Part shown: piece by piece, positions 1 to 64,000 of the stretch
How positions within the stretch are numbered: the first letter of the stretch is position 1
Layout of the letters: the number at the start of each line of letters is the position of its first letter
Origin: Thermoleophilaceae bacterium
Lineage (GTDB): Bacteria > Actinomycetota > Thermoleophilia > Solirubrobacterales > Thermoleophilaceae
DNA: 64,000 bases
Direction of reading: 5' to 3'
Assembly (NCBI GenBank): GCA_040901445.1
Contig: JBBDYQ010000004.1
Span: forward strand, 1 to 64,000
The notes under the pieces: model-generated
The model's input: only the letters and a program-made list of their open reading frames with translations
What the model was told of the DNA's origin: nothing
The model's database searches: none
Program-made: the position numbers and the translations under genes

Positions 1-62
1 GCGCACAATCCGCCCAAATCGTCTCCCCACCGCCTCCGGACGCGAATAGACCGAAACCAGTG

Positions 63-150
63 GACGCCGCTCGCGGCGTCGGGGGAGACACCGCAGCCTG
101 ATCGGCAAGCCGGAGGCTCCAGAAACCGCGGCAGGGGACGCCGCAGACAA
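63..150 (+). promoter_or_regulatory. Structured leader upstream of secreted protein gene
   Basis: Three possible hairpins lie in a row before the start codon at 161. They are GACGCCGC/GCGGCGTC (63-70 with 73-80), AGCCT/AGGCT enclosing CGGC-AA-GCCG (about 96-119), and CGGC/GCCG near 131-145. A purine-rich ribosome-binding stretch follows just before the ATG. I could not match it to a known riboswitch consensus. It may be a regulatory RNA leader or only GC-rich fold-back sequence. Confidence 0.25.
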
Positions 151-160
151 GGGAGAGAAG

Positions 161-1459
161 ATGCTTCGACGAGGTAGAAGTGCGACCATGGGGATGCTCG
201 TGGCGCTCCTGAGCGCGGCCGCTCTGGCCGTGCCGGCGGGGTCCTCCGCCGCCGCCAACAACGAGATCGTCTACGAGGGGGGCGCTGTTCCTCAGGACCT
301 TCTGGATCGGTTCGCGGACTGTCCTTCCGAGTCCGACTTCCCCGGCACGGGCGTCTACCTCTACTGCGCCCACGTAAAGGCCTACGACGGCGAGCTGAAG
401 CTCGGCAAGGTCAACGCGTCGATCGACGACCCGATCGAGGTCACAATCGGCATCGCTCTGATTGACGGCAAGACGGTGATGATCATGCCGCCCGGTCCGG
501 GTGGTCCTCCCAAGCCGGTGAAGATCTCCGGCGGCATCCTCGGCATCCCGGCTCTCGATCCGGTTCTCGACAACTCCCTCGGGCTGTTGTCCGTCTCGGC
601 GACGCCCCAGCTCGGGGAAATCGGTGCGGAGGCTGCGGCGAACACGCCGACCCACCTGAACAAGATCACACTCCCGCTGTCGATCAAGCTGGACAACACG
701 CTGTTCGGGAAGAACTGCAGCATCGGAACCCCGGAGGAGCCGTTCACGATCAACCTCACGACTGGCACGACCGCGCCTCCCGCCGGTGTCGCGCCGATCT
801 CCGGCACGCCACCCGAGGAATCCGTCACGTCCCAGTGGACCAATTACTCGGGAACCGGGGCGCCCGGGACGCAGAGCGGGACCGGGGCGGAGTCCGTCGA
901 CAACACGTTCGCGGTTCCGGGTGCGAAGAACTGCGACCTGCTCCCGTCCGACATGCGTGCTCTCGGGCCGAAGCTCGGCCTCGGCTCGCTGTTCGGGCCG
1001 GATCGGGGTGTGTTTGACCCGGTCATCAACCAGCAGGTCGGGCTCCCGAGCGCGGCCGGCAACAACCGGATGTCGATCAAGGTCGACACCGAATGGGTCA
1101 CTGGCACGACCGTCGGCGTCATCAAGGGCGAGAACACGCTCCAGTGGACGACGTCTGAAGGATCGTTCGAGTTCGGCGACGTCCCGGTCGGCTCAAGCGT
1201 GGACAAGACGATCACAGTGACGAACATCCTCGACAGCGAGCGGACGTTCGGGAGCAGCTTCTTCTCGCTGTTCACCCTGCCCGAGGACACATCGATCGTC
1301 TCGGACACGTGCGAGAACAGCACGATCCCGGCCGGCGGCACGTGCCAGATCACCCTCCGGTTCGCGCCGACGTCGCCGGGCCAGAAGTTCGGCCTCTACA
1401 GCGTGGACGCTCCGCCCGACAGCTCTATGTCGATCAACGCGAGGGGACGGGGCATCTAA
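161..1459 (+). CDS. Secreted protein with C-terminal choice-of-anchor/ASH-like domain
   Basis: A 432-residue exported protein of unknown function. Residues 1-31 form a Sec signal peptide: RR-rich start, Leu/Ala core and an Ala-rich cleavage region (SSAAA). The middle is a Gly/Pro/Thr-rich beta-type region with few cysteines. Residues about 333-428 (FGDVPVG, TITVTN, CQITLRFAPTSPG) match the immunoglobulin-like repeat seen in choice-of-anchor D and ASH/HYDIN domains, usually involved in adhesion or surface attachment. The ATG at 161 follows the purine-rich stretch AAGGGAGAGAAG. The gene is monocistronic and ends at a strong hairpin terminator. No anchor motif is visible, so it is probably released or loosely cell-wall associated. 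Confidence 0.75.
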   Translation: MLRRGRSATMGMLVALLSAAALAVPAGSSAAANNEIVYEGGAVPQDLLDRFADCPSESDFPGTGVYLYCAHVKAYDGELKLGKVNASIDDPIEVTIGIALIDGKTVMIMPPGPGGPPKPVKISGGILGIPALDPVLDNSLGLLSVSATPQLGEIGAEAAANTPTHLNKITLPLSIKLDNTLFGKNCSIGTPEEPFTINLTTGTTAPPAGVAPISGTPPEESVTSQWTNYSGTGAPGTQSGTGAESVDNTFAVPGAKNCDLLPSDMRALGPKLGLGSLFGPDRGVFDPVINQQVGLPSAAGNNRMSIKVDTEWVTGTTVGVIKGENTLQWTTSEGSFEFGDVPVGSSVDKTITVTNILDSERTFGSSFFSLFTLPEDTSIVSDTCENSTIPAGGTCQITLRFAPTSPGQKFGLYSVDAPPDSSMSINARGRGI

Positions 1460-1487
1460 CCGGCGTAGAGACAGACACGATTCCTAA

Positions 1488-1523
1488 GCGAGGAGGGCCC
1501 GGCGTCTGCCGGGCCCTCCTCGC
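1488..1523 (+). terminator. Rho-independent-type terminator
   Basis: A perfect 16-bp inverted repeat (GCGAGGAGGGCCCGGC and its complement) with a 4-base loop GTCT lies 29 bases after the stop of the secreted protein gene. The T-tract is weak, as is usual in GC-rich actinobacteria. It could also end transcription arriving from the opposite strand. Confidence 0.85.
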
Positions 1524-1627
1524 TTGTGCGTGCCGGTGCTTCGCCGCTACTGCTCAGATACGTCGGCGGGGGTGGCAAAAGCGGAGATCGAGCTTGACGT
1601 CGAACTTGTTGCCGGGGAGGCCTCGGC

Positions 1628-2065
1628 CTACCGGCTCGGCATCCGGAAGAGAGCGCTCATGACGACGGCGGTCATCAGGTTGCCGCCGATCGTCAGCTTG
1701 CCTCGCGAGTAGAGATCGGGCGCACTCGCGACACCCGCAGCGAGCTGCAGGAACTCCGGCCCGCCTACTTCGATGACGGCCGAAGGATCAGCGCCGCCGT
1801 TCCGCTTGATGCGGGCCCGGCCGTCGGCGATCGACACCTGGTACTGGGTGGCTCTTCCTCGCCGGCGCCCGCCGATCCGGAACTCGAGCACTCCGCGCGT
1901 CTTCGCGGCTTGCTCGGCGTCGAACCGGAAGGGCATCACCGCGAAGATCGTCCGCAGGACGACGGCCCGCAGAGGTGAGCGCATCACTCGGAGCAGCTGG
2001 TCGTCCGAGGCCCGGGCGACCGTCCGCGCGAAGTGGCGCGCCGCCGCGTCCGTTGCCCTGTCCAC
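1628..2065 (-). CDS. SCP2 sterol-binding domain protein
   Basis: A 145-residue single-domain protein of the SCP2/sterol-carrier family. These bind acyl-CoA, fatty acids or sterols in a hydrophobic pocket. The family features visible are FRIGGRRRG followed by a beta strand, the segment GADPSAVIEVGGPEFLQLAAG, and a closing LTIGGNLMTAV motif. It lies 63 bp downstream of, and in the same direction as, the TetR gene at 2129-2788, so the two are probably one transcript. This is the only enzyme- or carrier-like gene next to the TetR array, which makes it a candidate target of one of those regulators. No signal peptide is seen, so it should be cytosolic. Confidence 0.75.
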   Translation of the reverse strand: MDRATDAAARHFARTVARASDDQLLRVMRSPLRAVVLRTIFAVMPFRFDAEQAAKTRGVLEFRIGGRRRGRATQYQVSIADGRARIKRNGGADPSAVIEVGGPEFLQLAAGVASAPDLYSRGKLTIGGNLMTAVVMSALFRMPSR

Positions 2066-2128
2066 CAGCGCTCGCAGGGTCCCACCCTAATCGTCCCGGC
2101 CCGGGGCGGAACGGAAAACCGGCCGCGG

Positions 2129-2788
2129 CTAGGAAAGCGCCCGGTGCCCGCCGTAGGGAAGCAGAGCTACGTAGACGAAGTCGTCGAGATCGTCGGGCAA
2201 TTCCTGCGCGCGGTGCTCGAGGATACGCGTGAACAGCATGCCGGCCAGCGAGTCGACCACCGCCTCAGCCACGAGGTTGGGCCGCTCGACGCCCACGTTC
2301 ATCTCCGGACGAAGCTCTGGATCGAAGTAGCTGCGCAGCGCGGTGAGCACCAGGTGCCGCCTGGCGAGGCCGCTCTCGCCGACGGCGAGCGCCTCGATGA
2401 ACACCACCCGCGCGAAGGCATGTTCGGCCGCGAGGAACTCGAGCAGCGCCTTGATGCCGCCGCGGAGGCGACCGGGCCACGCGTCCCCGCCCTCGTCATA
2501 GCCGTTGTTGACCGCGAGCGCGAGTGCCAGGAAGCGGGTGTCGTTTGCAGACCAGAAGCAGTCCTCCTTGTCGGCGAAGTTCTCGTAGAAGGTGGCCTTC
2601 GAAACCCCGGCCCGCTTGGTGATCTCCTGGACCGTCGTCTCGAGGTAGCCCTTCTCGGCAACGAGCTCAACCACCGCATCCTGCACGCGTTCGCGTTGCG
2701 ACTTGACGACGTGATCCCGCGACAGGCCGTGCCGTCCGGGGGGCAGGCGCCTCGCTGCGCCGGCGGTCTGCGGTCTCTCGACATCCAT
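2129..2788 (-). CDS. TetR/AcrR family transcriptional regulator (SCP2-linked)
   Basis: A 219-residue TetR regulator. The helix-turn-helix lies at about residues 33-80 (ERVQDAVVELVAEKGY, TTVQEITKRAGVSKATFYENF, DKEDCF). The Arg/Pro/Gly-rich extension before it (RLPPGRHGLSRDHV) is shared with many actinobacterial TetRs. The C-terminal half is the variable ligand-binding domain, with an LLEFLAAEHAFARVVFIEA helix. It is divergent from the TetR at 2913, and three copies of a palindromic operator separate them. It precedes the SCP2 gene. It is less similar to the other array members (KATFYENF against QxVYNYVGSK), so it probably belongs to another subgroup. Confidence 0.9.
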   Translation of the reverse strand: MDVERPQTAGAARRLPPGRHGLSRDHVVKSQRERVQDAVVELVAEKGYLETTVQEITKRAGVSKATFYENFADKEDCFWSANDTRFLALALAVNNGYDEGGDAWPGRLRGGIKALLEFLAAEHAFARVVFIEALAVGESGLARRHLVLTALRSYFDPELRPEMNVGVERPNLVAEAVVDSLAGMLFTRILEHRAQELPDDLDDFVYVALLPYGGHRALS

Positions 2789-2822
2789 GCGTCTCCGAGG
2801 CTACTGCATCTGTCCGGGTTTA

Positions 2823-2881
2823 TGAACGGGCCGTTCAAAGTTTATGAACGGGGCGTTCAATCTTTATGAACGGAGCGTTCA
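2823..2881. promoter_or_regulatory. Triple palindromic operator TGAACG-N3-CGTTCA
   Basis: Three 15-bp palindromes (2823-2837, 2845-2859, 2867-2881) have exactly 22-bp periodicity, each in a TTTATGAACG context. Spacing of about two helical turns puts them on one DNA face, as expected for cooperative TetR binding. They fill the space between two divergent TetR genes. The third copy overlaps the -35 box of the rightward promoter. The binding protein cannot be told from sequence alone. Confidence 0.85.
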
Positions 2882-2912
2882 CAAGAGCAACGATTCTGGT
2901 TATAGTGGCTCA
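2878..2912 (+). promoter_or_regulatory. Sigma-70-type promoter of TetR gene 2913
   Basis: A -35 box TTCACA (2878-2883, 5 of 6 consensus) is followed by a 17-bp spacer and a -10 box TATAGT (2901-2906, 5 of 6). The predicted start of transcription is about 2912-2913, on the GTG start codon, so the mRNA would be leaderless. The -35 overlaps the third operator palindrome, so binding there should block RNA polymerase. Confidence 0.75.
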
Positions 2913-3518
2913 GTGGCTCCGGAACTCGCCGTCCGAACGCAGCGGGCCGAACCGATCTTCGCGGCGGCCGAGCGGCTGTTCGCAGAGCACGGTTACCGAG
3001 CCGTCTCGCTCGCCGAGGTCGCCGGCCACGTCGGGCTCCCCGAGCAGCACGTATACAACTACGTCGGGTCGAAGGAGACGCTCCTGCTGGCCTGCTTCAA
3101 GCGTGGACGGCGGCGGTTGCTGGAGGCGCTCGACGCTCCGGATGCCGACCTCGCGGACTCCCGGCGCTACCTCGAGCAGTCGCTCGCGGCGATCCTCATG
3201 TTCTTCCGCGACCATCGTGAGGCCTGGGAGATCCTCGAGACCCACGCGCGTACTCACGGTGGCCCGGTGGCCACGGAGCTCGCGCGGGCGCGGTCGGAGT
3301 TCGCACGCCTGCTGTCCCAGCTGCTGGCCGAGGTGCGGGCCGTCTCCGGCAAGGACCCGGGCTCCGTGAACACCGAGACCACGGCCTTCGCGATCATCGG
3401 CGCGCTCGATGCCGTCGGCACCTGGTGGGCAGCCAACCCCGACGTCCCGCCCACGGAGGTCGCCGCCCATATGGCGGGCGCGCTGTGGGGCGGGCTGAGC
3501 GGCGTCTTCGCCGGCTGA
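2913..3518 (+). CDS. TetR/AcrR family transcriptional regulator (array member 2)
   Basis: A TetR regulator of about 201 residues. An in-frame ATG exists at 2844, but it lies inside the operator and upstream of the promoter. The GTG at 2913 sits 6 bases after the -10 box and gives a normal TetR N-terminus, so I chose it. The HTH reads ERLFAEHGYRAVSLAEVAGH then VGLPEQHVYNYVGSKETL. The C-terminal half has the AWEILETHARTHGGPVATEL and TTAFAIIGALDAVGTWW segments shared with array members 3 to 5, so these are paralogues. It is followed after 30 bp by the next TetR on the same strand. Confidence 0.85.
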   Translation: MAPELAVRTQRAEPIFAAAERLFAEHGYRAVSLAEVAGHVGLPEQHVYNYVGSKETLLLACFKRGRRRLLEALDAPDADLADSRRYLEQSLAAILMFFRDHREAWEILETHARTHGGPVATELARARSEFARLLSQLLAEVRAVSGKDPGSVNTETTAFAIIGALDAVGTWWAANPDVPPTEVAAHMAGALWGGLSGVFAG

Positions 3519-3548
3519 CCGGCGGCAACGCCGCGCTTCTGCGGCCTG

Positions 3549-4160
3549 ATGAACGGGCCTCCCGCCGACACCGATGGGACGCGCGCCGAGCGGGAGGAGC
3601 AGATCCTGCAGGCGGCCGAGCGACAGTTCGCAGAGGCGGGCTTCTACGCCGTCTCGATGGATGCCATCGCCGACGAGGTGGGGCTGTCGAAGCAGATGGT
3701 CTACAACTACGTCGGCTCGAAGGAGTCGCTCTACGTCGCCTGCTTCCGCCGGGCGCGGGTCCAGCTCCTCGGGCTCCTGGCGGGCGCGGCGGCCGGCCAG
3801 ACGCCCGGCGAGCAGCTGCTGCTCGGCGTGAATGCCTTCTTCAAGTTCGTCGAGGAGCACCGGGAGCCCTGGGCGCTCATCCACGAGCACGCGTCGCAAC
3901 GTGGGGGCCCGTTCGCCGCGGAGGTCAACGACATGCGGACCGAGATAGGCCGGTTGATCTCCCAGTTGTTCGTGGACGCCCGCGAGGCCGTGGGCAACGA
4001 TCCCTCCTCGGTGAACACCGAGGTCACGGCCTACGCGGTCCTCGGGGCCATGGAGTCAATGGCCCACTGGTGGAAGGACCACCCCGAGGTACCGCGCGAA
4101 GAGCTGACGCGCGAGATGGTCGCCGTGGTGTGGACGGGCCTGGAGCGGGCGGTGAGATGA
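3549..4160 (+). CDS. TetR/AcrR family transcriptional regulator (array member 3)
   Basis: A 203-residue TetR regulator. HTH: EREEQILQAAERQFAEAGFY, VSMDAIADEVGLSKQMVYNY, VGSKESLYVACFRRAR. The recognition region SKQMVYNYVGSKE is identical to that of the TetR at 4862-5530, so the two probably bind the same operator. The C-terminal domain keeps the paralogue signature (WALIHEHASQRGGPFAAEV, SSVNTEVTAYAVLGAMESMA, WW). It lies 30 bp after the previous gene, apparently co-transcribed. Its ATG sits in ATGAACGGGCC, a half-copy of the upstream operator, which may be a trace of duplication or chance. Confidence 0.9.
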   Translation: MNGPPADTDGTRAEREEQILQAAERQFAEAGFYAVSMDAIADEVGLSKQMVYNYVGSKESLYVACFRRARVQLLGLLAGAAAGQTPGEQLLLGVNAFFKFVEEHREPWALIHEHASQRGGPFAAEVNDMRTEIGRLISQLFVDAREAVGNDPSSVNTEVTAYAVLGAMESMAHWWKDHPEVPREELTREMVAVVWTGLERAVR

Positions 4161-4187
4161 CCCGCTCGACCGCGGCATCCCGTCGCA

Positions 4188-4205
4188 TTACTTGGTATCA
4201 AGTAA
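4188..4205. promoter_or_regulatory. Operator TTACTTG-N4-CAAGTAA (copy 1)
   Basis: A perfect 7-bp inverted repeat with a 4-base spacer (GTAT) ends 2 bases before the ATG of the TetR at 4208. Near-identical sites occur at 5627-5644 and 5688-5705 next to two other TetR genes. Its place over the transcription/translation start implies repression. Confidence 0.8.
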
Positions 4206-4207
4206 AC

Positions 4208-4846
4208 ATGCAGAACCCCGAGAGGCTCCCCTCCCACCGCCCCCAGATACTGCGGACCGAGCGCTTGGCCCAGATCGCGGTTGCCGCCGACCGCCGCTTC
4301 GCGGTGAGCGGCTACGAGGGGACTTCGCTCGAGCAGATCGCCGGCGATGTCGGGCTCCCGTCGCAGATGGTCTCGAACTACGCAGGGTCGAAGGGTGACC
4401 TCTACGTGGCCTACTTCCGCCGAGCTCGCCGCAGCTTCCTGCGTCGCCTCGATGAGGCGGGCGAACGCTCCGCGGTGGCGGCGCGCGGCCCACGCTGCCA
4501 GCTGGAGCTGGGAATCGACTACTTCTTCCGCTTGATCGAGGCCCATGGGGAGGCCTGGGCGCTGGTCCGCCGGCGCGGTTCAGCGGGGGAGGCTCCATTC
4601 GCATATGAGCTCATGAACTCCCGCGCGGAGCTGGCCCGCCTGCTGGCACAGCTCCTCGCCGAGGGCCGCGCCGCCGCCGGAAACCCGACCGTCGTGAATA
4701 CTGAGATTGCGGCCCACGCGATCATCGGCGCGGCCGAAGCGGCGGCGGAGTGGTGGCTCCAGCATCCTCGGGTTCCGCGCGGCGAACTCGTGGAGCGGCT
4801 GGCCGCGCTGCTTTGGATCGGACTGGAGCGGCAGCTCAGCGCGTGA
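4208..4846 (+). CDS. TetR/AcrR family transcriptional regulator (array member 4)
   Basis: A 212-residue TetR regulator with HTH ERLAQIAVAADRRFAVSGYE, SLEQIAGDVGLPSQMVSNY and AGSKGDLYVAYFRRAR. The ATG at 4208 is preceded by the TTACTTG palindrome and no clear Shine-Dalgarno. A longer open frame runs upstream but enters the preceding TetR gene in another reading frame. The C-terminal half has the paralogue pattern (AWALVRRRGSAGE, TVVNTEIAAHAIIGAAEAAAEWW). Compared with members 3 and 5, the recognition helix changes KQMVYNYVGSK to SQMVSNYAGSK, so specificity has probably diverged. It converges on the TetR at 4862, with 15 bp between stops. Confidence 0.9.
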   Translation: MQNPERLPSHRPQILRTERLAQIAVAADRRFAVSGYEGTSLEQIAGDVGLPSQMVSNYAGSKGDLYVAYFRRARRSFLRRLDEAGERSAVAARGPRCQLELGIDYFFRLIEAHGEAWALVRRRGSAGEAPFAYELMNSRAELARLLAQLLAEGRAAAGNPTVVNTEIAAHAIIGAAEAAAEWWLQHPRVPRGELVERLAALLWIGLERQLSA

Positions 4847-4861
4847 CGGCCCGCGAGGGCG

Positions 4862-5530
4862 CTAGTCCGCTCTGACCGGGTGATCCCAGAAGTGGTCGTG
4901 GAGCAGGTTGTCGAGGCCCATCCAGACCACGTCCATCAGCCGGGCGACGACGTACTCCTTCTCGATTTCCGGATGGTCGAGCCACCAGCTCGCCATACCC
5001 TCAGCCGCGCCGACGATCGTGAAGGCCGTGATTTCGGTGTTCGCGGTGGCCGTGTCCTTCCCGGCGGCGGCGCGCGCATCGGTGAGCAGCTGGGAGATGA
5101 GGCGTCCGATCTCTGCGCGTGCGGCGGCCACCTCACCGGCGAAGGGCCCGCCGCGTGCGGACGCCTGCTCGTTGAGGATGGACCACGCCTCGCGGTGCTC
5201 CTCGATGAAGGTGAAGAAGGCGAGTACGCCGTACCAGAGCTGCTCTTGTGGGCCCGTGGCCTGCGCGGCGCCCTGGTCGACGACGCGCTCGAGGTGGAAG
5301 CGGGCGCGGCGGAAGCAGGTGAGGTACAGCTCCTCCTTGGAGCCGACGTAGTTGTAGACCATCTGCTTCGAGAGCCCGACCTCGCCGGCGATGGCATCCA
5401 TCGAGACGGCGTAGTAGCCGGACTCCGCGAACTGCCGCTCGGCGATCGAGAGGATCTGCTCCTCGCGCTCCGCGCGCGGCACGCGCTTGCGGCCGTTGGC
5501 GCTTGCCTTCTTAGTGGCGGGCTCGGTCAT
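4862..5530 (-). CDS. TetR/AcrR family transcriptional regulator (array member 5)
   Basis: A 222-residue TetR regulator with a basic N-terminal tail (KKASANGRKR). HTH: EREEQILSIAERQFAESGYY, VSMDAIAGEVGLSKQMVYNY, VGSKEELYLTCFRRAR. It is very like the TetR at 3549, with the same recognition helix, and the C-terminal half also aligns (SILNEQASARGGPFAGEV, TEITAFTIVGAAEGMASWW). It is transcribed away from the TetR at 5709. The shared 178-bp intergenic region carries two TTACTTG-type operators, so it may regulate itself and its neighbour. A half-site (ACTTGATC) near 5560 lies close to its start. Confidence 0.9.
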   Translation of the reverse strand: MTEPATKKASANGRKRVPRAEREEQILSIAERQFAESGYYAVSMDAIAGEVGLSKQMVYNYVGSKEELYLTCFRRARFHLERVVDQGAAQATGPQEQLWYGVLAFFTFIEEHREAWSILNEQASARGGPFAGEVAAARAEIGRLISQLLTDARAAAGKDTATANTEITAFTIVGAAEGMASWWLDHPEIEKEYVVARLMDVVWMGLDNLLHDHFWDHPVRAD

Positions 5531-5626
5531 GCCGCGAATTCCTGGTCTTGTCGGGACTTGATCGTTCTCATTCGATTGCGGCCGGGTCGGGATCCAGTGC
5601 TCGAATACCCTCGTTGCCGGTCTATG

Positions 5627-5644
5627 TTACTTGCCTACAAGTTT
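5627..5644. promoter_or_regulatory. Operator TTACTTG-N4-CAAGTTT (copy 2, imperfect)
   Basis: The left arm TTACTTG is identical to copies 1 and 3. The right arm is CAAGTTT instead of CAAGTAA, with a 4-base spacer CCTA. It lies midway between the divergent TetR genes at 5530 and 5709, 61 bp from copy 3. Confidence 0.6.
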
Positions 5645-5687
5645 GACGGGGGAGGCACGATCCGTCTGTCATCGAATCGCTATAGGG

Positions 5688-5705
5688 TTACTTGTGATCA
5701 AGTAA
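5688..5705. promoter_or_regulatory. Operator TTACTTG-N4-CAAGTAA (copy 3)
   Basis: A perfect 7-bp inverted repeat with spacer TGAT ends 3 bases before the ATG at 5709. A TATAGG box (5681-5686) sits just upstream, so the site covers the likely transcription start. Arms are identical to copy 1. Confidence 0.8.
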
Positions 5706-5708
5706 TCC

Positions 5709-6347
5709 ATGCGAGATACCACAGACGACGACATCACGGGGGCCGCCGGTGGCGGTCCCACCAGCGCGGGGGAGCGGCGGTCGCGAGCGGCGCGCCTGCG
5801 CGCCATCGAGGAGGTGGCCTGGCGGCAGTTCGCCGCCGGCGAATACGAGGCGGTGGGCCTCGCGGAGATTGCAGCCGAGGTGGGGCTGGCGCGGTCGACC
5901 GTCCAGACTTACGTGGGATCGAAGCGAGATCTCTACCGTCAATGCGTGGACCGTGCGGTCGCCGAGCTGGATGCCCATCTCGCCATGGCAGCGGGCGGGG
6001 ACGGCAACCACGCCGACCGCCTGCGGCGAGCGCTCGCGGCTTTCCTCGACTTCGCAGACGAGCGACCAGAGGCCTGGGCGCTCGTCGACCGTCACCTTTT
6101 TGTGGCCGCCGGGCCTTTCGCGGCCGACGGCGCCCGCATGCGCGAGCAGCTGCTGCCGCGGCTCGAGGAGTTGGTAGCCGGTGCGCGCGTTCCGAGCAGC
6201 CCCGGTGCGACGGCGTCTGCAGTACTCGGCTCGCTCCACGCGCTGGCCAGCTGGCGGAGCGAGCGCCCCGACATCCCGCGGGAATCGGTCGTCGAGCGTG
6301 CGACGGCGCTGATCTGGTTCGGCCTGGCGCTCGAGCTGGGCCGGTGA
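5709..6347 (+). CDS. TetR/AcrR family transcriptional regulator (array member 6)
   Basis: A 212-residue TetR regulator. HTH: RLRAIEEVAWRQFAAGEYE, VGLAEIAAEVGLARSTVQTY, VGSKRDLYRQCVDRAV. The recognition helix (ARSTVQTYVGSK) differs from members 3 and 5. The C-terminal domain is shorter but keeps the pattern (AWALVDRHLFVAAGPFAADG, ASAVLGSLHALASW, IWFGLALEL). The ATG at 5709 lies directly behind operator copy 3. It is divergent from the TetR at 4862-5530 and is followed by a hairpin at 6355-6389. It completes six TetR genes in about 4.2 kb. Confidence 0.9.
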   Translation: MRDTTDDDITGAAGGGPTSAGERRSRAARLRAIEEVAWRQFAAGEYEAVGLAEIAAEVGLARSTVQTYVGSKRDLYRQCVDRAVAELDAHLAMAAGGDGNHADRLRRALAAFLDFADERPEAWALVDRHLFVAAGPFAADGARMREQLLPRLEELVAGARVPSSPGATASAVLGSLHALASWRSERPDIPRESVVERATALIWFGLALELGR

Positions 6348-6354
6348 GGCCGGG

Positions 6355-6389
6355 GGCGCCCTCGGCAAGGACGTGATCGAGGGGGCGCC
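6355..6389 (+). terminator. Terminator-like hairpin after TetR array
   Basis: GGCGCCCTCG (6355-6364) pairs with CGAG-GG-GGCGCC (6378-6389) around a 13-base loop, with a two-base bulge. It sits 8 bases after the stop of the last TetR gene and before a convergent gene. Confidence 0.5.
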
Positions 6390-6516
6390 GGCTGTTCGGG
6401 CTCATCACGATCGTCGGCGTCTTCGGCAAGGTCACCTGGCGCAAGACGCGCGCGCGTCGACATCTACCTCCACGACGGCAGGAGCTACGGCAGGGCGTCC
6501 ACCGACGCGCTGTGCA

Positions 6517-6912
6517 TCATGCGCCGGCGGTGACCGGCGCGTACCTGTGGTGCAGCGCCAGCGCGTTGCCGTCGGGGTCCTCGAAGAACGTCTGGTGGCA
6601 CACGCCGGAGTCGAGGATGTCGCCCTTGAACGTGACCCCGCGGGACTCCAGCTCTGCGCGCGCCGCCTCGACGTCCTCCACGCGCAGCTCGATGGGGTGG
6701 ACGTGCGGGCTGAACTCCATGCCGAACGCGTCGGACTGCATGACCGCGATCGTGAGGTTGCCGGTCTCGAACTCGCCCGCGGGCCTGTCGCCCCAGCGCT
6801 TGGAGAGCGGCAGGCCCAGCACGCCGCCGTAGAACTCCGCGGCGGCATCGAAGTCCCTGGTGCCGACGGCGATGAAGTCGGTGCCGGTGATGAGCGAGGT
6901 CGAAGTGGGCAT
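6517..6912 (-). CDS. VOC (glyoxalase/bleomycin resistance) family protein
   Basis: A 131-residue single-domain VOC protein with two beta-alpha-beta-beta-beta modules: DFIAVGTRDFDAAAEFYGGVLGLPL, then HPIELRVEDVEAARAELESRG and EDPDGNALALHHRY. His near the C-terminus and Glu residues at the ends of the strands are in the usual metal-binding positions. Substrate is unknown; the family includes glyoxalases, dioxygenases and antibiotic-binding proteins. AAGGAG lies 8 bases before the ATG. It is upstream of and co-directional with the CocE-type hydrolase, with a 14-bp palindrome between them. Confidence 0.85.
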   Translation of the reverse strand: MPTSTSLITGTDFIAVGTRDFDAAAEFYGGVLGLPLSKRWGDRPAGEFETGNLTIAVMQSDAFGMEFSPHVHPIELRVEDVEAARAELESRGVTFKGDILDSGVCHQTFFEDPDGNALALHHRYAPVTAGA

Positions 6913-6927
6913 GGTGGCTCCTTGGTC

Positions 6928-6941
6928 TTCGGGGCCCCGAA
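6928..6941. repeat. Palindrome TTCGGGGCCCCGAA between VOC and hydrolase genes
   Basis: A perfect 14-bp palindrome in the 34-bp gap between the hydrolase stop (6947) and the VOC start (6912), close to the VOC ribosome-binding site. It could be a short terminator for the hydrolase gene or a fold affecting translation of the VOC gene. Confidence 0.4.
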
Positions 6942-6946
6942 TCGTC

Positions 6947-8794
6947 TCAGCGCCGCTCGGGCAGAAGCAAGTACGACCCCGCGTACACGGTGTTCTCCAC
7001 CGGCTTGAGCACGGTCAGGTGGTTGGCGGTGTCCGCGGAGTAGAGCGCGATGCGCAGGCGGTGGCCGGGGCGGAAGCGCTTGGCCGTGGGCCAGACCTCG
7101 ATCTTGTAGTTCGTGCGCTCGCCGGCGCGGACCGGGCGCAGGTGCGCGCGGTCGTGGTAGGGCGTGGGGACGATCACCTCGCCGGTGGTGTCGTCCACCT
7201 GCGTGCGGGCGGGGTCGAGCTCGCGGTGGGAGGCGCGCAGGAAGCCGGACTGGATGAGGGTGGAGCGGCCGTCGGGCGACACCTCCGACAGCTTCACCAC
7301 GAAGTCCGTGTCGAGGTGGGGAGGGAACGTCTGCTCCGCGCCGAGAAGCGGCGCGTTCGTGCCGGCGTTCACGCCGGCGAGCGGCACGGTGCTCGCGTCC
7401 AGCGACAAGGTGATCGGGCCCTGCACCACCAGGTCCTCGTCCAGCGGCGGTGTGGAGAACGTGAGCCCCTTCCACTCGTCCTCGGCGGCCTGGTCGGCCT
7501 CGCGCTGGGGCACGCCCGCGGCGTTGTCCCACTTCGAGAACAGGTTCTCGCCCATGCCGGCGAGCGGGTTCCACGCCCACGAGCCGATGGCGCCGCCGGT
7601 CCCGGCCGCCGGCGCCGAGCGCGACAGCCCGCCACCCTCGGTCAGGTAGTGGCGCTCGAACTCGGTGCCGGGCGGCGGCCACGTGTCCGCGCCACGCCAC
7701 TCGCACGGCCCGTCGAGCGACTCCACCATCTCGCACCAGCTGATGCGCGGGCCGTCGAACCAGTCCGGTTGCGCCGCGCCGTCGAGCCAGTGGCGGTACC
7801 AGTCCACCAGCCGCGTGTCCCACGGCTGGTGGTCGAGGAAGTGCGAGCCGGTGTGGTTCCACGGGCCGATGACCGCATAGTTGGGGCCGCCGACCTCGCC
7901 GGCGGCCTCGAGCTCCAGCGAGCGCTGGACGGCCTGCACCTGGCCGCGCGTGAATGCGTCGTACCAGCCCTCGAGGTGGAACACCGGCAGGTCGAGCTGC
8001 TCCATGCGGTCGATGACCGAGGACGCGCGGTAGAAGGGGGAGTCGAACGGCCGGCCGAGGTAGGTGAGGAACATCGGGTCGTTGCGGGTGTGGTCCACGA
8101 TGGACCGCAGCGCCAGCTCCGGATCCGGGTTCGTCGTGAGGTCTGCGCCCTGTGCGTTGTAGGCGGTCGTGCCGCCCGACCAGATCACGCCGAACGAGCC
8201 GGTGAGGATGCCGCCGGTGTAGACGATGTCGCGGTAGAGGTCGGACAGGGCGCGCTGCGGGGCGATCGTCCTCAGGTGCGGCGGCGTGCCCTTGGGCGAG
8301 GTGGCGATGAGGTACTGGTTGATGCCCGAGTAGGAGCCGCCGAACATCCCGACCTCGCCGTTGCAGTGCTCGTATTCCGTGGCGAGCCACTCGATGGCGT
8401 CGTAGCCGTCCTCCTGCTCCTGCTCCAGGAACACGCCGTCGTACTCGCCTTCGGAGCCGCCCGTGCCGCGCGCGTCGAGCTCCATGAACACGAAGCCGCG
8501 GGCGGGGAAGGTGCCCGCTCCCTCCGCCGCGCGCGCCTCCTTGCGGTAGGGCGTCATCTCGAACAGGCACGGGAACGCCTGGCCGGCGGGCTGGTCCGCC
8601 TTGGGACGCGGGCGATGGATGTCGGCCACGAGGCGCGTGCCGTCGGGCATGGGCACCACCACGTTCTGCTCGACGATCACGTCGTAGGACGGCTCGGCGG
8701 TGGTCACGCCGGCGAGCGCCGGCGAGGCGTAGATCAGGCTTGCGGCCAGCGTGGCCGCGACGGCGGCACGGCATCCTCCCACGCGGGGGAGCAT
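6947..8794 (-). CDS. Secreted CocE/NonD (S15) family alpha/beta hydrolase
   Basis: A 615-residue exported serine hydrolase of the CocE/X-Pro dipeptidyl-peptidase family. Residues 1-28 form a signal peptide ending ASPALA. The catalytic domain starts at about residue 35 (VPMPDGTRLVADIHRP is typical). The nucleophile elbow is FGGSYSG near residue 155, inside the family block EVGMFGGSYSGINQYL. The C-terminal jelly-roll (LSLDAS, VKLSEVSPDGRSTLIQSG, NYKIEVWPTAKRFRPGHRLR) is the usual substrate-pocket domain. The family cleaves acylated esters and amides. The ATG at 8794 directly precedes the signal peptide. Substrate cannot be told from sequence. Confidence 0.9.
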   Translation of the reverse strand: MLPRVGGCRAAVAATLAASLIYASPALAGVTTAEPSYDVIVEQNVVVPMPDGTRLVADIHRPRPKADQPAGQAFPCLFEMTPYRKEARAAEGAGTFPARGFVFMELDARGTGGSEGEYDGVFLEQEQEDGYDAIEWLATEYEHCNGEVGMFGGSYSGINQYLIATSPKGTPPHLRTIAPQRALSDLYRDIVYTGGILTGSFGVIWSGGTTAYNAQGADLTTNPDPELALRSIVDHTRNDPMFLTYLGRPFDSPFYRASSVIDRMEQLDLPVFHLEGWYDAFTRGQVQAVQRSLELEAAGEVGGPNYAVIGPWNHTGSHFLDHQPWDTRLVDWYRHWLDGAAQPDWFDGPRISWCEMVESLDGPCEWRGADTWPPPGTEFERHYLTEGGGLSRSAPAAGTGGAIGSWAWNPLAGMGENLFSKWDNAAGVPQREADQAAEDEWKGLTFSTPPLDEDLVVQGPITLSLDASTVPLAGVNAGTNAPLLGAEQTFPPHLDTDFVVKLSEVSPDGRSTLIQSGFLRASHRELDPARTQVDDTTGEVIVPTPYHDRAHLRPVRAGERTNYKIEVWPTAKRFRPGHRLRIALYSADTANHLTVLKPVENTVYAGSYLLLPERR

Positions 8795-8809
8795 ACCCCC
8801 GCGCCGCGG

Positions 8810-9577
8810 CTAGTCGATCAGCCTCTCCTCCATCCGGTGCACCGCGACGCGCCACAGCACGACGGCGAACACCATGAGCGCCGCCACGCGGATGAGGTCG
8901 GTGGCCTCGAAGCCGAATGCCGAGCCGCGCACCAGCTCGACCAGATGGTGGAGCGGGTTGACCTGCGCGGCCCACTGGAACCCCTCGGGCAGGCCGTCGA
9001 TCGGGAAGAACGTGCCGGCCACGAGGAAGAGAGGCGTGATGACGAGCGTGGTGACGTAGTTGAACTGGTCGATCTTCGCCACGCTGGCCGCCACCGCGAT
9101 GCCGAACGCCGCGAACCCGAGCGCGGTGATGAAGGCGAACAGCGGCACGAGCAGCATCCCCGGCGCCGGATCCAGGCCGAAGGCCATCGTCACCAGCAGC
9201 GGGAAGCAGCCGAAGAAGCCGGAGCGGATGCCGATCCAGAGCATCTCCGCGGTCACGAGCTCCTCCACGTCCACCGGCGCGGCGAGAATGGCGTCGTAGG
9301 TGCGCTGAAAGCGCTCCTTGACGAAAGTGCCGAACATCGCCGGCAGCGCGCTGGAGAAGATCACCGCGGTGGCCACCATCCCGGTGCCCACGAACTCGAC
9401 GTAGTCGAGGCCGTCCACCCGGTCCACCACCGTGGCGCCCAGGCCGAGGCCGAAGGCCAGCAGGTAGACGATCGGCTCGAGCGTGCTGGAGAAGGTGGTG
9501 GCCTTCCAGAAGGTGCGGAAGTTGGCCACCTCGCGGCTCATGACGCCGGTGATGGCCGCGGGCTCGAGCCGGCGCAC
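8810..9577 (-). CDS. ABC-2 type transporter permease
   Basis: A 255-residue ABC-2 family membrane subunit with about six transmembrane helices (for example LEPIVYLLAFGLGLGATVV, LLVPLFAFITALGFAAFGIA, FNYVTTLVITPLFLVAGTFF). The LVAGTFFPIDGLP loop and the terminal ALMVFAVVLWRVAVHRMEERL are typical of DrrB/NodJ-like exporters. The GTG start at 9577 overlaps the stop codon of the ATPase gene by one base (TAGTG), so translation is coupled. With that ATPase it forms an efflux pump for a drug, lipid or polysaccharide; the substrate is not evident. Confidence 0.9.
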   Translation of the reverse strand: MRRLEPAAITGVMSREVANFRTFWKATTFSSTLEPIVYLLAFGLGLGATVVDRVDGLDYVEFVGTGMVATAVIFSSALPAMFGTFVKERFQRTYDAILAAPVDVEELVTAEMLWIGIRSGFFGCFPLLVTMAFGLDPAPGMLLVPLFAFITALGFAAFGIAVAASVAKIDQFNYVTTLVITPLFLVAGTFFPIDGLPEGFQWAAQVNPLHHLVELVRGSAFGFEATDLIRVAALMVFAVVLWRVAVHRMEERLID

Positions 9578-10527
9578 TACTCCGCCTCCTCGCCGGTGAG
9601 CAGCACGAAGACGTCCTCCAGCGACGCGGCGCGCCGGATCGCCTCCGGCGGGAACGCGCCCTCGGAGGCGCGCTCGGCGCCCACGATCGCGATGGCCGGG
9701 CCGGCGGGGCGCACGCGCAGTCCCTGGCGCTCGGCGGTGGCGCGCACCTCGGCCAGCCGGCCCGGCGGCCCGTAGAACTCCGCCGTCTCGCGCCCGGCGT
9801 GCTCGGCCACCAGCTCGGACGGCCGCCCGCGGGCGATGATCTTGCCGTGCGCCATCAGCGCCACCTCGTCGGCCAGGCGCTCGGCCTCCTCGATGTAGTG
9901 GGTGGACATGAGGATGGTCGCGCCCTCCTCGCGCAGCCCGTCGATGAGCGACCACATCTCCGTGCGGATCTGCGGGTCGAGGCCCACGGTGGGCTCGTCG
10001 AGCAGCAGCAGCCGCGGCCGGTGCACCAGCCCGCGCGCGAGCAGCAGGCGCCGTCGCATGCCGCCGGACAGCTTGTCCACGGCGTCGCGGCGGCGGCCCT
10101 GCAGCCGTGCGATGTCCAGCGCGCGGTCGACCGCCTCGCGCACGTCGGGCACGCGATAGAGACGCGCGAACACGGCGAGGTTGTCCTCCACCGTCACGTC
10201 CACGTCGAGGTTGTCGAGCTGGGGCACCACGCCCATCTCGGCGCGTGCCTCCTTCGAGCCGGCGGGAAGGTCGCGGCCGAGCACGCGCAGCTCGCCGCTG
10301 TCGGCGATCGCCTGCCCGGTGAGCAGCCTCATGGTGGTGGACTTGCCCGCGCCGTTGGGACCGAGCAGGCCGAGGCAGATGCCCTCGGGCACGTCCAGGT
10401 CGAGCCCGTCCACGGCGGTGATCGGGCCAAAGCGCTTGACCACGCCGCGAAGCTGGATCGCGGGCGCGGAAGCTCCCGCGCCCGCCGGCGCGGCCTCGGC
10501 GGGCTCCTTCTCGGCCAGGTCGGTCAC
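9577..10527 (-). CDS. ABC transporter ATP-binding protein (DrrA/CcmA-like)
   Basis: A 316-residue ATPase of the ABC-2 exporter. Walker A is GPNGAGKST near residue 57, the Q-loop is VVPQLDNLD, the signature is KLSGGMRRRLLLARG, Walker B is [13 protein letters not shown] and the H-switch is MSTHYIEEAERL. The C-terminal extension (about 245-316) with ASLEDVFVLLTGEE is characteristic of daunorubicin-resistance-type ATPases. A Pro/Ala-rich N-terminal tail precedes the domain. The GTG start at 10527 gives the full nucleotide-binding domain. It is operonic with the permease at 8810-9577. Confidence 0.92.
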   Translation of the reverse strand: MTDLAEKEPAEAAPAGAGASAPAIQLRGVVKRFGPITAVDGLDLDVPEGICLGLLGPNGAGKSTTMRLLTGQAIADSGELRVLGRDLPAGSKEARAEMGVVPQLDNLDVDVTVEDNLAVFARLYRVPDVREAVDRALDIARLQGRRRDAVDKLSGGMRRRLLLARGLVHRPRLLLLDEPTVGLDPQIRTEMWSLIDGLREEGATILMSTHYIEEAERLADEVALMAHGKIIARGRPSELVAEHAGRETAEFYGPPGRLAEVRATAERQGLRVRPAGPAIAIVGAERASEGAFPPEAIRRAASLEDVFVLLTGEEAE

Positions 10528-10693
10528 AGCGTGAGGGTACGGGGTCGGTGTGCCGGCATCGGTACGGAAGACCGCCCTATGCGGAAGAACTCATCGGTCC
10601 GGCACCGACCCAAGCCGCGGCCGGTGCCGGCGGGCCGCCGCGCGGGCGCAGCGGGGTGGCCAGCGCCCGGCGGGCAGTGTCCGCGGCCGCTGC

Positions 10694-10699
10694 GATACT
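10694..10699 (+). promoter_or_regulatory. -10 box of lipoprotein gene
   Basis: GATACT lies 7 bases before the GTG at 10707, as expected for a leaderless transcript. It supports that start over longer in-frame alternatives. Confidence 0.5.
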
Positions 10700-10706
10700 C
10701 GTCGGC

Positions 10707-11144
10707 GTGCCGCGCTTCGCGCTGATCGTGCTGGTGCCGCTCCTCGTGCTGGCCGGCTGTGGCGACGACGGGGTCAGCCGCGAGGACTACATCGCGGACG
10801 CCGACGCCCTCTGCGAGCGTCTCAACGAGCAGATCGAGGACGTGAACCAACCTCGGCCCACGAACCTGGGGGAGCTGCGGGAGCTCCTCGACGATGCGAT
10901 CGAGGTCACCCGCGAGGGCATCGCGGAGCTCGAGGAGCTCGACCCGCCCGAGGAGGTTGATGACGACGTCGACGACTTCCTCGACTCCGCCCGCGACCAG
11001 GAGCAGCTGCTGGAGAATGCGCGCGACGCGGGCTCATTCGAGGAGGGCGGACAGATCCTCCGTGAGCGGCTTCCGCCAGTCGCGGAGGCGCGGCGGGACG
11101 CCGCCGAGGAGATCGGGTTCGAGGAGTGCGGTAGGGGCTCGTGA
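10707..11144 (+). CDS. Small acidic lipoprotein, function unknown
   Basis: A 145-residue lipoprotein. Starting at the GTG at 10707, the N-terminus is a classic lipoprotein signal peptide: hydrophobic Ile/Leu/Val core and lipobox LAGC near residue 18. The frame is open further upstream, but that extension lacks coding character. The mature part is helical, Glu/Asp-rich (EDYIADADALCERLNEQIED, EELDPPEEVDDDVDDF) and has two further cysteines (DALC and FEEC), perhaps a disulfide. Similar short helical lipoproteins are common in actinobacteria without known function. It is divergent from the ABC exporter and convergent with the acetone-carboxylase-like genes. Confidence 0.75.
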   Translation: MPRFALIVLVPLLVLAGCGDDGVSREDYIADADALCERLNEQIEDVNQPRPTNLGELRELLDDAIEVTREGIAELEELDPPEEVDDDVDDFLDSARDQEQLLENARDAGSFEEGGQILRERLPPVAEARRDAAEEIGFEECGRGS

Positions 11145-11163
11145 TCCGGGGTGGGCGACAGTC

Positions 11164-13950
11164 TCACGGCAGCTGGCGCCCCAGCCAGCCGCGGTAGAAG
11201 CCCTCCACGTCCGGCAGGAACTCGTGCGTCACGGGGTAGCCGGGCGGCACCGCTTCGGTCTCGAGCTGGCGCCCGCAGGAGGGGCAGTGGAACTCGCGCA
11301 GCTCCATCCACTCCGGATCGGCGTGGCCCATCTTGGGATAGACCTCGCGCATCAGCTCGTCGCTGTCGCGCACGAACACGACGGCCTCCATCTTCCAGTT
11401 GGCGTCGTGGGCGCAGAGGTCATGGCCGCAGTCGCAGCGGATGACGAGCTCGCTTCCGGCGCGAACCACGTTCAGCCCCTCGCCGCACGGCAGCACGATC
11501 GGCTCCTCGTAGGGCACTCGCTCAGCGAGCACCGCGAGCCACTTGTCGAAGCGGTCCGGGTCCTTGAACCCCGACTGGATGTCCTTGACCTCGCGGCGCG
11601 AGAGCTTCTCGTCGGCGAGTGCGGCGAGTGTGCCGGCGTCGAGCCGGCTGCCGCCCGCGCCGGCGCCGCCCAGCGGACCGCCCTTGGGCTCCGAGGAAGC
11701 GAGGAACTCCGCGGCCGACTGCTCGGGCGTGACCTTGCCCGGCGCCGGCTTCGCCACCTCCACCGTGGGCGTGGCGGCCTCGTACTCGAAGTCCTCGGGC
11801 AGGTCCCAGAAGCCGCGGTACTCCGCCGCCCAGCGCGGCGATAGCTTCATCGACTCGGCGTACATCGAGCACACCGGCTCGACGAAGCCCTGCGCCAGCA
11901 CCCGCTCGCGCTGCTGCGCCCACCACTCGCGCGCCGGCCGGGCGCGATCGAGCCGGGCGCGCCGCGCGGCATCGCGGTCGGCGAGCGCGTACACCGACTC
12001 CGCGAAGCGCGGCAGCAGGTGCCCCTCGGACACGTCCCGCTCGACCGCCTCCGCGGGCCGCAGCAGGGGGTCGCCCAGGCCGCTGCCGCCCTTCATCACC
12101 GACAGGTAGAGGTCGCCGTGCTCGACCGGCTGCAGCGTGGTGAAGTTGTCGAGCTTGTACTCGCGCTCCCCCTCGATCTCCATGAGCGCGGGATGCTCGT
12201 AGTCGCCGTCGCACACGGGATAGGCCTCGCCGCGGGCTCCGCGCTCGAGCAGGTCCGCTCCGCGGATCGTGTGGATGTATGCGCACGCGCCCGGGTAGCC
12301 GCCGAACAGCCCCGGCGAGTTGAAGACCTTCCCCGTGCCGAGGTTCTGCACCTCCCAGAACGGGGTCTTCCACACCATGAACAGCGACTCGAACGACGAC
12401 CCGCCGCGGTGCCGCCCCGAGCCGCCCGACGATGCCTTGATCCGCCGCGACAGGTATACGAACGGCGAGATGAGCTCCCACATCTCGATGTCGCCCATGT
12501 CGCCCTCGGGGTTGAACATGGCCGCGCAGGTGTCGGTGCCGTCGAGCACGTACTTCGCGCCCATGCCCTGCGCGGCCACCTCGAAGTTCATGATCGCGCT
12601 GGAGTTGCCGTACTGGTCCACGCCGCCGCCCTGGAGCACGTTGCCGCTCACGGAGTAGGCGCCGATCACCTCCTCGATGAAGCCGCGCGACTGCAGCGCC
12701 CTGCTCAGGGTGCGCGGGAAGCCGGTGAACGACGGCTGCAGGAACGCCCAGGCGATCCCCGTGGACCCGCCGGCGTCGCCCAGGTTGGAGATCGTGCCCT
12801 CCGGGAAGTTGGTCTCGATCGCCAGGTAGGCGCCGTCGTTGACCTTGTCGTTGCAGATCAGCGTCTGGGTGAACTGCACCCAGATCGCGCCCTGCATCCC
12901 GGACGGCGTGCAGTTCATGGAGTGCCAGCCCCACGCGGAGCAGCCGTCGTAGTCCAGGGCGTAGGTGCCGTCGCCGCCGATGCGCACCTCGAATGGGGAG
13001 TGCATGAGGAAGTCGCGCCGCGCCCGCGCGGGCAGCTGCTGCTTGTCGGCGAAGGTCACGTCCATGAAGCCGGGGGAGCGGTAGCGGCCGGGCACCGTCA
13101 TCTCGCGGATGCGCGACTTGAAGGAGCGCCGCCCCTCCTCGATCACCTCGCGGGAGAACTGCTTGAAACGGTCCACGCCCTCTTCGAGGATCACCCGCTC
13201 CACCGCCTCGCGGATCATGTGGCAGCCCGCCAGGCGGGTCTTCTCGTCCAGCAGGTAGTACATCGGCGCGCGCGTCTGCAGCTCGCAGCGCTTGAGGTGC
13301 CACGCCGCCAGCTCGTCGCGCTCGCCGATCTTCATGCAGGGCAGGTCGATGCCGTCCTCGAGCCGGTTGGTGGGCCCCACCGGCACGCCGCCCGGAGTGG
13401 TGGCGCCGATGTCGAGCACGTGCGTGACGCCGCCCGCCCACGCCACCAGCTCGCCCTCCCAGAAGATCGGCACGAACGTCTGCACGTCGGCGTTGTGCAC
13501 GTCGCCGATGACGGGGTCGTTGTTGGCGAAGATGTCGCCCGGCCGGATGCCCGGGTTGCGCTCGTAGTCCTCGCGCACCATGTACTTGATGGCGTCCGAC
13601 ATGGTGTGGACGTGCACGATGATCCCGGTGGAGAGAGCGACCGAGTCGCCCTCCGGCGTGTAGAGCGCGAAGCACAGCTCGCCCAGCTCGCGCACGATCG
13701 GGGAGGCGCTGATGTTGAGAGCGGTCTCCCTTGCGGAGACGAGCCCGCCGCGCAGCCGGCTGAAGAGCTTCTCGTAGCCGATCGGGTCCGAGCTCATCAT
13801 GGCCAGGTCGCCGTCCAGGCCGTAGTAGGAGCCGGTCTCGGCGAACAGGCGCTCCGAGTCGGCGAGCATGTCCGTCAAGCGCTTGCCGTCCCGGCCGATG
13901 GCTTGGGCCTGCGGTTCCAGCTCCCTCGTGGAATCGATGATGGGATTCAT
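11164..13950 (-). CDS. Acetone carboxylase-like alpha-gamma fusion (HyuB + gamma zinc domain)
   Basis: A 928-residue protein. Residues about 1-735 are a HyuB/acetone carboxylase alpha-type subunit (SPIVRELGELCFALYTPEGD, NNDPVIGDVHNADVQ, GGDGTYALDYDG, GNVLQGGGVDQYGN, VMKGGSGLGDPLLRP). Residues about 775-928 match the separate gamma subunit of acetone carboxylase: RCDCGHDLCAH (C839, C841, C846), WKMEAVVFVRD, DPEWMELREF, CPSCGRQLE (C889, C892), PPGYPVTHEFLPD, WLGRQLP. These cysteines suit a metal site. Known acetone carboxylases carry these as two proteins; here they are one chain joined by a Gly/Ala-rich linker. It overlaps the beta-subunit gene by 4 bases (ATGA). The likely reaction is ATP-dependent carboxylation of a ketone; the exact substrate is inferred. 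Confidence 0.88.
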   Translation of the reverse strand: MNPIIDSTRELEPQAQAIGRDGKRLTDMLADSERLFAETGSYYGLDGDLAMMSSDPIGYEKLFSRLRGGLVSARETALNISASPIVRELGELCFALYTPEGDSVALSTGIIVHVHTMSDAIKYMVREDYERNPGIRPGDIFANNDPVIGDVHNADVQTFVPIFWEGELVAWAGGVTHVLDIGATTPGGVPVGPTNRLEDGIDLPCMKIGERDELAAWHLKRCELQTRAPMYYLLDEKTRLAGCHMIREAVERVILEEGVDRFKQFSREVIEEGRRSFKSRIREMTVPGRYRSPGFMDVTFADKQQLPARARRDFLMHSPFEVRIGGDGTYALDYDGCSAWGWHSMNCTPSGMQGAIWVQFTQTLICNDKVNDGAYLAIETNFPEGTISNLGDAGGSTGIAWAFLQPSFTGFPRTLSRALQSRGFIEEVIGAYSVSGNVLQGGGVDQYGNSSAIMNFEVAAQGMGAKYVLDGTDTCAAMFNPEGDMGDIEMWELISPFVYLSRRIKASSGGSGRHRGGSSFESLFMVWKTPFWEVQNLGTGKVFNSPGLFGGYPGACAYIHTIRGADLLERGARGEAYPVCDGDYEHPALMEIEGEREYKLDNFTTLQPVEHGDLYLSVMKGGSGLGDPLLRPAEAVERDVSEGHLLPRFAESVYALADRDAARRARLDRARPAREWWAQQRERVLAQGFVEPVCSMYAESMKLSPRWAAEYRGFWDLPEDFEYEAATPTVEVAKPAPGKVTPEQSAAEFLASSEPKGGPLGGAGAGGSRLDAGTLAALADEKLSRREVKDIQSGFKDPDRFDKWLAVLAERVPYEEPIVLPCGEGLNVVRAGSELVIRCDCGHDLCAHDANWKMEAVVFVRDSDELMREVYPKMGHADPEWMELREFHCPSCGRQLETEAVPPGYPVTHEFLPDVEGFYRGWLGRQLP

Positions 13951-16067
13951 CCCTGCACCTCCAGATGGAAGATCTGGTGCTGGTCCATCGTCGCTGCCCT
14001 GCCCGGCGGGATAGCGAAGGTCGTGGCGGAGTGCTCCACGATGGCCGGCCCGTCGATGCGGTGCCCGGCGTGCACCTCCTCGAGTTGGATCAGGTCCGTC
14101 TGCACGAAGCCCTTGCCCCAGTGCACCATCCGCGTGCCCTTCGTGGGCGGCGATCCCTGTTCCAGCTCCAGCTCCGGCAGCGCCGGCTTCTCCACCCCCA
14201 CCCGCCCGAGCACGATGGCGTGCGTGATGAGGTAGCCCAGCTCGGGCGAGCGGGCCGAGCGCGCATAGACCTTGCCGTAGGCCTCCTCGAACCCGGCGAT
14301 CAGCTCGTCCACCTGGGCGCCCTCGTCGAGCTCCATGTGCGGCGAGACGATCTCGATGTCGTTGAGCTGGCCGTAGTACTGCATCCGCACGAGGTGCGTG
14401 TACTCGATCTGCCCCGGCTCCACCCCCGACTTCGCGAACTCCTCCGCCACCCGCTCCTGCAGGCCCAGCCAGGCGCCCGTGACCATCATCCCGATGCCGG
14501 CCTTCTCGTCCTCGCCGTAGCCCGGCTCGATGGGCATGTCGATGGTCTGGTCGTAGCGGTACTCGAAGTCGGCGCAGGCGCAGCCGAACGCGCTGAAGCC
14601 GGCGGCCCAGGCCGGCACGAGCACGTCGCGGTACGTCACGCCCTCCGTGTAGCCCGCGACATGCAGCGGCCCGCCGCCGCCGTAGCAGAGCAGCGCGTAG
14701 TCGGCCGGGGAGTAGCCCTTGCCGAGGATGCGGCCCACGGCCTCGTTCTTCAGCGTCTGCTCGAACAGCGAGATCACCCCCGCGGCGGCGTCCTTCGTGC
14801 TCAGCCCGAGCGGCTTCGCGATCTGGCGCTCCACCTCGTGACGCGCGCGCTCTGGGTCGAGTTGTATGTCGCCTCCGAGGAAGTACTCAGGGTTGAGACG
14901 CCCCAGCACGACGTTCAAGTCAGTGACGGAGACCGTTTCGAGGTTTCCCCCGGGCCAGCAGACTCCGATGCGCGACCCCGCCGAGTCGGGTCCCAGCTCC
15001 GGGCGGTTGGAGTTGGGGTTCACGCGCACGAAGCTGCCGGTGCCCGCGCCGATCGAGTCGATCTTCACCAGCGGCATGGCCAGCACGAACCGCGCCACGT
15101 CCGGCGTCTGGGTGATCTCGAAGCGGCCGTCGGTGATGAGCGCGATGTCGAAGCTCGTGCCGCCGATGTCGGTGCAGAGCACGTTGCGCAGGTCCATCCG
15201 CTCCGCCAGCGCCTGCCCGCCCACCACGCCGCCGATCGGGCCCGACACCAGCGTGCGCGCCAGCTCCCTCGCCTCGATCGAGATGGTGCCGCCGTGGCTG
15301 GCCATCACGCGCAGCTCGAAGCCGGCGCCGGCGTCCTTGGTGCGGTCGCGGACGGCCTTCAGCGTGCCCCGGCTCGGCTCCGCGGCGTACGCCTCGATGA
15401 GCGTGGAGTTCAGGCGCGGCAGGTCGCGCCGCATGGGGTAGAGCTCGGAGGACAGGAACACGGGGATGGAGCCGTTGCCCTCCGCCAGGATCTCTCCCAC
15501 CCGGATCTCGTGCTCGGCGTTGCGGTAGGAGAACAGCAGCGACACCACGATGCCCTCGACGCCCGCCTCGCGCAGCTCCGCCGCCGCCTGGCGCACGTCC
15601 TCCTCCCGCAGCGGCAGCACCTCCTCCCCGAACACGTCGATGCGCCCGCGCACGCCCTTCATCAGGTCGCGCGGCACGAGTGGCTCGTTGTGGAAGTGCG
15701 TGGCCACGTGGAGCCTGTCGGAGTAGGGATAGCCGAGGTAGGTCTGGATCCCGCGCTCCAGGCGCAGGTAGTCCTCCTGCCCGTAGGAGACGATCGCGCC
15801 GATGCGCAGGCCCTTGCGCGACAGCAGCCGGTTGAGCATGGCCGTGCCGCTGAAGATCCCGCTCGCCACGCCGGGGAAGGCCGCCTCGGGGGTGGTGCCC
15901 CACTGCTCCAGGGCGTCGACCGAGGAGGCCATGAAGCCCTTCGACTCGTCGTCGGGCGTGGTCTGCGCCTTGCCCACGACGAACGAGCCCGTGTCGTCGA
16001 CGATGAACGTGTCGGTCATCGTGCCGCCGGCGTCGATGGCCAGCACACGCGCGTCTCTCGCTCCCAT
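13947..16067 (-). CDS. acxA: Acetone carboxylase-like beta subunit (HyuA family)
   Basis: A 706-residue HyuA-type ATPase subunit, about the length of acetone carboxylase beta (near 717). The N-terminal phosphate-binding motif is IDAGGTMTDTF, the second ATP-binding signature is CTDIGGTSFDIAL, and ASHGGTISIEARELARTLVS and VPAWAAGFSAFGCACADFEY are very close to acetone carboxylase rather than 5-oxoprolinase or hydantoinase. GKGYSPADYALLCYGGGGP closes the actin-like fold. It should activate ketone or bicarbonate with ATP for the partner subunit, encoded immediately downstream with a 4-base overlap. The HyuA at 56188 is a different subfamily. acxA names the family; the true substrate could be another small ketone. 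Confidence 0.85.
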   Translation of the reverse strand: MGARDARVLAIDAGGTMTDTFIVDDTGSFVVGKAQTTPDDESKGFMASSVDALEQWGTTPEAAFPGVASGIFSGTAMLNRLLSRKGLRIGAIVSYGQEDYLRLERGIQTYLGYPYSDRLHVATHFHNEPLVPRDLMKGVRGRIDVFGEEVLPLREEDVRQAAAELREAGVEGIVVSLLFSYRNAEHEIRVGEILAEGNGSIPVFLSSELYPMRRDLPRLNSTLIEAYAAEPSRGTLKAVRDRTKDAGAGFELRVMASHGGTISIEARELARTLVSGPIGGVVGGQALAERMDLRNVLCTDIGGTSFDIALITDGRFEITQTPDVARFVLAMPLVKIDSIGAGTGSFVRVNPNSNRPELGPDSAGSRIGVCWPGGNLETVSVTDLNVVLGRLNPEYFLGGDIQLDPERARHEVERQIAKPLGLSTKDAAAGVISLFEQTLKNEAVGRILGKGYSPADYALLCYGGGGPLHVAGYTEGVTYRDVLVPAWAAGFSAFGCACADFEYRYDQTIDMPIEPGYGEDEKAGIGMMVTGAWLGLQERVAEEFAKSGVEPGQIEYTHLVRMQYYGQLNDIEIVSPHMELDEGAQVDELIAGFEEAYGKVYARSARSPELGYLITHAIVLGRVGVEKPALPELELEQGSPPTKGTRMVHWGKGFVQTDLIQLEEVHAGHRIDGPAIVEHSATTFAIPPGRAATMDQHQIFHLEVQG

Positions 16068-16119
16068 GGCCTGACGCTATCTGGCTGGGGCCGCCGGGTT
16101 CGTCGGAGATTGCGCCGAG

Positions 16120-17013
16120 TCAGGCGGCATGGCTTGTGGGTGGCGCACAAAGTCGCTTTGCCGTGGCCGCTTCGTCACGGGTGACGTCGCTCCAGCGAAG
16201 CCGTTCCACCCGGAAGCCGGCTCTCTTGAGGGCGAGCTGCTTGCGCGCGTCGTCGGCACGTGCGAGCGCGTTGTCGTGGAATCGGCTGTCGAGCTCGATC
16301 ACCAGTCGCCGCTCCGGCCACAGGCAGTCGACCTCAAAACCCGCCACGCGGGCATTCATCTCCGGCCGCTGGAACCCGTGCCGCTTGAAGAACTCAAGCG
16401 CCGTGTCCTCCAGCTCGCTGCGGGTGGGGGCGGCGTCCGCGAGCAGGGCGCGCAGCCTCGCACCCTGCGGGCCGGCGGCCTGCCGGTACAGCAACGGAAT
16501 CGTCACCCGTTTCAGCACCAGCGCCTGGTTGACGGCCCGCCGCGCCTGCTTGGGCGCGAGAGTGCGGCTGATGTCGAGGAGGGTGCGGGCGGGTGTGGTG
16601 ACGGGGATGCCTCTTCGCCATGTCATGTCTGCGGGGTCGAGGACATCGACGCAGTGCAGCCGGATGCCCGGCCTGCTTCTCACCCGCCGCGTCACCGTGA
16701 CGTCGATCGGGCCGCCTGGGAATGGACGGAACTCGTAGTGGGCCACGGCGGCTGCATGGCTCAGCGCGGCTCCGTCCCCGATCGCGAGGACAGCAGCGAT
16801 GAACAGTGCACGTTCGGTGAGCCTGCGGTGACCGACCGCGTAGACACCACGGTGAATCCGGTGCAACCTCCCGATCCGCACCCGGTACGCGATCTCGCCG
16901 TTGCTCATCCCGAGCCGCCGCAACTGCCCGACGTGAGCGACCCCGTGTTGCCGCAGCGCGAGAGCGGCGAGTCGCGCGTCAAGCGGGGTGCAACGTTGTG
17001 GTGAACTATTCAT
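16120..17013 (-). CDS. AbiEi-antitoxin-like HTH + DUF559 endonuclease-fold protein
   Basis: A 297-residue protein. The N-terminal part (about 8-75) is a winged-helix AbiEi-type domain: AHVGQLRRLGMSNGEIAYRV, GRLHRIHRGVYAVGH. The C-terminal part (about 205-290) is a DUF559/Vsr-like restriction-endonuclease fold: ELEDTALEFFKRHGF, FEVDCLWPERRLVIELDSRF, RKQLALKRAGFRVERLRW. The Glu/Asp pair in VDCLWPERRLVIELD fits the nuclease core. The ATG at 17013 lies just before the first conserved helix; a longer in-frame extension reads like noise. Such proteins are frequent in actinobacteria, often several per genome, with no proven role. It lies upstream of the acetone-carboxylase genes and is divergent from the lactonase gene. 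Confidence 0.8.
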   Translation of the reverse strand: MNSSPQRCTPLDARLAALALRQHGVAHVGQLRRLGMSNGEIAYRVRIGRLHRIHRGVYAVGHRRLTERALFIAAVLAIGDGAALSHAAAVAHYEFRPFPGGPIDVTVTRRVRSRPGIRLHCVDVLDPADMTWRRGIPVTTPARTLLDISRTLAPKQARRAVNQALVLKRVTIPLLYRQAAGPQGARLRALLADAAPTRSELEDTALEFFKRHGFQRPEMNARVAGFEVDCLWPERRLVIELDSRFHDNALARADDARKQLALKRAGFRVERLRWSDVTRDEAATAKRLCAPPTSHAA

Positions 17014-17101
17014 CAGAACGTTGCGCCAGGGTGCCCCGGGGCACCACACGGCACAGCACCCGAAGGTGACAACCCTGCGCCCGGTCCGATACAAACCGCG
17101 C

Positions 17102-18037
17102 ATGGGAGAGATCGAGACGGTTGCGGAGGGTCTGGAGTTCCCCGAAGGGCCGGTGGCGCTCGGCGACGGGAGCGTGGTGGTCGTGGAGATCGCGCGCGGC
17201 ACGATCACGCGCGTCGGCCCCGATGGAGAGAAGGAGGTCGTGGCCGAGCCCGGCGACGGCCCCAACGGCGCGGCCATCGGGCCGGACGGCAAGCTGTATG
17301 TCTGCAACAACGGCGGCACCTTCACCTGGGTGGACATGGGCGGGGTCCTGGCGCCCGGGCCGTTCGACCCGGTCGCGTACCGGGGCGGCCGCATCGAGCG
17401 CGTCGACGTCGACACGGGCGAGGTCGACGTGCTCTACGACTCCTGCGACGGCCGGCCGCTGCGCGGCCCCAACGACCTCGTCTTCGACGCCCACGGCGGC
17501 TTCTGGTTCACCGACCACGGCATCCGCGAGGAGCGCACCAGCGATCGCAGCCCGCTCTACTACGCCCGGGCCGACGGCTCGGACATCCGCGAGGCGGTGT
17601 TCCCGGTGGACGAGCCCAACGGCATCGGGCTGTCCCCGGACGGCTCCCGGCTGTACGCCGCCGAGACGTACACCGGTCGGGTGTGGTGGTGGGAGATCAC
17701 GAAGCCCGGCGAGGTGGCCGAGGTCCCCGGGATCCTCCCGCACGGCGGCACGATCCTCCGCGGCATGGGCGGCGAGCGCTTCCTCCAGGGCCTCGACTCC
17801 CTCGCCGTGGACGGCGAGGGCTGGGTGTGCGTGGGCACCCTGCTCAACGGCGGCATCTCCTCGGTGTCCCCCGACGGCGGCACCGTCGAGTTCCTCGAGA
17901 CGGGCGATCCCTTCACCACGAACATCTGCTTCGGCGGCGAGGGCTACCGCACGGCGTACATCACCCTGTCGGGCAGCGGCCGGCTGGCCAAGACGCAGTG
18001 GCCGCGTCCCGGCCTCCAACTGGCCTACGGCCGTTGA
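17102..18037 (+). CDS. SMP-30/gluconolactonase family protein
   Basis: A 311-residue six-bladed beta-propeller of the SMP-30/gluconolactonase/LRE family, metal-dependent lactonases. Family motifs: EGLEFPEGPVALGDGSV, GPNGAAIGPDGKLYVCNNGG, PNDLVFDAHGGFWFTDHG, DEPNGIGLSPDGSRLYAAET, QGLDSLAVDGEGWVCVG. Glu in FPEGP, Asn in GPNG and PND, and Asp in GLDSLAVD are the usual metal ligands. The ATG at 17102 lies 8 bases after GATACA (17088-17093), with GTGACA 16 bp upstream as a possible -35. No signal peptide. Its stop abuts the convergent PucR gene without a gap. Confidence 0.9.
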   Translation: MGEIETVAEGLEFPEGPVALGDGSVVVVEIARGTITRVGPDGEKEVVAEPGDGPNGAAIGPDGKLYVCNNGGTFTWVDMGGVLAPGPFDPVAYRGGRIERVDVDTGEVDVLYDSCDGRPLRGPNDLVFDAHGGFWFTDHGIREERTSDRSPLYYARADGSDIREAVFPVDEPNGIGLSPDGSRLYAAETYTGRVWWWEITKPGEVAEVPGILPHGGTILRGMGGERFLQGLDSLAVDGEGWVCVGTLLNGGISSVSPDGGTVEFLETGDPFTTNICFGGEGYRTAYITLSGSGRLAKTQWPRPGLQLAYGR

Positions 18038-19207
18038 TCAGCCCCGTACCTCGAGCAGCCGCAGCGCCGTCTCCAGCTCCGCGCGCCGCGCGGTGACCGG
18101 CCGCCCGAGCCGCTCCTCGACGGTGCGGAGCCGGTAGGCCACCGTGTGCTCGTGCACGCCGAGCACGGCGGCGGCGGCCGAGGCGTTCTGGCCGGTGGAG
18201 AAGTAGGCGCGCAGCGTCTGGCGCAGCCGGGCCGAGCGGGCATCGGCGCCGTCGAGGCCGTGCAGCTCGCGGGCAACGAAGGCGCGGGCGCGAGCGTCGT
18301 CGCCGGCCACCAGCGCCTCGAGCGCCACAGCGTCGTAGCGCGTGACGCCACCCACGCCACGCACGGCCACGCGGTGCGCGTCGCGCGCCTCGCGGTGGGA
18401 GCGGCGGAAGCCGTCGACGCCCGGAGCGGGGTCGCCGAGGGAGACGGTGGCGTCGAGCGGGGCCTCCAGCCGCTCCGGCAGCGAGAACGGGCGCGTGCGC
18501 CCGAGCCACGCCCACGCGCTGTCACCCGTCAGCGAGACCACCAGCCCGTGGGGGGCGTCCAGCCCCCGTCCGAGCTCGCGCACGGCCGCCTCCGGGTCGG
18601 GCCCGGACACCACCATCGCGAGATGCTCGAGCCTCAGGTCGTAGTCCAGCTCGCGCATGGCCTCGCCGGGATCGGGGTCGGCGCCGTCGAGCACGTCGCG
18701 CACGAGCTGGGTGCGGCGCTGCTCACGGGAGCGCATGAAGCGGTCGCGCTCCGCCGTGTACTCGTCCGTCACGAGCGTGGAGAGCCGGTCGACGTAGTCG
18801 AAGAAGTAGCGCGACCCGTCCTCCAGCGCCACGCGCCGTACACCCGGGTCGGCCGGCTCGCGTTCCACCGCGTCGAACCAGTGCTGCCACATGAGGGCGT
18901 GGGCCACCCGGTAGGAGCGTAGGAGCGCGGCCAGCGGCAGGTCGAGCCGGGCCGTGATGAGCGCGAGGTCGCGGGCATCCGGCGGGATGGCCTCGGGCAG
19001 CGCGCCGTCGCGGCCCATGTCCGCAAGCCCCTCGTCGATGTTCGCCCGGCACGAGGCGCGGACGGCCTCCCACAGCTCGGCGCCGTCGAAGTCGGCGAAG
19101 TCGGCGACCTCCACGCGGATCCGCTCGACCATGGCGTCGGCGAGCGCCTCGCCGTTTGCGAGGAAGCGGGCGGCGAGCGCCTCCAGCAGCGCGGTGCCCT
19201 GGCGCAT
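18038..19207 (-). CDS. PucR/CdaR-family transcriptional regulator
   Basis: A 389-residue regulator. The C-terminal PucR-type HTH (about 325-385) reads ARLRQTLRAYFSTGQNASAA, VLGVHEHTVAYRLRTVEERL, GRPV. The central region resembles the GGDEF-like domain of this family (VSLGDPAPGVDGFRRSHREA), and the N-terminal part is helical. No PucR ligand-binding motif is obvious. An alternative in-frame ATG nine codons upstream (19234) is possible but would put the start inside a 23-bp palindrome. PucR-type regulators often control purine, amino-acid or aromatic catabolism genes nearby; here the lactonase and acetone-carboxylase-like genes are the closest metabolic candidates. Confidence 0.85.
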   Translation of the reverse strand: MRQGTALLEALAARFLANGEALADAMVERIRVEVADFADFDGAELWEAVRASCRANIDEGLADMGRDGALPEAIPPDARDLALITARLDLPLAALLRSYRVAHALMWQHWFDAVEREPADPGVRRVALEDGSRYFFDYVDRLSTLVTDEYTAERDRFMRSREQRRTQLVRDVLDGADPDPGEAMRELDYDLRLEHLAMVVSGPDPEAAVRELGRGLDAPHGLVVSLTGDSAWAWLGRTRPFSLPERLEAPLDATVSLGDPAPGVDGFRRSHREARDAHRVAVRGVGGVTRYDAVALEALVAGDDARARAFVARELHGLDGADARSARLRQTLRAYFSTGQNASAAAAVLGVHEHTVAYRLRTVEERLGRPVTARRAELETALRLLEVRG

Positions 19208-19223
19208 CGGGGGAAGGGTACCT

Positions 19224-19246
19224 CCGCGGGTCATCCTGACCCGCGG
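19224..19246. promoter_or_regulatory. Palindromic operator CCGCGGGTCA-N3-TGACCCGCGG
   Basis: A perfect 10-bp inverted repeat with a 3-base spacer lies 17 bases upstream of the PucR start. The left arm with its flank (CCTCCGCGGGTCA) recurs at 19301-19313 in the same intergenic region, followed by a second GGGTCA. This looks like an autoregulatory site for the PucR gene, possibly shared with the divergent subtilase gene. Confidence 0.65.
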
Positions 19247-19387
19247 TCTGATGGAAACGCCGGCATCCGGACGCGCGTGACCGGGCACGGCTGCGCGCCT
19301 CCTCCGCGGGTCAGGGTCACCGCTCTGACACCCCCACTCGTGCGCCAACCGCAACCCATCCCGGCCTGGGTGTGTTTCCATTGCTTG

Positions 19388-21007
19388 ATGCCCCTCCGCC
19401 TCGCGCTGCTCGCGGCGCTCGCCTGCGTCGCGGCCGCAGCTCTATCCGCGCCCGCCGTCGCGGCCGAGCGCACCGGCCGCTATCTCGTCCTGCTCGACGA
19501 GGGAACGCAGGCGCGCAGCGCGTCGAGCGCGATCGCGCGCGCGGGCGTCCGTCAGGAGGGCCGCTCCATCCCCGCCCTCGACATCGTGACCGTGGACGGG
19601 CCGTCGAAGGCCATCCGTGCCTTGCGCCGCCAGCCCGGCGTCGCGCGCGTGGTTCCGGAGTACCGCCGCGAGTTCCGGCGCGAGCCCAACGACCCGGCCT
19701 GGACCGCCACCGAGTCCACCGGCCGCACCCCCGGCTCCACGCCGCTGCAGTGGTGGCTGCGGCGAGAGCGCTTCCCGGAGGCGTGGGACATCACGACCGG
19801 TGGCGGCGCCACGGTCGCGGTCATCGACAGCGGACTCGACGGCACCCATCCCGACCTGGCCTCGAGCGTGCGGTTCGGCGCCGCGTTCGGCGCCACCAGC
19901 CCGCTGCACGACGACGACGGCCACGGCACCCACGTGAGCGGCCTGGCCTGCGCCGCCACCGACAACGGCACCGGCGTGGCGTCGGCGGGCTACGGCTGCG
20001 AGCTGATCGTGATCAAGGCGCCGCAGCTGCGCGACGGCGACATCGTGCAGGGCATCATGCTGGCGGCCGACCGCGGCGCGGACGCCATCAGCATGAGCTT
20101 CGGCGGCGGCCCGCCCAGCCCCGCCATCGACCGCGCCATCGACTTCGCGCTGGAGCGTGACGTGGTGATGGTGGCCGCCGCCTCCAACGGGCCCGATCAG
20201 GACCAGGGCTCCCCCGGCTCCCAGCTGCAGCCGGGCAACGCGCCGGACCTGGACACGGGCCGCGGTCTCGTGGTCACCGCGGTCAACTTCGCGGACCGCC
20301 GGGCCGGCACCGGGCTGGGCCCCCAGATCTCCATGGCCGCCTACGGTTTCTTCGGCGGTGGCACCGACGGCCCGCCCGGCCTCCTCTCCAGCTATCCCGG
20401 CAACGCAACCCCGCGAGAGGGCAGCCTCGGAATCGCCGGCTGCGATTGCCGCACGACGGTGGACGATGACCCGCGCTACGCCTACCTCCAGGGCACCTCG
20501 ATGGCCGTGCCGCAGGTGGCCGCCGCGGCGGCGCTGATCGGCGACCTCAACCCCGACCTCAGCGCGCGCGAGAAACTGCGCATCCTCAAGGAGAGTGCCC
20601 GGCGCGACGCCGGCTGGGAGCCCGACCTGGGCTGGGGCATCCTCGACGCCTACGCGGCGGTCGACGCCGCCCGCCGCGAGGACCGCACCGACCCCCGCAG
20701 CGTCATCCGCTCCCGCAAGCAGCACCGCATGGACCGCCGCCGCTACATCCGCATCCGCGTGCGCGGCAGCGATCCGAAGGGCCACACCGCGCTGGTGCCG
20801 TCCGAGATCGACTACGTGGACGTCTACGGCAAGCGCCAGGGGGAACGCGGGTACGACCGGGTCCGCCGGCTGCGCAAGCCCGGCATCGCGAAGATCCGCA
20901 TCAGCCGCCCCGGCGTGTATCGCTTCTACACGCGCGCGGTGGACGAGGACCGCAACCGCGAGGCCCTGCCGCGCCGCGCGGACCTCGTCACGCGCGTGAG
21001 CCGCTAG
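19388..21007 (+). CDS. Secreted subtilisin-like serine protease (S8 family)
   Basis: A 539-residue exported protease. Signal peptide 1-26 (ends APAVAA); I9-type inhibitory propeptide about 30-95 (GRYLVLLDEGTQ, GVARVVPEYRREF). In the S8 catalytic domain, Asp147 lies in AVIDSGLDGTHPDL, His179 in DGHGTHVSG, oxyanion Asn267 in ASNGPD and Ser371 in QGTSMAVPQVA. The basic C-terminal tail (about 440-539) looks like a beta-strand P-domain-type region. The ATG at 19388 begins the signal peptide. It is divergent from the PucR gene across about 180 bp. Its last 20 bases overlap the convergent acyltransferase gene tail to tail. Confidence 0.93.
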   Translation: MPLRLALLAALACVAAAALSAPAVAAERTGRYLVLLDEGTQARSASSAIARAGVRQEGRSIPALDIVTVDGPSKAIRALRRQPGVARVVPEYRREFRREPNDPAWTATESTGRTPGSTPLQWWLRRERFPEAWDITTGGGATVAVIDSGLDGTHPDLASSVRFGAAFGATSPLHDDDGHGTHVSGLACAATDNGTGVASAGYGCELIVIKAPQLRDGDIVQGIMLAADRGADAISMSFGGGPPSPAIDRAIDFALERDVVMVAAASNGPDQDQGSPGSQLQPGNAPDLDTGRGLVVTAVNFADRRAGTGLGPQISMAAYGFFGGGTDGPPGLLSSYPGNATPREGSLGIAGCDCRTTVDDDPRYAYLQGTSMAVPQVAAAAALIGDLNPDLSAREKLRILKESARRDAGWEPDLGWGILDAYAAVDAARREDRTDPRSVIRSRKQHRMDRRRYIRIRVRGSDPKGHTALVPSEIDYVDVYGKRQGERGYDRVRRLRKPGIAKIRISRPGVYRFYTRAVDEDRNREALPRRADLVTRVSR

Positions 21008-22541
21008 CGCCCGAGGAGGAGCGCTTGGCCTTCGCGCCGGAGCCGGCCTTGGCGGAACGGCTGCTGCCCTTCGCCGGGCGGCTGTTGCCCTTCGCCGGGC
21101 GGCTGTTGCCCTTCGCCGGCGCGGCCTTCGCCGAGCGCTCGCGCTTCCCTCCCGCCGCCGCCAGCAGCTCCGCGAGCGCGTCCCCCATGTAGCCGCCGAG
21201 CTCCTCGAGGTCCGGCATCGCGTCGTAGTCGCCGAGCAGGCCGAAGTCCACGCGGCCGTTGTAGCTCATGATCGCGATGGCCAGCGCGTGGTTCTCCGGC
21301 AGGAACGCCACCGGGATGAGCTGCTGCATCTCGCGGCCGAGCAGGTAGAGGGGGAACTGCGGTCCCGGCACGTTGGTCACGATCAGGTTGAACAGCCGGG
21401 TGGAGAAGTTCACGCGCGACGCCTGCGCCAGCAGCGTGGGCGGCGCGAAGTCCTGGAGGTTGGAGATGACCTCGGCGCCGAGCGCCTGCTTGGACTCCTT
21501 GAGCCCGTCCATCGACGCGCGCACGATGCCCAGCCGCTCCACCGGGTCGACGCAGTACACGGGCAGCGGGCCGCGCATCACCGAGATCTGGTTGCCAAGC
21601 GAGTCCTTCTGGCTCTCGGTGCGGATGGACACCGGGACGAGCGCTCGCAGCTCCAGCCCCTCCGTGCGCACGCCGCGCGTGCGCAGCCAGCGGGCGATGG
21701 CCCCGGACACCACCGTGAGCACGACGTCGTTCACCGTGCCGCCGAGCTCGTTCTTGATCGCCTTGAAGTCCGCGAGGCTCGACTCCACCCACGCGATGCG
21801 GCGGTGCGGGCCGATGGGCACGTTGAGCGGGACCTCGGGAGCCGGGTTGAGCTCGGCCCAGACGATCTCGCCCACGCCCTCGGCCGCCTCACGGGCCCGG
21901 TCGAGCGAGCCCTGCGGGTCCGCGGCCACACCGGCGGCGCGCCTCGCCAGCCGGAACGGCGTGCGGATGAGGCCCTTCACGCCCTCGCCCACGAGCTCGG
22001 CGTCCGACGGCTCCGGTGAGGGCTCCCAGGGCTCGGCCGCGGGCGTCTCCGCCGGAACGGGGGAGAGGTCGAAGAGGACGCTGGCGATGTCCACGCCCGC
22101 GACGCCGTCGATGAGCGCGTGGTGTGTCTTGGACACGATGGCGAACCGATTTCCCTCCAGTCCCTGGATCAGCCAGATCTCCCACAGCGGCTTCGAGCGG
22201 TCGAGCCGCTGCGAGTGGATGCGCCCCGCGAGGTTGCGCAGCTGCTCGATCGAGCCGGGGGAGGGCAGCGCGGTGTGGCGGACGTGGTAGCTGAGGTTGA
22301 AGCGGGGATCGTCGATCCAGAACGGGCGGCCCATCTCGAAGCGGGGGACCGCGAGCTTCTGGCGATAGCGCGGCACGAGGTGCAGGCGCGACTCGATGTG
22401 CGCCAGGAAGTCCTCGTAGCTGGGCGGCGGCCCCTCGAAGAGCACGATCCCGCCCACGTGCATGTGCGAGCTCGACTGTTCCTGGTGGAGAAAGGAGGCG
22501 TCGATCGCGGTGAGACGGTCCTTGTGGCGGGTCTGCGCCAT
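20988..22541 (-). CDS. WS/DGAT/MGAT family O-acyltransferase
   Basis: A 517-residue wax ester synthase/diacylglycerol acyltransferase-like enzyme, forming storage triacylglycerols or wax esters from acyl-CoA. The active-site motif HHALIDG (HHxxxDG) is near residue 140. Family blocks MHVGGIVLFEG, RPFWIDDPRFNLSYHVRH, GGTVNDVVLTVVSGAIARWL and FNLIVTNVPGPQFPLYLLG are all present. The C-terminal 45 residues are a low-complexity basic tail with three AKGNSRP-type heptads encoded by 21-bp tandem repeats. That tail lies outside the enzyme fold and may bind membrane, lipid droplet or nucleic acid. Its 3' end overlaps the subtilase gene by 20 bp. Confidence 0.92.
   Translation of the reverse strand: MAQTRHKDRLTAIDASFLHQEQSSSHMHVGGIVLFEGPPPSYEDFLAHIESRLHLVPRYRQKLAVPRFEMGRPFWIDDPRFNLSYHVRHTALPSPGSIEQLRNLAGRIHSQRLDRSKPLWEIWLIQGLEGNRFAIVSKTHHALIDGVAGVDIASVLFDLSPVPAETPAAEPWEPSPEPSDAELVGEGVKGLIRTPFRLARRAAGVAADPQGSLDRAREAAEGVGEIVWAELNPAPEVPLNVPIGPHRRIAWVESSLADFKAIKNELGGTVNDVVLTVVSGAIARWLRTRGVRTEGLELRALVPVSIRTESQKDSLGNQISVMRGPLPVYCVDPVERLGIVRASMDGLKESKQALGAEVISNLQDFAPPTLLAQASRVNFSTRLFNLIVTNVPGPQFPLYLLGREMQQLIPVAFLPENHALAIAIMSYNGRVDFGLLGDYDAMPDLEELGGYMGDALAELLAAAGGKRERSAKAAPAKGNSRPAKGNSRPAKGSSRSAKAGSGAKAKRSSSGASGSRA
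21058..21120. repeat. Three 21-bp tandem repeats in acyltransferase 3' end
   Basis: Three consecutive units of about CGGCTGTTGCCCTTCGCCGG plus one base (21058-21078, 21079-21099, 21100-21120) differ at one or two positions. On the minus strand each encodes one basic heptad of the acyltransferase tail. The length is a multiple of three, so copy-number change would keep the frame. Confidence 0.85.
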
Positions 22542-22571
22542 GGAGGGACTCTACCCGGCCACAATGCACGT

Positions 22572-23465
22572 ATGCGCACCCCGCTCATCGTGCTTCTCGT
22601 GCAGGTGGTCATCGGCCTCGGCTTCGTCGCGTTCGTGCTGCTCGGCGGCCTCCCTGGCAACGACGCCGACGACGCCAACGGCACGACGGCCGCGTCCGCG
22701 GCGCGCGCGCCCAACCGCTTCGACGGCGCTGCGGCCTTCCGCTTTCTGCGGTACCAGGTGCGCCTCGGCGAGCGCCCGGCGGGCTCGCGCGCCTCGCGCA
22801 CGCTGGCCGCGCGGCTCCGGCGGGAGCTGCCGCGCGGGCGCTACCAGCGGGTGCCGGGCGGGCTGCGCAACGTCGTGGGCACCGTGGCGGGAACCGACCG
22901 TGGCCGCGTGGTGGTGGTGGGCGCCCACTACGACACCAAGGACATAGACGGGTTCGTGGGAGCCAACGATGGCGCGTCGGGCACCGCCGTGCTGCTGGAG
23001 CTGGCGCGCACGATCAAGCCGCGGACCGTGGGCCCCACGCTGAAGTTCGTCTTCTTCGACGGCGAGGAGTCACCGCGCGGCACCCCGGACTCGCGCTTCG
23101 CGGAGGAGGGGCTGCGGGGCAGCAAGGTGGCCGCCCGGGCCTACCGCGATGCCGAGGCCATGATCCTGCTCGACTTCGTGGGCGACCGCGACCTCTCGAT
23201 CCCGAGGGAGGGCGACCGGGCGCTGTGGAGCAAGCTGCGCGCCGCGGCGCGCCGCGCCCACACGCTGCGCTACTTCCCCGCCGAGACAGGGCCGGGAGTG
23301 ATCGACGACCACACCCCCTTCCTGGAGCGCGGCATCCCCGCCATCGACCTCATCGACTTCGATTTCCCCTGCTTCCACCGCACCTGCGACGACCTCTCGG
23401 CGGTCTCCCGCCGCAGCGTGGACGCCGTGGGAGAGACAGTGCTGCTCATGCTTTCTAGACTCTGA
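22572..23465 (+). CDS. Membrane-anchored M28 family metallopeptidase / glutaminyl-cyclase-like
   Basis: A 297-residue protein with one N-terminal hydrophobic helix (residues 4-26, [20 protein letters not shown]), a signal anchor or uncleaved signal peptide. The M28 zinc-peptidase domain follows: [12 protein letters not shown] (zinc His and Asp), [17 protein letters not shown] (bridging Asp), FFDGEES (catalytic and metal Glu) and [11 protein letters not shown] (final His). The order and short length resemble glutaminyl cyclases and simple M28 aminopeptidases. The ATG at 22572 gives the hydrophobic start. It ends 4 bases before the ispH gene, so the two are probably co-transcribed. Confidence 0.87.
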
Positions 23466-23469
23466 GGTC

Positions 23470-24429
23470 GTGGCCCTCGCCCCCGACAAGCTGCTGCTGG
23501 CCGCCCCGCGCGGGTACTGCGCCGGGGTGGACCGCGCCGTGCAGACGGTGGAGCGCGCGCTCGAGCTCTACGGCGCGCCGGTCTACGTCCGCAAGGAGAT
23601 CGTCCACAACAAGCACGTGGTGGAGGAGCTCAAGGAGCGCGGCGCGATCTTCGTCGAGGAGCTCGACGACTCCATCCCCGAGGGCGCCGTGACCGTCTTC
23701 TCGGCCCACGGCGTCTCTCCGGCGGTGCACGACGACGCGCAGCGGCGCTCCCTCCAGACGATCGACGCCACCTGCCCGCTCGTCACCAAGGTGCACGTGG
23801 AGGCCAAGAAGTTCGCCGCCCAGGGCTACACCATCGTCCTGGTGGGCCACGCCGGCCACGAGGAGGTGGAGGGCACGATGGGCGAGGCGCCCGACCACAT
23901 CGTGCTGATCGAGACCGAGGACGACGTCGACCGCCTCGAGGTGGAGGACCCGGACAAGGTGGCCTTCATCTCCCAGACCACGCTGTCGGTGGACGAGACC
24001 AACGCCATCATCCTGCGGCTGCGCGAGCGCTTCCCCAACATCGTCGGGCCCCGCACCGACGACATCTGCTACGCCACCACCAACCGCCAGATGGCCGTGC
24101 GCCAGATGGCCCGCGAGTGCGACCTCGTGCTGGTCATCGGCTCGCGCAACTCCTCGAACTCCAACCGCCTCGTGGAAGTGGCCCGGGCGCACGGCGCCGA
24201 GTCGCACCTCATCGACAACGAGGCCCAGGTCGAGGAGGAGTGGCTCGAGGGGGCGCGCGTGGTGGGCATCAGCTCCGGGGCCAGCGCTCCCGAGGAGCTG
24301 GTGCAGCGGCTGGTGGGCTTCTTCCGGGAGCGCGGCACCGACGACGTGTCGGAGTTCGAGGTCGTGCAGGAGGACGTGCGCTTCATGCTCCCCAAGACCA
24401 TCCGCAGGGAGCTCGCGGCACGCGCATAG
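23470..24429 (+). CDS. ispH: 4-hydroxy-3-methylbut-2-enyl diphosphate reductase
   Basis: A 319-residue IspH (LytB), the last enzyme of the MEP isoprenoid pathway, reducing HMBPP to IPP and DMAPP with a [4Fe-4S] cluster. The three cluster cysteines are Cys17 (APRGYCAGV), Cys102 (DATCPLV) and Cys200 ([11 protein letters not shown]). Conserved substrate residues are the His in [29 protein letters not shown] and [10 protein letters not shown]. The GTG start at 23470 gives the standard N-terminus. It lies 4 bp after the M28 peptidase gene. Confidence 0.97.
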
Positions 24430-24441
24430 GGCCGCTCGTGG

Positions 24442-25191
24442 TCAGGCCATCCCGGCCGCCACGCTCGCCGTCCCGGCTGCCACCACGAGCGCGAGCCCGA
24501 GCGCGTGGAAGCGTCGTGCCGGCAGGCGCGTGAACACGCGACGCCCGGCGGCATGCCCGACGACGGTAACCGGGGCCAGCAGCGCGATCACGGCCGGGTC
24601 GAAGGCGCGGCCGGCGCCGCCGAGCAGCGCGAGCGCGACGGCCCCGAGGGCGTTCAGGGCGAGGAAGCTCGCGGCCAGCGAGTCCCGCAGCTCCCCGGGC
24701 CGGGCGCCCCGCGCACGCAGCCACAGGACGAGCGGGGGCCCGTTCACGCTCGTGGCGGTCGTGAGCGTGCCGGCGAGCAGCCCGACCGGGTAGCTCGAAG
24801 CGCGGCCGGCCGGGTGGTGCGGCGCGGGCTCCGCGCGAAGCACGGCCTGCGCCCCCGCCGCGGAGAGGACCCCCGCTCCGACGAGCACCTGAAGCGTCGG
24901 CTTGGGCAGCGCGTCGAGAATCGCCACGCCGGCGGCCACGCCTGGCACGGCGCAGGCGATCATCGGCCCGACGTCGGACCGGCGCACGTCCGTCGGCCGG
25001 CGCTCGCCGAGCAGCACGAGGAGGTTGAGGCCGGCGCCGAGCACGAGCAGCGTCCCCACCGCCTCGTGCGGCGAGAGAGCCGCGAACAGCGCCGGCCCGG
25101 CCACGAGCGCGAATCCGAAGCCGCCGGCCGACTGCAGCAGGGCTCCGAGCGCGGTGGCGGCGGCCACGGCGGCGAGTGTCTCGGGCCCCAC
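24442..25191 (-). CDS. TauE/SafE family sulfite exporter-like permease
   Basis: A 249-residue integral membrane protein with about eight hydrophobic helices in two repeats (ALGALLQSAGGFGFALVAGP and PVGLLAGTLTTATSVNGPPL). The motif SVNGPPLVLWLRARG and the paired glycine-rich repeats are typical of TauE/SafE anion exporters, which move sulfite, sulfoacetate or similar organic anions. The GTG at 25191 starts just before the first helix; the frame is open further upstream but there it reads through the neighbouring gene. The stop is 12 bp from the end of ispH. It follows the thioredoxin-fold gene on the same strand. Confidence 0.8.
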   Translation of the reverse strand: MGPETLAAVAAATALGALLQSAGGFGFALVAGPALFAALSPHEAVGTLLVLGAGLNLLVLLGERRPTDVRRSDVGPMIACAVPGVAAGVAILDALPKPTLQVLVGAGVLSAAGAQAVLRAEPAPHHPAGRASSYPVGLLAGTLTTATSVNGPPLVLWLRARGARPGELRDSLAASFLALNALGAVALALLGGAGRAFDPAVIALLAPVTVVGHAAGRRVFTRLPARRFHALGLALVVAAGTASVAAGMA

Positions 25192-25213
25192 GCTCAGACG
25201 TGGTGGTCGCGCA

Positions 25214-26008
25214 TCACGGCGCCTTCGGCGTGAACTGGAAGCCGTGCACGCGCAGCCCGGCCGACTCGGCCACGATCGTGCCGTCGGTCTCGTACGGGCC
25301 GGGCTGCTCCACGTCCTCGCCCGACAGCACCACCCATGCTCCGCCGGCATCGAAGCGCACGCTGATGCCGGCGCCCGCGTCTGCCGCCTCGAGGTAGTCC
25401 GGGCCCTCGAGCCAGTCGCGCACGAGCTCCACACGCGAGCGATCGGCGGGCAGCACGATGTCGGCCGTCTGGGCGGCCAGCTCCGCGCCGGGTGCATCCT
25501 CGGGGCGCAGCGGGTCGAGCGTGCCCTCCGGCAGCTCCACGCGGGGGTCGAGCTCGCGCAGCGTGTCGCGGATGGCCAGCTCGGCCTGCTCGTAGTCGCC
25601 CTCGCCGTAGTGGATGTAGCGCAGCTTGCCGTCGGGGCCGAACAGGTAGCGGGCGGGCCAGCCCTTGTTGCCGTACTCGCGCCAGAGCACCAGCTCGGGG
25701 TCGAGCACGACCGGGTGCTCGATCTCGAGCCGCTCCGCCGCGCGGCGTGCGAGCTCGGGGTCGCGCCCGAACGAGTAGCCGGGCGCGTGCACGCCGATCA
25801 CCCGCAGCCCCAGGTCCCCGTAGCGCCGGTGCCAGGCCTGCGTGTAGGGGAGGGTGCGCAGCGAGTTCACGCGCGCGAAGTCCCAGAACTCCACGAGCGG
25901 GCAGGCGCGGTTCACGAGGCCGTCCATCTTGAGGAAGGCCACGTTGATCCACTCCAGCTCGCGCGGGAACTCGGGCGCGTGCAGCTCTGACGTGGGAGGC
26001 GTCCGCAT
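25214..26008 (-). CDS. DipZ-like thioredoxin-fold protein lacking redox cysteines
   Basis: A protein of about 264 residues. The first half is a TlpA/DipZ-type thioredoxin fold (VEFWDFARVNSLRTLPYTQ, LRVIGVHAPGYSFGRD, YGNKGWPARYLFGPDG). The second half is the beta domain that follows thioredoxin in DipZ (VELVRDWLEGPDYLEAA, GISVRFDAGGAWVVLSGE). Where DipZ has CINC, this protein has RVNS, so both redox cysteines are gone and disulfide chemistry is unlikely. The ATG at 26008 lies a few bases after a TATCTG box; an in-frame GTG at 26026 is the alternative. No signal peptide is seen. It may bind ligands or partners rather than transfer electrons. Confidence 0.7.
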   Translation of the reverse strand: MRTPPTSELHAPEFPRELEWINVAFLKMDGLVNRACPLVEFWDFARVNSLRTLPYTQAWHRRYGDLGLRVIGVHAPGYSFGRDPELARRAAERLEIEHPVVLDPELVLWREYGNKGWPARYLFGPDGKLRYIHYGEGDYEQAELAIRDTLRELDPRVELPEGTLDPLRPEDAPGAELAAQTADIVLPADRSRVELVRDWLEGPDYLEAADAGAGISVRFDAGGAWVVLSGEDVEQPGPYETDGTIVAESAGLRVHGFQFTPKAP

Positions 26009-26061
26009 CGCGCAGATAGGATCCACGATCCGTCGCCGATCCGACCCTAAGGGGGCCCCAC

Positions 26062-26691
26062 ATGGAGTTCTTCGACCGGCTGGAGGAGGTCCGCACCCGC
26101 TGGAACGTCCTCGAGCATCCGTTCTACCAGCGCTGGAGCCGCGGTGAGCTCACGCGCGAGGAGCTCGGCTTCTACGCGGGCGAGTACCGCGAGGCGGTCG
26201 TCGCGCTGGCCGAGGCCACCCGCATCACCGCGCGCGCCTGCGAGCCGGGCGTCCGCGCGGAACTCGACGAGCACGCCGCCGAGGAGGAGGCGCACGTCGA
26301 CCTCTGGGACGACTTCGCCGCCGCCGCCGGCGCGCCGGCGGGCATCGAGCCGCGCCCCGAGACGCACGAGTGCACGCGTGCCTGGACCGCCGCCGGCGAC
26401 GCGCTGGAGGGGCTCGTCACGCTCTACGCCATCGAATCCGGCCAGCCGGCCATCTCGCAGACCAAGCTCGAGGGCCTGGTGGAGCACTACGGCATGACAC
26501 CGGAGTCGCCGGCCACGGCGTATTTCGAGCTGCACTCCGAGCGTGACCACGAGCACGCCGCGCAGTCGCGTGCGCTGATCGAGGAGCGTCTGGACGAGGC
26601 CGATGCCGAGCGCCTCGTCGCCGCCGCCGAGCGTGTTCTCGCCGGCAACTGGGCGCTGCTCGACGGCGTCGAGCGCCGCTTCGGGCGCTAG
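26062..26691 (+). CDS. CADD-like (TenA/PqqC fold) diiron oxidoreductase family protein
   Basis: A 209-residue all-helical protein of the haem-oxygenase-like diiron family. Putative metal ligands: Glu/His in EEEAHVDLW, Glu in LYAIESGQPAISQTKLEGL, and His-x3-Asp-x2-His in ELHSERDHEHA. YAIESGQP...SQTKLEGL...HYG closely resembles the CADD subgroup, implicated in making para-aminobenzoate for folate; TenA thiaminases are the other relatives. The ATG at 26062 follows a G-rich stretch. It is divergent from the thioredoxin-fold gene with about 50 bp between starts, and is followed by a palindromic terminator. Confidence 0.75.
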   Translation: MEFFDRLEEVRTRWNVLEHPFYQRWSRGELTREELGFYAGEYREAVVALAEATRITARACEPGVRAELDEHAAEEEAHVDLWDDFAAAAGAPAGIEPRPETHECTRAWTAAGDALEGLVTLYAIESGQPAISQTKLEGLVEHYGMTPESPATAYFELHSERDHEHAAQSRALIEERLDEADAERLVAAAERVLAGNWALLDGVERRFGR

Positions 26692-26699
26692 CCCGTCGC

Positions 26700-26719
26700 G
26701 CCTCCCCCGCGGGGGAGGC
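26700..26719 (+). terminator. Palindromic terminator after CADD-like gene
   Basis: A 20-bp perfect palindrome (GCCTCCCCCG and complement) lies 9 bases after the stop codon and is followed by a pyrimidine run TCTCTCC. Confidence 0.65.
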
Positions 26720-26734
26720 TCTCTCCAGGCTCAA

Positions 26735-26779
26735 GAAAGTCGCTCGACCTTCCGAAGATCGGAGGGTTAGGCGACTTTC
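26735..26779 (+). promoter_or_regulatory. Long interrupted hairpin in leader of secreted protein gene
   Basis: The outer stem GAAAGTCGC/GCGACTTTC (26735-26743, 26771-26779) and inner stem ACCTTCCGA/TCGGAGGGT (26747-26755, 26759-26767, one G-T pair) are separated by a symmetric 3x3 internal loop and closed by loop AGA. The element ends 20 bases before the strong ribosome-binding site at 26799. Its regularity suggests a selected RNA structure or a binding site. Confidence 0.55.
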
Positions 26780-26813
26780 GCCATGACCGGTGTCATCCAA
26801 GGAGGGCTGTACG

Positions 26814-27512
26814 TTGCGAAAGCTTGTGATCGGCGCCCTTGTCGGCGCCCTGGCCCTGGCGGTCGCCGGCATCGCGACGGCCGGGACGAAGAACGGCGTC
26901 ACATTCGTGACGAAGTACTCGACGACGACGCCCGGTGCGCCCACCGGCTTCACCACCAGCATCGAGGGCGCTGCGCGTGACGCGCAGGGCCGGCTGGACC
27001 CGGCGAACCGCGTGATCGTCAACTTCCAGCGCGGGACGAAGTTCGACACCGCGGTGCCCGCCCGCTGCGACGAGGACACGCTGCGGGAAGAGGGCGTCGC
27101 CGGCTGCCCGCGAAGGAGCATCGTGGGCAGCGGCAGCGCGGAGGCGATCTCCGGCCTGGCCGCCATCGACCCGATCCAGGAGGAGATCACCGCGGTGAAC
27201 ACCCGCGGCGGGATCATCTTCTACCTGACCGGGCTGCAGACGCTGATCCTCGAGGGCAAGCTGCGCGGCAGCCGGCTCACGGTGGACGTGCCGCCGCTGC
27301 CGATCCCCGGCAACCCGAAGGGCGCCGTCCTCACGAAGTTCGAGCTGAAGATCAAGCGCATCCGCCGCGGCCGGCGCGCGTACGTGACCACGCCGCGCAC
27401 CTGCAGCCGGCGCTGGACCGTGCGCGCGACGTTCCAGTACCCCAACGTCGACGACATCCGCAGCATCCCGTCGAACACCCGCTGCAAGAAGCCGCGCCGC
27501 AGCCGCCGCTAG
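26814..27512 (+). CDS. Small secreted basic protein, function unknown
   Basis: A 232-residue exported protein. The TTG at 26814 is the best start: AAGGAGGG (26799-26806) lies at ideal spacing and the signal peptide follows at once (RKLVIGALVGALALAVAGIATA). An in-frame ATG at 26790 precedes that ribosome-binding site and is less likely. The mature part is beta-rich with four cysteines (ARCDED, AGCPRR, RTCSRR, TRCKK) and a strongly basic C-terminal tail. Such repeat-free beta proteins with an ARC...GCP pattern recur in Thermoleophilia-type genomes without known role. It is followed by a terminator and is monocistronic. Confidence 0.75.
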   Translation: MRKLVIGALVGALALAVAGIATAGTKNGVTFVTKYSTTTPGAPTGFTTSIEGAARDAQGRLDPANRVIVNFQRGTKFDTAVPARCDEDTLREEGVAGCPRRSIVGSGSAEAISGLAAIDPIQEEITAVNTRGGIIFYLTGLQTLILEGKLRGSRLTVDVPPLPIPGNPKGAVLTKFELKIKRIRRGRRAYVTTPRTCSRRWTVRATFQYPNVDDIRSIPSNTRCKKPRRSRR

Positions 27513-27536
27513 CACGAGCGCAGCTGCTGCTCCCGA

Positions 27537-27562
27537 GACGGCCCCGCTCCGGCGGGGCCGTC
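27537..27562. terminator. Bidirectional terminator
   Basis: An 11-bp stem GACGGCCCCGC/GCGGGGCCGTC with loop TCCG lies between two convergent genes (stops at 27512 and 27575), so it can serve both. Confidence 0.8.
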
Positions 27563-27574
27563 CGTCGTAGGGGG

Positions 27575-28273
27575 TCAGCCCGCCAGCGCGCGGATGAGGT
27601 CCGGCGACACCCACAGCTCCACGAACGCGGCCGCCACCAGCACGGGCACGGCGACCGCCACGGTGGCGAAGGTCGCGGCCAGCAGCTCGTGCCAGCGGCG
27701 GCGGCGGCTCGCGAGGGTCCAGGCGGCGAGCGGGAGGAAGAGCGCCGCGAGCTCCGGGAGCGCGTGGGGGAGCAGGCCGGCGATCAGCAGGGCGGGGGAG
27801 AGGCCGAGCTGTGCCGAGAGGGTGGAGGCGAAGCTGCCGAGCACGTAGGCCTGGGTCGTGAGCGAGAACAGCGTGGCCGCTGCCACGAACAGGATCGCGA
27901 AGGGCCCCGCCAGCTCGTGCACGCGCCGCCAGACGCCGCTGTGCTGCTCTGCGGTCAGCGGCATGGAGCTGCCCGCGATGAAGCCGGCCACGCACGCCAG
28001 CGCGTGAAGGGCGAGCACGAGCCCGTTGCCGAGGAAGATCGGGCCGAGGTCGGCAGCCCTGGCCTGGCGCGTCACTCCGGGCAGCTGGAGCCCCGACGGG
28101 TCGGGGGAGGTCAGCGCCGCCACGGCCCACACCGTGAGCAGCAGCCAGGCGGCCACCGCGAGGCTCAGCAGGGCCCACGAGCGCAGCACGGCCCAGGGCG
28201 CGCCGCGCCAGCGCTCGAGCGTCTTGCGCGTGTCCCGCAGCCCCTGCGCCAGCACGAGGTCCTTCGTCCTCAC
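27575..28273 (-). CDS. SpoIIM-like (stage II sporulation protein M) membrane protein
   Basis: A 232-residue integral membrane protein with about five helices (ALLSLAVAAWLLLTVWAVAAL, LVLALHALACVAGFIAGSSM, and others). The segment LLPHALPELAALFLPLAAW matches the SpoIIM/DUF95 family, in which H...PE..A is the conserved motif. In sporulating Firmicutes SpoIIM acts in engulfment; in actinobacteria the role of homologues is unclear. The GTG at 28273 gives a short cytosolic N-terminus before the first helix; the open frame upstream runs into the neighbouring gene. An IdeR-like box lies 33 bp upstream in the region shared with the iron ABC ATPase. Confidence 0.75.
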   Translation of the reverse strand: MRTKDLVLAQGLRDTRKTLERWRGAPWAVLRSWALLSLAVAAWLLLTVWAVAALTSPDPSGLQLPGVTRQARAADLGPIFLGNGLVLALHALACVAGFIAGSSMPLTAEQHSGVWRRVHELAGPFAILFVAAATLFSLTTQAYVLGSFASTLSAQLGLSPALLIAGLLPHALPELAALFLPLAAWTLASRRRRWHELLAATFATVAVAVPVLVAAAFVELWVSPDLIRALAG

Positions 28274-28305
28274 GAAGGCTGCATCGGCAGGGCGGGCCGA
28301 GCGGC

Positions 28306-28319
28306 TTAGGCTAGCCTGA
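28306..28319. promoter_or_regulatory. IdeR/DtxR-like iron box
   Basis: TTAGGCTAGCCTGA is a near-palindrome (TTAGG-CTAG-CCTGA, one mismatch) resembling the core of actinobacterial IdeR/DtxR/DmdR operators. It lies 14 bases before the ATG of a ferric-type ABC ATPase. A cleaner copy of the same layout (TTAGG-N4-CCTAA) precedes the iron-binding protein gene at 40833. Confidence 0.65.
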
Positions 28320-28333
28320 TTTCCTCTGATCCC

Positions 28334-29350
28334 ATGGGCGTCCGGCTCGACAGCATCGCGAAGTCCTTCGGCCCCACCCGGGCCGTCGCGGGCGTGAGCC
28401 TCGAGATTCCGCCGGGAGAGCTCTTCGCCGTGCTCGGGCCCTCCGGCTGCGGGAAGACCACCCTCCTGCGCCTGATCGCCGGGTTCGAGCGTCCCGACGC
28501 CGGCTCGGTGGCGGTGGGCGAGCGCCTGATGGCCGGCCCCGGCGAGTTCGTGCAGCCGGAGCGACGCCGTATCGGCATGGTGTTCCAGGACTACGCCCTC
28601 TTCCCGCACCTCGACGTCGAGCGCAACGTGGCCTTCGGCCTGCCCCGCGGCGACCGCGACCGCGTGCGCACCACGCTCGAGCTCGTGGGCCTCCAGCACA
28701 GGGCCGGCCGCTACCCGCACGAGCTCTCGGGCGGCGAGCGCCAGCGCGTGGCGCTCGCCCGGGCGCTCGCGCCCGAGCCCGAGGTCGTGCTGCTCGACGA
28801 GCCCTTCTCCAGCCTCGACGCCACATTGCGGGCCGACCTGCGGCGAGAGGTCGAGCTCATCCTGCGCGAGGCCGGGGCCACCACGATGCTCGTGACCCAC
28901 GACCAGGAGGAGGCGCTCTCCCTGGCCGACCGCCTGGCCGTGATGCGCGAGGGGCGGATCGTGCAGGTGGGCGCGCCCGAGGACGTCTACGCCCGCCCCG
29001 CCGACCGCTGGGCCGCGCAGTTCGTCGGCGAGGTCAATGTGGTGTCCGGCGTCGCGCGCGGGAGCGCGGTGGACACCGAGCTCGGCAGCTTCGGCGTGCC
29101 GGGAGACGCCGTGCCCGGCGGCCCGGTGCACGTGGCCGTGCGCCCCGAGCAGCTGGTGCTGCGCGGCGACGCCCAGGGCAACGCCGAGGTGCTGGAGCGC
29201 GAGTTCCGCGGCCACGACGTGCTCTACCGGCTGCGCCACGAGGCGGGCCGCACCGTGCTGGTGCAGCTCCCCTCGGTGGAGCTCTACGACGTGGGCCAGC
29301 GCGTGTTCGTGCGCCCGGCGCCGGCGGCGGTCGCGCCCGTCGTGGATTGA
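28334..29350 (+). CDS. fbpC: Ferric iron/putrescine-type ABC transporter ATPase
   Basis: A 338-residue ATPase of the PotA/FbpC class. Walker A is GPSGCGKTT near residue 39, the Q-loop MVFQDYALFPHLDV, the signature ELSGGERQRVALARAL, Walker B VLLDEPFSSLDATLR, and the H-loop LVTHDQEEALSLADRL. The C-terminal beta TOBE domain (about 245-335, GPVHVAVRPEQLVLRG) is typical of these importers. An IdeR-like box directly upstream and the absence of another ATPase beside the binding protein/permease at 40.8-43.5 kb suggest it powers that iron importer from a distance. Its last 67 bases overlap the convergent DUF192 gene. Confidence 0.85.
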   Translation: MGVRLDSIAKSFGPTRAVAGVSLEIPPGELFAVLGPSGCGKTTLLRLIAGFERPDAGSVAVGERLMAGPGEFVQPERRRIGMVFQDYALFPHLDVERNVAFGLPRGDRDRVRTTLELVGLQHRAGRYPHELSGGERQRVALARALAPEPEVVLLDEPFSSLDATLRADLRREVELILREAGATTMLVTHDQEEALSLADRLAVMREGRIVQVGAPEDVYARPADRWAAQFVGEVNVVSGVARGSAVDTELGSFGVPGDAVPGGPVHVAVRPEQLVLRGDAQGNAEVLEREFRGHDVLYRLRHEAGRTVLVQLPSVELYDVGQRVFVRPAPAAVAPVVD

Positions 29351-29832
29351 GCGAAGGGAGCGGACGCTCGGCTGACCGGCAGGCTGTCCGTCCGGCCGAT
29401 CATCGGCAGGAGCGCGCCGGGCCGCAGCCGCAGCCGGGACGCCGTCCCGGCCGAGAGCTCGAGCGCGCAGACATCGCTGCGACGCAGCGGGGCCGGCACG
29501 CGGCACTCCGGATGGTCGTCCAGCGCGCTGCGCGGCGGGCGCTCACCGCCGAGCCGCACGATGCGCCGAGGTGGGAGGTGGTGGCGGATCGCGAGCACGC
29601 GCATTCCCGATCCCCCGCCCACGGGAGCGACGAAGACCACGTCGATGGTGAATCGCATGCCCCAGGTGTGCACGCTGCGACAGCGCGGGATCATCAGAGC
29701 GGGCCGCAGCGCCCGGCGCGCCAGCGCGAAGCCCAGCAGCCGCGCGCCGGCGCTGCTCGCCTCGAGGAGCTCGAGCAACTCGCCCGCGGGAGTGCCGAGC
29801 ACGACCGTCGTGCAGTGGCGAAAGCGTCGCAT
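29284..29832 (-). CDS. DUF192 family protein
   Basis: A 182-residue protein with the DUF192 core: RPALMIPRCRSVHTWGMRF, IDVVFV, then VCALELSAGTASRLRLRPGA. DUF192 proteins form a small beta barrel; some are exported or fused to other domains, and function is not established. The final 35 residues (after MIGRT) are unlike the family and are encoded where this gene overlaps the convergent ABC ATPase gene by 67 bp. The real product may depend little on that tail. No signal peptide is visible at the ATG at 29832. Confidence 0.7.
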   Translation of the reverse strand: MRRFRHCTTVVLGTPAGELLELLEASSAGARLLGFALARRALRPALMIPRCRSVHTWGMRFTIDVVFVAPVGGGSGMRVLAIRHHLPPRRIVRLGGERPPRSALDDHPECRVPAPLRRSDVCALELSAGTASRLRLRPGALLPMIGRTDSLPVSRASAPFAQSTTGATAAGAGRTNTRWPTS

Positions 29833-29867
29833 GATTCTGGAAGCGCCCGCCGCATTGGAATTCGCCC

Positions 29868-30467
29868 CTATCCCATCTCGAGCAGGCGCAGGTCGTGTGC
29901 CAGGCGCTCCGGGGTGGTCTTGTCTAGCGGGAAGCCCACGCGCTGGAAGCCGCGCGGGTCCACGAGCACGGTGCGCGCCTGGTGCTCCTCCTTCACCGAC
30001 TGCGGGCGCACGGCGTAGGCGTCCCAGAGCGGCCCGAGCTCTTCGCGGGAGCCGAGCACGAAGTCGATCCGGCCCACCAGCCGGTTCTCGGCCAGGAAGC
30101 GGCGGGCGGAGTCCGGCGTGTCGTTGGCCGGGTCCACCGCGATGGCCAGCGCGGGCACGTCGTGGCCGAGCTCGTCGAGCGCTCCCACCACCTGGTGCGC
30201 CTGCGGCGGGCAGGTGTCGTCGCAGTCGGTGTAGAGGAAGGTGACCACCACCGGCCGGCCGCGCAGGTCGCGCATCCGGATGGTGTCGCCGTCCTGGTTC
30301 TCCAGCGCGAAGTCCGGGGCCCGCACGCCGGCGGGAATGCGCGCGCCCTCGAAGCCCTCCGAGGCGGCCGGCGCCGCGTCCTCTCTCTCCCCCGAGGCGG
30401 CCAGCGCCATCGCGCCGGCCGCGAGGGCGGCCACGAGCACGAGCGCTGTGGCGATGCGGGGGTTCAC
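29868..30467 (-). CDS. SCO1/SenC/PrrC family copper-binding thiol protein
   Basis: A 199-residue exported or anchored thioredoxin-fold protein. An N-terminal hydrophobic segment (about 5-25, IATALVLVAALAAGAMALAA) is followed by the SCO core: VRAPDFALENQDGDTIRMRD, VTFLYTDCDDTCPP with the CxxxC copper pair, and a conserved His in VKEEHQART. SCO proteins deliver copper to the CuA site of cytochrome c oxidase or act as thiol reductases outside the membrane. It lies upstream of and co-directional with the DUF192 gene. A hairpin that probably ends the two-component operon precedes it. Confidence 0.9.
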   Translation of the reverse strand: MNPRIATALVLVAALAAGAMALAASGEREDAAPAASEGFEGARIPAGVRAPDFALENQDGDTIRMRDLRGRPVVVTFLYTDCDDTCPPQAHQVVGALDELGHDVPALAIAVDPANDTPDSARRFLAENRLVGRIDFVLGSREELGPLWDAYAVRPQSVKEEHQARTVLVDPRGFQRVGFPLDKTTPERLAHDLRLLEMG

Positions 30468-30499
30468 CGACGAGCCAGGGTAACCACAGCGCAGTGCGT

Positions 30500-30544
30500 C
30501 GAGACCGTCATCGACCCCGCATACCGGGGCAAATGACGGTTTCG
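30500..30544 (-). terminator. Interrupted hairpin after two-component operon
   Basis: The outer stem CGAGACCGTCAT/ATGACGGTTTCG (30500-30511, 30533-30544, one G-T pair) and inner stem CCCCG/CGGGG (30515-30519, 30525-30529) have a 3x3 internal loop. It lies 50 bases after the response-regulator stop on the minus strand and before the SCO gene, so a terminator role is likely. The shape matches the hairpin at 26735. Confidence 0.55.
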
Positions 30545-30594
30545 CCGTGGAACCGTGGCGGGCGACCTCGAGCTCAGGACGTTCTGGAGCTCCC

Positions 30595-31206
30595 TCAAGC
30601 CTCGATCAGCCCGCGGCGGATGGCGTAGCGCACGAGCTCCACGCGGTCGCGCATGCCGAGCTTGGCCAGCAGGTTGGCGCGGTGGGACTCAACGGTCTTC
30701 TCGGACACGCCGAGCACGCCGGCGATCTGCCGGTTGGTGTGCGCCTCGGCGATCAGCTTCACAACCTGCAGCTCGCGAGCGGTCAGGGGATCGCGAACCG
30801 GCTCGGCGTCCCAGTCGCGAGCCATGGGGGAGACGAACGCCTCGCCGCGCGCGACGGCTCGCACGGCGTCCACGAGGTCGATGTCGGCCTGGCTCTTGAG
30901 CACGTAGCCGCCCGCCCCGGCGTCGAAGGCGTCGGACATGTAGCGCTCGTCGTCGTGCATCGAGAGCAGGAGCACGCCGGTGCCGGGCAGCCGTGCGCGG
31001 ATCTCCCGCGCGGCCTGCGTGCCCGTGAGCCGGGGCATGGAGAGGTCGAGGATCGCCACGTCGGGGCGCTCGGCCAGAGCCAGCTCCAGCGCGTGCGCGC
31101 CGTCCTCGGCCTCGGCCACGACGCGCATCCCCGGCTGGCGCTCGATGAGCATCCGCACGCCGGAGCGCACGATGCCGTGGTCGTCTGCCACGAGGATGCG
31201 GAGCAT
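30595..31206 (-). CDS. NarL/FixJ-family response regulator
   Basis: A 203-residue response regulator. The receiver domain (1-120) has the acidic pair in ILVADDHGIVR, phospho-acceptor Asp in VAILDLSMPRLTG, and Lys in GGYVLKSQ. The LuxR-type HTH (about 137-200) reads PLTARELQVVKLIAEAHTNR, QIAGVLGVSEKTVESHRANL. Its ATG overlaps the histidine kinase stop codon (TGATG), so the two are translationally coupled. Targets are unknown. Confidence 0.95.
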   Translation of the reverse strand: MLRILVADDHGIVRSGVRMLIERQPGMRVVAEAEDGAHALELALAERPDVAILDLSMPRLTGTQAAREIRARLPGTGVLLLSMHDDERYMSDAFDAGAGGYVLKSQADIDLVDAVRAVARGEAFVSPMARDWDAEPVRDPLTARELQVVKLIAEAHTNRQIAGVLGVSEKTVESHRANLLAKLGMRDRVELVRYAIRRGLIEA

Positions 31207-32165
31207 CAGGCCGGCACCCGCAGGGTCACGCGCGTCCCGCGGCCGCGCCCGCTCGAGAGCTCCAGCTCGCCGCCCACCAGCCGCGCGCGCTCGGCCATCC
31301 CCTCGAGCCCGAGCCCGCCGCCGCCGGCCGGCGAGCGGTCGAAGCCGCTCCCGTCGTCGCGGACGATCAACTCGACGGAGTCCCCGGACTCGGTGAGGGC
31401 CACCTCCACGTGTGCGGCGGCGGCGTGGCGCCCCGCGTTCGTCAGCGCCTCCTGCGCGACCCGGTAGACCACGAGCTGGCTGTCGTCCGAGAGGGTCGAA
31501 ACGTCGCCGCCGGTCACGAAGGTCGCCCGGATCCCCGTCTGCTCGCGGAAGCGCCGCACCTGGCCCTGGAGGGCCGGCACCAGGCCGTGGTCATCGAGCG
31601 CCGCGGGACGCAGCTGGCGCGCCAGCGCGAGCAGCTCTTCCATCGCCTGACCCGCGAGCCGCTTGGTCTCGAGCAGGTCCTCGGACAGCCCGGCGGGGGC
31701 GTCCTGGGCGAGCGCCTCCAGGCGCATGGTGATCGCGGCGAGCGCCTGGTTGGCCTCGTCGTGCAGGTCGCGCGCGATCCGCTTGCGCTCGGCCTCCTGG
31801 GCGCGCAGCACGAGCCGGCCGCTGCGGTTGCGCTCCTCCTCGATCCCCTCCAGCAGACGCCGGAACGACGCCGCCAGGCGCTCGATCTCCTCCGGTCCGC
31901 CGGGAGGCGCCACGAACCGGCCGGGGTCCGCGGGATCGAGCGCCTCCACGCGCGCGATGAGCCGCTCGAGCGGGTCGAAGCGGCGCCGCAGCAGGATGAA
32001 GTTCACGAGCAGCACGAGGATCATCGACATCGCCACGACCAGGTACTCGCGCCGCTGCTCCGCGACGTCGAGGGAGGACAGCGCGGTGGCGGCGAACAGC
32101 ACCGCGAGGAACAGCAGGAGGTTGGCGGCGAGGACGCGCTGGAGGAGTGTGTCGCGGCGGGTCAT
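31206..32165 (-). CDS. NarL-type sensor histidine kinase
   Basis: A 319-residue membrane histidine kinase. Two hydrophobic helices (about 9-32 and 43-65) enclose almost no periplasmic loop, so the signal is probably membrane or cytoplasmic. A HAMP-like segment follows (RRRFDPLERLIARVEALDP). The HisKA_3 box is RKRIARDLHDEANQALAAI with phospho-His in DLHDE. The ATPase domain has the N-box VAQEALTNAGRHA, the G1 box VRDDGSGFD and GGLGLEGMAERARLVGGE. The ATG at 32165 was chosen because the first helix follows directly; an 18-bp inverted repeat lies just upstream. Confidence 0.93.
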   Translation of the reverse strand: MTRRDTLLQRVLAANLLLFLAVLFAATALSSLDVAEQRREYLVVAMSMILVLLVNFILLRRRFDPLERLIARVEALDPADPGRFVAPPGGPEEIERLAASFRRLLEGIEEERNRSGRLVLRAQEAERKRIARDLHDEANQALAAITMRLEALAQDAPAGLSEDLLETKRLAGQAMEELLALARQLRPAALDDHGLVPALQGQVRRFREQTGIRATFVTGGDVSTLSDDSQLVVYRVAQEALTNAGRHAAAAHVEVALTESGDSVELIVRDDGSGFDRSPAGGGGLGLEGMAERARLVGGELELSSGRGRGTRVTLRVPA

Positions 32166-32172
32166 GGCGAAG

Positions 32173-32190
32173 ATGGGGTCCAGACCCCAT
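32173..32190. promoter_or_regulatory. Inverted repeat ATGGGGTC-CA-GACCCCAT
   Basis: Perfect 8-bp arms with a 2-base centre, 7 bases upstream of the histidine kinase start. It could be an operator of the two-component operon or an RNA fold at its 5' end. A similar GGGGGTC-N5-GACCCCC core lies inside the hydantoinase gene at 56381-56399. Confidence 0.5.
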
Positions 32191-32250
32191 ATCGGCAGGC
32201 CGGCGCGCGGCCGACACCATGGGTACCGCAGCACAACTTCGGGTCTGAAC

Positions 32251-32278
32251 AGACGGGGCGCCGGCCGGCGCCCCGTCT
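32251..32278. repeat. Perfect 28-bp palindrome between divergent genes
   Basis: AGACGGGGCGCCGG joined to its exact complement lies between the divergent kinase (start 32165) and LmbE (start 32349) genes. It looks like a terminator hairpin, yet neither neighbour ends here, so it may end a short unannotated transcript or be a protein-binding site. The rest of the 183-bp gap shows only the 32173 repeat. Confidence 0.6.
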
Positions 32279-32348
32279 CGTGCCCGGCAAGCCGGTTTCG
32301 CGCGCCGTTCACGCTGCTCGCACGCGCACCTGCCACGCTCGGGACGCG

Positions 32349-33149
32349 ATGGTGATGATCCTGTCCCCGCACCTCGACGACGCGGTCCTCTCCTGCTGGC
32401 AACTGCTCGCGGGCCCCGGGGAAGTGCGGGTGATCAACGTCTTCGACGGCTCGCCGCCGCCGGGCACCCCGCCGCCGTGGTGGGACACGATCACGGGTGC
32501 GACCGATCCCCGCGAGCGGTTGCTCGAGCGCCGGGAGGAGGACCGGGCAGCGCTTGGCGGGATCGGCCGCTCTGCGCTGGGACTCGGCTTGCTCGATGCC
32601 CAGTACCGGGACGAGGAGGTGCCGGTGAGCATGCTGGTCGCACGCCTGGGCGAGCACGTGCGGGCGGGCACGACGGTGTGCGCTCCGGCGGCGATCCATG
32701 CCCACGAGGATCACCGGCTGGTGCGCGCCGCCGCGATCGAGCTGGCACGCGGCGGACTGCCGCTCGTGCTCTACGCCGACCTGCCCCATGCGATCCGGCA
32801 TGGCTGGCCCGGTTGGGTGAGCGGTGAGCCGGATCCGCTCGCCGCCGCACAGGACTGGACCGCCGCGCTCGAGCAGGCCGGGCTTGCGGTGGAGCGCCTC
32901 GTGCCGCGCGTGCGGCCGCTCGACGCGGAGGCGCGCGGGCGCAAGCTGCGAGCCGTGGGCGCATACCGCACTCAGCGCGCGGGGCTGGACGCGCTCGCGT
33001 TTGCTCCGCTGGAGGTGCCCGGGACGCTGGCCTACGAGGTCACCTGGGAGGTGCCGCGCTCCGCACTGCCGTCAGCGGGCCGCCCGGAGGCCCTCGGCGA
33101 GCCGGTCGTCTCCGACCCCGGCGGCGAGGCGCTCGACCAGCCCGCGTGA
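32349..33149 (+). CDS. PIG-L/LmbE family deacetylase
   Basis: A 266-residue zinc-dependent N-acetylglucosaminyl deacetylase-like protein. The zinc/catalytic motif is SPHLDDAVLSC at residues 6-16 (HxDD), with the downstream His pair in CAPAAIHAHEDHRLVRAAA. The family includes MshB and Mca (mycothiol pathway), GlcNAc-PI deacetylase and antibiotic tailoring enzymes; which applies here is not evident. The ATG at 32349 starts four residues before the first strand. The last 78 bases overlap the convergent SARP/cyclase gene. Confidence 0.85.
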   Translation: MVMILSPHLDDAVLSCWQLLAGPGEVRVINVFDGSPPPGTPPPWWDTITGATDPRERLLERREEDRAALGGIGRSALGLGLLDAQYRDEEVPVSMLVARLGEHVRAGTTVCAPAAIHAHEDHRLVRAAAIELARGGLPLVLYADLPHAIRHGWPGWVSGEPDPLAAAQDWTAALEQAGLAVERLVPRVRPLDAEARGRKLRAVGAYRTQRAGLDALAFAPLEVPGTLAYEVTWEVPRSALPSAGRPEALGEPVVSDPGGEALDQPA

Positions 33150-36100
33150 GTCCGCCTGTAGCCGCTTCGCGTCGTCACCGGAGGCGGTGCGCCCGGATGC
33201 GGCCAGCGCCTCCCACTCGATCCCGGGCAGCCCGTGGCGCGCCGAGATGTCCCTCGCGCGGCTGAAAAGGTCGGCGGCCGCCCGCTGGTGGCCGCCGCCC
33301 TCCCGGCACAGGCCGAGGACGAGTGCCGCCGAGCCGGCCGCCTCATGCCACCCGGACCGTTCTGCCGCCGCGAGCACGGGAGCCAGCAGCTCCTCGCCGC
33401 GCTCGGGCCGGCCGGCCGCCGCGTGGAACCTCCCGAGCGCCACGGTGGCACCGAAGCCGAAGAGGAAGGCACCGCCGGGCGGCGCGGCCGTGGACGCGAG
33501 CAGATCCTCCGCGACGCCCGCCGCCTCCGCTGCGCCCTCCGGGTCGTCCCCGAGCCAGCGCGCCCAGGCAAGGTGCCCCGTGACCCTGTAGCGGTCCGAG
33601 CGGGTGGCGGCGCTCTCCGCGCCGGCCTCGAGTAGCTCCCTGGCGTCCCCGGCCGCGCCCAGGTCGAGCATGGTCCACCCGAGCGAGGCGCAGGTCCAGG
33701 CCTTCCAGCCGGTTCCGGCGGTCGCGGCCTCGACGGCGGAGCGGCCCGCGGCGAGCGCCTGCTCGTAGTGCCCCTGACTGCGGGCCAGCCAGCCCGTGGC
33801 ATCGCGTATCAGGGGGAGGGTGAGCGCGTCGCCGATCCGGCGGTTGATGGCGAGTGCTTCCTCCAGCCGCTGCGCCGCGTCGTCCCAGAGCGTGGAGGCC
33901 AGCGGCGCGAATGACGACTCGAGCAGGGTCCATTGCAGATACCAGAGGTCCCCGTCGCGGCGCTCGATCTCGCCGAGCTCGCGGGTCAGCGCCTCGAGGC
34001 GTTCCACGTCCCCGAGCTTGAGTGCCGCGAGCTTCAGGCCGTCCAGGGCCCGCGCGAGATCGCGGTCGTCTCCGGTCTTGCGCGCCAGGCCGAGCGCGCT
34101 CTCGCCGTCCTCGAGCGCGCGCGTGAGGTCGAGCTGGTTCGAGTGGACGAGCGCCAGGCGGCTCAGGATGGACACCTGCGCCGTCTCGTCTCCGAGCTCC
34201 TGCGCGATCTCGAGCGCCGCGCGGTGCCGGGCGGCCGAGCTCACCGCGTCGAACTGCATGTCAGCCACGGCCGTGAGGTTCAGGGCCTCCATCTCGAGCT
34301 GCCGGTCGCCCGCGGCGCGCGCGGCCTCGAGCGCCGTGCCGTAGTCGGCCCGGGCGGCCTCGGTGTCGCCGACCACGTGCCGCATCCAGCCGCGGTCGGC
34401 ATGCAGGCGCCGGATCCGGGCGTCGCCGGAGGGGACCAGACCGAGCTGCGCTCCGAGCTCGAGTGCTTCGCCGTACTGCTTCACCGCCGCCTCCACCGCG
34501 TGCGCTCTCGCTGCCGTGGCTGCGGCGGTGCAGCGGTACTCGAAGCTGCGCTCGGCCTCGCCTGCCGCGGCGAAGTGCCGGGCGAGTGCTCCCGCGTGCT
34601 CCTCGAGGTGTCCGGCGTGCAGCCCTTCGAGCGCCTCGCCCACTCGCCGATGCAGCCTTGCGCGCCGGGTTGCCGAGAGCTGTTCCTCGATGGTCTCCCG
34701 GATCAGCGCGTGGGCGAACGCGTAGCGGCCGGGCACATCCGGGGACTCGACCACCGCGTGCTCGCCGATGGCGCGCTCCATCAAGTCGAGCACGTCGTCG
34801 TCACTCGTCCCGGTGGCCCTCGCGACCGCCTCGAGCTCGAACTCCCGGCCGATCACGGCGGCGGTGGCCAGCGCCCGGCGGGCCGGCTCGTCGAGCCGGC
34901 GCAGTCGCCGCAGCACGAGGTCCTTCACGCTCTCGGGCACGGCCAGCTCACCCTCCTCGTCGAGGTGGCGCACGATCTCCTCCACGAAGAAGGGGTTGCC
35001 CTCGGTTCGCTCGGCCACTGCGCCGGCGAGCGCCTGGTCGACGTCCGCGTCCGTCCGTGCCCGGATGAGCGCGGCCACGTCGCCGGGCTCGAGCCCCGAT
35101 AGCGAGATCGTCTCCAGCATCCGCGCGCGGCGCAGCTCCGCGAGCGTGCCGGCCAGCGGATGGTCGCGGTCCACCTCGGTCTCCCGATACGTACCCAGCA
35201 CCAGCAGCGGCACGTCCTGCGCCGCGCGGGCGACATGCCGCAGTAGGAGCAGGGATGGCGAATCCGCCCAGTGGAGATCGTCGAGCACGAGGATCATGGG
35301 CCGCGTCCGGCTCGCCTCACGCAGGAGCGAGGCCACCGCGTCGAAGAGCAGGTAGCGCTCGCCCTCGGGATCCTCCCGCCGCCCGTCCGGCTCCGCGCCG
35401 CCGGCAAGCTCGGGCACCAGCCGCGCCAGCACCCCCCTGCGGGCTCCCACCTGAAGGCGCAACTCGTCGGGCGGGCAGGCGGCCACGTAGTGGCGCAGGG
35501 CCTCCACGAACGGCCCGTACGGGATCAGCGGCTCCTCGTAGCTGCGGCCGAGCAGCACCGTGGCGCCGCGCTCGTGCGCCCCGCAGCACAGCTGCGCGAC
35601 CAGCCTCGTCTTCCCGATCCCCGGCTCGCCGGCCACCGCGACGACACCCGGGTGGCCCGCGGACGCCTCGGCCCAGGCCCTCTCCAGCCTCCCGAGCGGC
35701 GCCTCGCGGCCGACGAACTCTCCCTGCTCGCGCGCAAGGTCCGCCGGCAGGGGCACGCGCTGCTCGCCCACGGGCTCCCACGCAAGCTCGCAGGCCGCCA
35801 CCGGCCTGGAGATGCCCTTCAGCGCCAGCTCCCCCACCGGCCGGAAGCCAAAGCCGCCCCGGTTCCCGATCAGCGCGGGCACGAGGTCGGAGGCCAGGAT
35901 CTGACCGCCCTCGGCGCGGTCGCAGAGCCGCTTGGCCACGACGACCGGGGTGCCGAAGTAGTCGCCCTCGTCGCGGATCGGCTCACCCACGTTGAGGCCG
36001 ACGCGCACCTGCAGCCAATCGTGCCCCTCGCGCGCGCTGTGGCGGTGCACCGCCTGCTGGATCCCGATCGCGCACGCCGCGGCGTCGAGGCTGCCGCCGA

Positions 36101-37004
36101 ACGCCACCATGAGCCCGTCGCCGAGGTTCTTCACCTCCTGGCCGGCGTGGCTGAGAGCCACCTCGCGCAGCAGCCCGAAGTGCACGCGGCGCAGCCGCTC
36201 CGCCTCGTCGTCGCCCAGGCGTTCGAGCAGCTCGGTGGAGCCCACCAGGTCGGTGAAGAGGAGGGTGACCGTCCCGGCGGCCGGGGCCGGCTGCCCGGCC
36301 GCGGCGGGCGTCTCGGCACGGAGGTCCTCCACCAGCGCCCTGGTGGCCGCCGACGGCACGATCCGCAGCTCCGTGCGCAGCCGCTCCGCGTGGCGCTCAT
36401 AGGCGCGCAGGGCGGCGGCCCGGTCACCGCTCGCGGCCAGGCGCCGGATCAGCTCGCGCTGGCTCTCCTCCACCAGCGGGTCGAGTGCCGTCATCCGCCG
36501 TGTGTGCGTGAGGGCGGCGGCCATGTCGCCGGCCTCCTCGGCCTCGGTGGCGAGCAGCGCGAGCAGCTCCGACACGCGCTCGCGCCACTCGTCCCGCGCA
36601 GCCAGGATCCACTCGTCGTCGAGCCCCGCGAGCACGTCTCCGCGCCAGAGCTCGAGTGCCTCCGCGCGCCGGCCGCTCTCGGCCAGCCGCCCGAACTCGG
36701 CCGCGTCCGTCCACACCTCCGTGCCCTCGGCAAGTCCGACGCGGTCGCGGGTTGCCACGAGATAGCGGTCGGCGTCCGCCCCGAGCGAGCGGCGCAGCGC
36801 CGACAGCGCGGCGCGCAGGCTGGTGCGCGCGCTCTCGTCGAGCACGTCGGGCCAGAAGCGGGCTGCCAGCTCGGAGCGCGCATGCGCGCGCGGCTCCAGG
36901 GCGAGCGCTCCGAGCAGGGAGCACGCCCTGCGGCTGCTTGGCGGGTCCACCGGGGTCCCGTCGAGCTCGAGCGCCAGCTCGCCCAGCACGCGCACCGCCA
37001 GCAT
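33072..37004 (-). CDS. SARP/BTAD - adenylate cyclase - AAA/TPR multidomain regulator
   Basis: A 1310-residue protein. Residues 1-95 form an OmpR-like winged helix (VRVLGELALELDGTPVD); 95-235 a BTAD helical domain (YERHAERLRTELRIVPSAAT); 243-408 a class III adenylate/guanylate cyclase (TLLFTDLVGSTELLERLGDD with metal Asp252, KNLGDGLMVAFGG with Asp296, VRVGLNVGEP); about 430-760 a LuxR/MalT-type AAA ATPase (Walker A GEPGIGKTR at 459-467, Walker B ILVLDDLHWAD); and 760-1310 TPR-like helical repeats. A standard C-terminal LuxR HTH is absent, so DNA binding would use the N-terminal SARP domain. It could couple cAMP synthesis to transcription. Its start lies 77 bp from that of the divergent hydrolase-glycosyltransferase gene. 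Confidence 0.9.
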   Translation of the reverse strand: MLAVRVLGELALELDGTPVDPPSSRRACSLLGALALEPRAHARSELAARFWPDVLDESARTSLRAALSALRRSLGADADRYLVATRDRVGLAEGTEVWTDAAEFGRLAESGRRAEALELWRGDVLAGLDDEWILAARDEWRERVSELLALLATEAEEAGDMAAALTHTRRMTALDPLVEESQRELIRRLAASGDRAAALRAYERHAERLRTELRIVPSAATRALVEDLRAETPAAAGQPAPAAGTVTLLFTDLVGSTELLERLGDDEAERLRRVHFGLLREVALSHAGQEVKNLGDGLMVAFGGSLDAAACAIGIQQAVHRHSAREGHDWLQVRVGLNVGEPIRDEGDYFGTPVVVAKRLCDRAEGGQILASDLVPALIGNRGGFGFRPVGELALKGISRPVAACELAWEPVGEQRVPLPADLAREQGEFVGREAPLGRLERAWAEASAGHPGVVAVAGEPGIGKTRLVAQLCCGAHERGATVLLGRSYEEPLIPYGPFVEALRHYVAACPPDELRLQVGARRGVLARLVPELAGGAEPDGRREDPEGERYLLFDAVASLLREASRTRPMILVLDDLHWADSPSLLLLRHVARAAQDVPLLVLGTYRETEVDRDHPLAGTLAELRRARMLETISLSGLEPGDVAALIRARTDADVDQALAGAVAERTEGNPFFVEEIVRHLDEEGELAVPESVKDLVLRRLRRLDEPARRALATAAVIGREFELEAVARATGTSDDDVLDLMERAIGEHAVVESPDVPGRYAFAHALIRETIEEQLSATRRARLHRRVGEALEGLHAGHLEEHAGALARHFAAAGEAERSFEYRCTAAATAARAHAVEAAVKQYGEALELGAQLGLVPSGDARIRRLHADRGWMRHVVGDTEAARADYGTALEAARAAGDRQLEMEALNLTAVADMQFDAVSSAARHRAALEIAQELGDETAQVSILSRLALVHSNQLDLTRALEDGESALGLARKTGDDRDLARALDGLKLAALKLGDVERLEALTRELGEIERRDGDLWYLQWTLLESSFAPLASTLWDDAAQRLEEALAINRRIGDALTLPLIRDATGWLARSQGHYEQALAAGRSAVEAATAGTGWKAWTCASLGWTMLDLGAAGDARELLEAGAESAATRSDRYRVTGHLAWARWLGDDPEGAAEAAGVAEDLLASTAAPPGGAFLFGFGATVALGRFHAAAGRPERGEELLAPVLAAAERSGWHEAAGSAALVLGLCREGGGHQRAAADLFSRARDISARHGLPGIEWEALAASGRTASGDDAKRLQADSRGLVERLAAGVGDDRLAEGLRAAR

Positions 37005-37081
37005 GGCGCAAGCCTACGCGGCTTCCACCGGATTCACGTTGCTTTCGCGCTGGGCGCACGCCGGAGTGGGAGGGTGGGCAC

Positions 37082-39256
37082 ATGAGCACCACCGAGCAGC
37101 CGATCGCCGAAGGAGTGGAGAAGGGCGAGCAGACGCGGGCCCGCTACCCCGACGAGGAGGGCTACATCGAGCGCAACGGGGTGCGCGTGTTCTACGAGGT
37201 CTACGGCTCCGGCGAGCCCACGATCCTCTTCCTGCCGACCTGGACGTTCGTGCACTCGAGGATCTGGAAGATGCAGATCCCCTACCTCGCCCGCCACCAT
37301 CGAGTCGTCGTGTTCGACCCGCGCGGCAACGGCAGGAGCGACCGCCCGGCAACCCGTGAGGCGTACGCGGAGCGCGAGTTCGCCCAGGACGCGCTCGACG
37401 TCATGGACGCCACCGGAACCGAGCGGGCCATCGTGGTGGGCCTGTCGCGCGGCGCCCAGCGGACGCTGCTGCTGGCCACCGAGCACCCCGAGCGGGTGAT
37501 CGGCGCCGTGTTCATCGGGCCCTTCTTTCCCGCGAGCCTGCTCGCCGGTCTGCGCTGGCGCCTGATGAACCACCCGCGTCTCCTGCGGCTCTTCTTCACG
37601 CCGCCGCCCGTCGCGCGGGGCTGGCTGAAGTTCAACGCCGTCCACTGGCGCCGCGACTACCGCGACTTCGTCGAGTGGTTCGGCGCGCGCGCGACGTCCC
37701 AGCCCCATTCCACGAAGGCGTTCGACGACGCGGCCGCCTGGGCGCTCGAGACCGATCCCGACTCGCTGATCCTGTCCGTGCTGGGGGAGCCGGCGGCGCC
37801 GGTCACCCGCCGTGACCAGCTCGCGCTGGCCCGCCGCGTGCGCTGCCCGGTGCTCGTGATCAACGGGACGAAGGACAAGGTCACCGCGTTCGCCGACGCC
37901 CGGGCGCTGGCGAAGGCCACCGGCGGCCGGCTGCTGCCCGTCGAGGGCGGCGATCACGCGCCGGAGGCCAGGCGCCCCGTCGAGGTGAACCTGGCCATCC
38001 GCGAGTTCGCCGACCCCACGTTCAGGCGGGACCCCACCGTGCACCGCTCCGACGGGCGCCCGCGCGCGCTGTTCGTCTCCTCGCCGATCGGGCTGGGCCA
38101 CGCGCGCCGCGACGTGGCGATCGCGCGCGAGTTGCGCGGCCTGGTGCCCGGCCTCCAGGTGGACTGGCTCGCCCAGGACCCGGTCACCCGCGTGCTGGAG
38201 GCCGACGGCGAGGCCATCCATCCGGCCAGCCGTCACCTGGCGAACGAGTCGGGCCACATGGAGTCCGAGTCGTCCGAGCACGACCTCCACTGCTTCCAGG
38301 CTTTCCGGCGTATGGACGAGATCCTCGCCGCCAACTTCATGCTCTTCGGCGACGTGGTCCGCGACGAGCGCTACGACCTCTGGATCGGCGACGAGGCGTG
38401 GGAGCTCGACTACTACCTCCACGAGAACCCGCGCGAGAAGCGGGCTCCCTTCGTATGGCTCACCGACTTCGTGGGCTTCCTGCCGATGCCTCGCGGCGGC
38501 GAGCGGGAGGCGGAGGTCGCTGCCGATCACAACGCGCAGATGGTCGAGCACGTGCGCGACAACCCGGGCCTGCGCGACCGCTCGCTGTTCGTGGGCAATC
38601 CCAGCGACATCGTGCCCGAGAGCCTGGGCCCCGGGCTGCCGCAGATCCGCGACTGGACCGAGCGCAACTTCGACTTCGCGGGGTACGTGACGGGCTTCGA
38701 CCAGGCCGAGCTGCGCGACCGCGAGCGCCTGCGCGCCGAGCTGGGCTACGGCCCGGATGAGCGCGTATGCCTCGTCACGGTGGGCGGCTCCGGCGTGGGC
38801 GCCCACTTGCTGCGGCGCGTGATCGCGGCCTTCCCCGAGGCACGCGGGCTCGTGCCCGGGCTGCGGATGGTGGTCGTCGCCGGCCCGCGCATCGACCCGG
38901 CGAGCCTGCCCGAGGCGGACGGCCTCGAGGTGCGGCCCTACGTCCACGACCTCTACCGGCACCTGGCCGCGTGCGACCTCGCGGTGGTCCAGGGCGGGCT
39001 CACCACCGCGATGGAGCTCACGGCGGCCAAACGGCCGTTCCTCTACTTCCCCCTCCGCCATCACTTCGAGCAGTGCGTCCACGTGCACCACCGGCTGAAG
39101 GGCTACGGCGCGGGGCGCAGCATGGAGTTCGACACCTCCACGCCGGCGGTCATCGCCGCTGCGATCGCGGAGGAGATCGGGCGCGAGGTGGACTATCGCG
39201 ACGTCGAGACCGACGGCGCCCGGCGCGCCGCGGAACGGATCGCCGACATGCTCTGA
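37082..39256 (+). CDS. Alpha/beta hydrolase - GT28/UGT-like glycosyltransferase fusion
   Basis: A 724-residue two-domain protein. Residues about 25-315 form an alpha/beta hydrolase: oxyanion region FLPTWTFVHSRIW, nucleophile Ser122 in VVGLSRGAQ, acid in INGTKDKVT, His in EGGDHAPEA. Residues about 327-724 form a GT-B glycosyltransferase of the MurG/UGT type: FVSSPIGLGHARRDVAIARE, VTVGGSGVGAHLL, RPYVHDLYRHLAACDLAVVQ, GGLTTAMELTAAKRPFLYFP. The ATG at 37082 follows GGGAGGGTGGG. The hydrolase part resembles those paired with nucleotide cyclases in actinobacteria, and here the cyclase-bearing regulator is the divergent neighbour. Substrate is unknown; one guess is a lipid or ester that is both hydrolysed and glycosylated. 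Confidence 0.85.
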   Translation: MSTTEQPIAEGVEKGEQTRARYPDEEGYIERNGVRVFYEVYGSGEPTILFLPTWTFVHSRIWKMQIPYLARHHRVVVFDPRGNGRSDRPATREAYAEREFAQDALDVMDATGTERAIVVGLSRGAQRTLLLATEHPERVIGAVFIGPFFPASLLAGLRWRLMNHPRLLRLFFTPPPVARGWLKFNAVHWRRDYRDFVEWFGARATSQPHSTKAFDDAAAWALETDPDSLILSVLGEPAAPVTRRDQLALARRVRCPVLVINGTKDKVTAFADARALAKATGGRLLPVEGGDHAPEARRPVEVNLAIREFADPTFRRDPTVHRSDGRPRALFVSSPIGLGHARRDVAIARELRGLVPGLQVDWLAQDPVTRVLEADGEAIHPASRHLANESGHMESESSEHDLHCFQAFRRMDEILAANFMLFGDVVRDERYDLWIGDEAWELDYYLHENPREKRAPFVWLTDFVGFLPMPRGGEREAEVAADHNAQMVEHVRDNPGLRDRSLFVGNPSDIVPESLGPGLPQIRDWTERNFDFAGYVTGFDQAELRDRERLRAELGYGPDERVCLVTVGGSGVGAHLLRRVIAAFPEARGLVPGLRMVVVAGPRIDPASLPEADGLEVRPYVHDLYRHLAACDLAVVQGGLTTAMELTAAKRPFLYFPLRHHFEQCVHVHHRLKGYGAGRSMEFDTSTPAVIAAAIAEEIGREVDYRDVETDGARRAAERIADML

Positions 39257-39272
39257 CGGCCCGCTATCCTCC

Positions 39273-39289
39273 TTAGGGCAAATCCCTAT
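39273..39289. promoter_or_regulatory. Possible operator TAGGG-N5-CCCTA upstream of rhodanese-E1 gene
   Basis: TTAGGGCAAATCCCTAT has 5-bp perfect arms (TAGGG/CCCTA) with a 5-base centre. It lies 18 bases before the ATG at 39308. It resembles, but does not match, the TTAGG-N4-CCTAA iron boxes at 28306 and 40799 because the spacing differs. Confidence 0.35.
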
Positions 39290-39307
39290 CGGCTTTCGAG
39301 GAATTAG

Positions 39308-40492
39308 ATGCCCAGCGGCGCAGAGCTAATCCGTCAGATCAAGGAGCGCATCCAGGAGGTGGACCCGAAGGAGGTCCACGGGGTCGCGAGCAATGGCAAC
39401 GAAGCCGTGATCGTGGACGTGCGCGAGCAGCACGAGTACGAGGAGGCCCATCTGCCGGGCGCCAAGCACGTGCCCCGCGGCCATCTCGAGTCGCGCATCG
39501 AGGGCGCCGCCCCCGACCGCTCGCAGCGCGTGATCCTCTACTGCGCGTCGGGCAGCCGCTCGGCGCTGGCCGCCGACACGCTCACGGCACTGCTCGGCTA
39601 CGAGAACGTCGAGTCCATGACCGGCGGCATCACGCTCTGGAAGGACCGCGGCTACGACGTCGAGGTCCCGCGCGCCCTCACCGCGGACCAGCGCACGCGC
39701 TACTCCCGCCACCTGCTCGTCCCCGAGATCGGCCTCGAGGGCCAGCTCAAGCTGCTCGACGCCAAGGTGCTGCTGCTGGGCGCCGGCGGCCTGGGCGCCC
39801 CGGTGGCGCTCTACCTGGCCGCGGCGGGCGTCGGCACGCTCGGCCTCGTTGACGACGACGTGGTGGACCTCTCCAACCTCCAGCGCCAGGTGGTCCACTC
39901 CAACGACCGCATCGGCATGCCCAAGGTGGACTCCGCGGAGATCGCCATCAAGGAGATCAACCCGGACGTCGAGGTGGTCAAGCACCAGACGCGCCTGGAC
40001 GCCTCCAACATCATGGAGATCATCGAGGGCTACGACGTGATCGTGGACGGCGTGGACAACTTCCCCACCCGCTACCTCCTCAACGACGCCACCGTGCGCC
40101 TGGACATCCCGGTGGTCTCCGCCTCCATCCTGGGGTTCGACGGGCAGCTGTCGGTGTTCAAGCCCCACGACGGGCCCTGCTACCGCTGCCTCTACCCGAC
40201 GCCGCCGCCGGCCGAGCTCGCGCCTTCGTGCGGGGCCAACGGCGTGCTCGGCGCGCTGCCGGGGACGATGGGGATGCTCCAGGCCACCGAGGTCGTGAAG
40301 CTGGTCATCGGCCAGGGCGAGCCGCTCGTCGGCCGGCTGCTCCTGTACGAGGCGCTCGGCGCCACGTTCACCGAGCTCAAGGTCCGGCGCGACCCCGGCT
40401 GCCCGGTCTGCTCGCGCGAGCCCGGGGACATCTCCGACGAGGAGATGGGCGTCTTCCCGGACTACGAGGCCTTCTGCGCCGCGTCCGGCTGA
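39308..40492 (+). CDS. Rhodanese - ThiF/MoeB-type sulfur carrier adenylyltransferase
   Basis: A 394-residue fusion. Residues about 5-118 form a rhodanese domain with active-site Cys79 in LYCASGSRSALA. Residues 124-394 form a ThiF/MoeB/E1 adenylyltransferase: SRHLLVPEIGLEGQLKL, nucleotide site LGAGGLGAPVALYLAAAGVG, DDDVVDLSNLQRQ, DGVDNFPTRY, zinc cysteines in CYRCLYP and CPVC. It should adenylate and thiolate the C-terminus of CysO, encoded 19 bp downstream. In MoeZ/MOCS3 the order is E1 then rhodanese; here it is reversed. GAGGA lies 5 bases before the ATG. The pathway continues with CysO (40512), CysM (44119) and Mec (47733). Confidence 0.92.
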   Translation: MPSGAELIRQIKERIQEVDPKEVHGVASNGNEAVIVDVREQHEYEEAHLPGAKHVPRGHLESRIEGAAPDRSQRVILYCASGSRSALAADTLTALLGYENVESMTGGITLWKDRGYDVEVPRALTADQRTRYSRHLLVPEIGLEGQLKLLDAKVLLLGAGGLGAPVALYLAAAGVGTLGLVDDDVVDLSNLQRQVVHSNDRIGMPKVDSAEIAIKEINPDVEVVKHQTRLDASNIMEIIEGYDVIVDGVDNFPTRYLLNDATVRLDIPVVSASILGFDGQLSVFKPHDGPCYRCLYPTPPPAELAPSCGANGVLGALPGTMGMLQATEVVKLVIGQGEPLVGRLLLYEALGATFTELKVRRDPGCPVCSREPGDISDEEMGVFPDYEAFCAASG

Positions 40493-40511
40493 GCTAGGGT
40501 CCCCGCCGCAC

Positions 40512-40787
40512 ATGCCGCTCGCGAAGATCCCACCGGTCCTGCGCCCGTCCACCGGCGGCGAGAAGGAGGTGCCCGTCGAGGGCGCCACGGTGGGGGACGC
40601 CCTGCGTGCGCTGGCGGAGCTGCACCCCGACACCCAGCGCCAGCTGTTCGCCGAGGACGGTGCGCTCAACCGCTACGTCAACGTCTACCTCAACGACGAG
40701 GACGTGCGGGTGCTCGACGGGCTGGACACGCCCGCGAGCGACAAGGACACGCTCGTGATCCTTCCGGCCATGGCCGGCGGCTCCTGA
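40512..40787 (+). CDS. cysO: CysO-like ubiquitin-fold sulfur carrier protein
   Basis: A 91-residue MoaD/ThiS-fold carrier. Conserved features: VGDALRALAELHPDTQRQLF, NRYVNVYLNDEDVR, LDTPASDKDTLVILPAMAGG. In the CysO pathway the C-terminal GG is converted to a thiocarboxylate that donates sulfur to O-phosphoserine on CysM; the adduct is then cleaved by Mec. This copy ends in GGS, one residue beyond the usual GG, so it would need trimming before activation. It lies between the E1-type gene and the iron-binding protein gene. Confidence 0.92.
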   Translation: MPLAKIPPVLRPSTGGEKEVPVEGATVGDALRALAELHPDTQRQLFAEDGALNRYVNVYLNDEDVRVLDGLDTPASDKDTLVILPAMAGGS

Positions 40788-40798
40788 GCGCAGGCGCG

Positions 40799-40825
40799 TT
40801 AGGCAACCCTAAGTTCGTCTACGCT
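40799..40825 (+). promoter_or_regulatory. IdeR/DtxR-like box and promoter of iron importer
   Basis: TTAGGCAACCCTAA (40799-40812) is a palindrome of the form TTAGG-N4-CCTAA. A -10-like TACGCT (40820-40825) follows 7 bases before the GTG at 40833, so transcription probably starts on the start codon. The box covers the -35 region, where an iron-loaded repressor would act. Confidence 0.75.
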
Positions 40826-40832
40826 GTGGCCC

Positions 40833-41864
40833 GTGCACCGGCGCCGCATCATCGTCGTACTGTCCGCCTTCGCCACTCTCCTCGTGGCGGCGCTCGCCGG
40901 CGTGGTGGCGCTCACGTCGGGCTCCTCCAGCGACGAGATCGTGGTCTACACGGCCCGCCTCCACTACGGGGAGGAGGAGGCGTTCCGCCGCTTCGCCGAG
41001 CGCAGCGGCAACGACGTCAGGCTCTTCGGCGGCGACGGGCCCGCGCTCAACGAGCGCCTGTCAGCCGAGGGCGCGGATACCGAGGCCGACGTCCTCATCA
41101 CGGTCGACGGGGCCAACCTCCAGCAGGCCGTGCGGGAGGATCTGCTCCAGCCGGTGGAGTCGGGCGTTCTCCGCGACAGCATCCCCGAGCGCCTGCGCGA
41201 TCCGCAGAACCGCTGGTTCGCCGTCACCACGCGCGCCCGCACGATCATGCGCAGCAGCGAGCGCGTGCCGGAGTCCGAGGCGCCGCAGACCTACGAGGAG
41301 CTCGGTGACGCGCGCTGGCGCGGGCGTGTGTGCCTGCGCACGAGCGACAGCGTCTACAACTCGTCATTCGTGGCCGACCGCCTCGCCAAGGACGGCCCCG
41401 AGGCCACCGAGCGCATGCTGCGCTCGTGGATGGAGAACGACCCGACCATTCTCGGCTCCGACGTGGACGTGCTCGAGGCGATCGCCGAGGGCGAGTGCGA
41501 CATCGGCTTCACCAACCACTACTACCTCGGCCGCATCCTCGCCGACGACGCGGATTTCCCGGTGGCGCCCGTGTGGGCCGACCAGGCCGGCCGCGGCACG
41601 CACGTGAACTTCTCGGGCTTCGGGATCGTCAAGCACGCCGACAACGTGGGCGGCGCCCGTGAGCTCGTGGAGTACCTCGCCAGCCCGGAGGCGCAGTCGC
41701 TGTTCGCCGACACCAACAGCGAGTTCCCCGCCAATCCCGAGGCCGAGCTGCCGGCGCACATCGCCGATTGGGCCGGCTTCGAGGTGGACCCGATCGACGT
41801 CGAGGCCGACGCCGGGGCTCAGGCGGACGCGGTGGAGCTCATGAACGACGTGGGGTGGGAGTAG
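40833..41864 (+). CDS. fbpA: Ferric iron ABC transporter substrate-binding protein (FutA/FbpA-like)
   Basis: A 343-residue exported binding protein. Residues 1-32 form a signal peptide or anchor (RRRIIVVLSAFATLLVAALA). The mature part starts EIVVYTARLHYGEEEAF, typical of FbpA/FutA. The paired iron-binding tyrosines are in FTNHYYLGR; DVLITVDGANLQQAVREDLL and HVNFSGFGIVKHA are family blocks. The GTG at 40833 follows the -10 box directly. Its stop overlaps the permease start by 10 bases. With the ATPase at 28334 it would form a complete importer. Confidence 0.9.
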   Translation: MHRRRIIVVLSAFATLLVAALAGVVALTSGSSSDEIVVYTARLHYGEEEAFRRFAERSGNDVRLFGGDGPALNERLSAEGADTEADVLITVDGANLQQAVREDLLQPVESGVLRDSIPERLRDPQNRWFAVTTRARTIMRSSERVPESEAPQTYEELGDARWRGRVCLRTSDSVYNSSFVADRLAKDGPEATERMLRSWMENDPTILGSDVDVLEAIAEGECDIGFTNHYYLGRILADDADFPVAPVWADQAGRGTHVNFSGFGIVKHADNVGGARELVEYLASPEAQSLFADTNSEFPANPEAELPAHIADWAGFEVDPIDVEADAGAQADAVELMNDVGWE

Positions 41865-43489
41865 CGTCCGGAGCCCCGGCGGCGGCGCCTCCCGCGCGCC
41901 GCCGTCTCCCCCGGTTCGACGGCTGGGCCGCCGCGGGGATGGTCGTGGCGCTGCTCGTGGCGGCGCCACTGCTGGTCCTGCCGGGCGCGTTCCTCGATCC
42001 GCGCGTGGACGTCTGGTGGGGCGTGACGGGCGGCATTCTCCCCGAGGTCCTGCTGAACACCGCGCTGGTGGGCGGCGGGGTGGGGGCGGGCACCTTCGTG
42101 CTGGGCACCTCGCTGGCGTTGCTGGTGTCCTTCTATGAATTCCCCGGCCGGCGCGTGCTCGACTGGGCGCTGATCCTGCCGCTGGCCCTTCCCGCGTACG
42201 TCATGACCTTCGTGTACCTCGGGCAGGCCGGATTCGACCTCCCGCTGCGCACCACCGGCGGGGCGGTCGCGATCCTCACGCTCGCGCTCTACCCCTACGT
42301 CTACCTGCTGGCGCGGGCGGCGTTCCGCGGCCAGTCGGGGAACGTGATCGAGGCTGCCCGCAGCCTGGGCGCCGGCCGTCTGAGCGCGATCGTGCGGGTG
42401 GCCCTGCCGATGGCACGACCGGCGCTGGCGGCGGGCACGCTCCTGGCCGTGATGGAGGCCCTGGCCGACTTCGGCTCGGTGCAGCTGCTCGGCGTGAAGA
42501 CCTTCACCGTGGCCATCTACCAGGTGTGGTTCGGCGCCTTCGACCGCCTGGCCGCCACCCAGCTCGCCACCCTGCTCATGGGGCTCACGCTCGCCCTGTT
42601 CGCGCTGGAGCGCCTGGCCCGCGGGCGCTCGCGCTTCGAGCAGCAGGCGGGCCGCGCGGCCGGGGTCGCGCGTGTGAGGCTGCACGGGCCGCGCGCGTGG
42701 CTGGCCGCGGCGTTCCCCACGGCCGTACTGGCGGTCGCCTTCGTCGACCCCGTCGCGCAGCTGGTGGTCTGGTCCTTCTCCTCGCTCGACGAGCCGCTCG
42801 TGCGCTCGGGCTTCGGCACCTGGGCGCGCAACAGCATCGTGCTGGCGGTTGTGGCGGCGCTGGTCGCGGTGCCGGTGGCGATGACGCTCGTATACGGGCT
42901 GAGGGTGGCGCCGTCGCGGGTGGGCCGTGCCGCCACGCGGGTGGCGTCGGTGGGCTACGGCGTGCCGGGCTCGGTTGTGGCCGTGGCCGCGCTGGTGTCC
43001 CTCGCGTGGGTGGACCACCGGCTGCAGGACGCCGGCGCCCTCGTCGGCATCTCGCTGGGCCTGCTGCTCACCGGCACGGCGCTCGGGCTTGTGTTCGCCT
43101 ACGTCGTGCGCTTCCTCGCCCTGGCCTTCCAGAGCCTCGAGTCCCAGATGGCCCGCCTTTCCCCCAACCTCGACGCCGCGGCCCGCAGCCTCGGCGCCGA
43201 CCGCCTCGAGGTCATGTGGCGCGTGCACATGCCGCTGATGCGCGTGGGTCTGCTGGTGGCCGGGCTGCTCGTGTTCGTGGAGACGATGAAGGAGCTGCCC
43301 GCCACCGTGCTGCTGCGTCCGTTCGGCGGCGACACGCTGGCGGTGGCCGTGTGGCAGTCCACCACCGAGTCGCTGTGGGAGGCCGCCGCGCTGCCCGCGC
43401 TCGCGATCGTGGCGGTGGGGCTGCTGCCGGTGGTCCTGCTGATGCGGGTGCTCGACCGCACGGGCAGGCGCGACCTCGTCGGGGGCTAG
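41855..43489 (+). CDS. fbpB: Ferric iron ABC transporter permease (double-domain FbpB/SfuB-like)
   Basis: A permease of about 544 residues with two fused six-helix halves. Each half has an EAA-type loop: EAARSLGAGRLSAIVRVALP in the first and AAARSLGADRLEVMWRVHMP in the second. This two-in-one architecture and about 540 residues are normal for ferric importers. The GTG at 41855 overlaps the binding-protein stop region by 10 bases; the frame is open upstream but inside that gene. VETMKELPATVLLRPFGGDT near the C-terminus is a strong iron-permease signature. No ATPase gene follows. Confidence 0.9.
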   Translation: MGVASGAPAAAPPARRRLPRFDGWAAAGMVVALLVAAPLLVLPGAFLDPRVDVWWGVTGGILPEVLLNTALVGGGVGAGTFVLGTSLALLVSFYEFPGRRVLDWALILPLALPAYVMTFVYLGQAGFDLPLRTTGGAVAILTLALYPYVYLLARAAFRGQSGNVIEAARSLGAGRLSAIVRVALPMARPALAAGTLLAVMEALADFGSVQLLGVKTFTVAIYQVWFGAFDRLAATQLATLLMGLTLALFALERLARGRSRFEQQAGRAAGVARVRLHGPRAWLAAAFPTAVLAVAFVDPVAQLVVWSFSSLDEPLVRSGFGTWARNSIVLAVVAALVAVPVAMTLVYGLRVAPSRVGRAATRVASVGYGVPGSVVAVAALVSLAWVDHRLQDAGALVGISLGLLLTGTALGLVFAYVVRFLALAFQSLESQMARLSPNLDAAARSLGADRLEVMWRVHMPLMRVGLLVAGLLVFVETMKELPATVLLRPFGGDTLAVAVWQSTTESLWEAAALPALAIVAVGLLPVVLLMRVLDRTGRRDLVGG

Positions 43490-43493
43490 CAAC

Positions 43494-43512
43494 GCCGGGA
43501 ATCCTGCCCGGC
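43494..43512 (+). terminator. Hairpin after iron permease gene
   Basis: GCCGGG pairs with CCCGGC around a 7-base loop, starting 5 bases after the permease stop. There is no T-tract, so strength is uncertain. Confidence 0.45.
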
Positions 43513-43550
43513 GACCTGATGCTGTCTCGGCGTCCTGCCTGCGGTGACCG

Positions 43551-43567
43551 GGGCCGCTTCGCGGCCC
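43551..43567 (-). terminator. Hairpin at the 3' end of the LPXTG-type gene
   Basis: GGGCCGC-TTC-GCGGCCC lies at the stop codon of the leftward gene at 43567-44034. It may end that transcript. Confidence 0.4.
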
Positions 43568-44034
43568 TACCGGGGCTCTTCGTCCACGGCCTTGCGCAGC
43601 GCCACGCCCGTGGCCAGGGTGGCCGCGCCGATCGCCGCGGTGGCCGCCGTGTCGAGGCCGGTGAACGGCAGGGCGTCGCCACCGGCCACGCCGCCTGCCG
43701 CCGTGGCGCCCGCCACGCCGGACTCGTCGCCGGCCTCGCCGCCTTCGGCCGTGACGCCCTGCACGGCACCCTCGCCGCCTTCGGCCGGCCCTGCGGCCTC
43801 GGTGCCCAGCACGGCGCCCTCGCCGCCCGCTGAGCTGCGCACCTCGATGCCGCCCACCCCGCCGCCACCGCCGGGCGAAGCGGGCGCGGTTGCGAGCAGC
43901 GCGCCGCCGCCCGCCACTCCGAGCTGTCGCATGAGCATCGGCGCAGCGTCACCGGTGAGCTGCGTGAGCGTGCCGTAATCCTCGATGTGCGGCTCTTCGT
44001 ACCGACGAGCCGCGCCCCCTGCCCTGTCTTCCAT
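43567..44034 (-). CDS. Lasso-RiPP-leader-like protein with C-terminal LPXTG sorting signal
   Basis: A 155-residue protein. Residues 12-27 read YEEPHIEDYGTLTQLT and fit the lasso-peptide leader pattern (Tyr, Pro three residues on, then Gly and Thr) recognised by RRE/B1 proteins. The middle (40-118) is low-complexity Gly/Ala/Glu. The end carries LPFTG (122-126), a 20-residue hydrophobic helix and RK, a sortase-type signal, followed by an acidic tail. There is no N-terminal signal peptide, which a sortase substrate would need. No lasso B, C or E genes and no sortase lie nearby. AGGAGG sits in the loop of a small hairpin just before the ATG at 44034. Function unknown; it may be a modified surface peptide or only a leader look-alike. 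Confidence 0.65.
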   Translation of the reverse strand: MEDRAGGAARRYEEPHIEDYGTLTQLTGDAAPMLMRQLGVAGGGALLATAPASPGGGGGVGGIEVRSSAGGEGAVLGTEAAGPAEGGEGAVQGVTAEGGEAGDESGVAGATAAGGVAGGDALPFTGLDTAATAAIGAATLATGVALRKAVDEEPR

Positions 44035-44035
44035 G

Positions 44036-44053
44036 TGCGACCTCCTGATCGCA
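44036..44053 (-). promoter_or_regulatory. Ribosome-binding site in hairpin loop
   Basis: On the minus strand, TGCGA-TCAGGAGG-TCGCA places the Shine-Dalgarno AGGAGG in an 8-base loop closed by 5 bp, ending just before the ATG at 44034. Loop display may favour translation or allow control by a binding protein. Confidence 0.4.
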
Positions 44054-44118
44054 CCCCGCAGACTACCCCCTCGGCCCGTCCTCAAACCAGGGGAAGCCGT
44101 ACTACACTTTCTGAAGCG

Positions 44119-45096
44119 ATGCTCGAGCCCCGCCTCGACAACCGGCCCTGCGGGGGGCGCTACGGCGACATCGTGCAGGCGATCGGCAACACGCCGCTCG
44201 TCGAGCTCAAGCGGCTGTCGCCCAAGCCCGGGGTGCGAGTCTGGGTCAAGCTCGAGAGCCACAATCCCACGGGCTCGGTCAAGGACCGCGTTGCCCGCGC
44301 GATGATCGAGGAGGCCGAGGCCGCCGGCGCCATCCGCCCGGGTCAGACCATCCTCGAGCCCACGTCGGGCAACACCGGCATCTCACTGGCCATGATCTGC
44401 GCCCGCAAGGGCTACCCGCTCGAGGTCGTGATGCCGGACAACGTCACGGAGGAGCGCACCCAGCTCCTGACCATGTACGGCGCGAAGATCACGAACTCGC
44501 CCGGCGAGCAGGGCTCCAACGGCGCCGTGGCCAAGGCGCTGGAGATGGCCGAGGCGGACGCCCGCTACTACATGCCGTACCAGTACGGGAACGAGGCCAA
44601 CCCGCGCGCCCACTACGACGGCACGGCGGTCGAGATCCTCGAGGAGCTCGACGAGGTGTCCGCGTTCGTGGCGGGGCTCGGCACCGGCGGCACGCTCATG
44701 GGCAACGGCCGCCGCTTCAAGGAGGAGAACGACGACACGCTGATCGTCGCCGCCGAGCCGCTCCAGGGCGAGCTCGTGCAGGGCCTGCGCTCGCTCGACG
44801 ACGGCTTCATCCCCCCGATCATCGACCTCACCCTCCTGGACCGGAAGATCTTCGTGTCCAACCGCGACGCGGTGGTGTGGACCAAGAAGCTGCTCGCGGA
44901 GGAGGGGCTCTTCGCCGGCGTCTCCACCGGCGCCGTGGCCGCCATCGCCGTGCGCGTGGCGAGGAATCTCGACGAGGGCAACGTCGTCTTCGTGGCCCCC
45001 GACGGCGGCTGGAAGTACCTGAGCTCCGGCGTCTACTCGAAGACGATCGAGGAGCTCGAGGCGGACGGCACCCTGGAGTCCGCCGCCTTCTGGTAG
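44119..45096 (+). CDS. cysM: CysO-dependent O-phosphoserine sulfhydrylase
   Basis: A 325-residue PLP enzyme of the cysteine synthase family, close in length to mycobacterial CysM (323). PLP lysine Lys55 is in NPTGSVKDRVA; phosphate-binding TSGNTGIS and GTGGTLMG are present. The block QGLRSLDDGFIPP carries the Arg used for O-phosphoserine recognition in CysM rather than CysK. The C-terminal extension reaching the active site (YLSSGVYSKTIEELE) is also CysM-like. The ATG at 44119 lies 10 bases after TACACT (44103-44108). It is divergent from the LPXTG-type gene and separated from CysO by the iron importer. Confidence 0.93.
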   Translation: MLEPRLDNRPCGGRYGDIVQAIGNTPLVELKRLSPKPGVRVWVKLESHNPTGSVKDRVARAMIEEAEAAGAIRPGQTILEPTSGNTGISLAMICARKGYPLEVVMPDNVTEERTQLLTMYGAKITNSPGEQGSNGAVAKALEMAEADARYYMPYQYGNEANPRAHYDGTAVEILEELDEVSAFVAGLGTGGTLMGNGRRFKEENDDTLIVAAEPLQGELVQGLRSLDDGFIPPIIDLTLLDRKIFVSNRDAVVWTKKLLAEEGLFAGVSTGAVAAIAVRVARNLDEGNVVFVAPDGGWKYLSSGVYSKTIEELEADGTLESAAFW

Positions 45097-45205
45097 CGCG
45101 GCCGTCGGTGAGCACAGCCCCACGAGCGCTTCCGGCAGCGAGCCAGGGGGCGAGCTCTGCATGCCGGCGGGCTTTCGGCTGTGGGCATGGGGATCTCTCA
45201 CACCA

Positions 45206-45225
45206 TATGCTACGCTGCGGTAGCA
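45206..45225. promoter_or_regulatory. Toxin-antitoxin operator over a -10 box
   Basis: TGCTAC-GCTGCG-GTAGCA (45208-45225) is a 6-bp inverted repeat overlapping a -10-like TATGCT (45206-45211). It lies 25 bases upstream of the toxin GTG start. This arrangement suits autorepression by the antitoxin. Confidence 0.6.
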
Positions 45226-45249
45226 AATGAGCGAGGCGGTGGCATTCCC

Positions 45250-45747
45250 GTGGATGCGTCGAGCCTGATCTACCTGGCGAAGGCCGACGGGTTCGCGGAC
45301 GCCGCCGAATGCGTTGCCCGCCTCTCGGCACCGCCCGCAGTGTGGGCGGAGGTCGTTGACGCAGGGCGGCACATCGGGGCACCCGAGGTCGGCCGGATCG
45401 TGGCTGCCCACGAAGCCGGGTTCCTGGCCCGGGCGGATATGGCCGGCGGATTGGGCGCGCGCGCGGCCGCGCTCGCGGCCGAGCACAGGCTTGGCCGCGG
45501 AGAGAGCGAGGTGCTCGCCGCCGCCCTTCCGGATCAGCCCGTCGTCGTGGATGAGGCGCGGGCAACCCGCATCGCCCGCTCGCTGGGGCTCGTGCCGATC
45601 TCGACGCTGCGGCTGCCGGTGCTCGGCGTTCGCCGGGGCACGCTCGATCCAACTCGCGCGCGCGCCTTGCTCCGCAGGCTCGCCGCGGTCACGGGCGCGC
45701 GAGCCGACGCCGTGTTCGCCATCGAAGAGCAACTGAGGGAGTCATGA
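45250..45747 (+). CDS. PIN-like DUF3368-family toxin
   Basis: A 165-residue PIN-fold RNase-type toxin. The N-terminal VDASSLIYLAK carries the first catalytic Asp; further acidic residues lie in GRGESEVLAAA and VVVDEARATRIA, the usual order for DUF3368. The GTG at 45250 gives the family-typical start VDASS; in-frame starts exist at 45181 and 45187 but precede the operator and promoter. A 13-codon out-of-frame open frame (ATG 45227) overlaps the start. The last 4 bases (ATGA) overlap the antitoxin gene, so the pair is translationally coupled in toxin-antitoxin order. Confidence 0.8.
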   Translation: MDASSLIYLAKADGFADAAECVARLSAPPAVWAEVVDAGRHIGAPEVGRIVAAHEAGFLARADMAGGLGARAAALAAEHRLGRGESEVLAAALPDQPVVVDEARATRIARSLGLVPISTLRLPVLGVRRGTLDPTRARALLRRLAAVTGARADAVFAIEEQLRES

Positions 45748-46862
45748 AGACAGAGCAGGTGAACATCCGCCTCGAGCCGGCCACCCTGGCCGCCCTCGAA
45801 CACGTGGCCCGCGCGGAGTCGCTGGATCGCGGCACCGTGATCAGGCGCTTCATCGAGTCGTCCATCTACGGGTGGCAACTCGACCGTGCCATCGAGGGTT
45901 ATCGCCGCGGCGAGTTGACAGTCGGCCGCGCCGCGGAGGAGGCGGGGCTCTCGCAGTGGGAGCTGATCGACACCGTCAGGGAGCGCGGGATCGCGTACCC
46001 CCTGGAGGCGGAAGAGATCCGCGAATGGGCAGCCGCCGGCGACATGTCGAGCGGAGCGGAGACGCTGCCGGTGAGGCCACCGGCGCCCGGCGGGGTGCTT
46101 CTCGTGGGCATCAACCCTGCCCCGGCGTCGGTGGCGGCCGGCCACTACTACCAGGGCCGCCTCGGCAAGCGGCTGTGGAGGACGCTGGAGCGTTGTGGCC
46201 TGCTGGACTCGCCCGTCCCGGGCGCGGAAGACGATGCGTTCGTGCAGGCCGGCAACGGGCTGGCCGACGTGGTCCGCAGAGCCACGGCGTCGGCTGCGGA
46301 GCTGACCAGGGAGGAGCTTCAGGCGGGTGCGGCCGAGTTGCGGGAGGCCATGGCGGAGTGGCGGCCGCGTCTAGTGCTCTTCGTGTTCAAGGGCGCGGCC
46401 GTCGCCGTCCTTGGCACGAAGGCGGTCAAGCCCGGCCGCGGGCCGGAGGTGGACGGCGTCCCCTCGTTCCTGCTGGCCCCGCCCTACGAGAGTCGCGAGC
46501 GGGCGCGGGGGGTGGAAGCGGAGCTGACGGAATTCGCCGGTGGCGAAGGGGAACGGCAAGCCGGTGTCTCCGGTGGCGGGGCCGAGGAGGACCGCAGCCA
46601 GACCGTCACGCAGCGCGATCGCGACGACGGTCGCATCCGCTTCCCCGGTTCCGCCAAGCCCTTCTTCCCGCACGAGCGGGGGCAGGTCGAGGTCGTGCTG
46701 CGAGGCACTCGCCTCAGCGGCCGGTGGGATCCCCGCTTCGGCCCTGACAGGGAGCGCTCAGGGGTCCTGTGCGTCGACGGGGCCCGGCTGCGGGGGCTGG
46801 TCGGCGCGGACGAGAGGCTCCGCGTCTCGCGGGGCCTCGGCGGCGTGGTCAGGCTCGACTAG
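45744..46862 (+). CDS. UPF0175-type antitoxin fused to a Mug/uracil-DNA-glycosylase-like domain
   Basis: A 372-residue, apparently three-part protein. Residues 1-40 look like a ribbon-helix-helix (VNIRLEPATLAALEHVARAE); 42-95 match UPF0175 antitoxins (AIEGYRRGELTVGRAAEEAG, LSQWELIDTVRERGIAYPL). Residues 117-262 match mismatch-specific uracil-DNA glycosylases: VLLVGINPAPASVAAGHYY as motif 1, then NGLADVVRRATASAAELTRE, EWRPRLVLFVFKGAAVAVLG. Residues 298-372 form an unassigned small beta-type domain (VEVVLRGTRLSGRWDPRFGP). UPF0175 proteins normally stop near residue 90. There is no stop codon between parts; an internal ATG (46044) without a ribosome-binding site could yield a separate glycosylase. 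It overlaps the PIN toxin gene upstream and converges on tatA. Confidence 0.78.
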   Translation: MKTEQVNIRLEPATLAALEHVARAESLDRGTVIRRFIESSIYGWQLDRAIEGYRRGELTVGRAAEEAGLSQWELIDTVRERGIAYPLEAEEIREWAAAGDMSSGAETLPVRPPAPGGVLLVGINPAPASVAAGHYYQGRLGKRLWRTLERCGLLDSPVPGAEDDAFVQAGNGLADVVRRATASAAELTREELQAGAAELREAMAEWRPRLVLFVFKGAAVAVLGTKAVKPGRGPEVDGVPSFLLAPPYESRERARGVEAELTEFAGGEGERQAGVSGGGAEEDRSQTVTQRDRDDGRIRFPGSAKPFFPHERGQVEVVLRGTRLSGRWDPRFGPDRERSGVLCVDGARLRGLVGADERLRVSRGLGGVVRLD

Positions 46863-47062
46863 GCGTTCGCCGCGCGCTTGCGCTCGCGGTCGCGCTCTTC
46901 GTCGTCGTCCTCGTCGTCGTCGGAGGACATCGTGAGCGCGTTCTTGAACTCGCGGATGCCCCTGCCTATCGAGCGTCCAGCGTCCGGCAGGCGCTTGGGC
47001 CCGAGGACGAGCAGGGCGATGATCAGGATGACGACGAGCTCGAGTGGTCCGATGTTCGGCAT
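46859..47062 (-). CDS. tatA: Sec-independent protein translocase subunit TatA
   Basis: A 67-residue TatA. One N-terminal transmembrane helix (GPLELVVILIIALLVLGP) is followed by the hinge PKRLPD and the amphipathic helix AGRSIGRGIREFKNAL, then a highly charged tail of Asp/Glu and Arg/Lys. It forms the pore-type component of the twin-arginine translocon, exporting folded proteins. It is last in a three-gene minus-strand set after a cupredoxin lipoprotein and a Tat-signal peptide gene. It overlaps the antitoxin-glycosylase gene by 4 bases tail to tail. Confidence 0.95.
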   Translation of the reverse strand: MPNIGPLELVVILIIALLVLGPKRLPDAGRSIGRGIREFKNALTMSSDDDEDDDEERDRERKRAANA

Positions 47063-47074
47063 GGTCGTCCCAGC

Positions 47075-47428
47075 CTACTCCACGACCTCCACCGTTCCCG
47101 TCATGAAGCGGTGGAAGACGCAGAAGTACTGGTAGGTGCCGGGGGTCTCCAGGGTCACCTCGGCCTGGTCGCCCAGCCCCAGGCGGCCGGTGTCGAAGGG
47201 GGCCGGCGCGCCGCTGTCGGCCTCGGCCGTGTGCGGCGCCTCGTCGGCGTTGGTCCAGGTGATCGTTGCGCCGGCGCGCACGCGGACCGGATCGGGGTCG
47301 AACTCGAACCCGGCGATCGTCACGGCCGCGGTGGCGGGAGCGTCGCCGTCGTCACCGCCGCCGCAGCCCCCCGCGATGAGAAGGGCCGCGACGGCGGCGA
47401 CAGCCGCGATGGTGCGACTAGGACGCAC
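47075..47428 (-). CDS. Cupredoxin (plastocyanin-like) lipoprotein
   Basis: A 117-residue type 1 copper protein. Signal peptide with lipobox IAGGC (lipidated Cys22), a short Gly/Asp linker, then a cupredoxin fold. Copper ligands His66 (EAPHTAE), Cys103 and His106 (YFCVFHRFM), and Met109 are all present. It should carry electrons on the outer face of the membrane. The GTG start at 47428 overlaps the upstream Tat-peptide gene by 11 bases, and tatA follows after 12 bp. Confidence 0.88.
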   Translation of the reverse strand: MRPSRTIAAVAAVAALLIAGGCGGGDDGDAPATAAVTIAGFEFDPDPVRVRAGATITWTNADEAPHTAEADSGAPAPFDTGRLGLGDQAEVTLETPGTYQYFCVFHRFMTGTVEVVE

Positions 47429-47645
47429 CTGTCACGAACGCGTCGGGCGAGGGTTTGAGGATGGCGACGTCGCCCTCGCCACCGCCCGTGTCCGTCGTGC
47501 CGGAGCCGGCCGCGTCGTCCTCGTCGTCGTCCCCGCCCGCTGCGAGGAAGACGGCCGAGCCGCCGACCGTTGTGACCCCGGCGAGGCGGAAGAAGTCCCT
47601 GCGGCTGCGCGCGTCGCGTAGCCACAGGTGGTCAGAAGCAGGCAT
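47418..47645 (-). CDS. Short twin-arginine signal protein (possible truncated ferritin-like protein)
   Basis: A 75-residue protein that is almost entirely a Tat signal peptide and linker. SRRDFFRLAG at 14-23 fits the twin-arginine motif, followed by a hydrophobic stretch VGGSAVFLAAGG and an Asp/Gly-rich linker. In related actinobacterial proteins the same start leads into a ferritin-like domain and has AACG at the lipobox; here the cysteine position is Gly37 (LAAGGD) and the protein ends 15 residues after the linker. It could be a remnant or a genuine microprotein. It leads an operon containing tatA, its own likely exporter. The ATG at 47645 was chosen because the Tat motif follows closely. 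Confidence 0.6.
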   Translation of the reverse strand: MPASDHLWLRDARSRRDFFRLAGVTTVGGSAVFLAAGGDDDEDDAAGSGTTDTGGGEGDVAILKPSPDAFVTGAS

Positions 47646-47732
47646 CTCTCGACCGTCCCCCTTGGTTTGCCGACTCACTGTGGCGGTCTTTCGCAGGGGC
47701 GGACCCCCCGGATCATTAGCCTTCGCGCCAAC

Positions 47733-48119
47733 ATGCGGATGACACGATCGCAGTGGGACGCGCTGGTGGAGCACGCGCGCGAGGAGGCGCCCAACGAGTG
47801 CTGCGGCTGGCTGCGCGCCGGCGACGGCGTCGTCGAGGAGGTCATCCGGGCGGCCAACGAGCGCAGCTCGCCGTACGGCTACACCCTCGACGCCGCCACG
47901 CTGTTCGCCACCTACCAGGCGGAGGAGGCCGGCGCCGAGATCGGGATCTACCATTCGCACCCGCGCAGCCCGGCCGAGCCGTCGCAGACCGACATCAACC
48001 TGGCCAACTACCCGCACTGGACCTACCTCATCGTCTCGCTCCAGGACGAGCCGGTGGTGCGCGCCTGGCGCATCGACGACGGGCGCGTCGAGGAAGAGGA
48101 GATTGTCCTCGACGGCTGA
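47733..48119 (+). CDS. mec: JAMM/Mec family metallopeptidase (CysO-cysteine peptidase)
   Basis: A 128-residue Mpr1/Pad1 (JAB1/MPN) zinc peptidase. The complete JAMM set is visible: Glu22 in NECCGW, His74 and His76 in YHSHPRSP, Ser84 and Asp87 in PSQTD. In the CysO pathway Mec releases cysteine from the CysO-cysteine adduct. Here it may also trim the extra Ser at the end of CysO. The ATG at 47733 matches the usual length; the frame is open further upstream without coding character. It is divergent from the Tat operon and overlaps the next gene by 17 bases. Confidence 0.93.
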   Translation: MRMTRSQWDALVEHAREEAPNECCGWLRAGDGVVEEVIRAANERSSPYGYTLDAATLFATYQAEEAGAEIGIYHSHPRSPAEPSQTDINLANYPHWTYLIVSLQDEPVVRAWRIDDGRVEEEEIVLDG

Positions 48120-48588
48120 GTGCCCGTCGTGCGGCTCGGTGTTTCCCGCCACCGAGCGCTTCTGCGCGGAGTGTGGGATGCCGCTGCTTCCGGTCGAGGA
48201 GGCCTCTCGCGAGAGCGAGGCGCGCAGGTGGGCGCGGAAGATCGACCCGGCCTACGCCGAGGGCCGCCTCGTGCGCGTGGCCTTCGCGAACAACCAGGCC
48301 GAGGCCGAGCTGATCCAGGGGCTGCTGCTCGAGGAGGGCATCCCCAGCATGCTCCGCCGAAGCGGCGGCTTCGACGTGCCGGACTTCCTCGCCGCCGGGC
48401 CGCGCGACGTGCTCGCCCCCGAGTCGGGCGCAGCGGCGGCCCGCGACCTCCTCCAGGCCGCCGACCTGAGCGAGCTCGCGGCGGGCACCGGCCCGCAGGG
48501 GGACCCGCCCCGGCTCACGCTGGTGATCGCCGTCCTCGCCGGCGGCTTTGCCACGGCCGTGCTCGCCTGGCTGCTGCTCGGCGCGTGA
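48103..48588 (+). CDS. Zinc-ribbon DUF2007-type membrane protein
   Basis: A 161-residue protein. An N-terminal zinc ribbon (ECPSCGSVFPATERFCAECG, four cysteines) is followed by a DUF2007-type signal-transducing domain (FANNQAEAELIQGLLLEEGI, GPRDVLAPESGAAAARDLL) and one C-terminal transmembrane helix (LVIAVLAGGFATAVLAWLLL). The TTG start at 48103 lies inside the end of mec and gives a complete ribbon; no ATG or GTG fits. Coupled translation with mec is likely. Function is unknown; DUF2007 proteins are small PII-like folds. Confidence 0.75.
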   Translation: MSSTAECPSCGSVFPATERFCAECGMPLLPVEEASRESEARRWARKIDPAYAEGRLVRVAFANNQAEAELIQGLLLEEGIPSMLRRSGGFDVPDFLAAGPRDVLAPESGAAAARDLLQAADLSELAAGTGPQGDPPRLTLVIAVLAGGFATAVLAWLLLGA

Positions 48589-48611
48589 CTGGCCGGGCGG
48601 CCAGTGGCCGG

Positions 48612-48617
48612 TATAAC
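48612..48617 (+). promoter_or_regulatory. -10 box of acyl-CoA dehydrogenase operon
   Basis: TATAAC ends 6 bases before the ATG at 48624, which predicts a leaderless mRNA starting at the A of ATG. No convincing -35 is seen at 17 bp. Confidence 0.55.
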
Positions 48618-48623
48618 TTCGCC

Positions 48624-49885
<1,262 letters not shown>

Positions 49886-49889
<4 letters not shown>

Positions 49890-51016
49890 TCGACGCCACC
49901 CTGTCCCGCTCCACCGACCTCAGCCTGAGCGACGAGCAGCGCCACTTCGTCGAGTCCATCCGCGACTTCTGCGCGCGCGAGCAGGCGCTCGGCTTCGAGG
50001 AGACCACCCAGCGCCTGGGCGAGCTCGGCTGGTGGGGCCTGAACATCGACGGGGCCTACGGCGGCTCTGAGGGCAGCTTCCTCGACGCCACGCTCTTCCT
50101 GGAGGAGACCGCCCGCGGGCAGTCCGAGCCCTCCGGCGCCTACGGCGTCACGCTCATCGTCGTCGGGCAGCTCAACAAGTTCGGCACCGAGGAGCAGAAG
50201 CAGGACCTTCTCGGGCGCGTGGCCAAGGGCGGGGTGCTGGCCATCGCGATGTCGGAGCCCGAGGCCGGCTCCGACGTGGGCTCGCTGCGCACCAAGGCCC
50301 GCCTCGAGGATGGGGAGTGGGTGCTCGACGGCTCCAAGATGTGGTGCTCGTACGCCCACAAGTCCAGCCACATCCTGGTGGTCTGCCGCACGCAGCAGAG
50401 CGAGAACAAGCACGAGGGCCTCTCGATGATCTTCGTCCCCCGCGACGCCGAGGGCCTCACGGTCACGCCGATCCCCACGCTCGGGGGCGAGGAGACCAAC
50501 GAGCTTCACCTCGACGGCGTGCGCGTGCCCGAGGGCGCGCTGCTGGGCACCGACGGCAACGGCTGGATCCAGCTCATGGCGGGGCTCAACAACGAGCGGG
50601 TGATCCTCGCCGCACAGGCGCTCGGCCTGGCGCAGCGGGCGTTCGACGACGCCCTTGCCTACGTGAAGGAGCGCAAGCAGTTCGGGCGGCCGATCGGCTC
50701 CTTCCAGGCGCAGCAGCACCGCTTCGCGCAGCTCGCCACCGAGCTGGCCCAGGCGCGGCTGCTGGTGCGCTGGGTCGCCGGCCTCACGGACGAGGATCCC
50801 GGGCGGATGCTGCCCCAGGAGGCCTCCATGGCCAAGCTCGCCTGCACCGAGCTGGCCAAGAAGTGCGCGCTGGAGGGCATGCAGGCGATGGGCGGCTACG
50901 GCTACGCCACCGAGTACCCGATGGAGCGCCACCTGCGCAACGCGGTGGTCACCACGATCTTCGGCGGCACGTCGGAGATCCAGAAGAACATCATCGCCAA
51001 GACACTCGGGCTCTAG
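49886..51016 (+). CDS. Acyl-CoA dehydrogenase
   Basis: A 376-residue acyl-CoA dehydrogenase of usual length. Signatures: LGELGWWGLNIDGAYGGSEG, IAMSEPEAGSDVGSLRTKA, YVKERKQFGRPIGSFQAQQH, MQAMGGYGYATEYPMERHLR (position of the general-base Glu) and TTIFGGTSEIQKNIIAKTLG. It starts with GTG in a GTGA overlap with the preceding dehydrogenase. Substrate chain length cannot be set from sequence. Confidence 0.95.
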
Positions 51017-51031
51017 CAGCCGGCGCAGCGG

Positions 51032-51808
51032 TCAGCGCCGTCGCCGGCGCGAGCGATCCTGGCCGGCCGCGAAGGCCGCCAGGTGCTCGCGCCAGGCCGC
51101 CTCGACCTCGAGGAACGGCAGCTCGAAGGCGCGCTCGATGGCGCCGCGCGCGCCGCCCTCGTCCAGCGAGGAGGCCAGCGCCACGCAGGCGAGGGACCCG
51201 GCCGCGCGGTCCAGCAGGCCGTAGACCGTGCCGCCCAGCACCAGCGCGTCGCGCGCCGACGGCGGGAAGCCGGGCTTGCCGCCCTCGCGCAGGCGGCGCG
51301 CCACCGCAGGGCGCAGGTGTGGCACCTGTCCCGAGAACCACGTGGCCGCCCCCTCCACCAGCCAGGCCCAGCGCAGGTAGCGGGGGAAGCCGCGCAGGCC
51401 GAACGGCGGCGGCAGCGCGGGATTGTTGGCGGCCACCACGAGGTGCGCGTACTCGTGCAGCGGCGCCAGCTCCAGCGCCTCGCGCGAGCCGGGCGCGCCG
51501 GATGCCAGTCGCTCGAGAGCGGCGGGGGCGAGCACGTGTATCTCGCGCTGGGAGAACCAGCCGGCGAAGTAGCGCCGGCTTGCCGGCGCCGCGAGCCAGC
51601 GGGCCAGCGGGAGCCAGGGGTGGGCGAGGGCGAGCTGCCACGGGCCGGGGTGGACGATGGCCGTCACCTCCTCGGGCAGGGCGACGAAGCGCGAGCCGAT
51701 CTCCTCGCGGAACTCCTCGAGCCGCTCGAGCACCCGCGACGCCGCCTCGGCATCGTCGGACTCATGCCGAGCGGAGAACGACGGCGACTGCATCTCGACC
51801 CAGGCCAC
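51032..51808 (-). CDS. Putative zinc metallopeptidase (HEYAH motif)
   Basis: A 258-residue protein with a likely gluzincin site: LAPLHEYAHLVVAANN (HExxH) about midway and a third ligand Glu in RWAWLVEGAATWFSG some 30 residues later, followed by an LLDRAAGSLACVAL helix. The pattern resembles peptidase MA-type putative enzymes. The N-terminal third (VLERLEEFREEIGSRFVALP, VTAIVHPG) is typical of those proteins. GTG at 51808 is the likely start; ATG at 51793 is possible. No signal peptide is visible. It converges on the acyl-CoA dehydrogenase operon and follows the CGNR gene on the same strand. Confidence 0.65.
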   Translation of the reverse strand: MAWVEMQSPSFSARHESDDAEAASRVLERLEEFREEIGSRFVALPEEVTAIVHPGPWQLALAHPWLPLARWLAAPASRRYFAGWFSQREIHVLAPAALERLASGAPGSREALELAPLHEYAHLVVAANNPALPPPFGLRGFPRYLRWAWLVEGAATWFSGQVPHLRPAVARRLREGGKPGFPPSARDALVLGGTVYGLLDRAAGSLACVALASSLDEGGARGAIERAFELPFLEVEAAWREHLAAFAAGQDRSRRRRR

Positions 51809-51852
51809 TCTCGCATTCTCGCGCGTCCCGGCTGGGTGGCCCGGCCGGGGCC

Positions 51853-52440
51853 TCAGTCGCTGCGCCGGCGCTCGCGGTAGCTGCGCGCCTTTGCGCGGTT
51901 GCCGCAGACCTCCATCGTGCACCACTGCTTCGAGCGGTTGCGGGACTGGTCGTAGAAGGCCCACATGCAGTCATGTGCGGGACAGGCCTTGAGGCGCTCG
52001 AAGCTGCCGTCCGACATCGAGCGGAACACGATCCCGAGGAGCACCCCGAGCGCGGCGGGCACGCCCGAGCCGGCGGGGGCCAGGGTGCCGGCGGCGTCGT
52101 GGCCGAAGCGCACGAGCACCGGCCCCGCAAGCGCGGCGCTGTTGAGCGTGTCGATCGCTTCGGGGTCGGCCTCGGCCCCGTTGTGGGCCAGGAGGAGGCT
52201 GCGCAGCGCCTCGCGGACCTCCAGCGCGAGCCGGAGGTCCGCCTCGCTCACGGGTTCGCCGGGCGCGAGCAGCCCGCGCTGCGCCAGCCAGTCGCGCAGG
52301 GCCGCCGGCGTGGGCAGCTCCTCGGACCCGTCCTCCCAATCGATGGTGTTCACGAGCTGCCTGACGAGCTCGAGCTCCCCGGGGGCCGGGTCGCGGCGGT
52401 CGGCGTCGTTTGCCGGGGGGATGTTCAGGTGCTGAGCCAT
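51853..52440 (-). CDS. CGNR zinc-finger (ABATE domain) transcriptional regulator
   Basis: A 195-residue regulator. The N-terminal ABATE-type domain (LELVRQLVNTIDWEDGSEEL, LRLALEVREALRSLLLAHNG) precedes the C-terminal CGNR zinc finger: KACPAHDCMWAFYDQSRNRS, KQWCTMEVCGNRAKARSYRE with the four zinc cysteines. CGNR proteins are thought to bind DNA and sense a small ligand. It has its own promoter (-35 ATGACA, -10 TATAAC on the minus strand), and the intergenic region shared with the gene at 52584 carries CACCAG-type repeats. GTGAGG lies before the ATG. Confidence 0.88.
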   Translation of the reverse strand: MAQHLNIPPANDADRRDPAPGELELVRQLVNTIDWEDGSEELPTPAALRDWLAQRGLLAPGEPVSEADLRLALEVREALRSLLLAHNGAEADPEAIDTLNSAALAGPVLVRFGHDAAGTLAPAGSGVPAALGVLLGIVFRSMSDGSFERLKACPAHDCMWAFYDQSRNRSKQWCTMEVCGNRAKARSYRERRRSD

Positions 52441-52466
52441 GGCCTCACGAAGGTTATGCCCGGTGC

Positions 52467-52495
52467 GTTATATCGGCAGAAGGTCATCGTGTCAT
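52467..52495 (-). promoter_or_regulatory. Promoter of CGNR regulator gene
   Basis: On the minus strand -35 ATGACA (52495-52490, 5 of 6) and -10 TATAAC (52472-52467) are separated by 17 bp. The predicted transcript has a leader of about 20 bases before the ATG at 52440. The -35 lies within a TGTCATCACCAG segment that is partly repeated at 52521-52531. Confidence 0.7.
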
Positions 52496-52510
52496 CACCA
52501 GCATAATCAC

Positions 52511-52539
52511 TTGACAGGTGACGATCACCAGTGTAGCCT
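52511..52539 (+). promoter_or_regulatory. Promoter with internal operator upstream of gene 52584
   Basis: A perfect -35 TTGACA (52511-52516), 17-bp spacer and -10 TAGCCT (52534-52539, weaker). The spacer contains the palindrome GGTGA-CGA-TCACC (52517-52529), a good repressor site. ATCACCAG occurs at both 52493 and 52524, so one protein, perhaps the CGNR regulator, may bind both promoters. Confidence 0.65.
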
Positions 52540-52583
52540 TGTTGCTGGTTAGCAGACCAAAGCCAGGAAGCCGGAGGCCAGTC

Positions 52584-53072
52584 ATGAATCCCTCGCACCT
52601 CACCACCAGCGCCGTCAAGTCCCACGTCGACGAAGCGCGCCGCCGCGCCGACGCCTCCCGGCGCGCGGGCGAGGCCCGCTCCCTCCGCAGGGGCCTCGCC
52701 CGCCCCGCGCCCGTCGACCCGGCGGCATACAGCGAGCACGTCGTGATCCGGTCGGCGGGACCGTGGGACGACGCCGCGCTCGTGCGCCTCGCCGAGCTCG
52801 ACAGCTCGCGGCTCCCCCGCGGCGAGAAGCTCGTCGCGGAGGTCCGGGGGGAGCTCATCGCCGCCGTGGGCATGGCCGACGGCCGCGCAGTGGCCGACCC
52901 GTTCCGCTCCACCGCCGACGTGGTGGGGCTGCTCCGGATGCGCGCCGGCCAGCTGCGCGCGCTGCCGGGCGGCAACGGCTCGGGCGGCGCGGCCGCCGTG
53001 GTGCGCGATCGCCTGCGGGCCGTGATGCGCCAGCGCCACGGCAGCATGAACGTCCCGGAGTACCCCCTGTAG
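52584..53072 (+). CDS. Conserved hypothetical protein, GNAT-fragment-like
   Basis: A 162-residue cytosolic protein. After a basic helical N-terminus (residues 1-45), the segment VVIRSAGPWDDAALVRLAEL, DSSRLPRGEKLVAEVRGELI, AAVGMADGRAVADPFR resembles the first strands of a GNAT acetyltransferase without the acetyl-CoA-binding half. The C-terminal part has the helix TADVVGLLRMRAGQLRAL. Such truncated GNAT-like proteins are common in actinobacteria, with unknown function. GGAGG lies 6 bases before the ATG at 52584. Its last codons are part of a strong terminator hairpin. Confidence 0.6.
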   Translation: MNPSHLTTSAVKSHVDEARRRADASRRAGEARSLRRGLARPAPVDPAAYSEHVVIRSAGPWDDAALVRLAELDSSRLPRGEKLVAEVRGELIAAVGMADGRAVADPFRSTADVVGLLRMRAGQLRALPGGNGSGGAAAVVRDRLRAVMRQRHGSMNVPEYPL

Positions 53073-53092
53073 GGGGGCGGTCCGGGACGTTC
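53048..53092. terminator. Bidirectional terminator overlapping a stop codon
   Basis: The outer stem GAACGTCCCGGA/TCCGGGACGTTC (53048-53059, 53081-53092) is a perfect 12 bp. Inside, CCCCCT/AGGGGG (63-68, 71-76 of 53000) can pair. It covers the last codons and stop of gene 52584-53072 and lies 10 bases from the stop of the convergent gene. Confidence 0.75.
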
Positions 53093-53101
53093 GACGGTGG
53101 A

Positions 53102-53731
53102 TCAGGCGAGGACGGGGACGGCTTCCGAGGCGATGGCCTCGATCTCCGCCGCGGCGCGCTCGAACTCGTCGTCCGAGAGCACCGGGGTGCCCTCGAAGGG
53201 GAGGTCGCGGTGGAGCTCGATCCACGAGCGGCAGCCGTGGTACTCGGGGCGGACCTTGACCGTCACCGGACGCGGGATGCGGAAGGTGCGCAGCAGGATC
53301 ACGTGGAGCGGATGGCGGCGCTTCCAGGCCAGCCGCTTCTCGGCGTAGTCGGGCGTCCACACGTAGTACGGCGACAGTGCGTCGATACAGCGCGGATCGG
53401 TGACGAGATAGCTCGCCGACACCTCGGCCCAGGCGCGGATGCGCACCCGGTCGGGCTGGGGGATGCCGCCGTCCTGCACCAGCGCGGCGGCCGGCGGCTC
53501 ACCTTCGGCCCAGACGCCCTCTTCCAGTGCGCGCCCCAGCTCGGGGACGTGGGAGTCGCGGACGAGGTCGTTCTGCTGGTGGTCGAACGTGGGGTAGAGG
53601 AAGAACTGGTCGTGTTCGATCTCGAAGTGGCGCTCGGGCTCGCGGATCCCGCCCTTGCGGAGCGTGATGAGCTGCTCGCCCTCGGCAAGGGCGCGCACCG
53701 TGACGGCCCACTCTTTGAAAGCAATTGGCAT
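53102..53731 (-). CDS. DUF1802 family protein
   Basis: A 209-residue protein matching DUF1802: AFKEWAVTVRALAEGEQLIT, LRKGGIREPERHFEIEHDQF, FLYPTFDHQQNDLVRDSH. No enzymatic motif is known for the family; the RKGGI and PTF.HQ blocks are its hallmarks. The ATG at 53731 follows GGAGG by 11 bases. Its promoter (-35 TTGAAA, -10 TACAAT) and a perfect CRP-type palindrome at 53849-53864 lie upstream, suggesting cAMP or CRP/FNR-family control. Confidence 0.85.
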   Translation of the reverse strand: MPIAFKEWAVTVRALAEGEQLITLRKGGIREPERHFEIEHDQFFLYPTFDHQQNDLVRDSHVPELGRALEEGVWAEGEPPAAALVQDGGIPQPDRVRIRAWAEVSASYLVTDPRCIDALSPYYVWTPDYAEKRLAWKRRHPLHVILLRTFRIPRPVTVKVRPEYHGCRSWIELHRDLPFEGTPVLSDDEFERAAAEIEAIASEAVPVLA

Positions 53732-53795
53732 TGAAAGGAAAACCTCCGGGGCGCCGGGAGTAGAACAACGAGGGGGTCCGGCGCGGCGGGGGTCG

Positions 53796-53823
53796 ATTGT
53801 ACGTAACAGATTGCAACTTTCAA
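53796..53823 (-). promoter_or_regulatory. Promoter of DUF1802 gene
   Basis: On the minus strand -35 TTGAAA (53823-53818, 5 of 6), 16-bp spacer, -10 TACAAT (53801-53796, 5 of 6). The predicted start is near 53789, giving a leader of about 57 bases. Confidence 0.7.
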
Positions 53824-53848
53824 GTGCTTTCCCGCTGGTGGCGCGCTA

Positions 53849-53864
53849 TGTGACGGCCGTCACA
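53849..53864. promoter_or_regulatory. CRP/GlxR-like site TGTGA-N6-TCACA
   Basis: TGTGACGGCCGTCACA is a perfect match to the CRP-family consensus, inside a 22-bp palindrome (53846-53867). It is centred about 67 bp upstream of the predicted DUF1802 transcription start, a classic activating position. It overlaps the stop codon of the upstream dehydrogenase gene, so a terminator role is also possible. Confidence 0.6.
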
Positions 53865-54708
53865 TAGTCTCGGCGGCCTCGATCACGGCCGCGAAGTCGC
53901 GCTCGCCGAGCCCGTTGGCGGCGGCACGCGCGTAGAGCTCCTCGGCTGCGCGGCCGAGCCCGAAGCCGGGTCCCAGGGCCTCCGCCTCCGTCAGGCAGTG
54001 GCGCACGTCCTTGAGCATGTGGTCGAGCTTGAAGAGGGGGTCGAAGTCGTGCTCGAGCATCGGGCCGGCCTTGAGGTCGAGCATCGCCGACGCCCCGGAC
54101 CCGGCCTGCATCACGCGCACGAGCGCCTCGGCGTTCACACCCGCGGCGCGGCCCACGATCAAGGCCTGCGCCACGGCGAGGGTGTTGACGGCTGCCACCG
54201 TGTTGTTGAGCAGCTTGATCATCGAGCCGTGCCCCTGCGGGCCCACGTGCAACACCAGCGTCCCCATCGCCTCGAACGCGGGGCGGGCGCGCTCGAAGTG
54301 GGCGGATTCGCCGCCGGCCATGATCGTGAGCGTGCCGTCCTCGGCCTTGGGCTTCGAGCCGGTCACGGGGGCGTCGAGGAAGCCCACGCCGCGCTCGGCC
54401 AGCCGCCCGCCGATGCTGCGCGACGCGCTCGGCGCGATCGTGGACATGTCGGCCACCAGCGCGCCCTGGGCCAGCCCCTCGGCGGCGCCGCCGCGGCCGA
54501 ACAGCACCTCCTCGACCTGTGGCGCGTCCACCACCATGGTGATCACCAGGCCGGCCTGCGCCGCGGCCTCCGCCGCCGTGTCCGCGATCGGCGCCCCGAG
54601 CTCCTCGGCCCGCGCGCGGGTGCGGTTCCACACCACCACGTCGAAGCCGGCGCGGCGGAGGTTGGCCGCCATGCGCGAGCCCATGATGCCGAGCCCGAGG
54701 AAGGCCAC
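53860..54708 (-). CDS. 3-hydroxyisobutyrate dehydrogenase-like NAD(P)-dependent oxidoreductase
   Basis: A beta-hydroxyacid dehydrogenase of about 282 residues. The Rossmann motif is VAFLGLGIMGSRMAANLRRA at the N-terminus, the substrate loop FLDAPVTGSKPKAEDGTL, and the catalytic Lys is in GQGHGSMIKLLNN. It oxidises a 3-hydroxy acid (3-hydroxyisobutyrate, tartronate semialdehyde or similar). The GTG at 54708 lies 4 bases after the HyuB stop and starts right at the Rossmann strand. An in-frame GTG at 54765 would add 19 residues and overlap hyuB. It is the last gene of the hyuA-hyuB operon, suggesting a linked catabolic step. Confidence 0.85.
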   Translation of the reverse strand: MAFLGLGIMGSRMAANLRRAGFDVVVWNRTRARAEELGAPIADTAAEAAAQAGLVITMVVDAPQVEEVLFGRGGAAEGLAQGALVADMSTIAPSASRSIGGRLAERGVGFLDAPVTGSKPKAEDGTLTIMAGGESAHFERARPAFEAMGTLVLHVGPQGHGSMIKLLNNTVAAVNTLAVAQALIVGRAAGVNAEALVRVMQAGSGASAMLDLKAGPMLEHDFDPLFKLDHMLKDVRHCLTEAEALGPGFGLGRAAEELYARAAANGLGERDFAAVIEAAETM

Positions 54709-54712
54709 CCGC

Positions 54713-56188
54713 TCACGCTCGGCCGTGTCCGCCTCCTCCGGGGGTCTCGATCCTGAGCCGGTCACCCGGCCGAAGGCTACCGGCGGCCTTGGGGGGCAGC
54801 TCCCTGCCGTTGAGCAGGCTGCGCCCGCGGGCACCCGGATCGCCCCCGGCCGCGCCGGGCGGGGCATGGCGGCGACGCTCGGCGATGAGGGAGAAGTCCA
54901 TCGGGGCGAGCGCCTCGAGCTCGCGCACCACGCCCCGGCCACCGCTGTGCGCGCCCGCGCCCCCCGAGCCGTCGCGCACGGCGTACTCGGTGGCGCGCAG
55001 CGGGAACTCCAGCTCGAGCGCCTCGACGGGGGTGTTGAGCGTGTTCGACATGGCCACGTGCACGGCGCTCGGGCCGTCGGCGTCGGGGCAGGCGCCCTGG
55101 CCGCCGCCGAGCGTCTCGTAGTAGGTGAAGTCGTCGTTGCCCAGAGTGAGGTTGTTCATCGTGCCCTGGCCTAGCGCGCGGCCGAAGGCGGCGAGCACCA
55201 GGTCGGCCACCCGTGACGAGGTCTCCACGTTTCCGGCCGCCACCGCGGCGGGCGGACGGGCGTTGAGCAGCGAGCCCTCGGGTGCCACCACGGTGAGCGG
55301 CCGCCACGCGCCGGCGCACGCCGGCACGTCCGGGTCGGCCAGCACGCGCAGCGCGAAGTAGCAGGCCGAGAGCGTCACGGCCAGCGGGCAGTTGAGGTTG
55401 CCCTCGTGCTGGGGCGCGGAGCCGGAGAAGTCGAGTGTCACGGCGTCGCCCTCCACCGTCGCGCGGAGCGCCAGCGCGAGGTCGCCCTCGGCCGCCTCGA
55501 GCACGTCGCGAGCCTCGCGCACGCCGTCCTCGAGCTCGGCGATGCGCGCCCGGGTGCGCCGCTCCGCGTAGTCGAGCGTCTCGTCCATGCCCTCCCGCAG
55601 CACGTCGAGCCCGTGCCGCTCGGCCAGCTCGCGCAGCCGGGCCCCGCCCGCGCGGTTGGCGGCGAGCTGGGCGCGGAGGTCGGCGCGGCGCTGTGCCGGG
55701 TTGCGCATCTGGTCCGCCAGCCGCTCCACGAGGCCGTCGTCGATGCGCGTGGGCGCGATCACCACGCCCTCGTCGTCGAGCGTGCGCGAGTTCGCGGGCA
55801 TGCTCCCGGGAGTCCGGCCGCCGACGTCGGCGTGGTGCGCCCGGCTGGCGGCGAACCCTGCCAGCTCGCCCTCGGCGCGCACCGGGGTGATCACCGTGAT
55901 GTCGGGGAGGTGGGTGCCGCCGCGGTAGGGGTCGTTGAGGATCCACGAGGCGCCCTCGCCATGGTCCTCGCCCAGCACGGCGGCCACGGCGCTCGGCATC
56001 GCGCCGAGGTGCACGGGTATGTGCTCGGCCTGCATGACCAGGGAGCCGCCGGCATCGAACAGCGCGGTGGAGGCGTCGCGCCGCTCCTTGATGTTGGCCG
56101 AGTGGGCCGAGCGCATGAGCACGGCGCCCATCTCGTCGCAGGCGGCGCGCAGCGCCCCGAGCATGACCTGGAGGGAGACCGGGTCCAT
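54713..56188 (-). CDS. hyuB: Hydantoinase B/oxoprolinase family protein
   Basis: A 491-residue HyuB subunit: [120 protein letters not shown]. It is somewhat shorter than typical HyuB (about 520-580), lacking the last segment after [12 protein letters not shown]. With HyuA it should hydrolyse a cyclic amide (N-methylhydantoin, 5-oxoproline or similar) using ATP. The ATG overlaps the hyuA stop by one base (TGATG). This pair is a separate subfamily from the acetone-carboxylase-like pair at 11-16 kb. Confidence 0.9.
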
Positions 56189-58161
56189 CAGCCGCGCTCC
56201 AGCACGATCGTGCCGTCGGCCTGCTCGTCGCCGCGCCAGCCGGGCGGCACCACCAGCGTCGCCTCCGGCAGCTCCACGATGGCCGGGCCGCGCAGCTGGC
56301 CGGCCACGCCGCCGCGATGCACCCGCGCGTCCCGCGTCTCGTCGCCGAACACCGCCCGCCGCGTGCCACCGTCCTGCCCTGGGGGTCCACATGACCCCCA
56401 ATCCAGGACGGTGGCCGGGACGGCCACCGCAACGCGCACCGTGACGAGTTCAAGCACGGCGCCCGGATCCGCGTAGCCGTAGCGATCCTGATGCGCGGCA
56501 TCGAAGTCCGTCCGCAACTGCGCCGGGTCCGGCGACAGCTCACCAGCCACGGAGAGCTCGAACGCCTGCCCCGCGTAGCGCAGGTCGTACCCGGCCTGGA
56601 CCTCCGGCGACCCGCCGCCCAACTCGGCACGCCCGCGCGCCGCCAGCCGCTCAACCGTCGCGGCCACGGCGTCGCGGGTGAGCCCGTCGCCTGCGAGCAG
56701 CACGCTCTCCACGAGGTCGCGCCGCCGCTCCGACACCACGAGACCGAGTGCCGACAGCACCCCCGACGCCCGCGGCACCACGATCCGAATCATGCCGAGC
56801 TCATCGGCGATGGCGGCGGCGTGCAGGGGCCCGGCACCGCCGAAGCCCAGCAGCGCGAGCTCGCGCGGGTCGATGCCGCGCTCCACCGTGGTCACCCGCA
56901 CCGCCTGCGCCATCTCGGCGCTGGCCACATGCGCGATGCCCGCCGCCGTCTCGAGCGTGCCGAGCCCCAGCTCGGCGCCCAGGTCGCCCACCGCCCGCTC
57001 GCCGGCCGCGCGGTCCAGCGCCACGCCGCCGGCCAGCGGCGAGTCCGGGTCGAGGTACCCGAGCAGCAGGTTGGCGTCGGTCACCGTGGGCTCGCTCCCG
57101 CCCCGCCCGTAACACGCGGGCCCCGGCTCGGCCCCCGCCGATCGCGGTCCCACGCGCAGCGCGCCGCCCGCGTCGCGCCAGGCCACGCTGCCGCCGCCGG
57201 CGCCCACGGTGTGCACGTCCACCATCGGCAGCGCCAGGACGCGGCCGCCCACCTCGCGGCCGCCGGTGCCGGCCACCCGTCCGTCGTGGGCCACCGAGAC
57301 GTCGCACGACGTGCCGCCCATGTCGAGGCAGACCGCGTCGGGGGCGCCCGCGCGCTCCGCCAGCCGGGCGGCGCCTGCCGCGCCGCCGGCGGGGCCCGAC
57401 AGCACGGTCCAGGACCCGTGCCGGGCGGCGGTGGGAGCGTCGGCCACGCCGCCACCCGAGAGCATGACCTCGGGTTGGGGAAGCCCGGCATCGGCCGCGC
57501 GCCCCGCCAGCCGCTCGAGGTAGCGGCGCAGGAGAGGGGAGAGGGCGGCGTCCACGACCGTGGTCGCGCAGCGCTCGTACTCGCGGAAGACCCCGGCCGT
57601 CTCGTGCGACGTGGACACGTGCACGCGCGGCCGCGCGTCCCCCACCAGCGCGGCGGCCCGGCGCTCGTGCGCGGGGTGACGGAAGCCCCACAGCAGGCAC
57701 ACCGCGGCCGCCTCCACGTCATCGGGCAGCGCCCCCACGCGTTTCGCCAGCCTGTCCTCGTCAAGGTCGCGCAGCACTCCGCCGGGCCCGCAGCGCTCCG
57801 GCACCGCCAGCCTGAGGGCGGAGGGCACGAGCGGCGGCGGATGTCCGGCGCACAGCCGGTAGAGCTCCGCGCGCGCCTGGCGACCCAGCTCCTCGATGTC
57901 GGTGAAGCCCTCCGTTGCGAGCAGCGCCGTGCGCGCGGTGCGCCCCTCGAGCAGCGCGTTGGTGCCCACGGTCATGCCGTGCACGAAGCGCTCGACGTCG
58001 CCGGCGCGTGCGTTCGCTCGCTCGAGCGCCGCCTCCACCGCGGCGATCACGCCCAGCGACTGGTCCTCCGGGGTGGACGGGGCCTTGGCGGTGACGAGGC
58101 CGTCCGGGCCGAGCAGCACGGCGTCGGTGAAGGTCCCGCCGACGTCGACCCCGAGGAGCAT
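56188..58161 (-). CDS. hyuA: Hydantoinase A/oxoprolinase family protein
   Basis: A 657-residue HyuA ATPase-type subunit. The N-terminal phosphate loop is [14 protein letters not shown], then [40 protein letters not shown] (second ATP motif), [20 protein letters not shown] and [20 protein letters not shown]. It shares an operon with hyuB and the hydroxyacid dehydrogenase. Near the C-terminus the coding sequence contains a 39-bp interrupted palindrome (56371-56409) encoding a Gly/Pro-rich loop ([11 protein letters not shown]) where relatives have a variable turn. The ATG at 58161 directly precedes the first strand. Confidence 0.92.
56371..56409. repeat. Interrupted palindrome inside hyuA coding sequence
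   Basis: The outer arms GTCCTG/CAGGAC (56371-56376, 56404-56409) and inner arms GGGGGTC/GACCCCC (56381-56387, 56393-56399) have a symmetric 4x4 internal loop and a 5-base centre. The inner core resembles the GGGGTC-CA-GACCCC repeat at 32175. It may be an inserted palindromic element that kept the frame. Confidence 0.6.
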
Positions 58162-58232
58162 CGGGACGGAACGCTAGACGCCGCAAGGGAAGGAGGCGGT
58201 TGCCCGCCCCCTTCCACCCCCCGGTGTGAAAG

Positions 58233-58655
58233 CTAGGCCGCCGCGGTTACCTCGAGGCTCTCCTCGAGGTGGCGGTGCGACGGGCAGTACTTGCTGCCCG
58301 GCAGCGGCACCCGCTGGCACGCCGTGCCCTTGCGGGTGGTGGCGTGGCAGCAGAGCGGGCTGCCGTCGAAGGTGACTCCGGCGCGCGCGTGCTGGTCCAC
58401 GTAGTCGCCGGCGAGGCGCACGTAGCGGTCGATGACCTGGTAGGCGCGCAGCTGCCCGCTCATCGGAAACAGGTCGCGCACGTCGTTGAAGAGCGTCCGC
58501 GACGGTCGCGCGAAGTAGAAGCGATCGCTGGCGAGCCGCTCCATGGCCCCCTCGCAGGAGCGCAGAAAGCGCTGCTTGCCCTCACCCGGACGACCGGCGT
58601 GCTCGATCACGTGAGGTGCGAGCTCGCGGTAGATCAAGCGGCTGAACTGATACAT
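58233..58655 (-). CDS. Conserved hypothetical protein with C-terminal Cys/His motif
   Basis: A 140-residue protein. The N-terminal two-thirds is helical and charged (SRLIYRELAPHVIEHAG, RLASDRFYFARPSRTLFNDV). The end carries CCHATTRKGTACQRVPLPGS, KYCPSHRHLE, a likely zinc site of the C...GT.C...YC..H type seen in DUF5763-like and phage-related small proteins. No known catalytic motif. GGGAGG lies 4 bases before the ATG. It is monocistronic between hyuA and a TetR gene. The 172-bp region upstream shows no other gene. Confidence 0.6.
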   Translation of the reverse strand: MYQFSRLIYRELAPHVIEHAGRPGEGKQRFLRSCEGAMERLASDRFYFARPSRTLFNDVRDLFPMSGQLRAYQVIDRYVRLAGDYVDQHARAGVTFDGSPLCCHATTRKGTACQRVPLPGSKYCPSHRHLEESLEVTAAA

Positions 58656-58827
58656 CGGGCCTCCCTATCCCTAGTCCCCACCGCCCCACATTCCGTTTCC
58701 CCGAGGCGGCGAGCGCCGAGTATGACGCCGGCGTGTAAAGCACCAACGTATGCATTGTTAAGTTGGGATTAACGCGGGTTCTCCACCCACGCAGAACCAA
58801 CGCTTGGGGCGCGCGGAACTGCCGCCG

Positions 58828-59424
58828 CTACTCCGGCAGGCGGCCGTAGATCGAGCGCCGGAAGATCTGCACGAGCGCGTCGGTAACGGGCTCGCGATCG
58901 GCGTCCGGGGTGTCGCGGGAGAAGTGGTAGAGCGTGCGCTCGCACATCCAGACCAGCGCCATGGCCGTCTCGGCAGCGGGCACCTCCACGGCCGAGCCGG
59001 CGCGCTGGTCGGCCTCGATGCGCTCGCGCGTGGCATCCACGAAGCGGTTGATCAGCGCGACCCAGAACGCGCGGACATCGTCGTCGTAGCCCGCCGCCTC
59101 GGAGACCACGCGCAGCACCGCCTTGTGCTCCAGGTACACCGCGACGATGCGCTCGAGGGAGTCGGCCAGCTCGGCGTCGCCGTGCCACCAGCGGTCCGCC
59201 TCCTCGTAGAGTGCCTCGGTGACCTCGCCGGTGAGCCGCATGAGCAGCTCGCTCTTGTCGCGGAAGTAGAAGTAGAACGCCGTCCGCCCGATGCCCGCCC
59301 GCGTGGCGATCTGCTCGACGCTGAGCCCGGCGAACGAGCTGCCCTCCTCCAGCAGGTCGGAGGCCGCCGCAAGAATCGCCGCCTCGGCGGCGGCGCGCCG
59401 GTCGACTCGCTCCTCGGTGGCCAT
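58828..59424 (-). CDS. TetR family regulator (divergent from R2lox)
   Basis: A 198-residue TetR regulator. HTH: AAEAAILAAASDLLEEGSSF, GLSVEQIATRAGIGRTAFYF, YFRDKSELLMRL. The C-terminal helical domain has the FWVALINRFVDATRERIEAD and ALVWMCERTLYHF helices. It is divergent from the R2lox gene; the 52-bp gap contains a perfect 15-bp palindrome between promoter boxes. It almost certainly represses itself and R2lox. On the minus strand a TAAACT box lies 7 bases before its ATG, suggesting a leaderless transcript. Confidence 0.9.
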   Translation of the reverse strand: MATEERVDRRAAAEAAILAAASDLLEEGSSFAGLSVEQIATRAGIGRTAFYFYFRDKSELLMRLTGEVTEALYEEADRWWHGDAELADSLERIVAVYLEHKAVLRVVSEAAGYDDDVRAFWVALINRFVDATRERIEADQRAGSAVEVPAAETAMALVWMCERTLYHFSRDTPDADREPVTDALVQIFRRSIYGRLPE

Positions 59425-59439
59425 GGGCCGAGTTTACCG

Positions 59440-59469
59440 TTGACACCCCGTCTGACACTGTGTCAGCAT
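59440..59469 (+). promoter_or_regulatory. R2lox promoter with TetR operator CTGACAC-T-GTGTCAG
   Basis: A perfect -35 TTGACA (59440-59445) and a weak -10 (CAGCAT, 59464-59469) at 18 bp flank a perfect palindrome CTGACACTGTGTCAG (59452-59466). Binding there would occlude RNA polymerase. The transcript would start on or next to the ATG at 59477. Confidence 0.75.
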
Positions 59470-59476
59470 CTGGCCC

Positions 59477-60379
59477 ATGTCCACGCTTCTCGATCTCACC
59501 AGCCAGGGCGACGTCGCCACGATCTCCGACGACACCTATCTGCGCCGCTCGCTGCAGCTCATGACCCCGCAGCAGCTCTACGTGCTCTGGGAGCGCCAGC
59601 AGTGGCAGTCCCAGACGATCGACCTGGAGCAGGACAAGCGCGACTGGGAGGCGCTGACCCAGGAGCAGCGCGACGAGGCCATCTACACCCTGTCCGCCTT
59701 CTTCATCGGGGAGGAGCGGGTGACCACCGAGTTCACCGGGCTGGTGATGGCCTACGCGGACGAGCAGGAGGCCGCCTTCCTCGCCACCCAGCAGGTGGAC
59801 GAGGCGCGGCACATGCAGTTCTTCGACCGCTTCCACGGCGAGGTGCTGGAGCGCGACGGCGACCTCCACGCGCACCTCGAGCGTGCGCGCGAGGACGTCA
59901 CGGGGGCGTTCATCACGCTCTTCGACGAGACGCTCGTGCAGGCCGGGCGCACGCTCATCGAGAACCCGAGGGACCTCGAGGCCAAGGTCGACTTCATCAC
60001 CGTCTACCACATGGTCATCGAGGGCACGCTCGCGCTCACCGGGCAGCACTTCCTGCTGCGCTTCTGCGAGGACAACGGGATCCTGCCGGGCTTCGCCGAG
60101 GGCTTCGGCAACATCGCGCGCGACGAGCACCGGCACGTGGCCTACGGCACCTGGTTCCTGCAGCAGCAGTCCGAGGACCCCGGCATCGCCAAGCGAATCC
60201 AGGACAAGCTCGTGGAGCTTCTGCCTGCCGCCGCGGGCGTGCTCGTCCCGCCCGGCTACTCGCTCGGGGACGAGTACACGATCATGGGCTACACCTCGCA
60301 GGAGCAGAACGAGTACGCCTTCACCGCGCTCACCCGCCGGCTCAAGGTGATCGGAGTGGGGCTGCCAGTGGCGGCCTGA
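59477..60379 (+). CDS. R2-like ligand-binding oxidase (R2lox)
   Basis: A 300-residue ferritin-like dinuclear metal oxidase of the R2lox group, relatives of ribonucleotide reductase R2 that bind a fatty acid at an Mn/Fe site. Putative ligands: Glu80 (FIGEERV), Glu109 and His112 (VDEARHMQFF), Glu182 (MVIEGTLALTG), Glu217 and His220 (RDEHRHVAYG). Val82 and Tyr177 are placed as in the R2lox Val-Tyr ether crosslink, separating it from true R2. No R1 gene is near. Substrate is unknown; a lipid oxidation role is inferred. It is under control of the divergent TetR. Confidence 0.87.
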   Translation: MSTLLDLTSQGDVATISDDTYLRRSLQLMTPQQLYVLWERQQWQSQTIDLEQDKRDWEALTQEQRDEAIYTLSAFFIGEERVTTEFTGLVMAYADEQEAAFLATQQVDEARHMQFFDRFHGEVLERDGDLHAHLERAREDVTGAFITLFDETLVQAGRTLIENPRDLEAKVDFITVYHMVIEGTLALTGQHFLLRFCEDNGILPGFAEGFGNIARDEHRHVAYGTWFLQQQSEDPGIAKRIQDKLVELLPAAAGVLVPPGYSLGDEYTIMGYTSQEQNEYAFTALTRRLKVIGVGLPVAA

Positions 60380-60415
60380 GCCGTACCCGTCCCGGCCGCT
60401 AACCTCGGCGGCCGC

Positions 60416-62071
<1,656 letters not shown>

Positions 62072-62089
62072 GGCGATACTTGGTGCGGC

Positions 62090-62524
62090 ATGGCCTTCGT
62101 CCCGCCCGCCCGCCACCTGCTTCGCGCCAGGGACCTGGCCGACGCCCGCTACTTCGAGCCGCTGGACGTGGAGGAGCTGGCGGCCGCCGCGGGGTTGTCG
62201 CGAGCCCACTTCAGCCGTGAGTTCCGGCGCGTCTTCGGCGAGTCGCCGCACGCCTACCTCCTCACCCGCCGGCTGGAGCGCGCCGCGGCTCTGCTGCGCG
62301 ACACCGACCGCTCGGTGGCCGACATCTGCCTCTCGGTGGGCCTGCAGAGCGTGGGTTCGTTCACCACCAGCTTCACCCGCACCTACGGGCAGTCGCCCAC
62401 CGCCTATCGCGCAGCATTCCCGCCCGCCAGCCGGCACGCGCGCATACCCACCTGCATCGCGCGTGCATACGGGCGCCCGCAACGCCGCACGTTTCGAGAA
62501 GACAGCGGCCCGGCGCAGGGCTAG
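62090..62524 (+). CDS. AraC-family HTH regulator
   Basis: A 144-residue protein consisting mainly of an AraC/XylS double helix-turn-helix (about 15-110): LDVEELAAAAGLSRAHFSRE, FRRVFGESPHAYLLTRRLER, AAALLRDTDRSVADICLSVG, SVGSFTTSFTRTYGQSPTAY. No sensory domain is present. GATACT lies 9 bases before the ATG at 62090. It lies 39 bp upstream of a VOC gene that is its likely partner or target. Confidence 0.9.
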   Translation: MAFVPPARHLLRARDLADARYFEPLDVEELAAAAGLSRAHFSREFRRVFGESPHAYLLTRRLERAAALLRDTDRSVADICLSVGLQSVGSFTTSFTRTYGQSPTAYRAAFPPASRHARIPTCIARAYGRPQRRTFREDSGPAQG

Positions 62525-62563
62525 CGTGCCTGGCGACCGTTCCGCTCGACCAAGGAGGACCCC

Positions 62564-62992
62564 ATGATCAGGATCGCCAACGCACAGCTGTGGGTGCACG
62601 ACCAGGACGAGGCGCTCGCGTTCTACACGCAGAAGCTGGGGATGGAGGTGCGCGCCGACGTGACCCTGCCCGAGATGGGCGACTTCCGCTGGCTCACCGT
62701 CGGGCCGGCCGGGCAGCCCGAGGTCTCGATCGTGCTGATGGCCATCCCGGGGCCCCCGGTGATGGACGCCGACACCGCCAAGGAGGTGGAGGAGCTGATG
62801 GCGAAGGGCTTCGCGGGCACCGTCTTCCTCACCACCGAGGACTGCCAGGCCTCCTACGAGGAGCTCAAGGGCCGCGGGGTCGAGTTCACCGAGGGGCCCG
62901 AGGAGCGGCCCTACGGCATCGACTCGGGGTTCCGCGACCCGTCCGGCAATGCCTTCCGCCTCACCGAGGTGAAGGAGCTGGCGGCGCTCTAG
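62564..62992 (+). CDS. VOC family protein
   Basis: A 142-residue glyoxalase-fold protein: ANAQLWVHDQDEALAFYTQK, LGMEVRADVTLPEMGDFRWL, TVFLTTEDCQASYEELKGRG, GIDSGFRDPSGNAFRLTEV. Potential metal ligands are the Gln of AQLWVHD and the Glu of RLTEV. GGAGG lies 4 bases before the ATG. The gene follows the AraC-type regulator, an arrangement common for actinobacterial VOC proteins of unknown substrate. A strong hairpin lies after it. Confidence 0.9.
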   Translation: MIRIANAQLWVHDQDEALAFYTQKLGMEVRADVTLPEMGDFRWLTVGPAGQPEVSIVLMAIPGPPVMDADTAKEVEELMAKGFAGTVFLTTEDCQASYEELKGRGVEFTEGPEERPYGIDSGFRDPSGNAFRLTEVKELAAL

Positions 62993-63009
62993 CCGGGCGC
63001 CACGGGGGA

Positions 63010-63036
63010 GCCGCCGCGCGAGGCGCGCGCGGCGGC
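63010..63036. terminator. Terminator hairpin between VOC and DAHP synthase genes
   Basis: An 11-bp perfect stem GCCGCCGCGCG/CGCGCGGCGGC (63010-63020, 63026-63036) with a 5-base loop lies between two convergent genes, 18 bases after the VOC stop. Confidence 0.65.
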
Positions 63037-63091
63037 TTCGGCCAGCTCGTCGCGGTGGTCCGGGTGCGCGATGGCCGCCGGCGCCCGCGAA

Positions 63092-64000
63092 CTACGCCAG
63101 CCGCATGCCAAGCAGCCCGGCGTGCGCCTGCACGTGCTCGGAGAAGCCGGCGAAGTCGCGCGCGTAGAGCTGCTGCGGGCCATCGCACAGCGCCGCCTCG
63201 GGATCCTCGGCGATCTCCACGATTATCCCGTCCGCGCCCACCGCGGCGGCGGCGCGCGACAGCGGCTCCACCAGGCGGCGGTCGCCGGACGCGTGGCTGG
63301 GGTCCACGATCACCGGCAGGTGGGTGTGCAGCTTCAGCCACGGCACGGCTGAGAGGTCGAGCGTGAAGCGCGTGGCGGTCTCGAACGTGCGGATGCCGCG
63401 CTCGCAGAGGATCACCGGCTCGTTGGCCTCCTTGAGCACGTAGTCGGCCGCCATCAGCAGCTCCTCGACCGTGGAGGAGAGGCCGCGCTTGAGCAGCACC
63501 GGCTTGCCCAGCGCGCCCACGGCCTGCAGCAGCCCGTAGTTCTGCATGTTGCGCGCGCCCACCTGGATCACGTCCACCGCGTCCGCCACGGCGGCGGCGT
63601 GTTGGGCGTCGGTGAGCTCGCTGACCACCGGCAGGCCGGTCTCGTCGCGGGCCTCGCGCAGGATGTCGAGCCCCCCGGCGCCCAGCCCCTGGAAGCTGAA
63701 GGGCGAGGTGCGCGGCTTGAACGCGCCGCCGCGCAGCATCGACGCTCCTCCCGCCTTGACCGCGCGCGCCACGCCGAGGGTCTGCTCGCGCGACTCCACC
63801 GTGCACGGCCCCGCGATCAGGCAGAAGGTGTCGCCGCCGCCCACCGAGCGGCCGGCCACGTCGAACACGCTGGGCTGCTGGTGGGAGAGGTCGAGCGAGG
63901 CCAGCTTGTACGGGCGCGAGATCTCCACCACCCGGTCCACTCCCTCCATCCCCTCGAGCCCCAGCTCGCGGACGCGCTCGGGGTCGCCGATCGCGCCGAT
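63092..64000 (-). CDS. aroF: 3-deoxy-7-phosphoheptulonate synthase (type I beta), partial
   Basis: The C-terminal part of a DAHP synthase, the first enzyme of the shikimate pathway, condensing PEP and erythrose-4-phosphate. The frame is open to the window edge, so the N-terminus is missing; residues at the edge ([10 protein letters not shown]) belong to the usual N-terminal ferredoxin-like domain. Catalytic-core motifs: [12 protein letters not shown] (PEP site), [61 protein letters not shown] and [13 protein letters not shown]. It has the short beta-type architecture, so it may be feedback regulated through the N-terminal domain. Confidence 0.92.

Follow-up and report, generated by a model that had tools for sequence, protein, structure and literature searches.

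We examined a window of 64,000 nucleotides (positions 1 to 64,000 of the forward strand of contig JBBDYQ010000004.1, assembly GCA_040901445.1, Thermoleophilaceae bacterium). From 2129 to 6347 the list of open reading frames holds six TetR-type genes, T1 to T6, with nothing else between them (Table 1). A preliminary description of this DNA had reported six TetR regulators packed into the interval, and the reading frames and TetR domains bear this out. It had also put the gene of an SCP2 domain protein within the cluster, but that gene flanks the interval, downstream of T1. The DNA-binding domain TetR_N (PF00440) is above the Pfam cut-off in five of the six proteins. The helix-turn-helix (HTH) of T4 is below it (20.5 bits, cut-off 24, 4.2e-4), and we kept T4 as a TetR because its C-terminal domain, TetR_C_46, scores 62.6. 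All six frames are intact. The whole 3.54-Mb genome has 55 TetR_N matches; under random placement, an estimate that assumes 3,400 genes, 6e-8 runs of six would be expected.

Table 1. Genes, palindromes and promoter-like element of the TetR cluster, in window coordinates.
Feature	Position	Strand	Sequence	Remarks	Basis
SCP2 (sterol-carrier/lipid-transfer) domain protein	1628-2065	-		145 aa	Pfam SCP2 33.6 bits, cut-off 21.3
T1, TetR	2129-2788	-		another subfamily (LPPGRHGL...SQRERV type)	TetR_N only; trees
op1 copy a	2823-2837		TGAACGGGCCGTTCA
op1 copy b	2845-2859		TGAACGGGGCGTTCA	overlaps at its beginning with the ATG annotated for T2
op1 copy c	2867-2881		TGAACGGAGCGTTCA	overlaps -35-like hexamer of T2
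T2, FasR-like TetR	2844 or 2913-3518	+			Pfam, tree
T2 promoter-like element	2878-2906	+	TTCACA-17-TATAGT		1 found, 0.3 expected
T3, FasR-like TetR	3549-4160	+			Pfam, tree
op2 before T4	4188-4205		TTACTTGGTATCAAGTAA	2 bp before ATG 4208; in-frame if the start is 4157
T4, FasR-like TetR	4208 (or 4157)-4846	+		degenerate HTH	Pfam, tree
T5, FasR-like TetR	4862-5530	-		shortest branch in clade	Pfam, tree, fold model
op2 variant	5627-5644		TTACTTGCCTACAAGTTT	2 mismatches; ~97 bp upstream of T5 start codon
op2 before T6	5688-5705		TTACTTGTGATCAAGTAA	3 bp before T6 ATG
T6, FasR-like TetR	5709-6347	+		most diverged copy	tree

The first 6 kb have a G+C content of 66-69%, against 72% for the window, and GC3 of the called genes there is 0.83-0.93, rising to 0.96-0.97 in the three genes that follow. 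Since the window starts at a contig end, genes further out are not in view. We found no second array of this kind in 232 genomes of the order and 399 of the class, none of them marked as belonging to the host's genus. A plasmid search gave nothing close (the best match listed had 36.7% identity), and a scan of a named genome collection (query A1) gave only distant TetRs among the matches listed. No comparable six-gene TetR array came up in the available text of the literature searched.

All proteins except T1 resemble FasR. TetR_C_46 (PF21943, cut-off 27 bits) is found above its cut-off in T2 (33.1), T3 (62.6), T4 (62.6) and T5 (67.5) and below it in T6 (23.4), and T1 has no match. The FasR model NF053731 is the top NCBIfam match for T2 to T6, but at 34-82 bits (best in T5, 82.3) these are far from the equivalog cut-off of 330, so we call the proteins FasR-like and not FasR. 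We modelled the fold of T5 alone, as a single chain (pLDDT 91.6), and the top four in its fold search are chains of FasR (TM, normalised by target length, 0.82-0.87; Mycobacterium tuberculosis structures PDB 6o6n, 6o6o and 6o6p), followed by 3f1b and, lower down, FadR chains. Leu98 and Phe123 of FasR are retained in T3 and T5. At the mouth of the tunnel, Leu106 is matched in the alignment by Ala or Asp. According to the available text of PMC7382501, FasR binds three inverted repeats and is released by long acyl-CoA. FasR activates the fas-acpS operon in the same available account, whereas here five copies face each other's promoters.

In a tree against 64 relatives and paralogues, T2 to T6 form a single clade with 100/100 support, and a tree with 60 rows recovered it again. 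T2 to T5 are 43-63% identical by BLASTP and are the clear paralogues they had been taken for; T6, left out at that time, also belongs with them (33-39%). T1 is similar to the others only in the HTH, and the trees place it in a different TetR subfamily, which rules out a single ancestor for all six. The local duplication proposed in the preliminary description therefore stands for T2 to T6 and fails for T1, the one member for which a check of the phylogeny showed an unrelated origin. The nearest relatives of T2 to T6 come from the same family and order as the host. The sequence comparisons strongly support T2 to T6 as products of local duplication, the original being a regulator like FasR of M. 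tuberculosis. The T6 branch is long (1.82), and an AU test did not reject a T2-T5 clade without T6 (p 0.18), so of the order of duplication we claim only that T5 branches first in the tree. T1-like and FasR-like TetRs are likewise near one another in three other genomes (G018, G005 and G013). An old, conserved T1/FasR-like pair was considered and dropped; T1 falls outside the T1-like proteins of those genomes, and for that reason we claim no ancestral pair.

The recognition helix is identical in T3 and T5 (LSKQMVYNYVGSK) and differs in T4 and T6, as had been noticed earlier, and it differs in T2 too. At the position of FasR Tyr77, all 57 of 57 relatives carry Tyr, whereas T4 has Ser (LPSQMVSNYAGSK, a degenerate HTH) and T6 has Gln (LARSTVQTYVGSK). 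In T4 the Lys beside it, present in 56 of the 57 (Arg in one), is replaced by Ser; T6 has Arg there and T2 has Glu (LPEQHVYNYVGSK). Lacking family-invariant residues, T4 and T6 may not bind DNA, judging from these substitutions. Tyr is also absent at this place in 9 of the 47 other TetRs of the host genome, so its absence is no proof of lost DNA binding. T3 and T5 are 86% identical in the DNA-binding domain and 53% in the ligand domain; for relatives in the 50-55% and 55-60% ligand-domain bins, the DNA-binding domain averages 73% (sd 6). This contrast is consistent with the layered sensors of different ligands suggested earlier, the layering itself being our reading of it. The dimer-forming a8-a9 stretch of T3 and T5 is 46% identical, whereas relatives whose cores are similar average 65% (sd 6) there, which rather suggests insulation of the two proteins. 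The idea of a heterodimer gained no support for T3/T5 from conservation of a8-a9.

Two classes of palindrome lie at the cluster's gene starts. The three copies of op1 (TGAACG-N3-CGTTCA) fill the T1/T2 gap with a 22-bp period, and a scan of the 3.54-Mb genome confined exact op1 to that gap. All 16 one-mismatch sites are within predicted genes. With up to two mismatches allowed, the pattern matches 325 times per strand and its reverse, a control that ignores CG content, 84 times, so weak extra op1 sites may exist. Tandem op1 is present in 3 of the 232 order genomes: the host, one where it is covered by a called reading frame (G157), and one where an unrelated TetR and a gene read as a hydrolase flank it (G164). 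No GAACG-N2/3-CGTTC palindrome was present at any of the 19 loci examined around T1-like genes (L158-L176). Because ATG 2844 overlaps the second op1 copy, T2 probably starts at GTG 2913, 7 nt past its promoter-like element. With that spacing, and the start as read from the sequence, the T2 transcript is likely leaderless. T4 has a possible alternative start at ATG 4157, sharing the sequence ATGA with the stop codon of T3.

The second palindrome, op2 (TTACTTG-N4-CAAGTAA), precedes T4, T5 and T6. Its 14 specified bases are all identical between T4 and T6, genes with just 52% of their bases in common, and 12 of the 14 are kept before T5. Exact op2 occurs in the host genome before T4 and T6 only and, among the 232 order genomes, in the host alone; a weak op2 with two mismatches precedes a gene for a secreted protein by ~45 bp (C16:24429). 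The op2 ends, TTAC...GTAA, agree with a palindrome of the family, [CT]TAC-N5-GTA[AG], which we found upstream of 14 of 58 loci of the family (0.29 expected in shuffles) and at none of 40 loci that belong to other TetRs in the host genome. Exact TTAC-N5-GTAA has two sites in the host genome, both outside the cluster. One (C9:119649) is at the 5' end of a called frame and the other (C25:64997) is ~22 bp before one. The preliminary description suggested that the regulators perhaps act on the same operators, a view that operators upstream of unrelated genes only would have refuted; all six op1 and op2 sites precede TetR genes of the cluster. Two cluster-confined operator classes and the single T3/T5 helix speak for shared operators, and the unshared helices of T2, T4 and T6 speak against extending this to every member.

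We think that this is probably a locally duplicated, cross-regulating repressor module next to the unrelated T1 and SCP2. Common operators precede several of its member genes, and SCP2, 63 bp from T1 and last in a presumed T1-SCP2 unit, is the only non-regulatory gene in a unit headed by a cluster promoter. A FasR-like ancestor with TetR_C_46 would have been duplicated locally four times to give T2 to T6. In an upper layer, T1 or T2 repressor would bind the triple op1 as side-by-side dimers, covering the T2 promoter and the T1-SCP2 side and so setting the level of T1-SCP2 and T2-T3(-T4). In a lower layer, T5 and T3, with their one recognition helix, would bind the op2 sites at T4, T5 and T6, controlling the amounts of those copies whose own DNA-contact residues have changed. 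From the likeness to FasR, the ligand may be a long acyl chain or acyl-CoA, with diverged ligand domains giving each copy its own threshold or ligand, and the output may be SCP2 as a lipid-binding protein. A fully closed circuit arising from tandem duplication, in which T1 to T6 read two private operator classes, T3 and T5 are the DNA readers, T4 and T6 are partners or decoys, and several acyl ligands are integrated into one SCP2 output, is a more speculative version that we regard as unlikely in its entirety.

A plainer possibility, which we find rather doubtful, is an ordinary set in which each TetR represses itself (T1/T2 through op1; T4, T5 and T6 through op2) and its neighbour, with no cross-control or shared ligand class. 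Every site does adjoin a TetR start, and the divergent pairs T1/T2 and T5/T6 have palindromes between their genes, like actinobacterial divergent TetR/target pairs; in the available text of PMC3511530, a majority of TetR-family regulators control a divergently oriented gene lying within 200 bp. The same text has a regulator as the divergent neighbour for 6 (2%) of 250 divergent TetR genes in Streptomyces, whereas both divergent pairs here are regulator/regulator. The ordinary set also has to account for near-identical op2 at T4, T5 and T6, whose recognition helices all differ, an identity that implies a shared reader.

The changed Tyr77 equivalent and neighbouring Lys in T4 and T6, the changed Lys in T2, the sub-threshold HTH of T4 and the op2 sites before T4, T5 and T6 would also suit an arrangement where T4 and T6 (perhaps T2) have no specific DNA binding and pair with T3/T5 as dominant-negative or ligand-sensing subunits, their supply controlled by op2. 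We judge this improbable: the other host TetRs equally without Tyr, and a T3/T5 a8-a9 stretch that is not unusually conserved, count against it. It also seems unlikely that the array was gained recently as a block of distinct composition, its copies redundant or decaying and forming no circuit, with true targets beyond the contig end or elsewhere under looser operators. The lower G+C and GC3, the contig end, the long T6 branch and the lack of the array in any other genome examined point that way, but the frames are intact, operator bases were kept while the genes diverged, both palindromes are at the regulators' own promoters, and the nearest relatives share the host's family and order.

The cross-regulating module that we favor appears to work like the paralogous TetR receptor/pseudo-receptor networks for gamma-butyrolactones (MmfR/MmyR, AvaR1/AvaR2, SrrA/SrrB). 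In the available text of PMC5625687, MmfR and MmyR are homologous TetR repressors of one gene cluster with common operators, including those of their own genes; AvaR1/AvaR2 and SrrA/SrrB are, in the sources as available, likewise clustered homologous repressors that act, or are thought to act, on common operators. No membership test, however, places the cluster in this group. Its proteins score at most 28.1 with the gamma-butyrolactone receptor model (ScbR, NF041196; cut-off 150), and unlike those networks it has six adjacent regulator genes. Those networks act on antibiotic clusters and include genes for signal synthesis. Neither was seen at this locus: among the genes at 1-10,500, with the contig beginning at window position 1, we recognised no signal-synthesis gene or biosynthetic cluster.

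Paralogous repressors commonly disperse and acquire separate regulons. Here the duplicates stayed adjacent, with operator copies before each other and no detectable strong site elsewhere in the genome, which makes the locus a small natural system in which to study cross-talk between duplicated repressors, whether avoided or exploited. T3 and T5 share a DNA code and have diverged in their dimer and ligand parts, whereas T4 and T6 have lost DNA-contact residues. The two operator/regulator sets may be candidates for synthetic circuits. SCP2-type genes also adjoin FasR-like TetRs at three other loci (G000:C17, G027:C210 and G021:C70), and at a fourth (G018:C242) the adjoining gene is an oxidoreductase with an SCP2-like match.

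The six neighbouring TetR-type genes, T1 to T6, likely form a putative, unproven regulatory circuit. The array given in the preliminary description is confirmed with small corrections, and the SCP2 (lipid-transfer-domain) gene that had been placed inside the cluster turned out to flank it. The genome is 3.54 Mb in 25 contigs, among them contig C4, whose first 64 kb make up the window, and has 55 TetR_N matches. Its proteins give the impression of an actinobacterium, perhaps a member of the Thermoleophilia. Taking the gene number to be 3,400, we expect 6e-8 runs of six TetRs under random placement, and none of 20,000 random placements produced a run of at least five. G+C at 1-6400 is 66-69% compared to about 72% for the whole window, and GC3 of the called genes there is 0.83-0.93 compared to 0.96-0.97 in the next three genes. 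This low-G+C block, which starts at the contig end, may be an island.

Features of the array and of its two palindrome classes, op1 (TGAACG-N3-CGTTCA) and op2 (TTACTTG-N4-CAAGTAA), both predicted operators. Window positions unless a contig (C) or extracted locus (L) is named; G000 is the genome under study
Feature	Position	Remark
SCP2 gene	1628-2065	flanks cluster, behind T1
Six TetR-type genes	2129-6347	order T1(-), T2(+), T3(+), T4(+), T5(-), T6(+)
T2 start candidate ATG	2844	overlaps op1 copy no. 2
T2 promoter-like site	end at 2906	TTCACA-17-TATAGT
T2 start candidate GTG	2913	next after promoter-like site
T3 beginning	3546-3562	TGATGAACGGGCC
T4 possible start ATG	4157	overlaps T3 stop as ATGA
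op2, exact	4188-4205	
T4 possible start ATG	4208	
op2 variant	5627-5644	two mismatches
op2, exact	5688-5705	
op2-like site	C16:24429-24446 (L149 about 1030-1047)	two mismatches; ~45 bp upstream of secreted-protein gene near contig end
Two op1-type palindromes	L152 1501-1543 (G164:C148:6174-6216)	30 bp apart
Double SCP2 gene	L066 7032-7946 (G000:C17)	two SCP2-like units in one protein; divergent from FasR-like TetR

The cluster had been attributed to local duplication, which holds for T2-T6 but not for T1. In a tree of 69 proteins (order relatives, a small number of named actinobacteria and paralogues from the genome itself, with the partial locus L025 left out), T2-T6 are a single clade with support of 100/100, and a second tree of 60 rows, from which nine long-branch or distant rows were removed, agrees on this clade. 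T1 groups elsewhere, with two TetRs of contig C9, in a tree of 53 TetRs of the genome under study. Because of these trees we consider local duplication of the five members T2-T6 secure and do not count T1 as a local duplicate. In the 69-protein tree T5 is the first to branch off within the clade and has its shortest branch (0.24), while T6 has the longest (1.82); in the 60-row analysis, an AU test also allows a T2-T5 clade that leaves T6 outside (p 0.18). The TetR_C_46 C-terminal domain is above cut-off in T2-T5, just under it in T6, and absent from T1 in the domain search. FasR is the top NCBIfam match of T2-T6, with scores far under the equivalog cut-off.

We searched a T2-T6 profile in 61 genomes (own and relatives), 232 of the order and 399 of the class; no relative listed from any of these sets is marked as belonging to the same genus. 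Among the matches listed for these sets, no other genome has two T2-T6-like genes less than 5 kb apart, and T2-T6-like genes elsewhere are solitary.

Three copies of op1 with a 22-bp period lie in the T1/T2 gap, and the genome has no exact op1 outside it. All 16 of the one-mismatch op1 sites in the genome are within called reading frames (frames were called by a codon-position script). Window shuffles gave a mean of 0.04 matches for op1 and, in 100 shuffles, 0 for op2. Exact op2 occurs in one of the 232 genomes of the order, the genome under study. Its 14 fixed bases are all identical before T4 and T6, genes that share 52% of their bases. When three mismatches are allowed, the genome has 7 op2 sites per strand compared to 9 for the reversed control, so we regard weak op2 sites as noise. 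The secreted-protein gene on C16 is a possible op2 target.

Upstream of FasR-like genes we found [CT]TAC-N5-GTA[AG] at 14 of 58 loci (0.29 expected from mono-nucleotide shuffles), often repeated 14-15 bp further on, and at 0 of 40 loci upstream of other TetRs in the genome under study. Compared to this family palindrome, op2 retains the TTAC/GTAA ends and has a wider gap (N10). This favours, without being proof, a FasR-like protein as the predicted reader of op2. The family palindrome was seen at L050, L051, L062, L108, L110, L111, L114, L115 and L117; at most of these loci a second, similar palindrome, complete or as a half, follows 14-15 bp beyond the first.

The recognition helix (the DNA-contact part of the helix-turn-helix, HTH) does not differ between T3 and T5, which are 86% identical in the HTH and 53% in the ligand domain. 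For relatives whose ligand-domain identity is 50-60%, HTH identity averages 73% (sd 6). The identity of T3 and T5 in the dimer-forming stretch a8-a9 is 46%, compared to 65% (sd 6) in relatives with similar cores, and this low likeness points to predicted T3 and T5 homodimers that would be insulated rather than mixing. The FasR Tyr77 position is Tyr in 57 of 57 relatives and in T2, T3 and T5, Ser in T4 and Gln in T6. The loss in T4 and T6 should not be over-read, since among the genome's 47 other TetRs 9 also lack this Tyr. A Lys position is Lys in 56 of 57 relatives and Arg in one; it is Glu in T2, Ser in T4 and Arg in T6.

The GTG follows the end of the promoter-like site, an arrangement that suggests a leaderless T2 mRNA starting at this GTG. 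If T4 starts at the upstream ATG, op2 falls within its frame. T2, T3 and T4 are probably one transcription unit. Where T3 begins, 11 bases (ATGAACGGGCC) of op1 copy a are repeated, perhaps an op1 half-site relic carried along by duplication.

The top fold match of the T5 model (pLDDT 91.6) is FasR, followed by 3f1b, with FadR chains lower. Passages on FasR in PMC7382501 describe a long acyl-CoA bound in a tunnel, a ligand that frees FasR from DNA. T3 and T5 both retain Leu98 and Phe123 of FasR, whereas T2 has Ile at the Phe123 position and T4 has Phe at the Leu98 position; none of T2-T6 retains Leu106. SCP2-type genes also adjoin FasR-like TetRs at G000:C17, G027:C210 and G021:C70, and at G018:C242 the neighbour is an oxidoreductase (read as luciferase-like) with an SCP2-like match. 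Such neighbours occur at few of the FasR-like loci, most of which were viewed with 1.5-kb flanks only, and other loci adjoin P450 or flavin monooxygenase genes. From the FasR likeness and the SCP2 neighbours, our best guess is that the signal is lipid-related and SCP2 the output. At G000:C17 the gap between the double SCP2 gene and the FasR-like TetR contains CTAC-N6-GTAG.

Clustered TetRs with common operators are known already. The MmfR/MmyR system, a butyrolactone-type network, has clustered homologous TetRs with operators in common, as described in PMC5625687; the proteins of the present array fail the family model of such networks. We recognised no signal-synthesis or biosynthetic genes near the array, in a window that starts at a contig end. 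For Streptomyces, PMC3511530 counts a regulator as the divergent neighbour for 6 (2%) of 250 TetR genes.

The op1-type palindromes of L152 have an unrelated TetR (SKTTIYKWWPTK) on one side and a gene read as a hydrolase on the other, and judging by their sequence may be the op1 operator type paired with a different TetR subfamily. Many of the order's genomes carry TetRs of the T1 subfamily (LPxGRHGL...SQRER) back to back in twos or threes (L096 on G000:C9, L158, L160, L161, L164, L165, L170-L172, L174 and L185).

What the first reader, a model, noticed from the sequence alone, without database searches (positions are those of the whole stretch)
43567..44034. RiPP-leader-like N-terminus combined with an LPXTG sorting signal
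YEEPHIEDYGTLTQLT at the N-terminus fits lasso-peptide leaders, and the C-terminus has LPFTG, a hydrophobic helix and basic residues like a sortase substrate. There is no signal peptide, no lasso biosynthesis genes and no sortase nearby. It could be an orphan precursor processed elsewhere, or a new class of surface protein that uses a leader for export.
Basis: partly seen in the sequence, partly recalled or inferred. Interest (0 to 1): 0.72.

Follow-up and report, generated by a model that had tools for sequence, protein, structure and literature searches.

The report
Lasso-peptide leader on a wall-anchor protein
A small protein of an uncultured-type soil bacterium carries, at its front, the recognition tag of lasso peptides and, at its back, a cell-wall anchoring signal; a second bacterium from another family has the same odd combination, so it is real, but what it does is unproven.

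Summary
The 155-aa minus-strand ORF (ATG 44034, preceded by AGGAGGT) has a true lasso-type leader: Y12, P15, I17 and T27 fall at the published -17, -14, -12 and -2 positions. In a profile that excludes it, the leader scores 39.6 bits; the best chance match in one million positions is 21.8. The C-terminus is LPFTG, a weak helix and basic residues, like Sec-type LPFTG proteins of the same order. No machinery lies nearby, but the genome has it elsewhere: one complete lasso cluster (B1, B2, cyclase, ABC permease, three precursors), two more orphan precursors and one class E-like sortase. A second leader + LPYTG protein occurs in a MAG of another family (L133/G144), also without a signal peptide. 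Both lack the Asp/Glu at core positions 7-9 that 23 of 26 other leader peptides have, so neither should form a lasso ring. It is therefore not a lasso precursor but a chimera of lasso leader and sorting signal. Best guess: B1/B2 bind and clip the leader in trans, and the Gly/Ala-rich remainder is exported by an unknown route and wall-anchored. Processing and export are inferred, not shown. Only two examples are known.

The parts
43567..44034 (-). chimeric gene, 155 aa plus stop: lasso-type leader + Gly/Ala-rich body + LPFTG sorting signal
   Evidence: translation; GC by codon position 0.82/0.64/0.87
44040..44046 (-). Shine-Dalgarno AGGAGGT, 5 bases before the ATG at 44034
   Evidence: sequence
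43951..44001 (-). lasso-type leader motif YEEPHIEDYGTLTQLTG (residues 12-28; Y-17, P-14, I-12, G-8, T-2)
   Evidence: leave-out matrix 39.6 bits; same register as 26 other leader peptides; positions as in PMC10368454
43672..43950 (-). body (residues 29-121), Gly/Ala-rich, predicted disordered; no Asp/Glu at core positions 7-9
   Evidence: pLDDT under 50 for residues 33-124
43657..43671 (-). LPFTG sorting motif (residues 122-126)
43570..43656 (-). C-terminal weakly hydrophobic helix and RK tail (residues 127-155)
   Evidence: helix 126-151 in model; hydropathy 1.62

Best explanation
A chimeric protein uses a lasso-peptide leader as a maturation tag for a non-lasso, wall-anchored protein. Shown: the leader matches the cell's own lasso precursors in sequence and register; the cell has a single complete B1/B2/cyclase set and a single sortase, both encoded on other contigs; the body cannot be cyclised in the usual way; the C-terminus is a sorting signal of the kind found on secreted proteins of the order; a second example exists. 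Inferred: the RRE protein B1 binds the leader in trans, B2 cuts after Thr27-Gly28, the linear 127-aa remainder leaves the cell (by the lasso ABC exporter, with a partner protein, or by a weak internal signal segment), and the class E-like sortase joins it to the wall at LPFT|G.
For: Leader significance without self-training. The leader positions Y-17, P-14, L/I-12 and T-2 are those reported for B1 recognition and leader removal (PMC10368454). Own-genome precursors share YE.P.[IV].DYG. B1 is PqqD-like (E 3.7e-14), B2 is lasso_biosyn_B2 over cut-off (63.2 vs 33 bits), the cyclase is Asn_synthase. B1's nearest solved relative is TbiB1 (E 2.1e-10). Two other orphan precursors away from the cluster suggest that trans-encoded substrates are normal here. 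16 of 18 leader-bearing genomes have a B2 over cut-off, against 8 of 61 relatives in general. The second fusion is L133/G144. Sortases are present in both genomes.
Against: The G144 MAG (75% complete) has the fusion but no detected B2 and no other significant leader peptide. No export route is visible: no Sec or Tat signal peptide. The C-terminal helix is less hydrophobic (1.5-1.6) than in seven signal-peptide-bearing LPxTG proteins (2.2-2.8). Neither gene lies by its supposed machinery. Only two examples were found, so selection on the combination is not demonstrated.
Confidence: 0.42

Rival explanations
1. The leader is a docking or decoy element, not a cleavage tag. The protein stays inside or becomes tail-anchored in the membrane, and its leader binds B1, recruiting or titrating the lasso machinery. 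The LPFTG would be idle.
For: No signal peptide in either example; weak C-terminal helix; perfect RRE-binding positions with a non-cyclisable body.
Against: LPxTG followed by LD is conserved in both fusions and matches secreted LPFTG proteins of relatives, hard to explain if unused; G144 shows no B2 to recruit.
Confidence: 0.2
2. A recent gene chimera or decaying remnant: a lasso leader joined by recombination to the 3' end of a sortase-substrate gene, with no joint function.
For: Only 2 in 232 genomes of the order and no conserved neighbourhood; lower GC3 (0.87) than neighbours (0.92-0.98); weakened C-terminal helix.
Against: Both genes are intact open frames with strong ribosome-binding sites and keep every leader and sorting residue; two families carry the same order of parts.
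Confidence: 0.22
3. Ordinary Sec-exported sortase substrate with start at Met33 or Met35 (MRQLGVAGGGALLATAPA|SPGG as a weak signal peptide); the upstream leader is chance or a long n-region.
For: A basic residue, a short non-polar stretch and an AxA-like site follow the internal Met; GGTGAC lies upstream.
Against: The leader is far beyond chance; the best ribosome site is at ATG 44034; hydropathy 1.56 is well under true signal peptides of relatives; the homologue has no such segment (1.06, no basic n-region).
Confidence: 0.1
4. Other: leader read by a different RRE system, or export of the protein together with a signal-bearing partner through Tat or Sec.
For: Signal-less tail-anchored proteins exported with a partner are proposed, and Tat-dependent sortase substrates are supported experimentally, in work centred on actinobacteria (PMC10924467).
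Against: No candidate partner identified.
Confidence: 0.06

Closest known systems
Lasso-peptide precursors of the same genome (C15 cluster, C22, C25); NCBIfam NF033521 lasso_leader_L3
   Same: Leader motif and register Y-17, P-14, I/V-12, G-8, T-2; N-terminal position
   Different: Precursor cores are 24-31 aa with Glu8/Asp9; here the follower is 127 aa, has no acceptor at 7-9 and ends in LPFTG. The NF033521 model does not reach its cut-off for either fusion, nor for the lasso precursors tested
LPxTG sortase substrates of the same order (e.g. L003, L005, L012, L016, L018)
   Same: LPFTG(L)(D/E), helix, basic tail; low-complexity linker
   Different: Those begin with clear Sec signal peptides; this one has a lasso leader instead and a less hydrophobic helix
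Tat-dependent or partner-exported tail-anchored sortase substrates of actinobacteria (PMC10924467)
   Same: Sorting signal on a C-tail; export possible after translation
   Different: Those tested have twin-arginine signal peptides; RR at residues 10-11 here is followed by YEEPHIED, not by a hydrophobic stretch

Membership tests
Lasso-peptide precursor | Leader with Y-17, P-14, L/I/V-12 and T-2 | tested here: met
   positions from PMC10368454
Lasso-peptide precursor | Core with Asp/Glu at position 7, 8 or 9 for the macrolactam | tested here: not met
   DAAPMLMRQ; the second fusion AHQLFSGMP; 23 of 26 other leader peptides have it
Lasso-peptide precursor | B1, B2 and cyclase in the same cluster | tested here: not met
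   They lie on contig C15, not C4
Lasso-peptide precursor | Leader bound by B1 and cut by B2 | not testable with these tools
   needs binding and cleavage assays
LPXTG sortase substrate | LPxTG, hydrophobic helix, basic tail at the C-terminus | tested here: met
   helix hydropathy lower than in relatives
LPXTG sortase substrate | N-terminal signal peptide for export | tested here: not met
   hydropathy 1.56 vs 2.1-2.9; no dedicated signal-peptide predictor was available
LPXTG sortase substrate | Sortase in the genome | tested here: met
   one, C1:144801-145163; best model class E, below that model's cut-off
[quoted passage not shown]
   needs wall-fraction proteomics

The most novel reading that the evidence does not exclude
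A new class of surface protein in which the lasso-peptide leader and its B1/B2 enzymes have been recruited, in trans, to mature and export a non-cyclised wall-anchored protein without a Sec or Tat signal peptide.
Probability: 0.25. Interest if true: 0.85.

Novelty: new variant of a known kind. Interest (0 to 1): 0.6.

Why it matters
RiPP leaders are thought to direct the making of small modified peptides. A lasso leader on a protein that cannot become a lasso, but is marked for the cell wall, would mean that a leader and its protease can be reused to process ordinary proteins, possibly as an export route. It also gives a clean test of what B1 and B2 need from a substrate, separate from ring closure.

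Tried and rejected
Pfam and NCBIfam give no hit to the protein. Rfam finds nothing in the window. No plasmid relative and no relative in viral contigs. The genome-collection scan returned only a contig of the Solirubrobacterales MAG RYN_259, apparently the G144 record. No further fusion appeared in the class sample, the other order searched or the phylum sample. Full-length search of relatives found mainly C-terminal sorting-signal or low-complexity matches to other proteins. L094 was flagged as LPxTG, but 'LPVAG' in a 19-aa lasso core is a chance match. The structure model is mostly unconfident (mean pLDDT 47), so no fold search was made. Upstream GTG start rejected: it overlaps the divergent cysteine synthase gene, and the ATG has a strong ribosome site. 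Tat signal rejected: nothing hydrophobic follows RR.

Full report
What is there. The minus-strand ORF 43567-44034 encodes 155 residues. The ATG at 44034 has AGGAGGT five bases upstream. It stands alone: downstream lies the 3' end of an ABC-type permease gene read from the other strand (its frame ends at 43489), and upstream a divergent cysteine synthase frame (to 45096; its start near 44119) (these two names rest on reading the sequence, not on a search). No Pfam or NCBIfam family matches the protein.

Leader. Residues 12-28, YEEPHIEDYGTLTQLTG, put Tyr, Pro, Ile and Thr at -17, -14, -12 and -2, the positions reported for B1 recognition and leader removal (PMC10368454). To test chance without circularity, a matrix was made from 23 other leaders, excluding this protein and its homologue. 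This leader scored 39.6 bits and the homologue 48.4. Leave-one-out scores of the training leaders ran 29.8-57.5, and the highest clear chance match in 1,006,689 six-frame positions was 21.8, inside a 497-aa frame. The E-value for the window's own protein is not independent, because it was in that alignment; the homologue was not, and it came up at 1.3e-7.

The cell has the machinery, on other contigs. Leader searches of the own genome found further short ORFs with the same motif: three on contig C15, one on C22, one on C25. The C15 group surrounds a lasso cluster: ABC-2 permease, PqqD-like B1 (Pfam E 3.7e-14; nearest solved relative TbiB1, E 2.1e-10), a weakly HPr-kinase-like protein, B2 (lasso_biosyn_B2, 63.2 bits, over cut-off) and an asparagine-synthase-type cyclase. 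It is the only B2 found in the genome. There is one sortase, on contig C1, whose best model is class E, below that model's cut-off.

Not a lasso precursor. In the standard register, 23 of 26 other leader-bearing peptides collected here have Asp or Glu at core position 7, 8 or 9; the three that do not are L102, L124 and L128, and one spurious pattern match in L075 was set aside. The window's protein reads DAAPMLMRQ and the homologue AHQLFSGMP, with no acceptor. The rest is Gly/Ala-rich and predicted disordered up to a C-terminal helix (a low-confidence model).

Second example. An order-wide search (232 genomes) with a leader profile gave one more fusion, in genome G144 of another family: 140 aa, GTG start after AGGAGG, leader YEGPQIKDYGTVAELTA, then a Ser/Thr/Gly/Pro-rich body and LPYTGLD, helix, ARRFSRK. 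The genome collection shows the contig as Solirubrobacterales bacterium RYN_259. Its neighbours differ from the window's. G144 has a sortase but no detected B2 at 75% completeness. No other fusion was seen in the class sample, in the other order, or in the phylum sample.

Sorting signal without signal peptide. Relatives have many short LPFTG proteins, many with evident Sec-type N-termini. Both fusions lack one: the best 12-residue hydropathy in the first 60 residues is 1.56 and 1.06, against 2.1-2.9 in seven controls. Both also have a weaker terminal helix, 1.62 and 1.52 against 2.2-2.8. An internal start at Met33/35 would give a weak signal-like stretch in the window's protein, but not in the homologue. 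These are hydropathy comparisons; no signal-peptide predictor was available.

Mechanism. Most likely the leader is read in trans by B1, B2 removes it, and the linear body goes to the wall. Binding, cleavage, export and anchoring are all inferred. A docking or decoy role, or a chimera with no joint function, remains open. In support of a link to the lasso machinery, 16 of 18 leader-bearing genomes carry a B2 over cut-off, while 8 of 61 relatives in general do. The G144 case is one of the two exceptions, and it matters because it is one of only two fusions.

Novelty. In the held literature no paper found by these searches describes a lasso leader joined to a sorting signal (the abstracts and term counts were read, not every text). 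Each part is known; the joining is new as far as could be checked. With two examples, the architecture is established but its function is not.

Noticed in passing
G000 contig C15, L070:8782-14233: Lasso cluster with three precursors (cores ASGAVGGEDGAGK..., ATGLFGSEDGG..., ASGFSGPEDGG...) and two weakly HPr-kinase-like genes; with the C22 and C25 orphans, one B1/B2 set may serve five lasso peptides.
   Followed up: partly
L071 near 8600 (G000 C22:304583): Orphan lasso precursor (GGELLGQEDGG core) lies just upstream of a gene that looks like a tyrosine recombinase, near a contig end; possibly on a mobile element.
   Followed up: no
L124 and L128: Leader peptides YESPQIADYGSISAHTF / YEAPEIADYGSIADHTF with no acid at 7-9 but a shared DKF.E.S.P-like ending; perhaps another leader-guided peptide type.
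   Followed up: no
L102: Leader peptide YESPSLTDLGTVEDLTQ with a 41-aa follower lacking an acid at 7-9; perhaps another non-lasso user of the leader.
   Followed up: no
window 46859-47062 (-): ORF that looks like a TatA/TatB-type translocase subunit (MPNIGPLELVVILIIALLVLGPKRLPDAGRSIGRGIREF), about 2.8 kb from the chimeric gene; probably coincidence.
   Followed up: no
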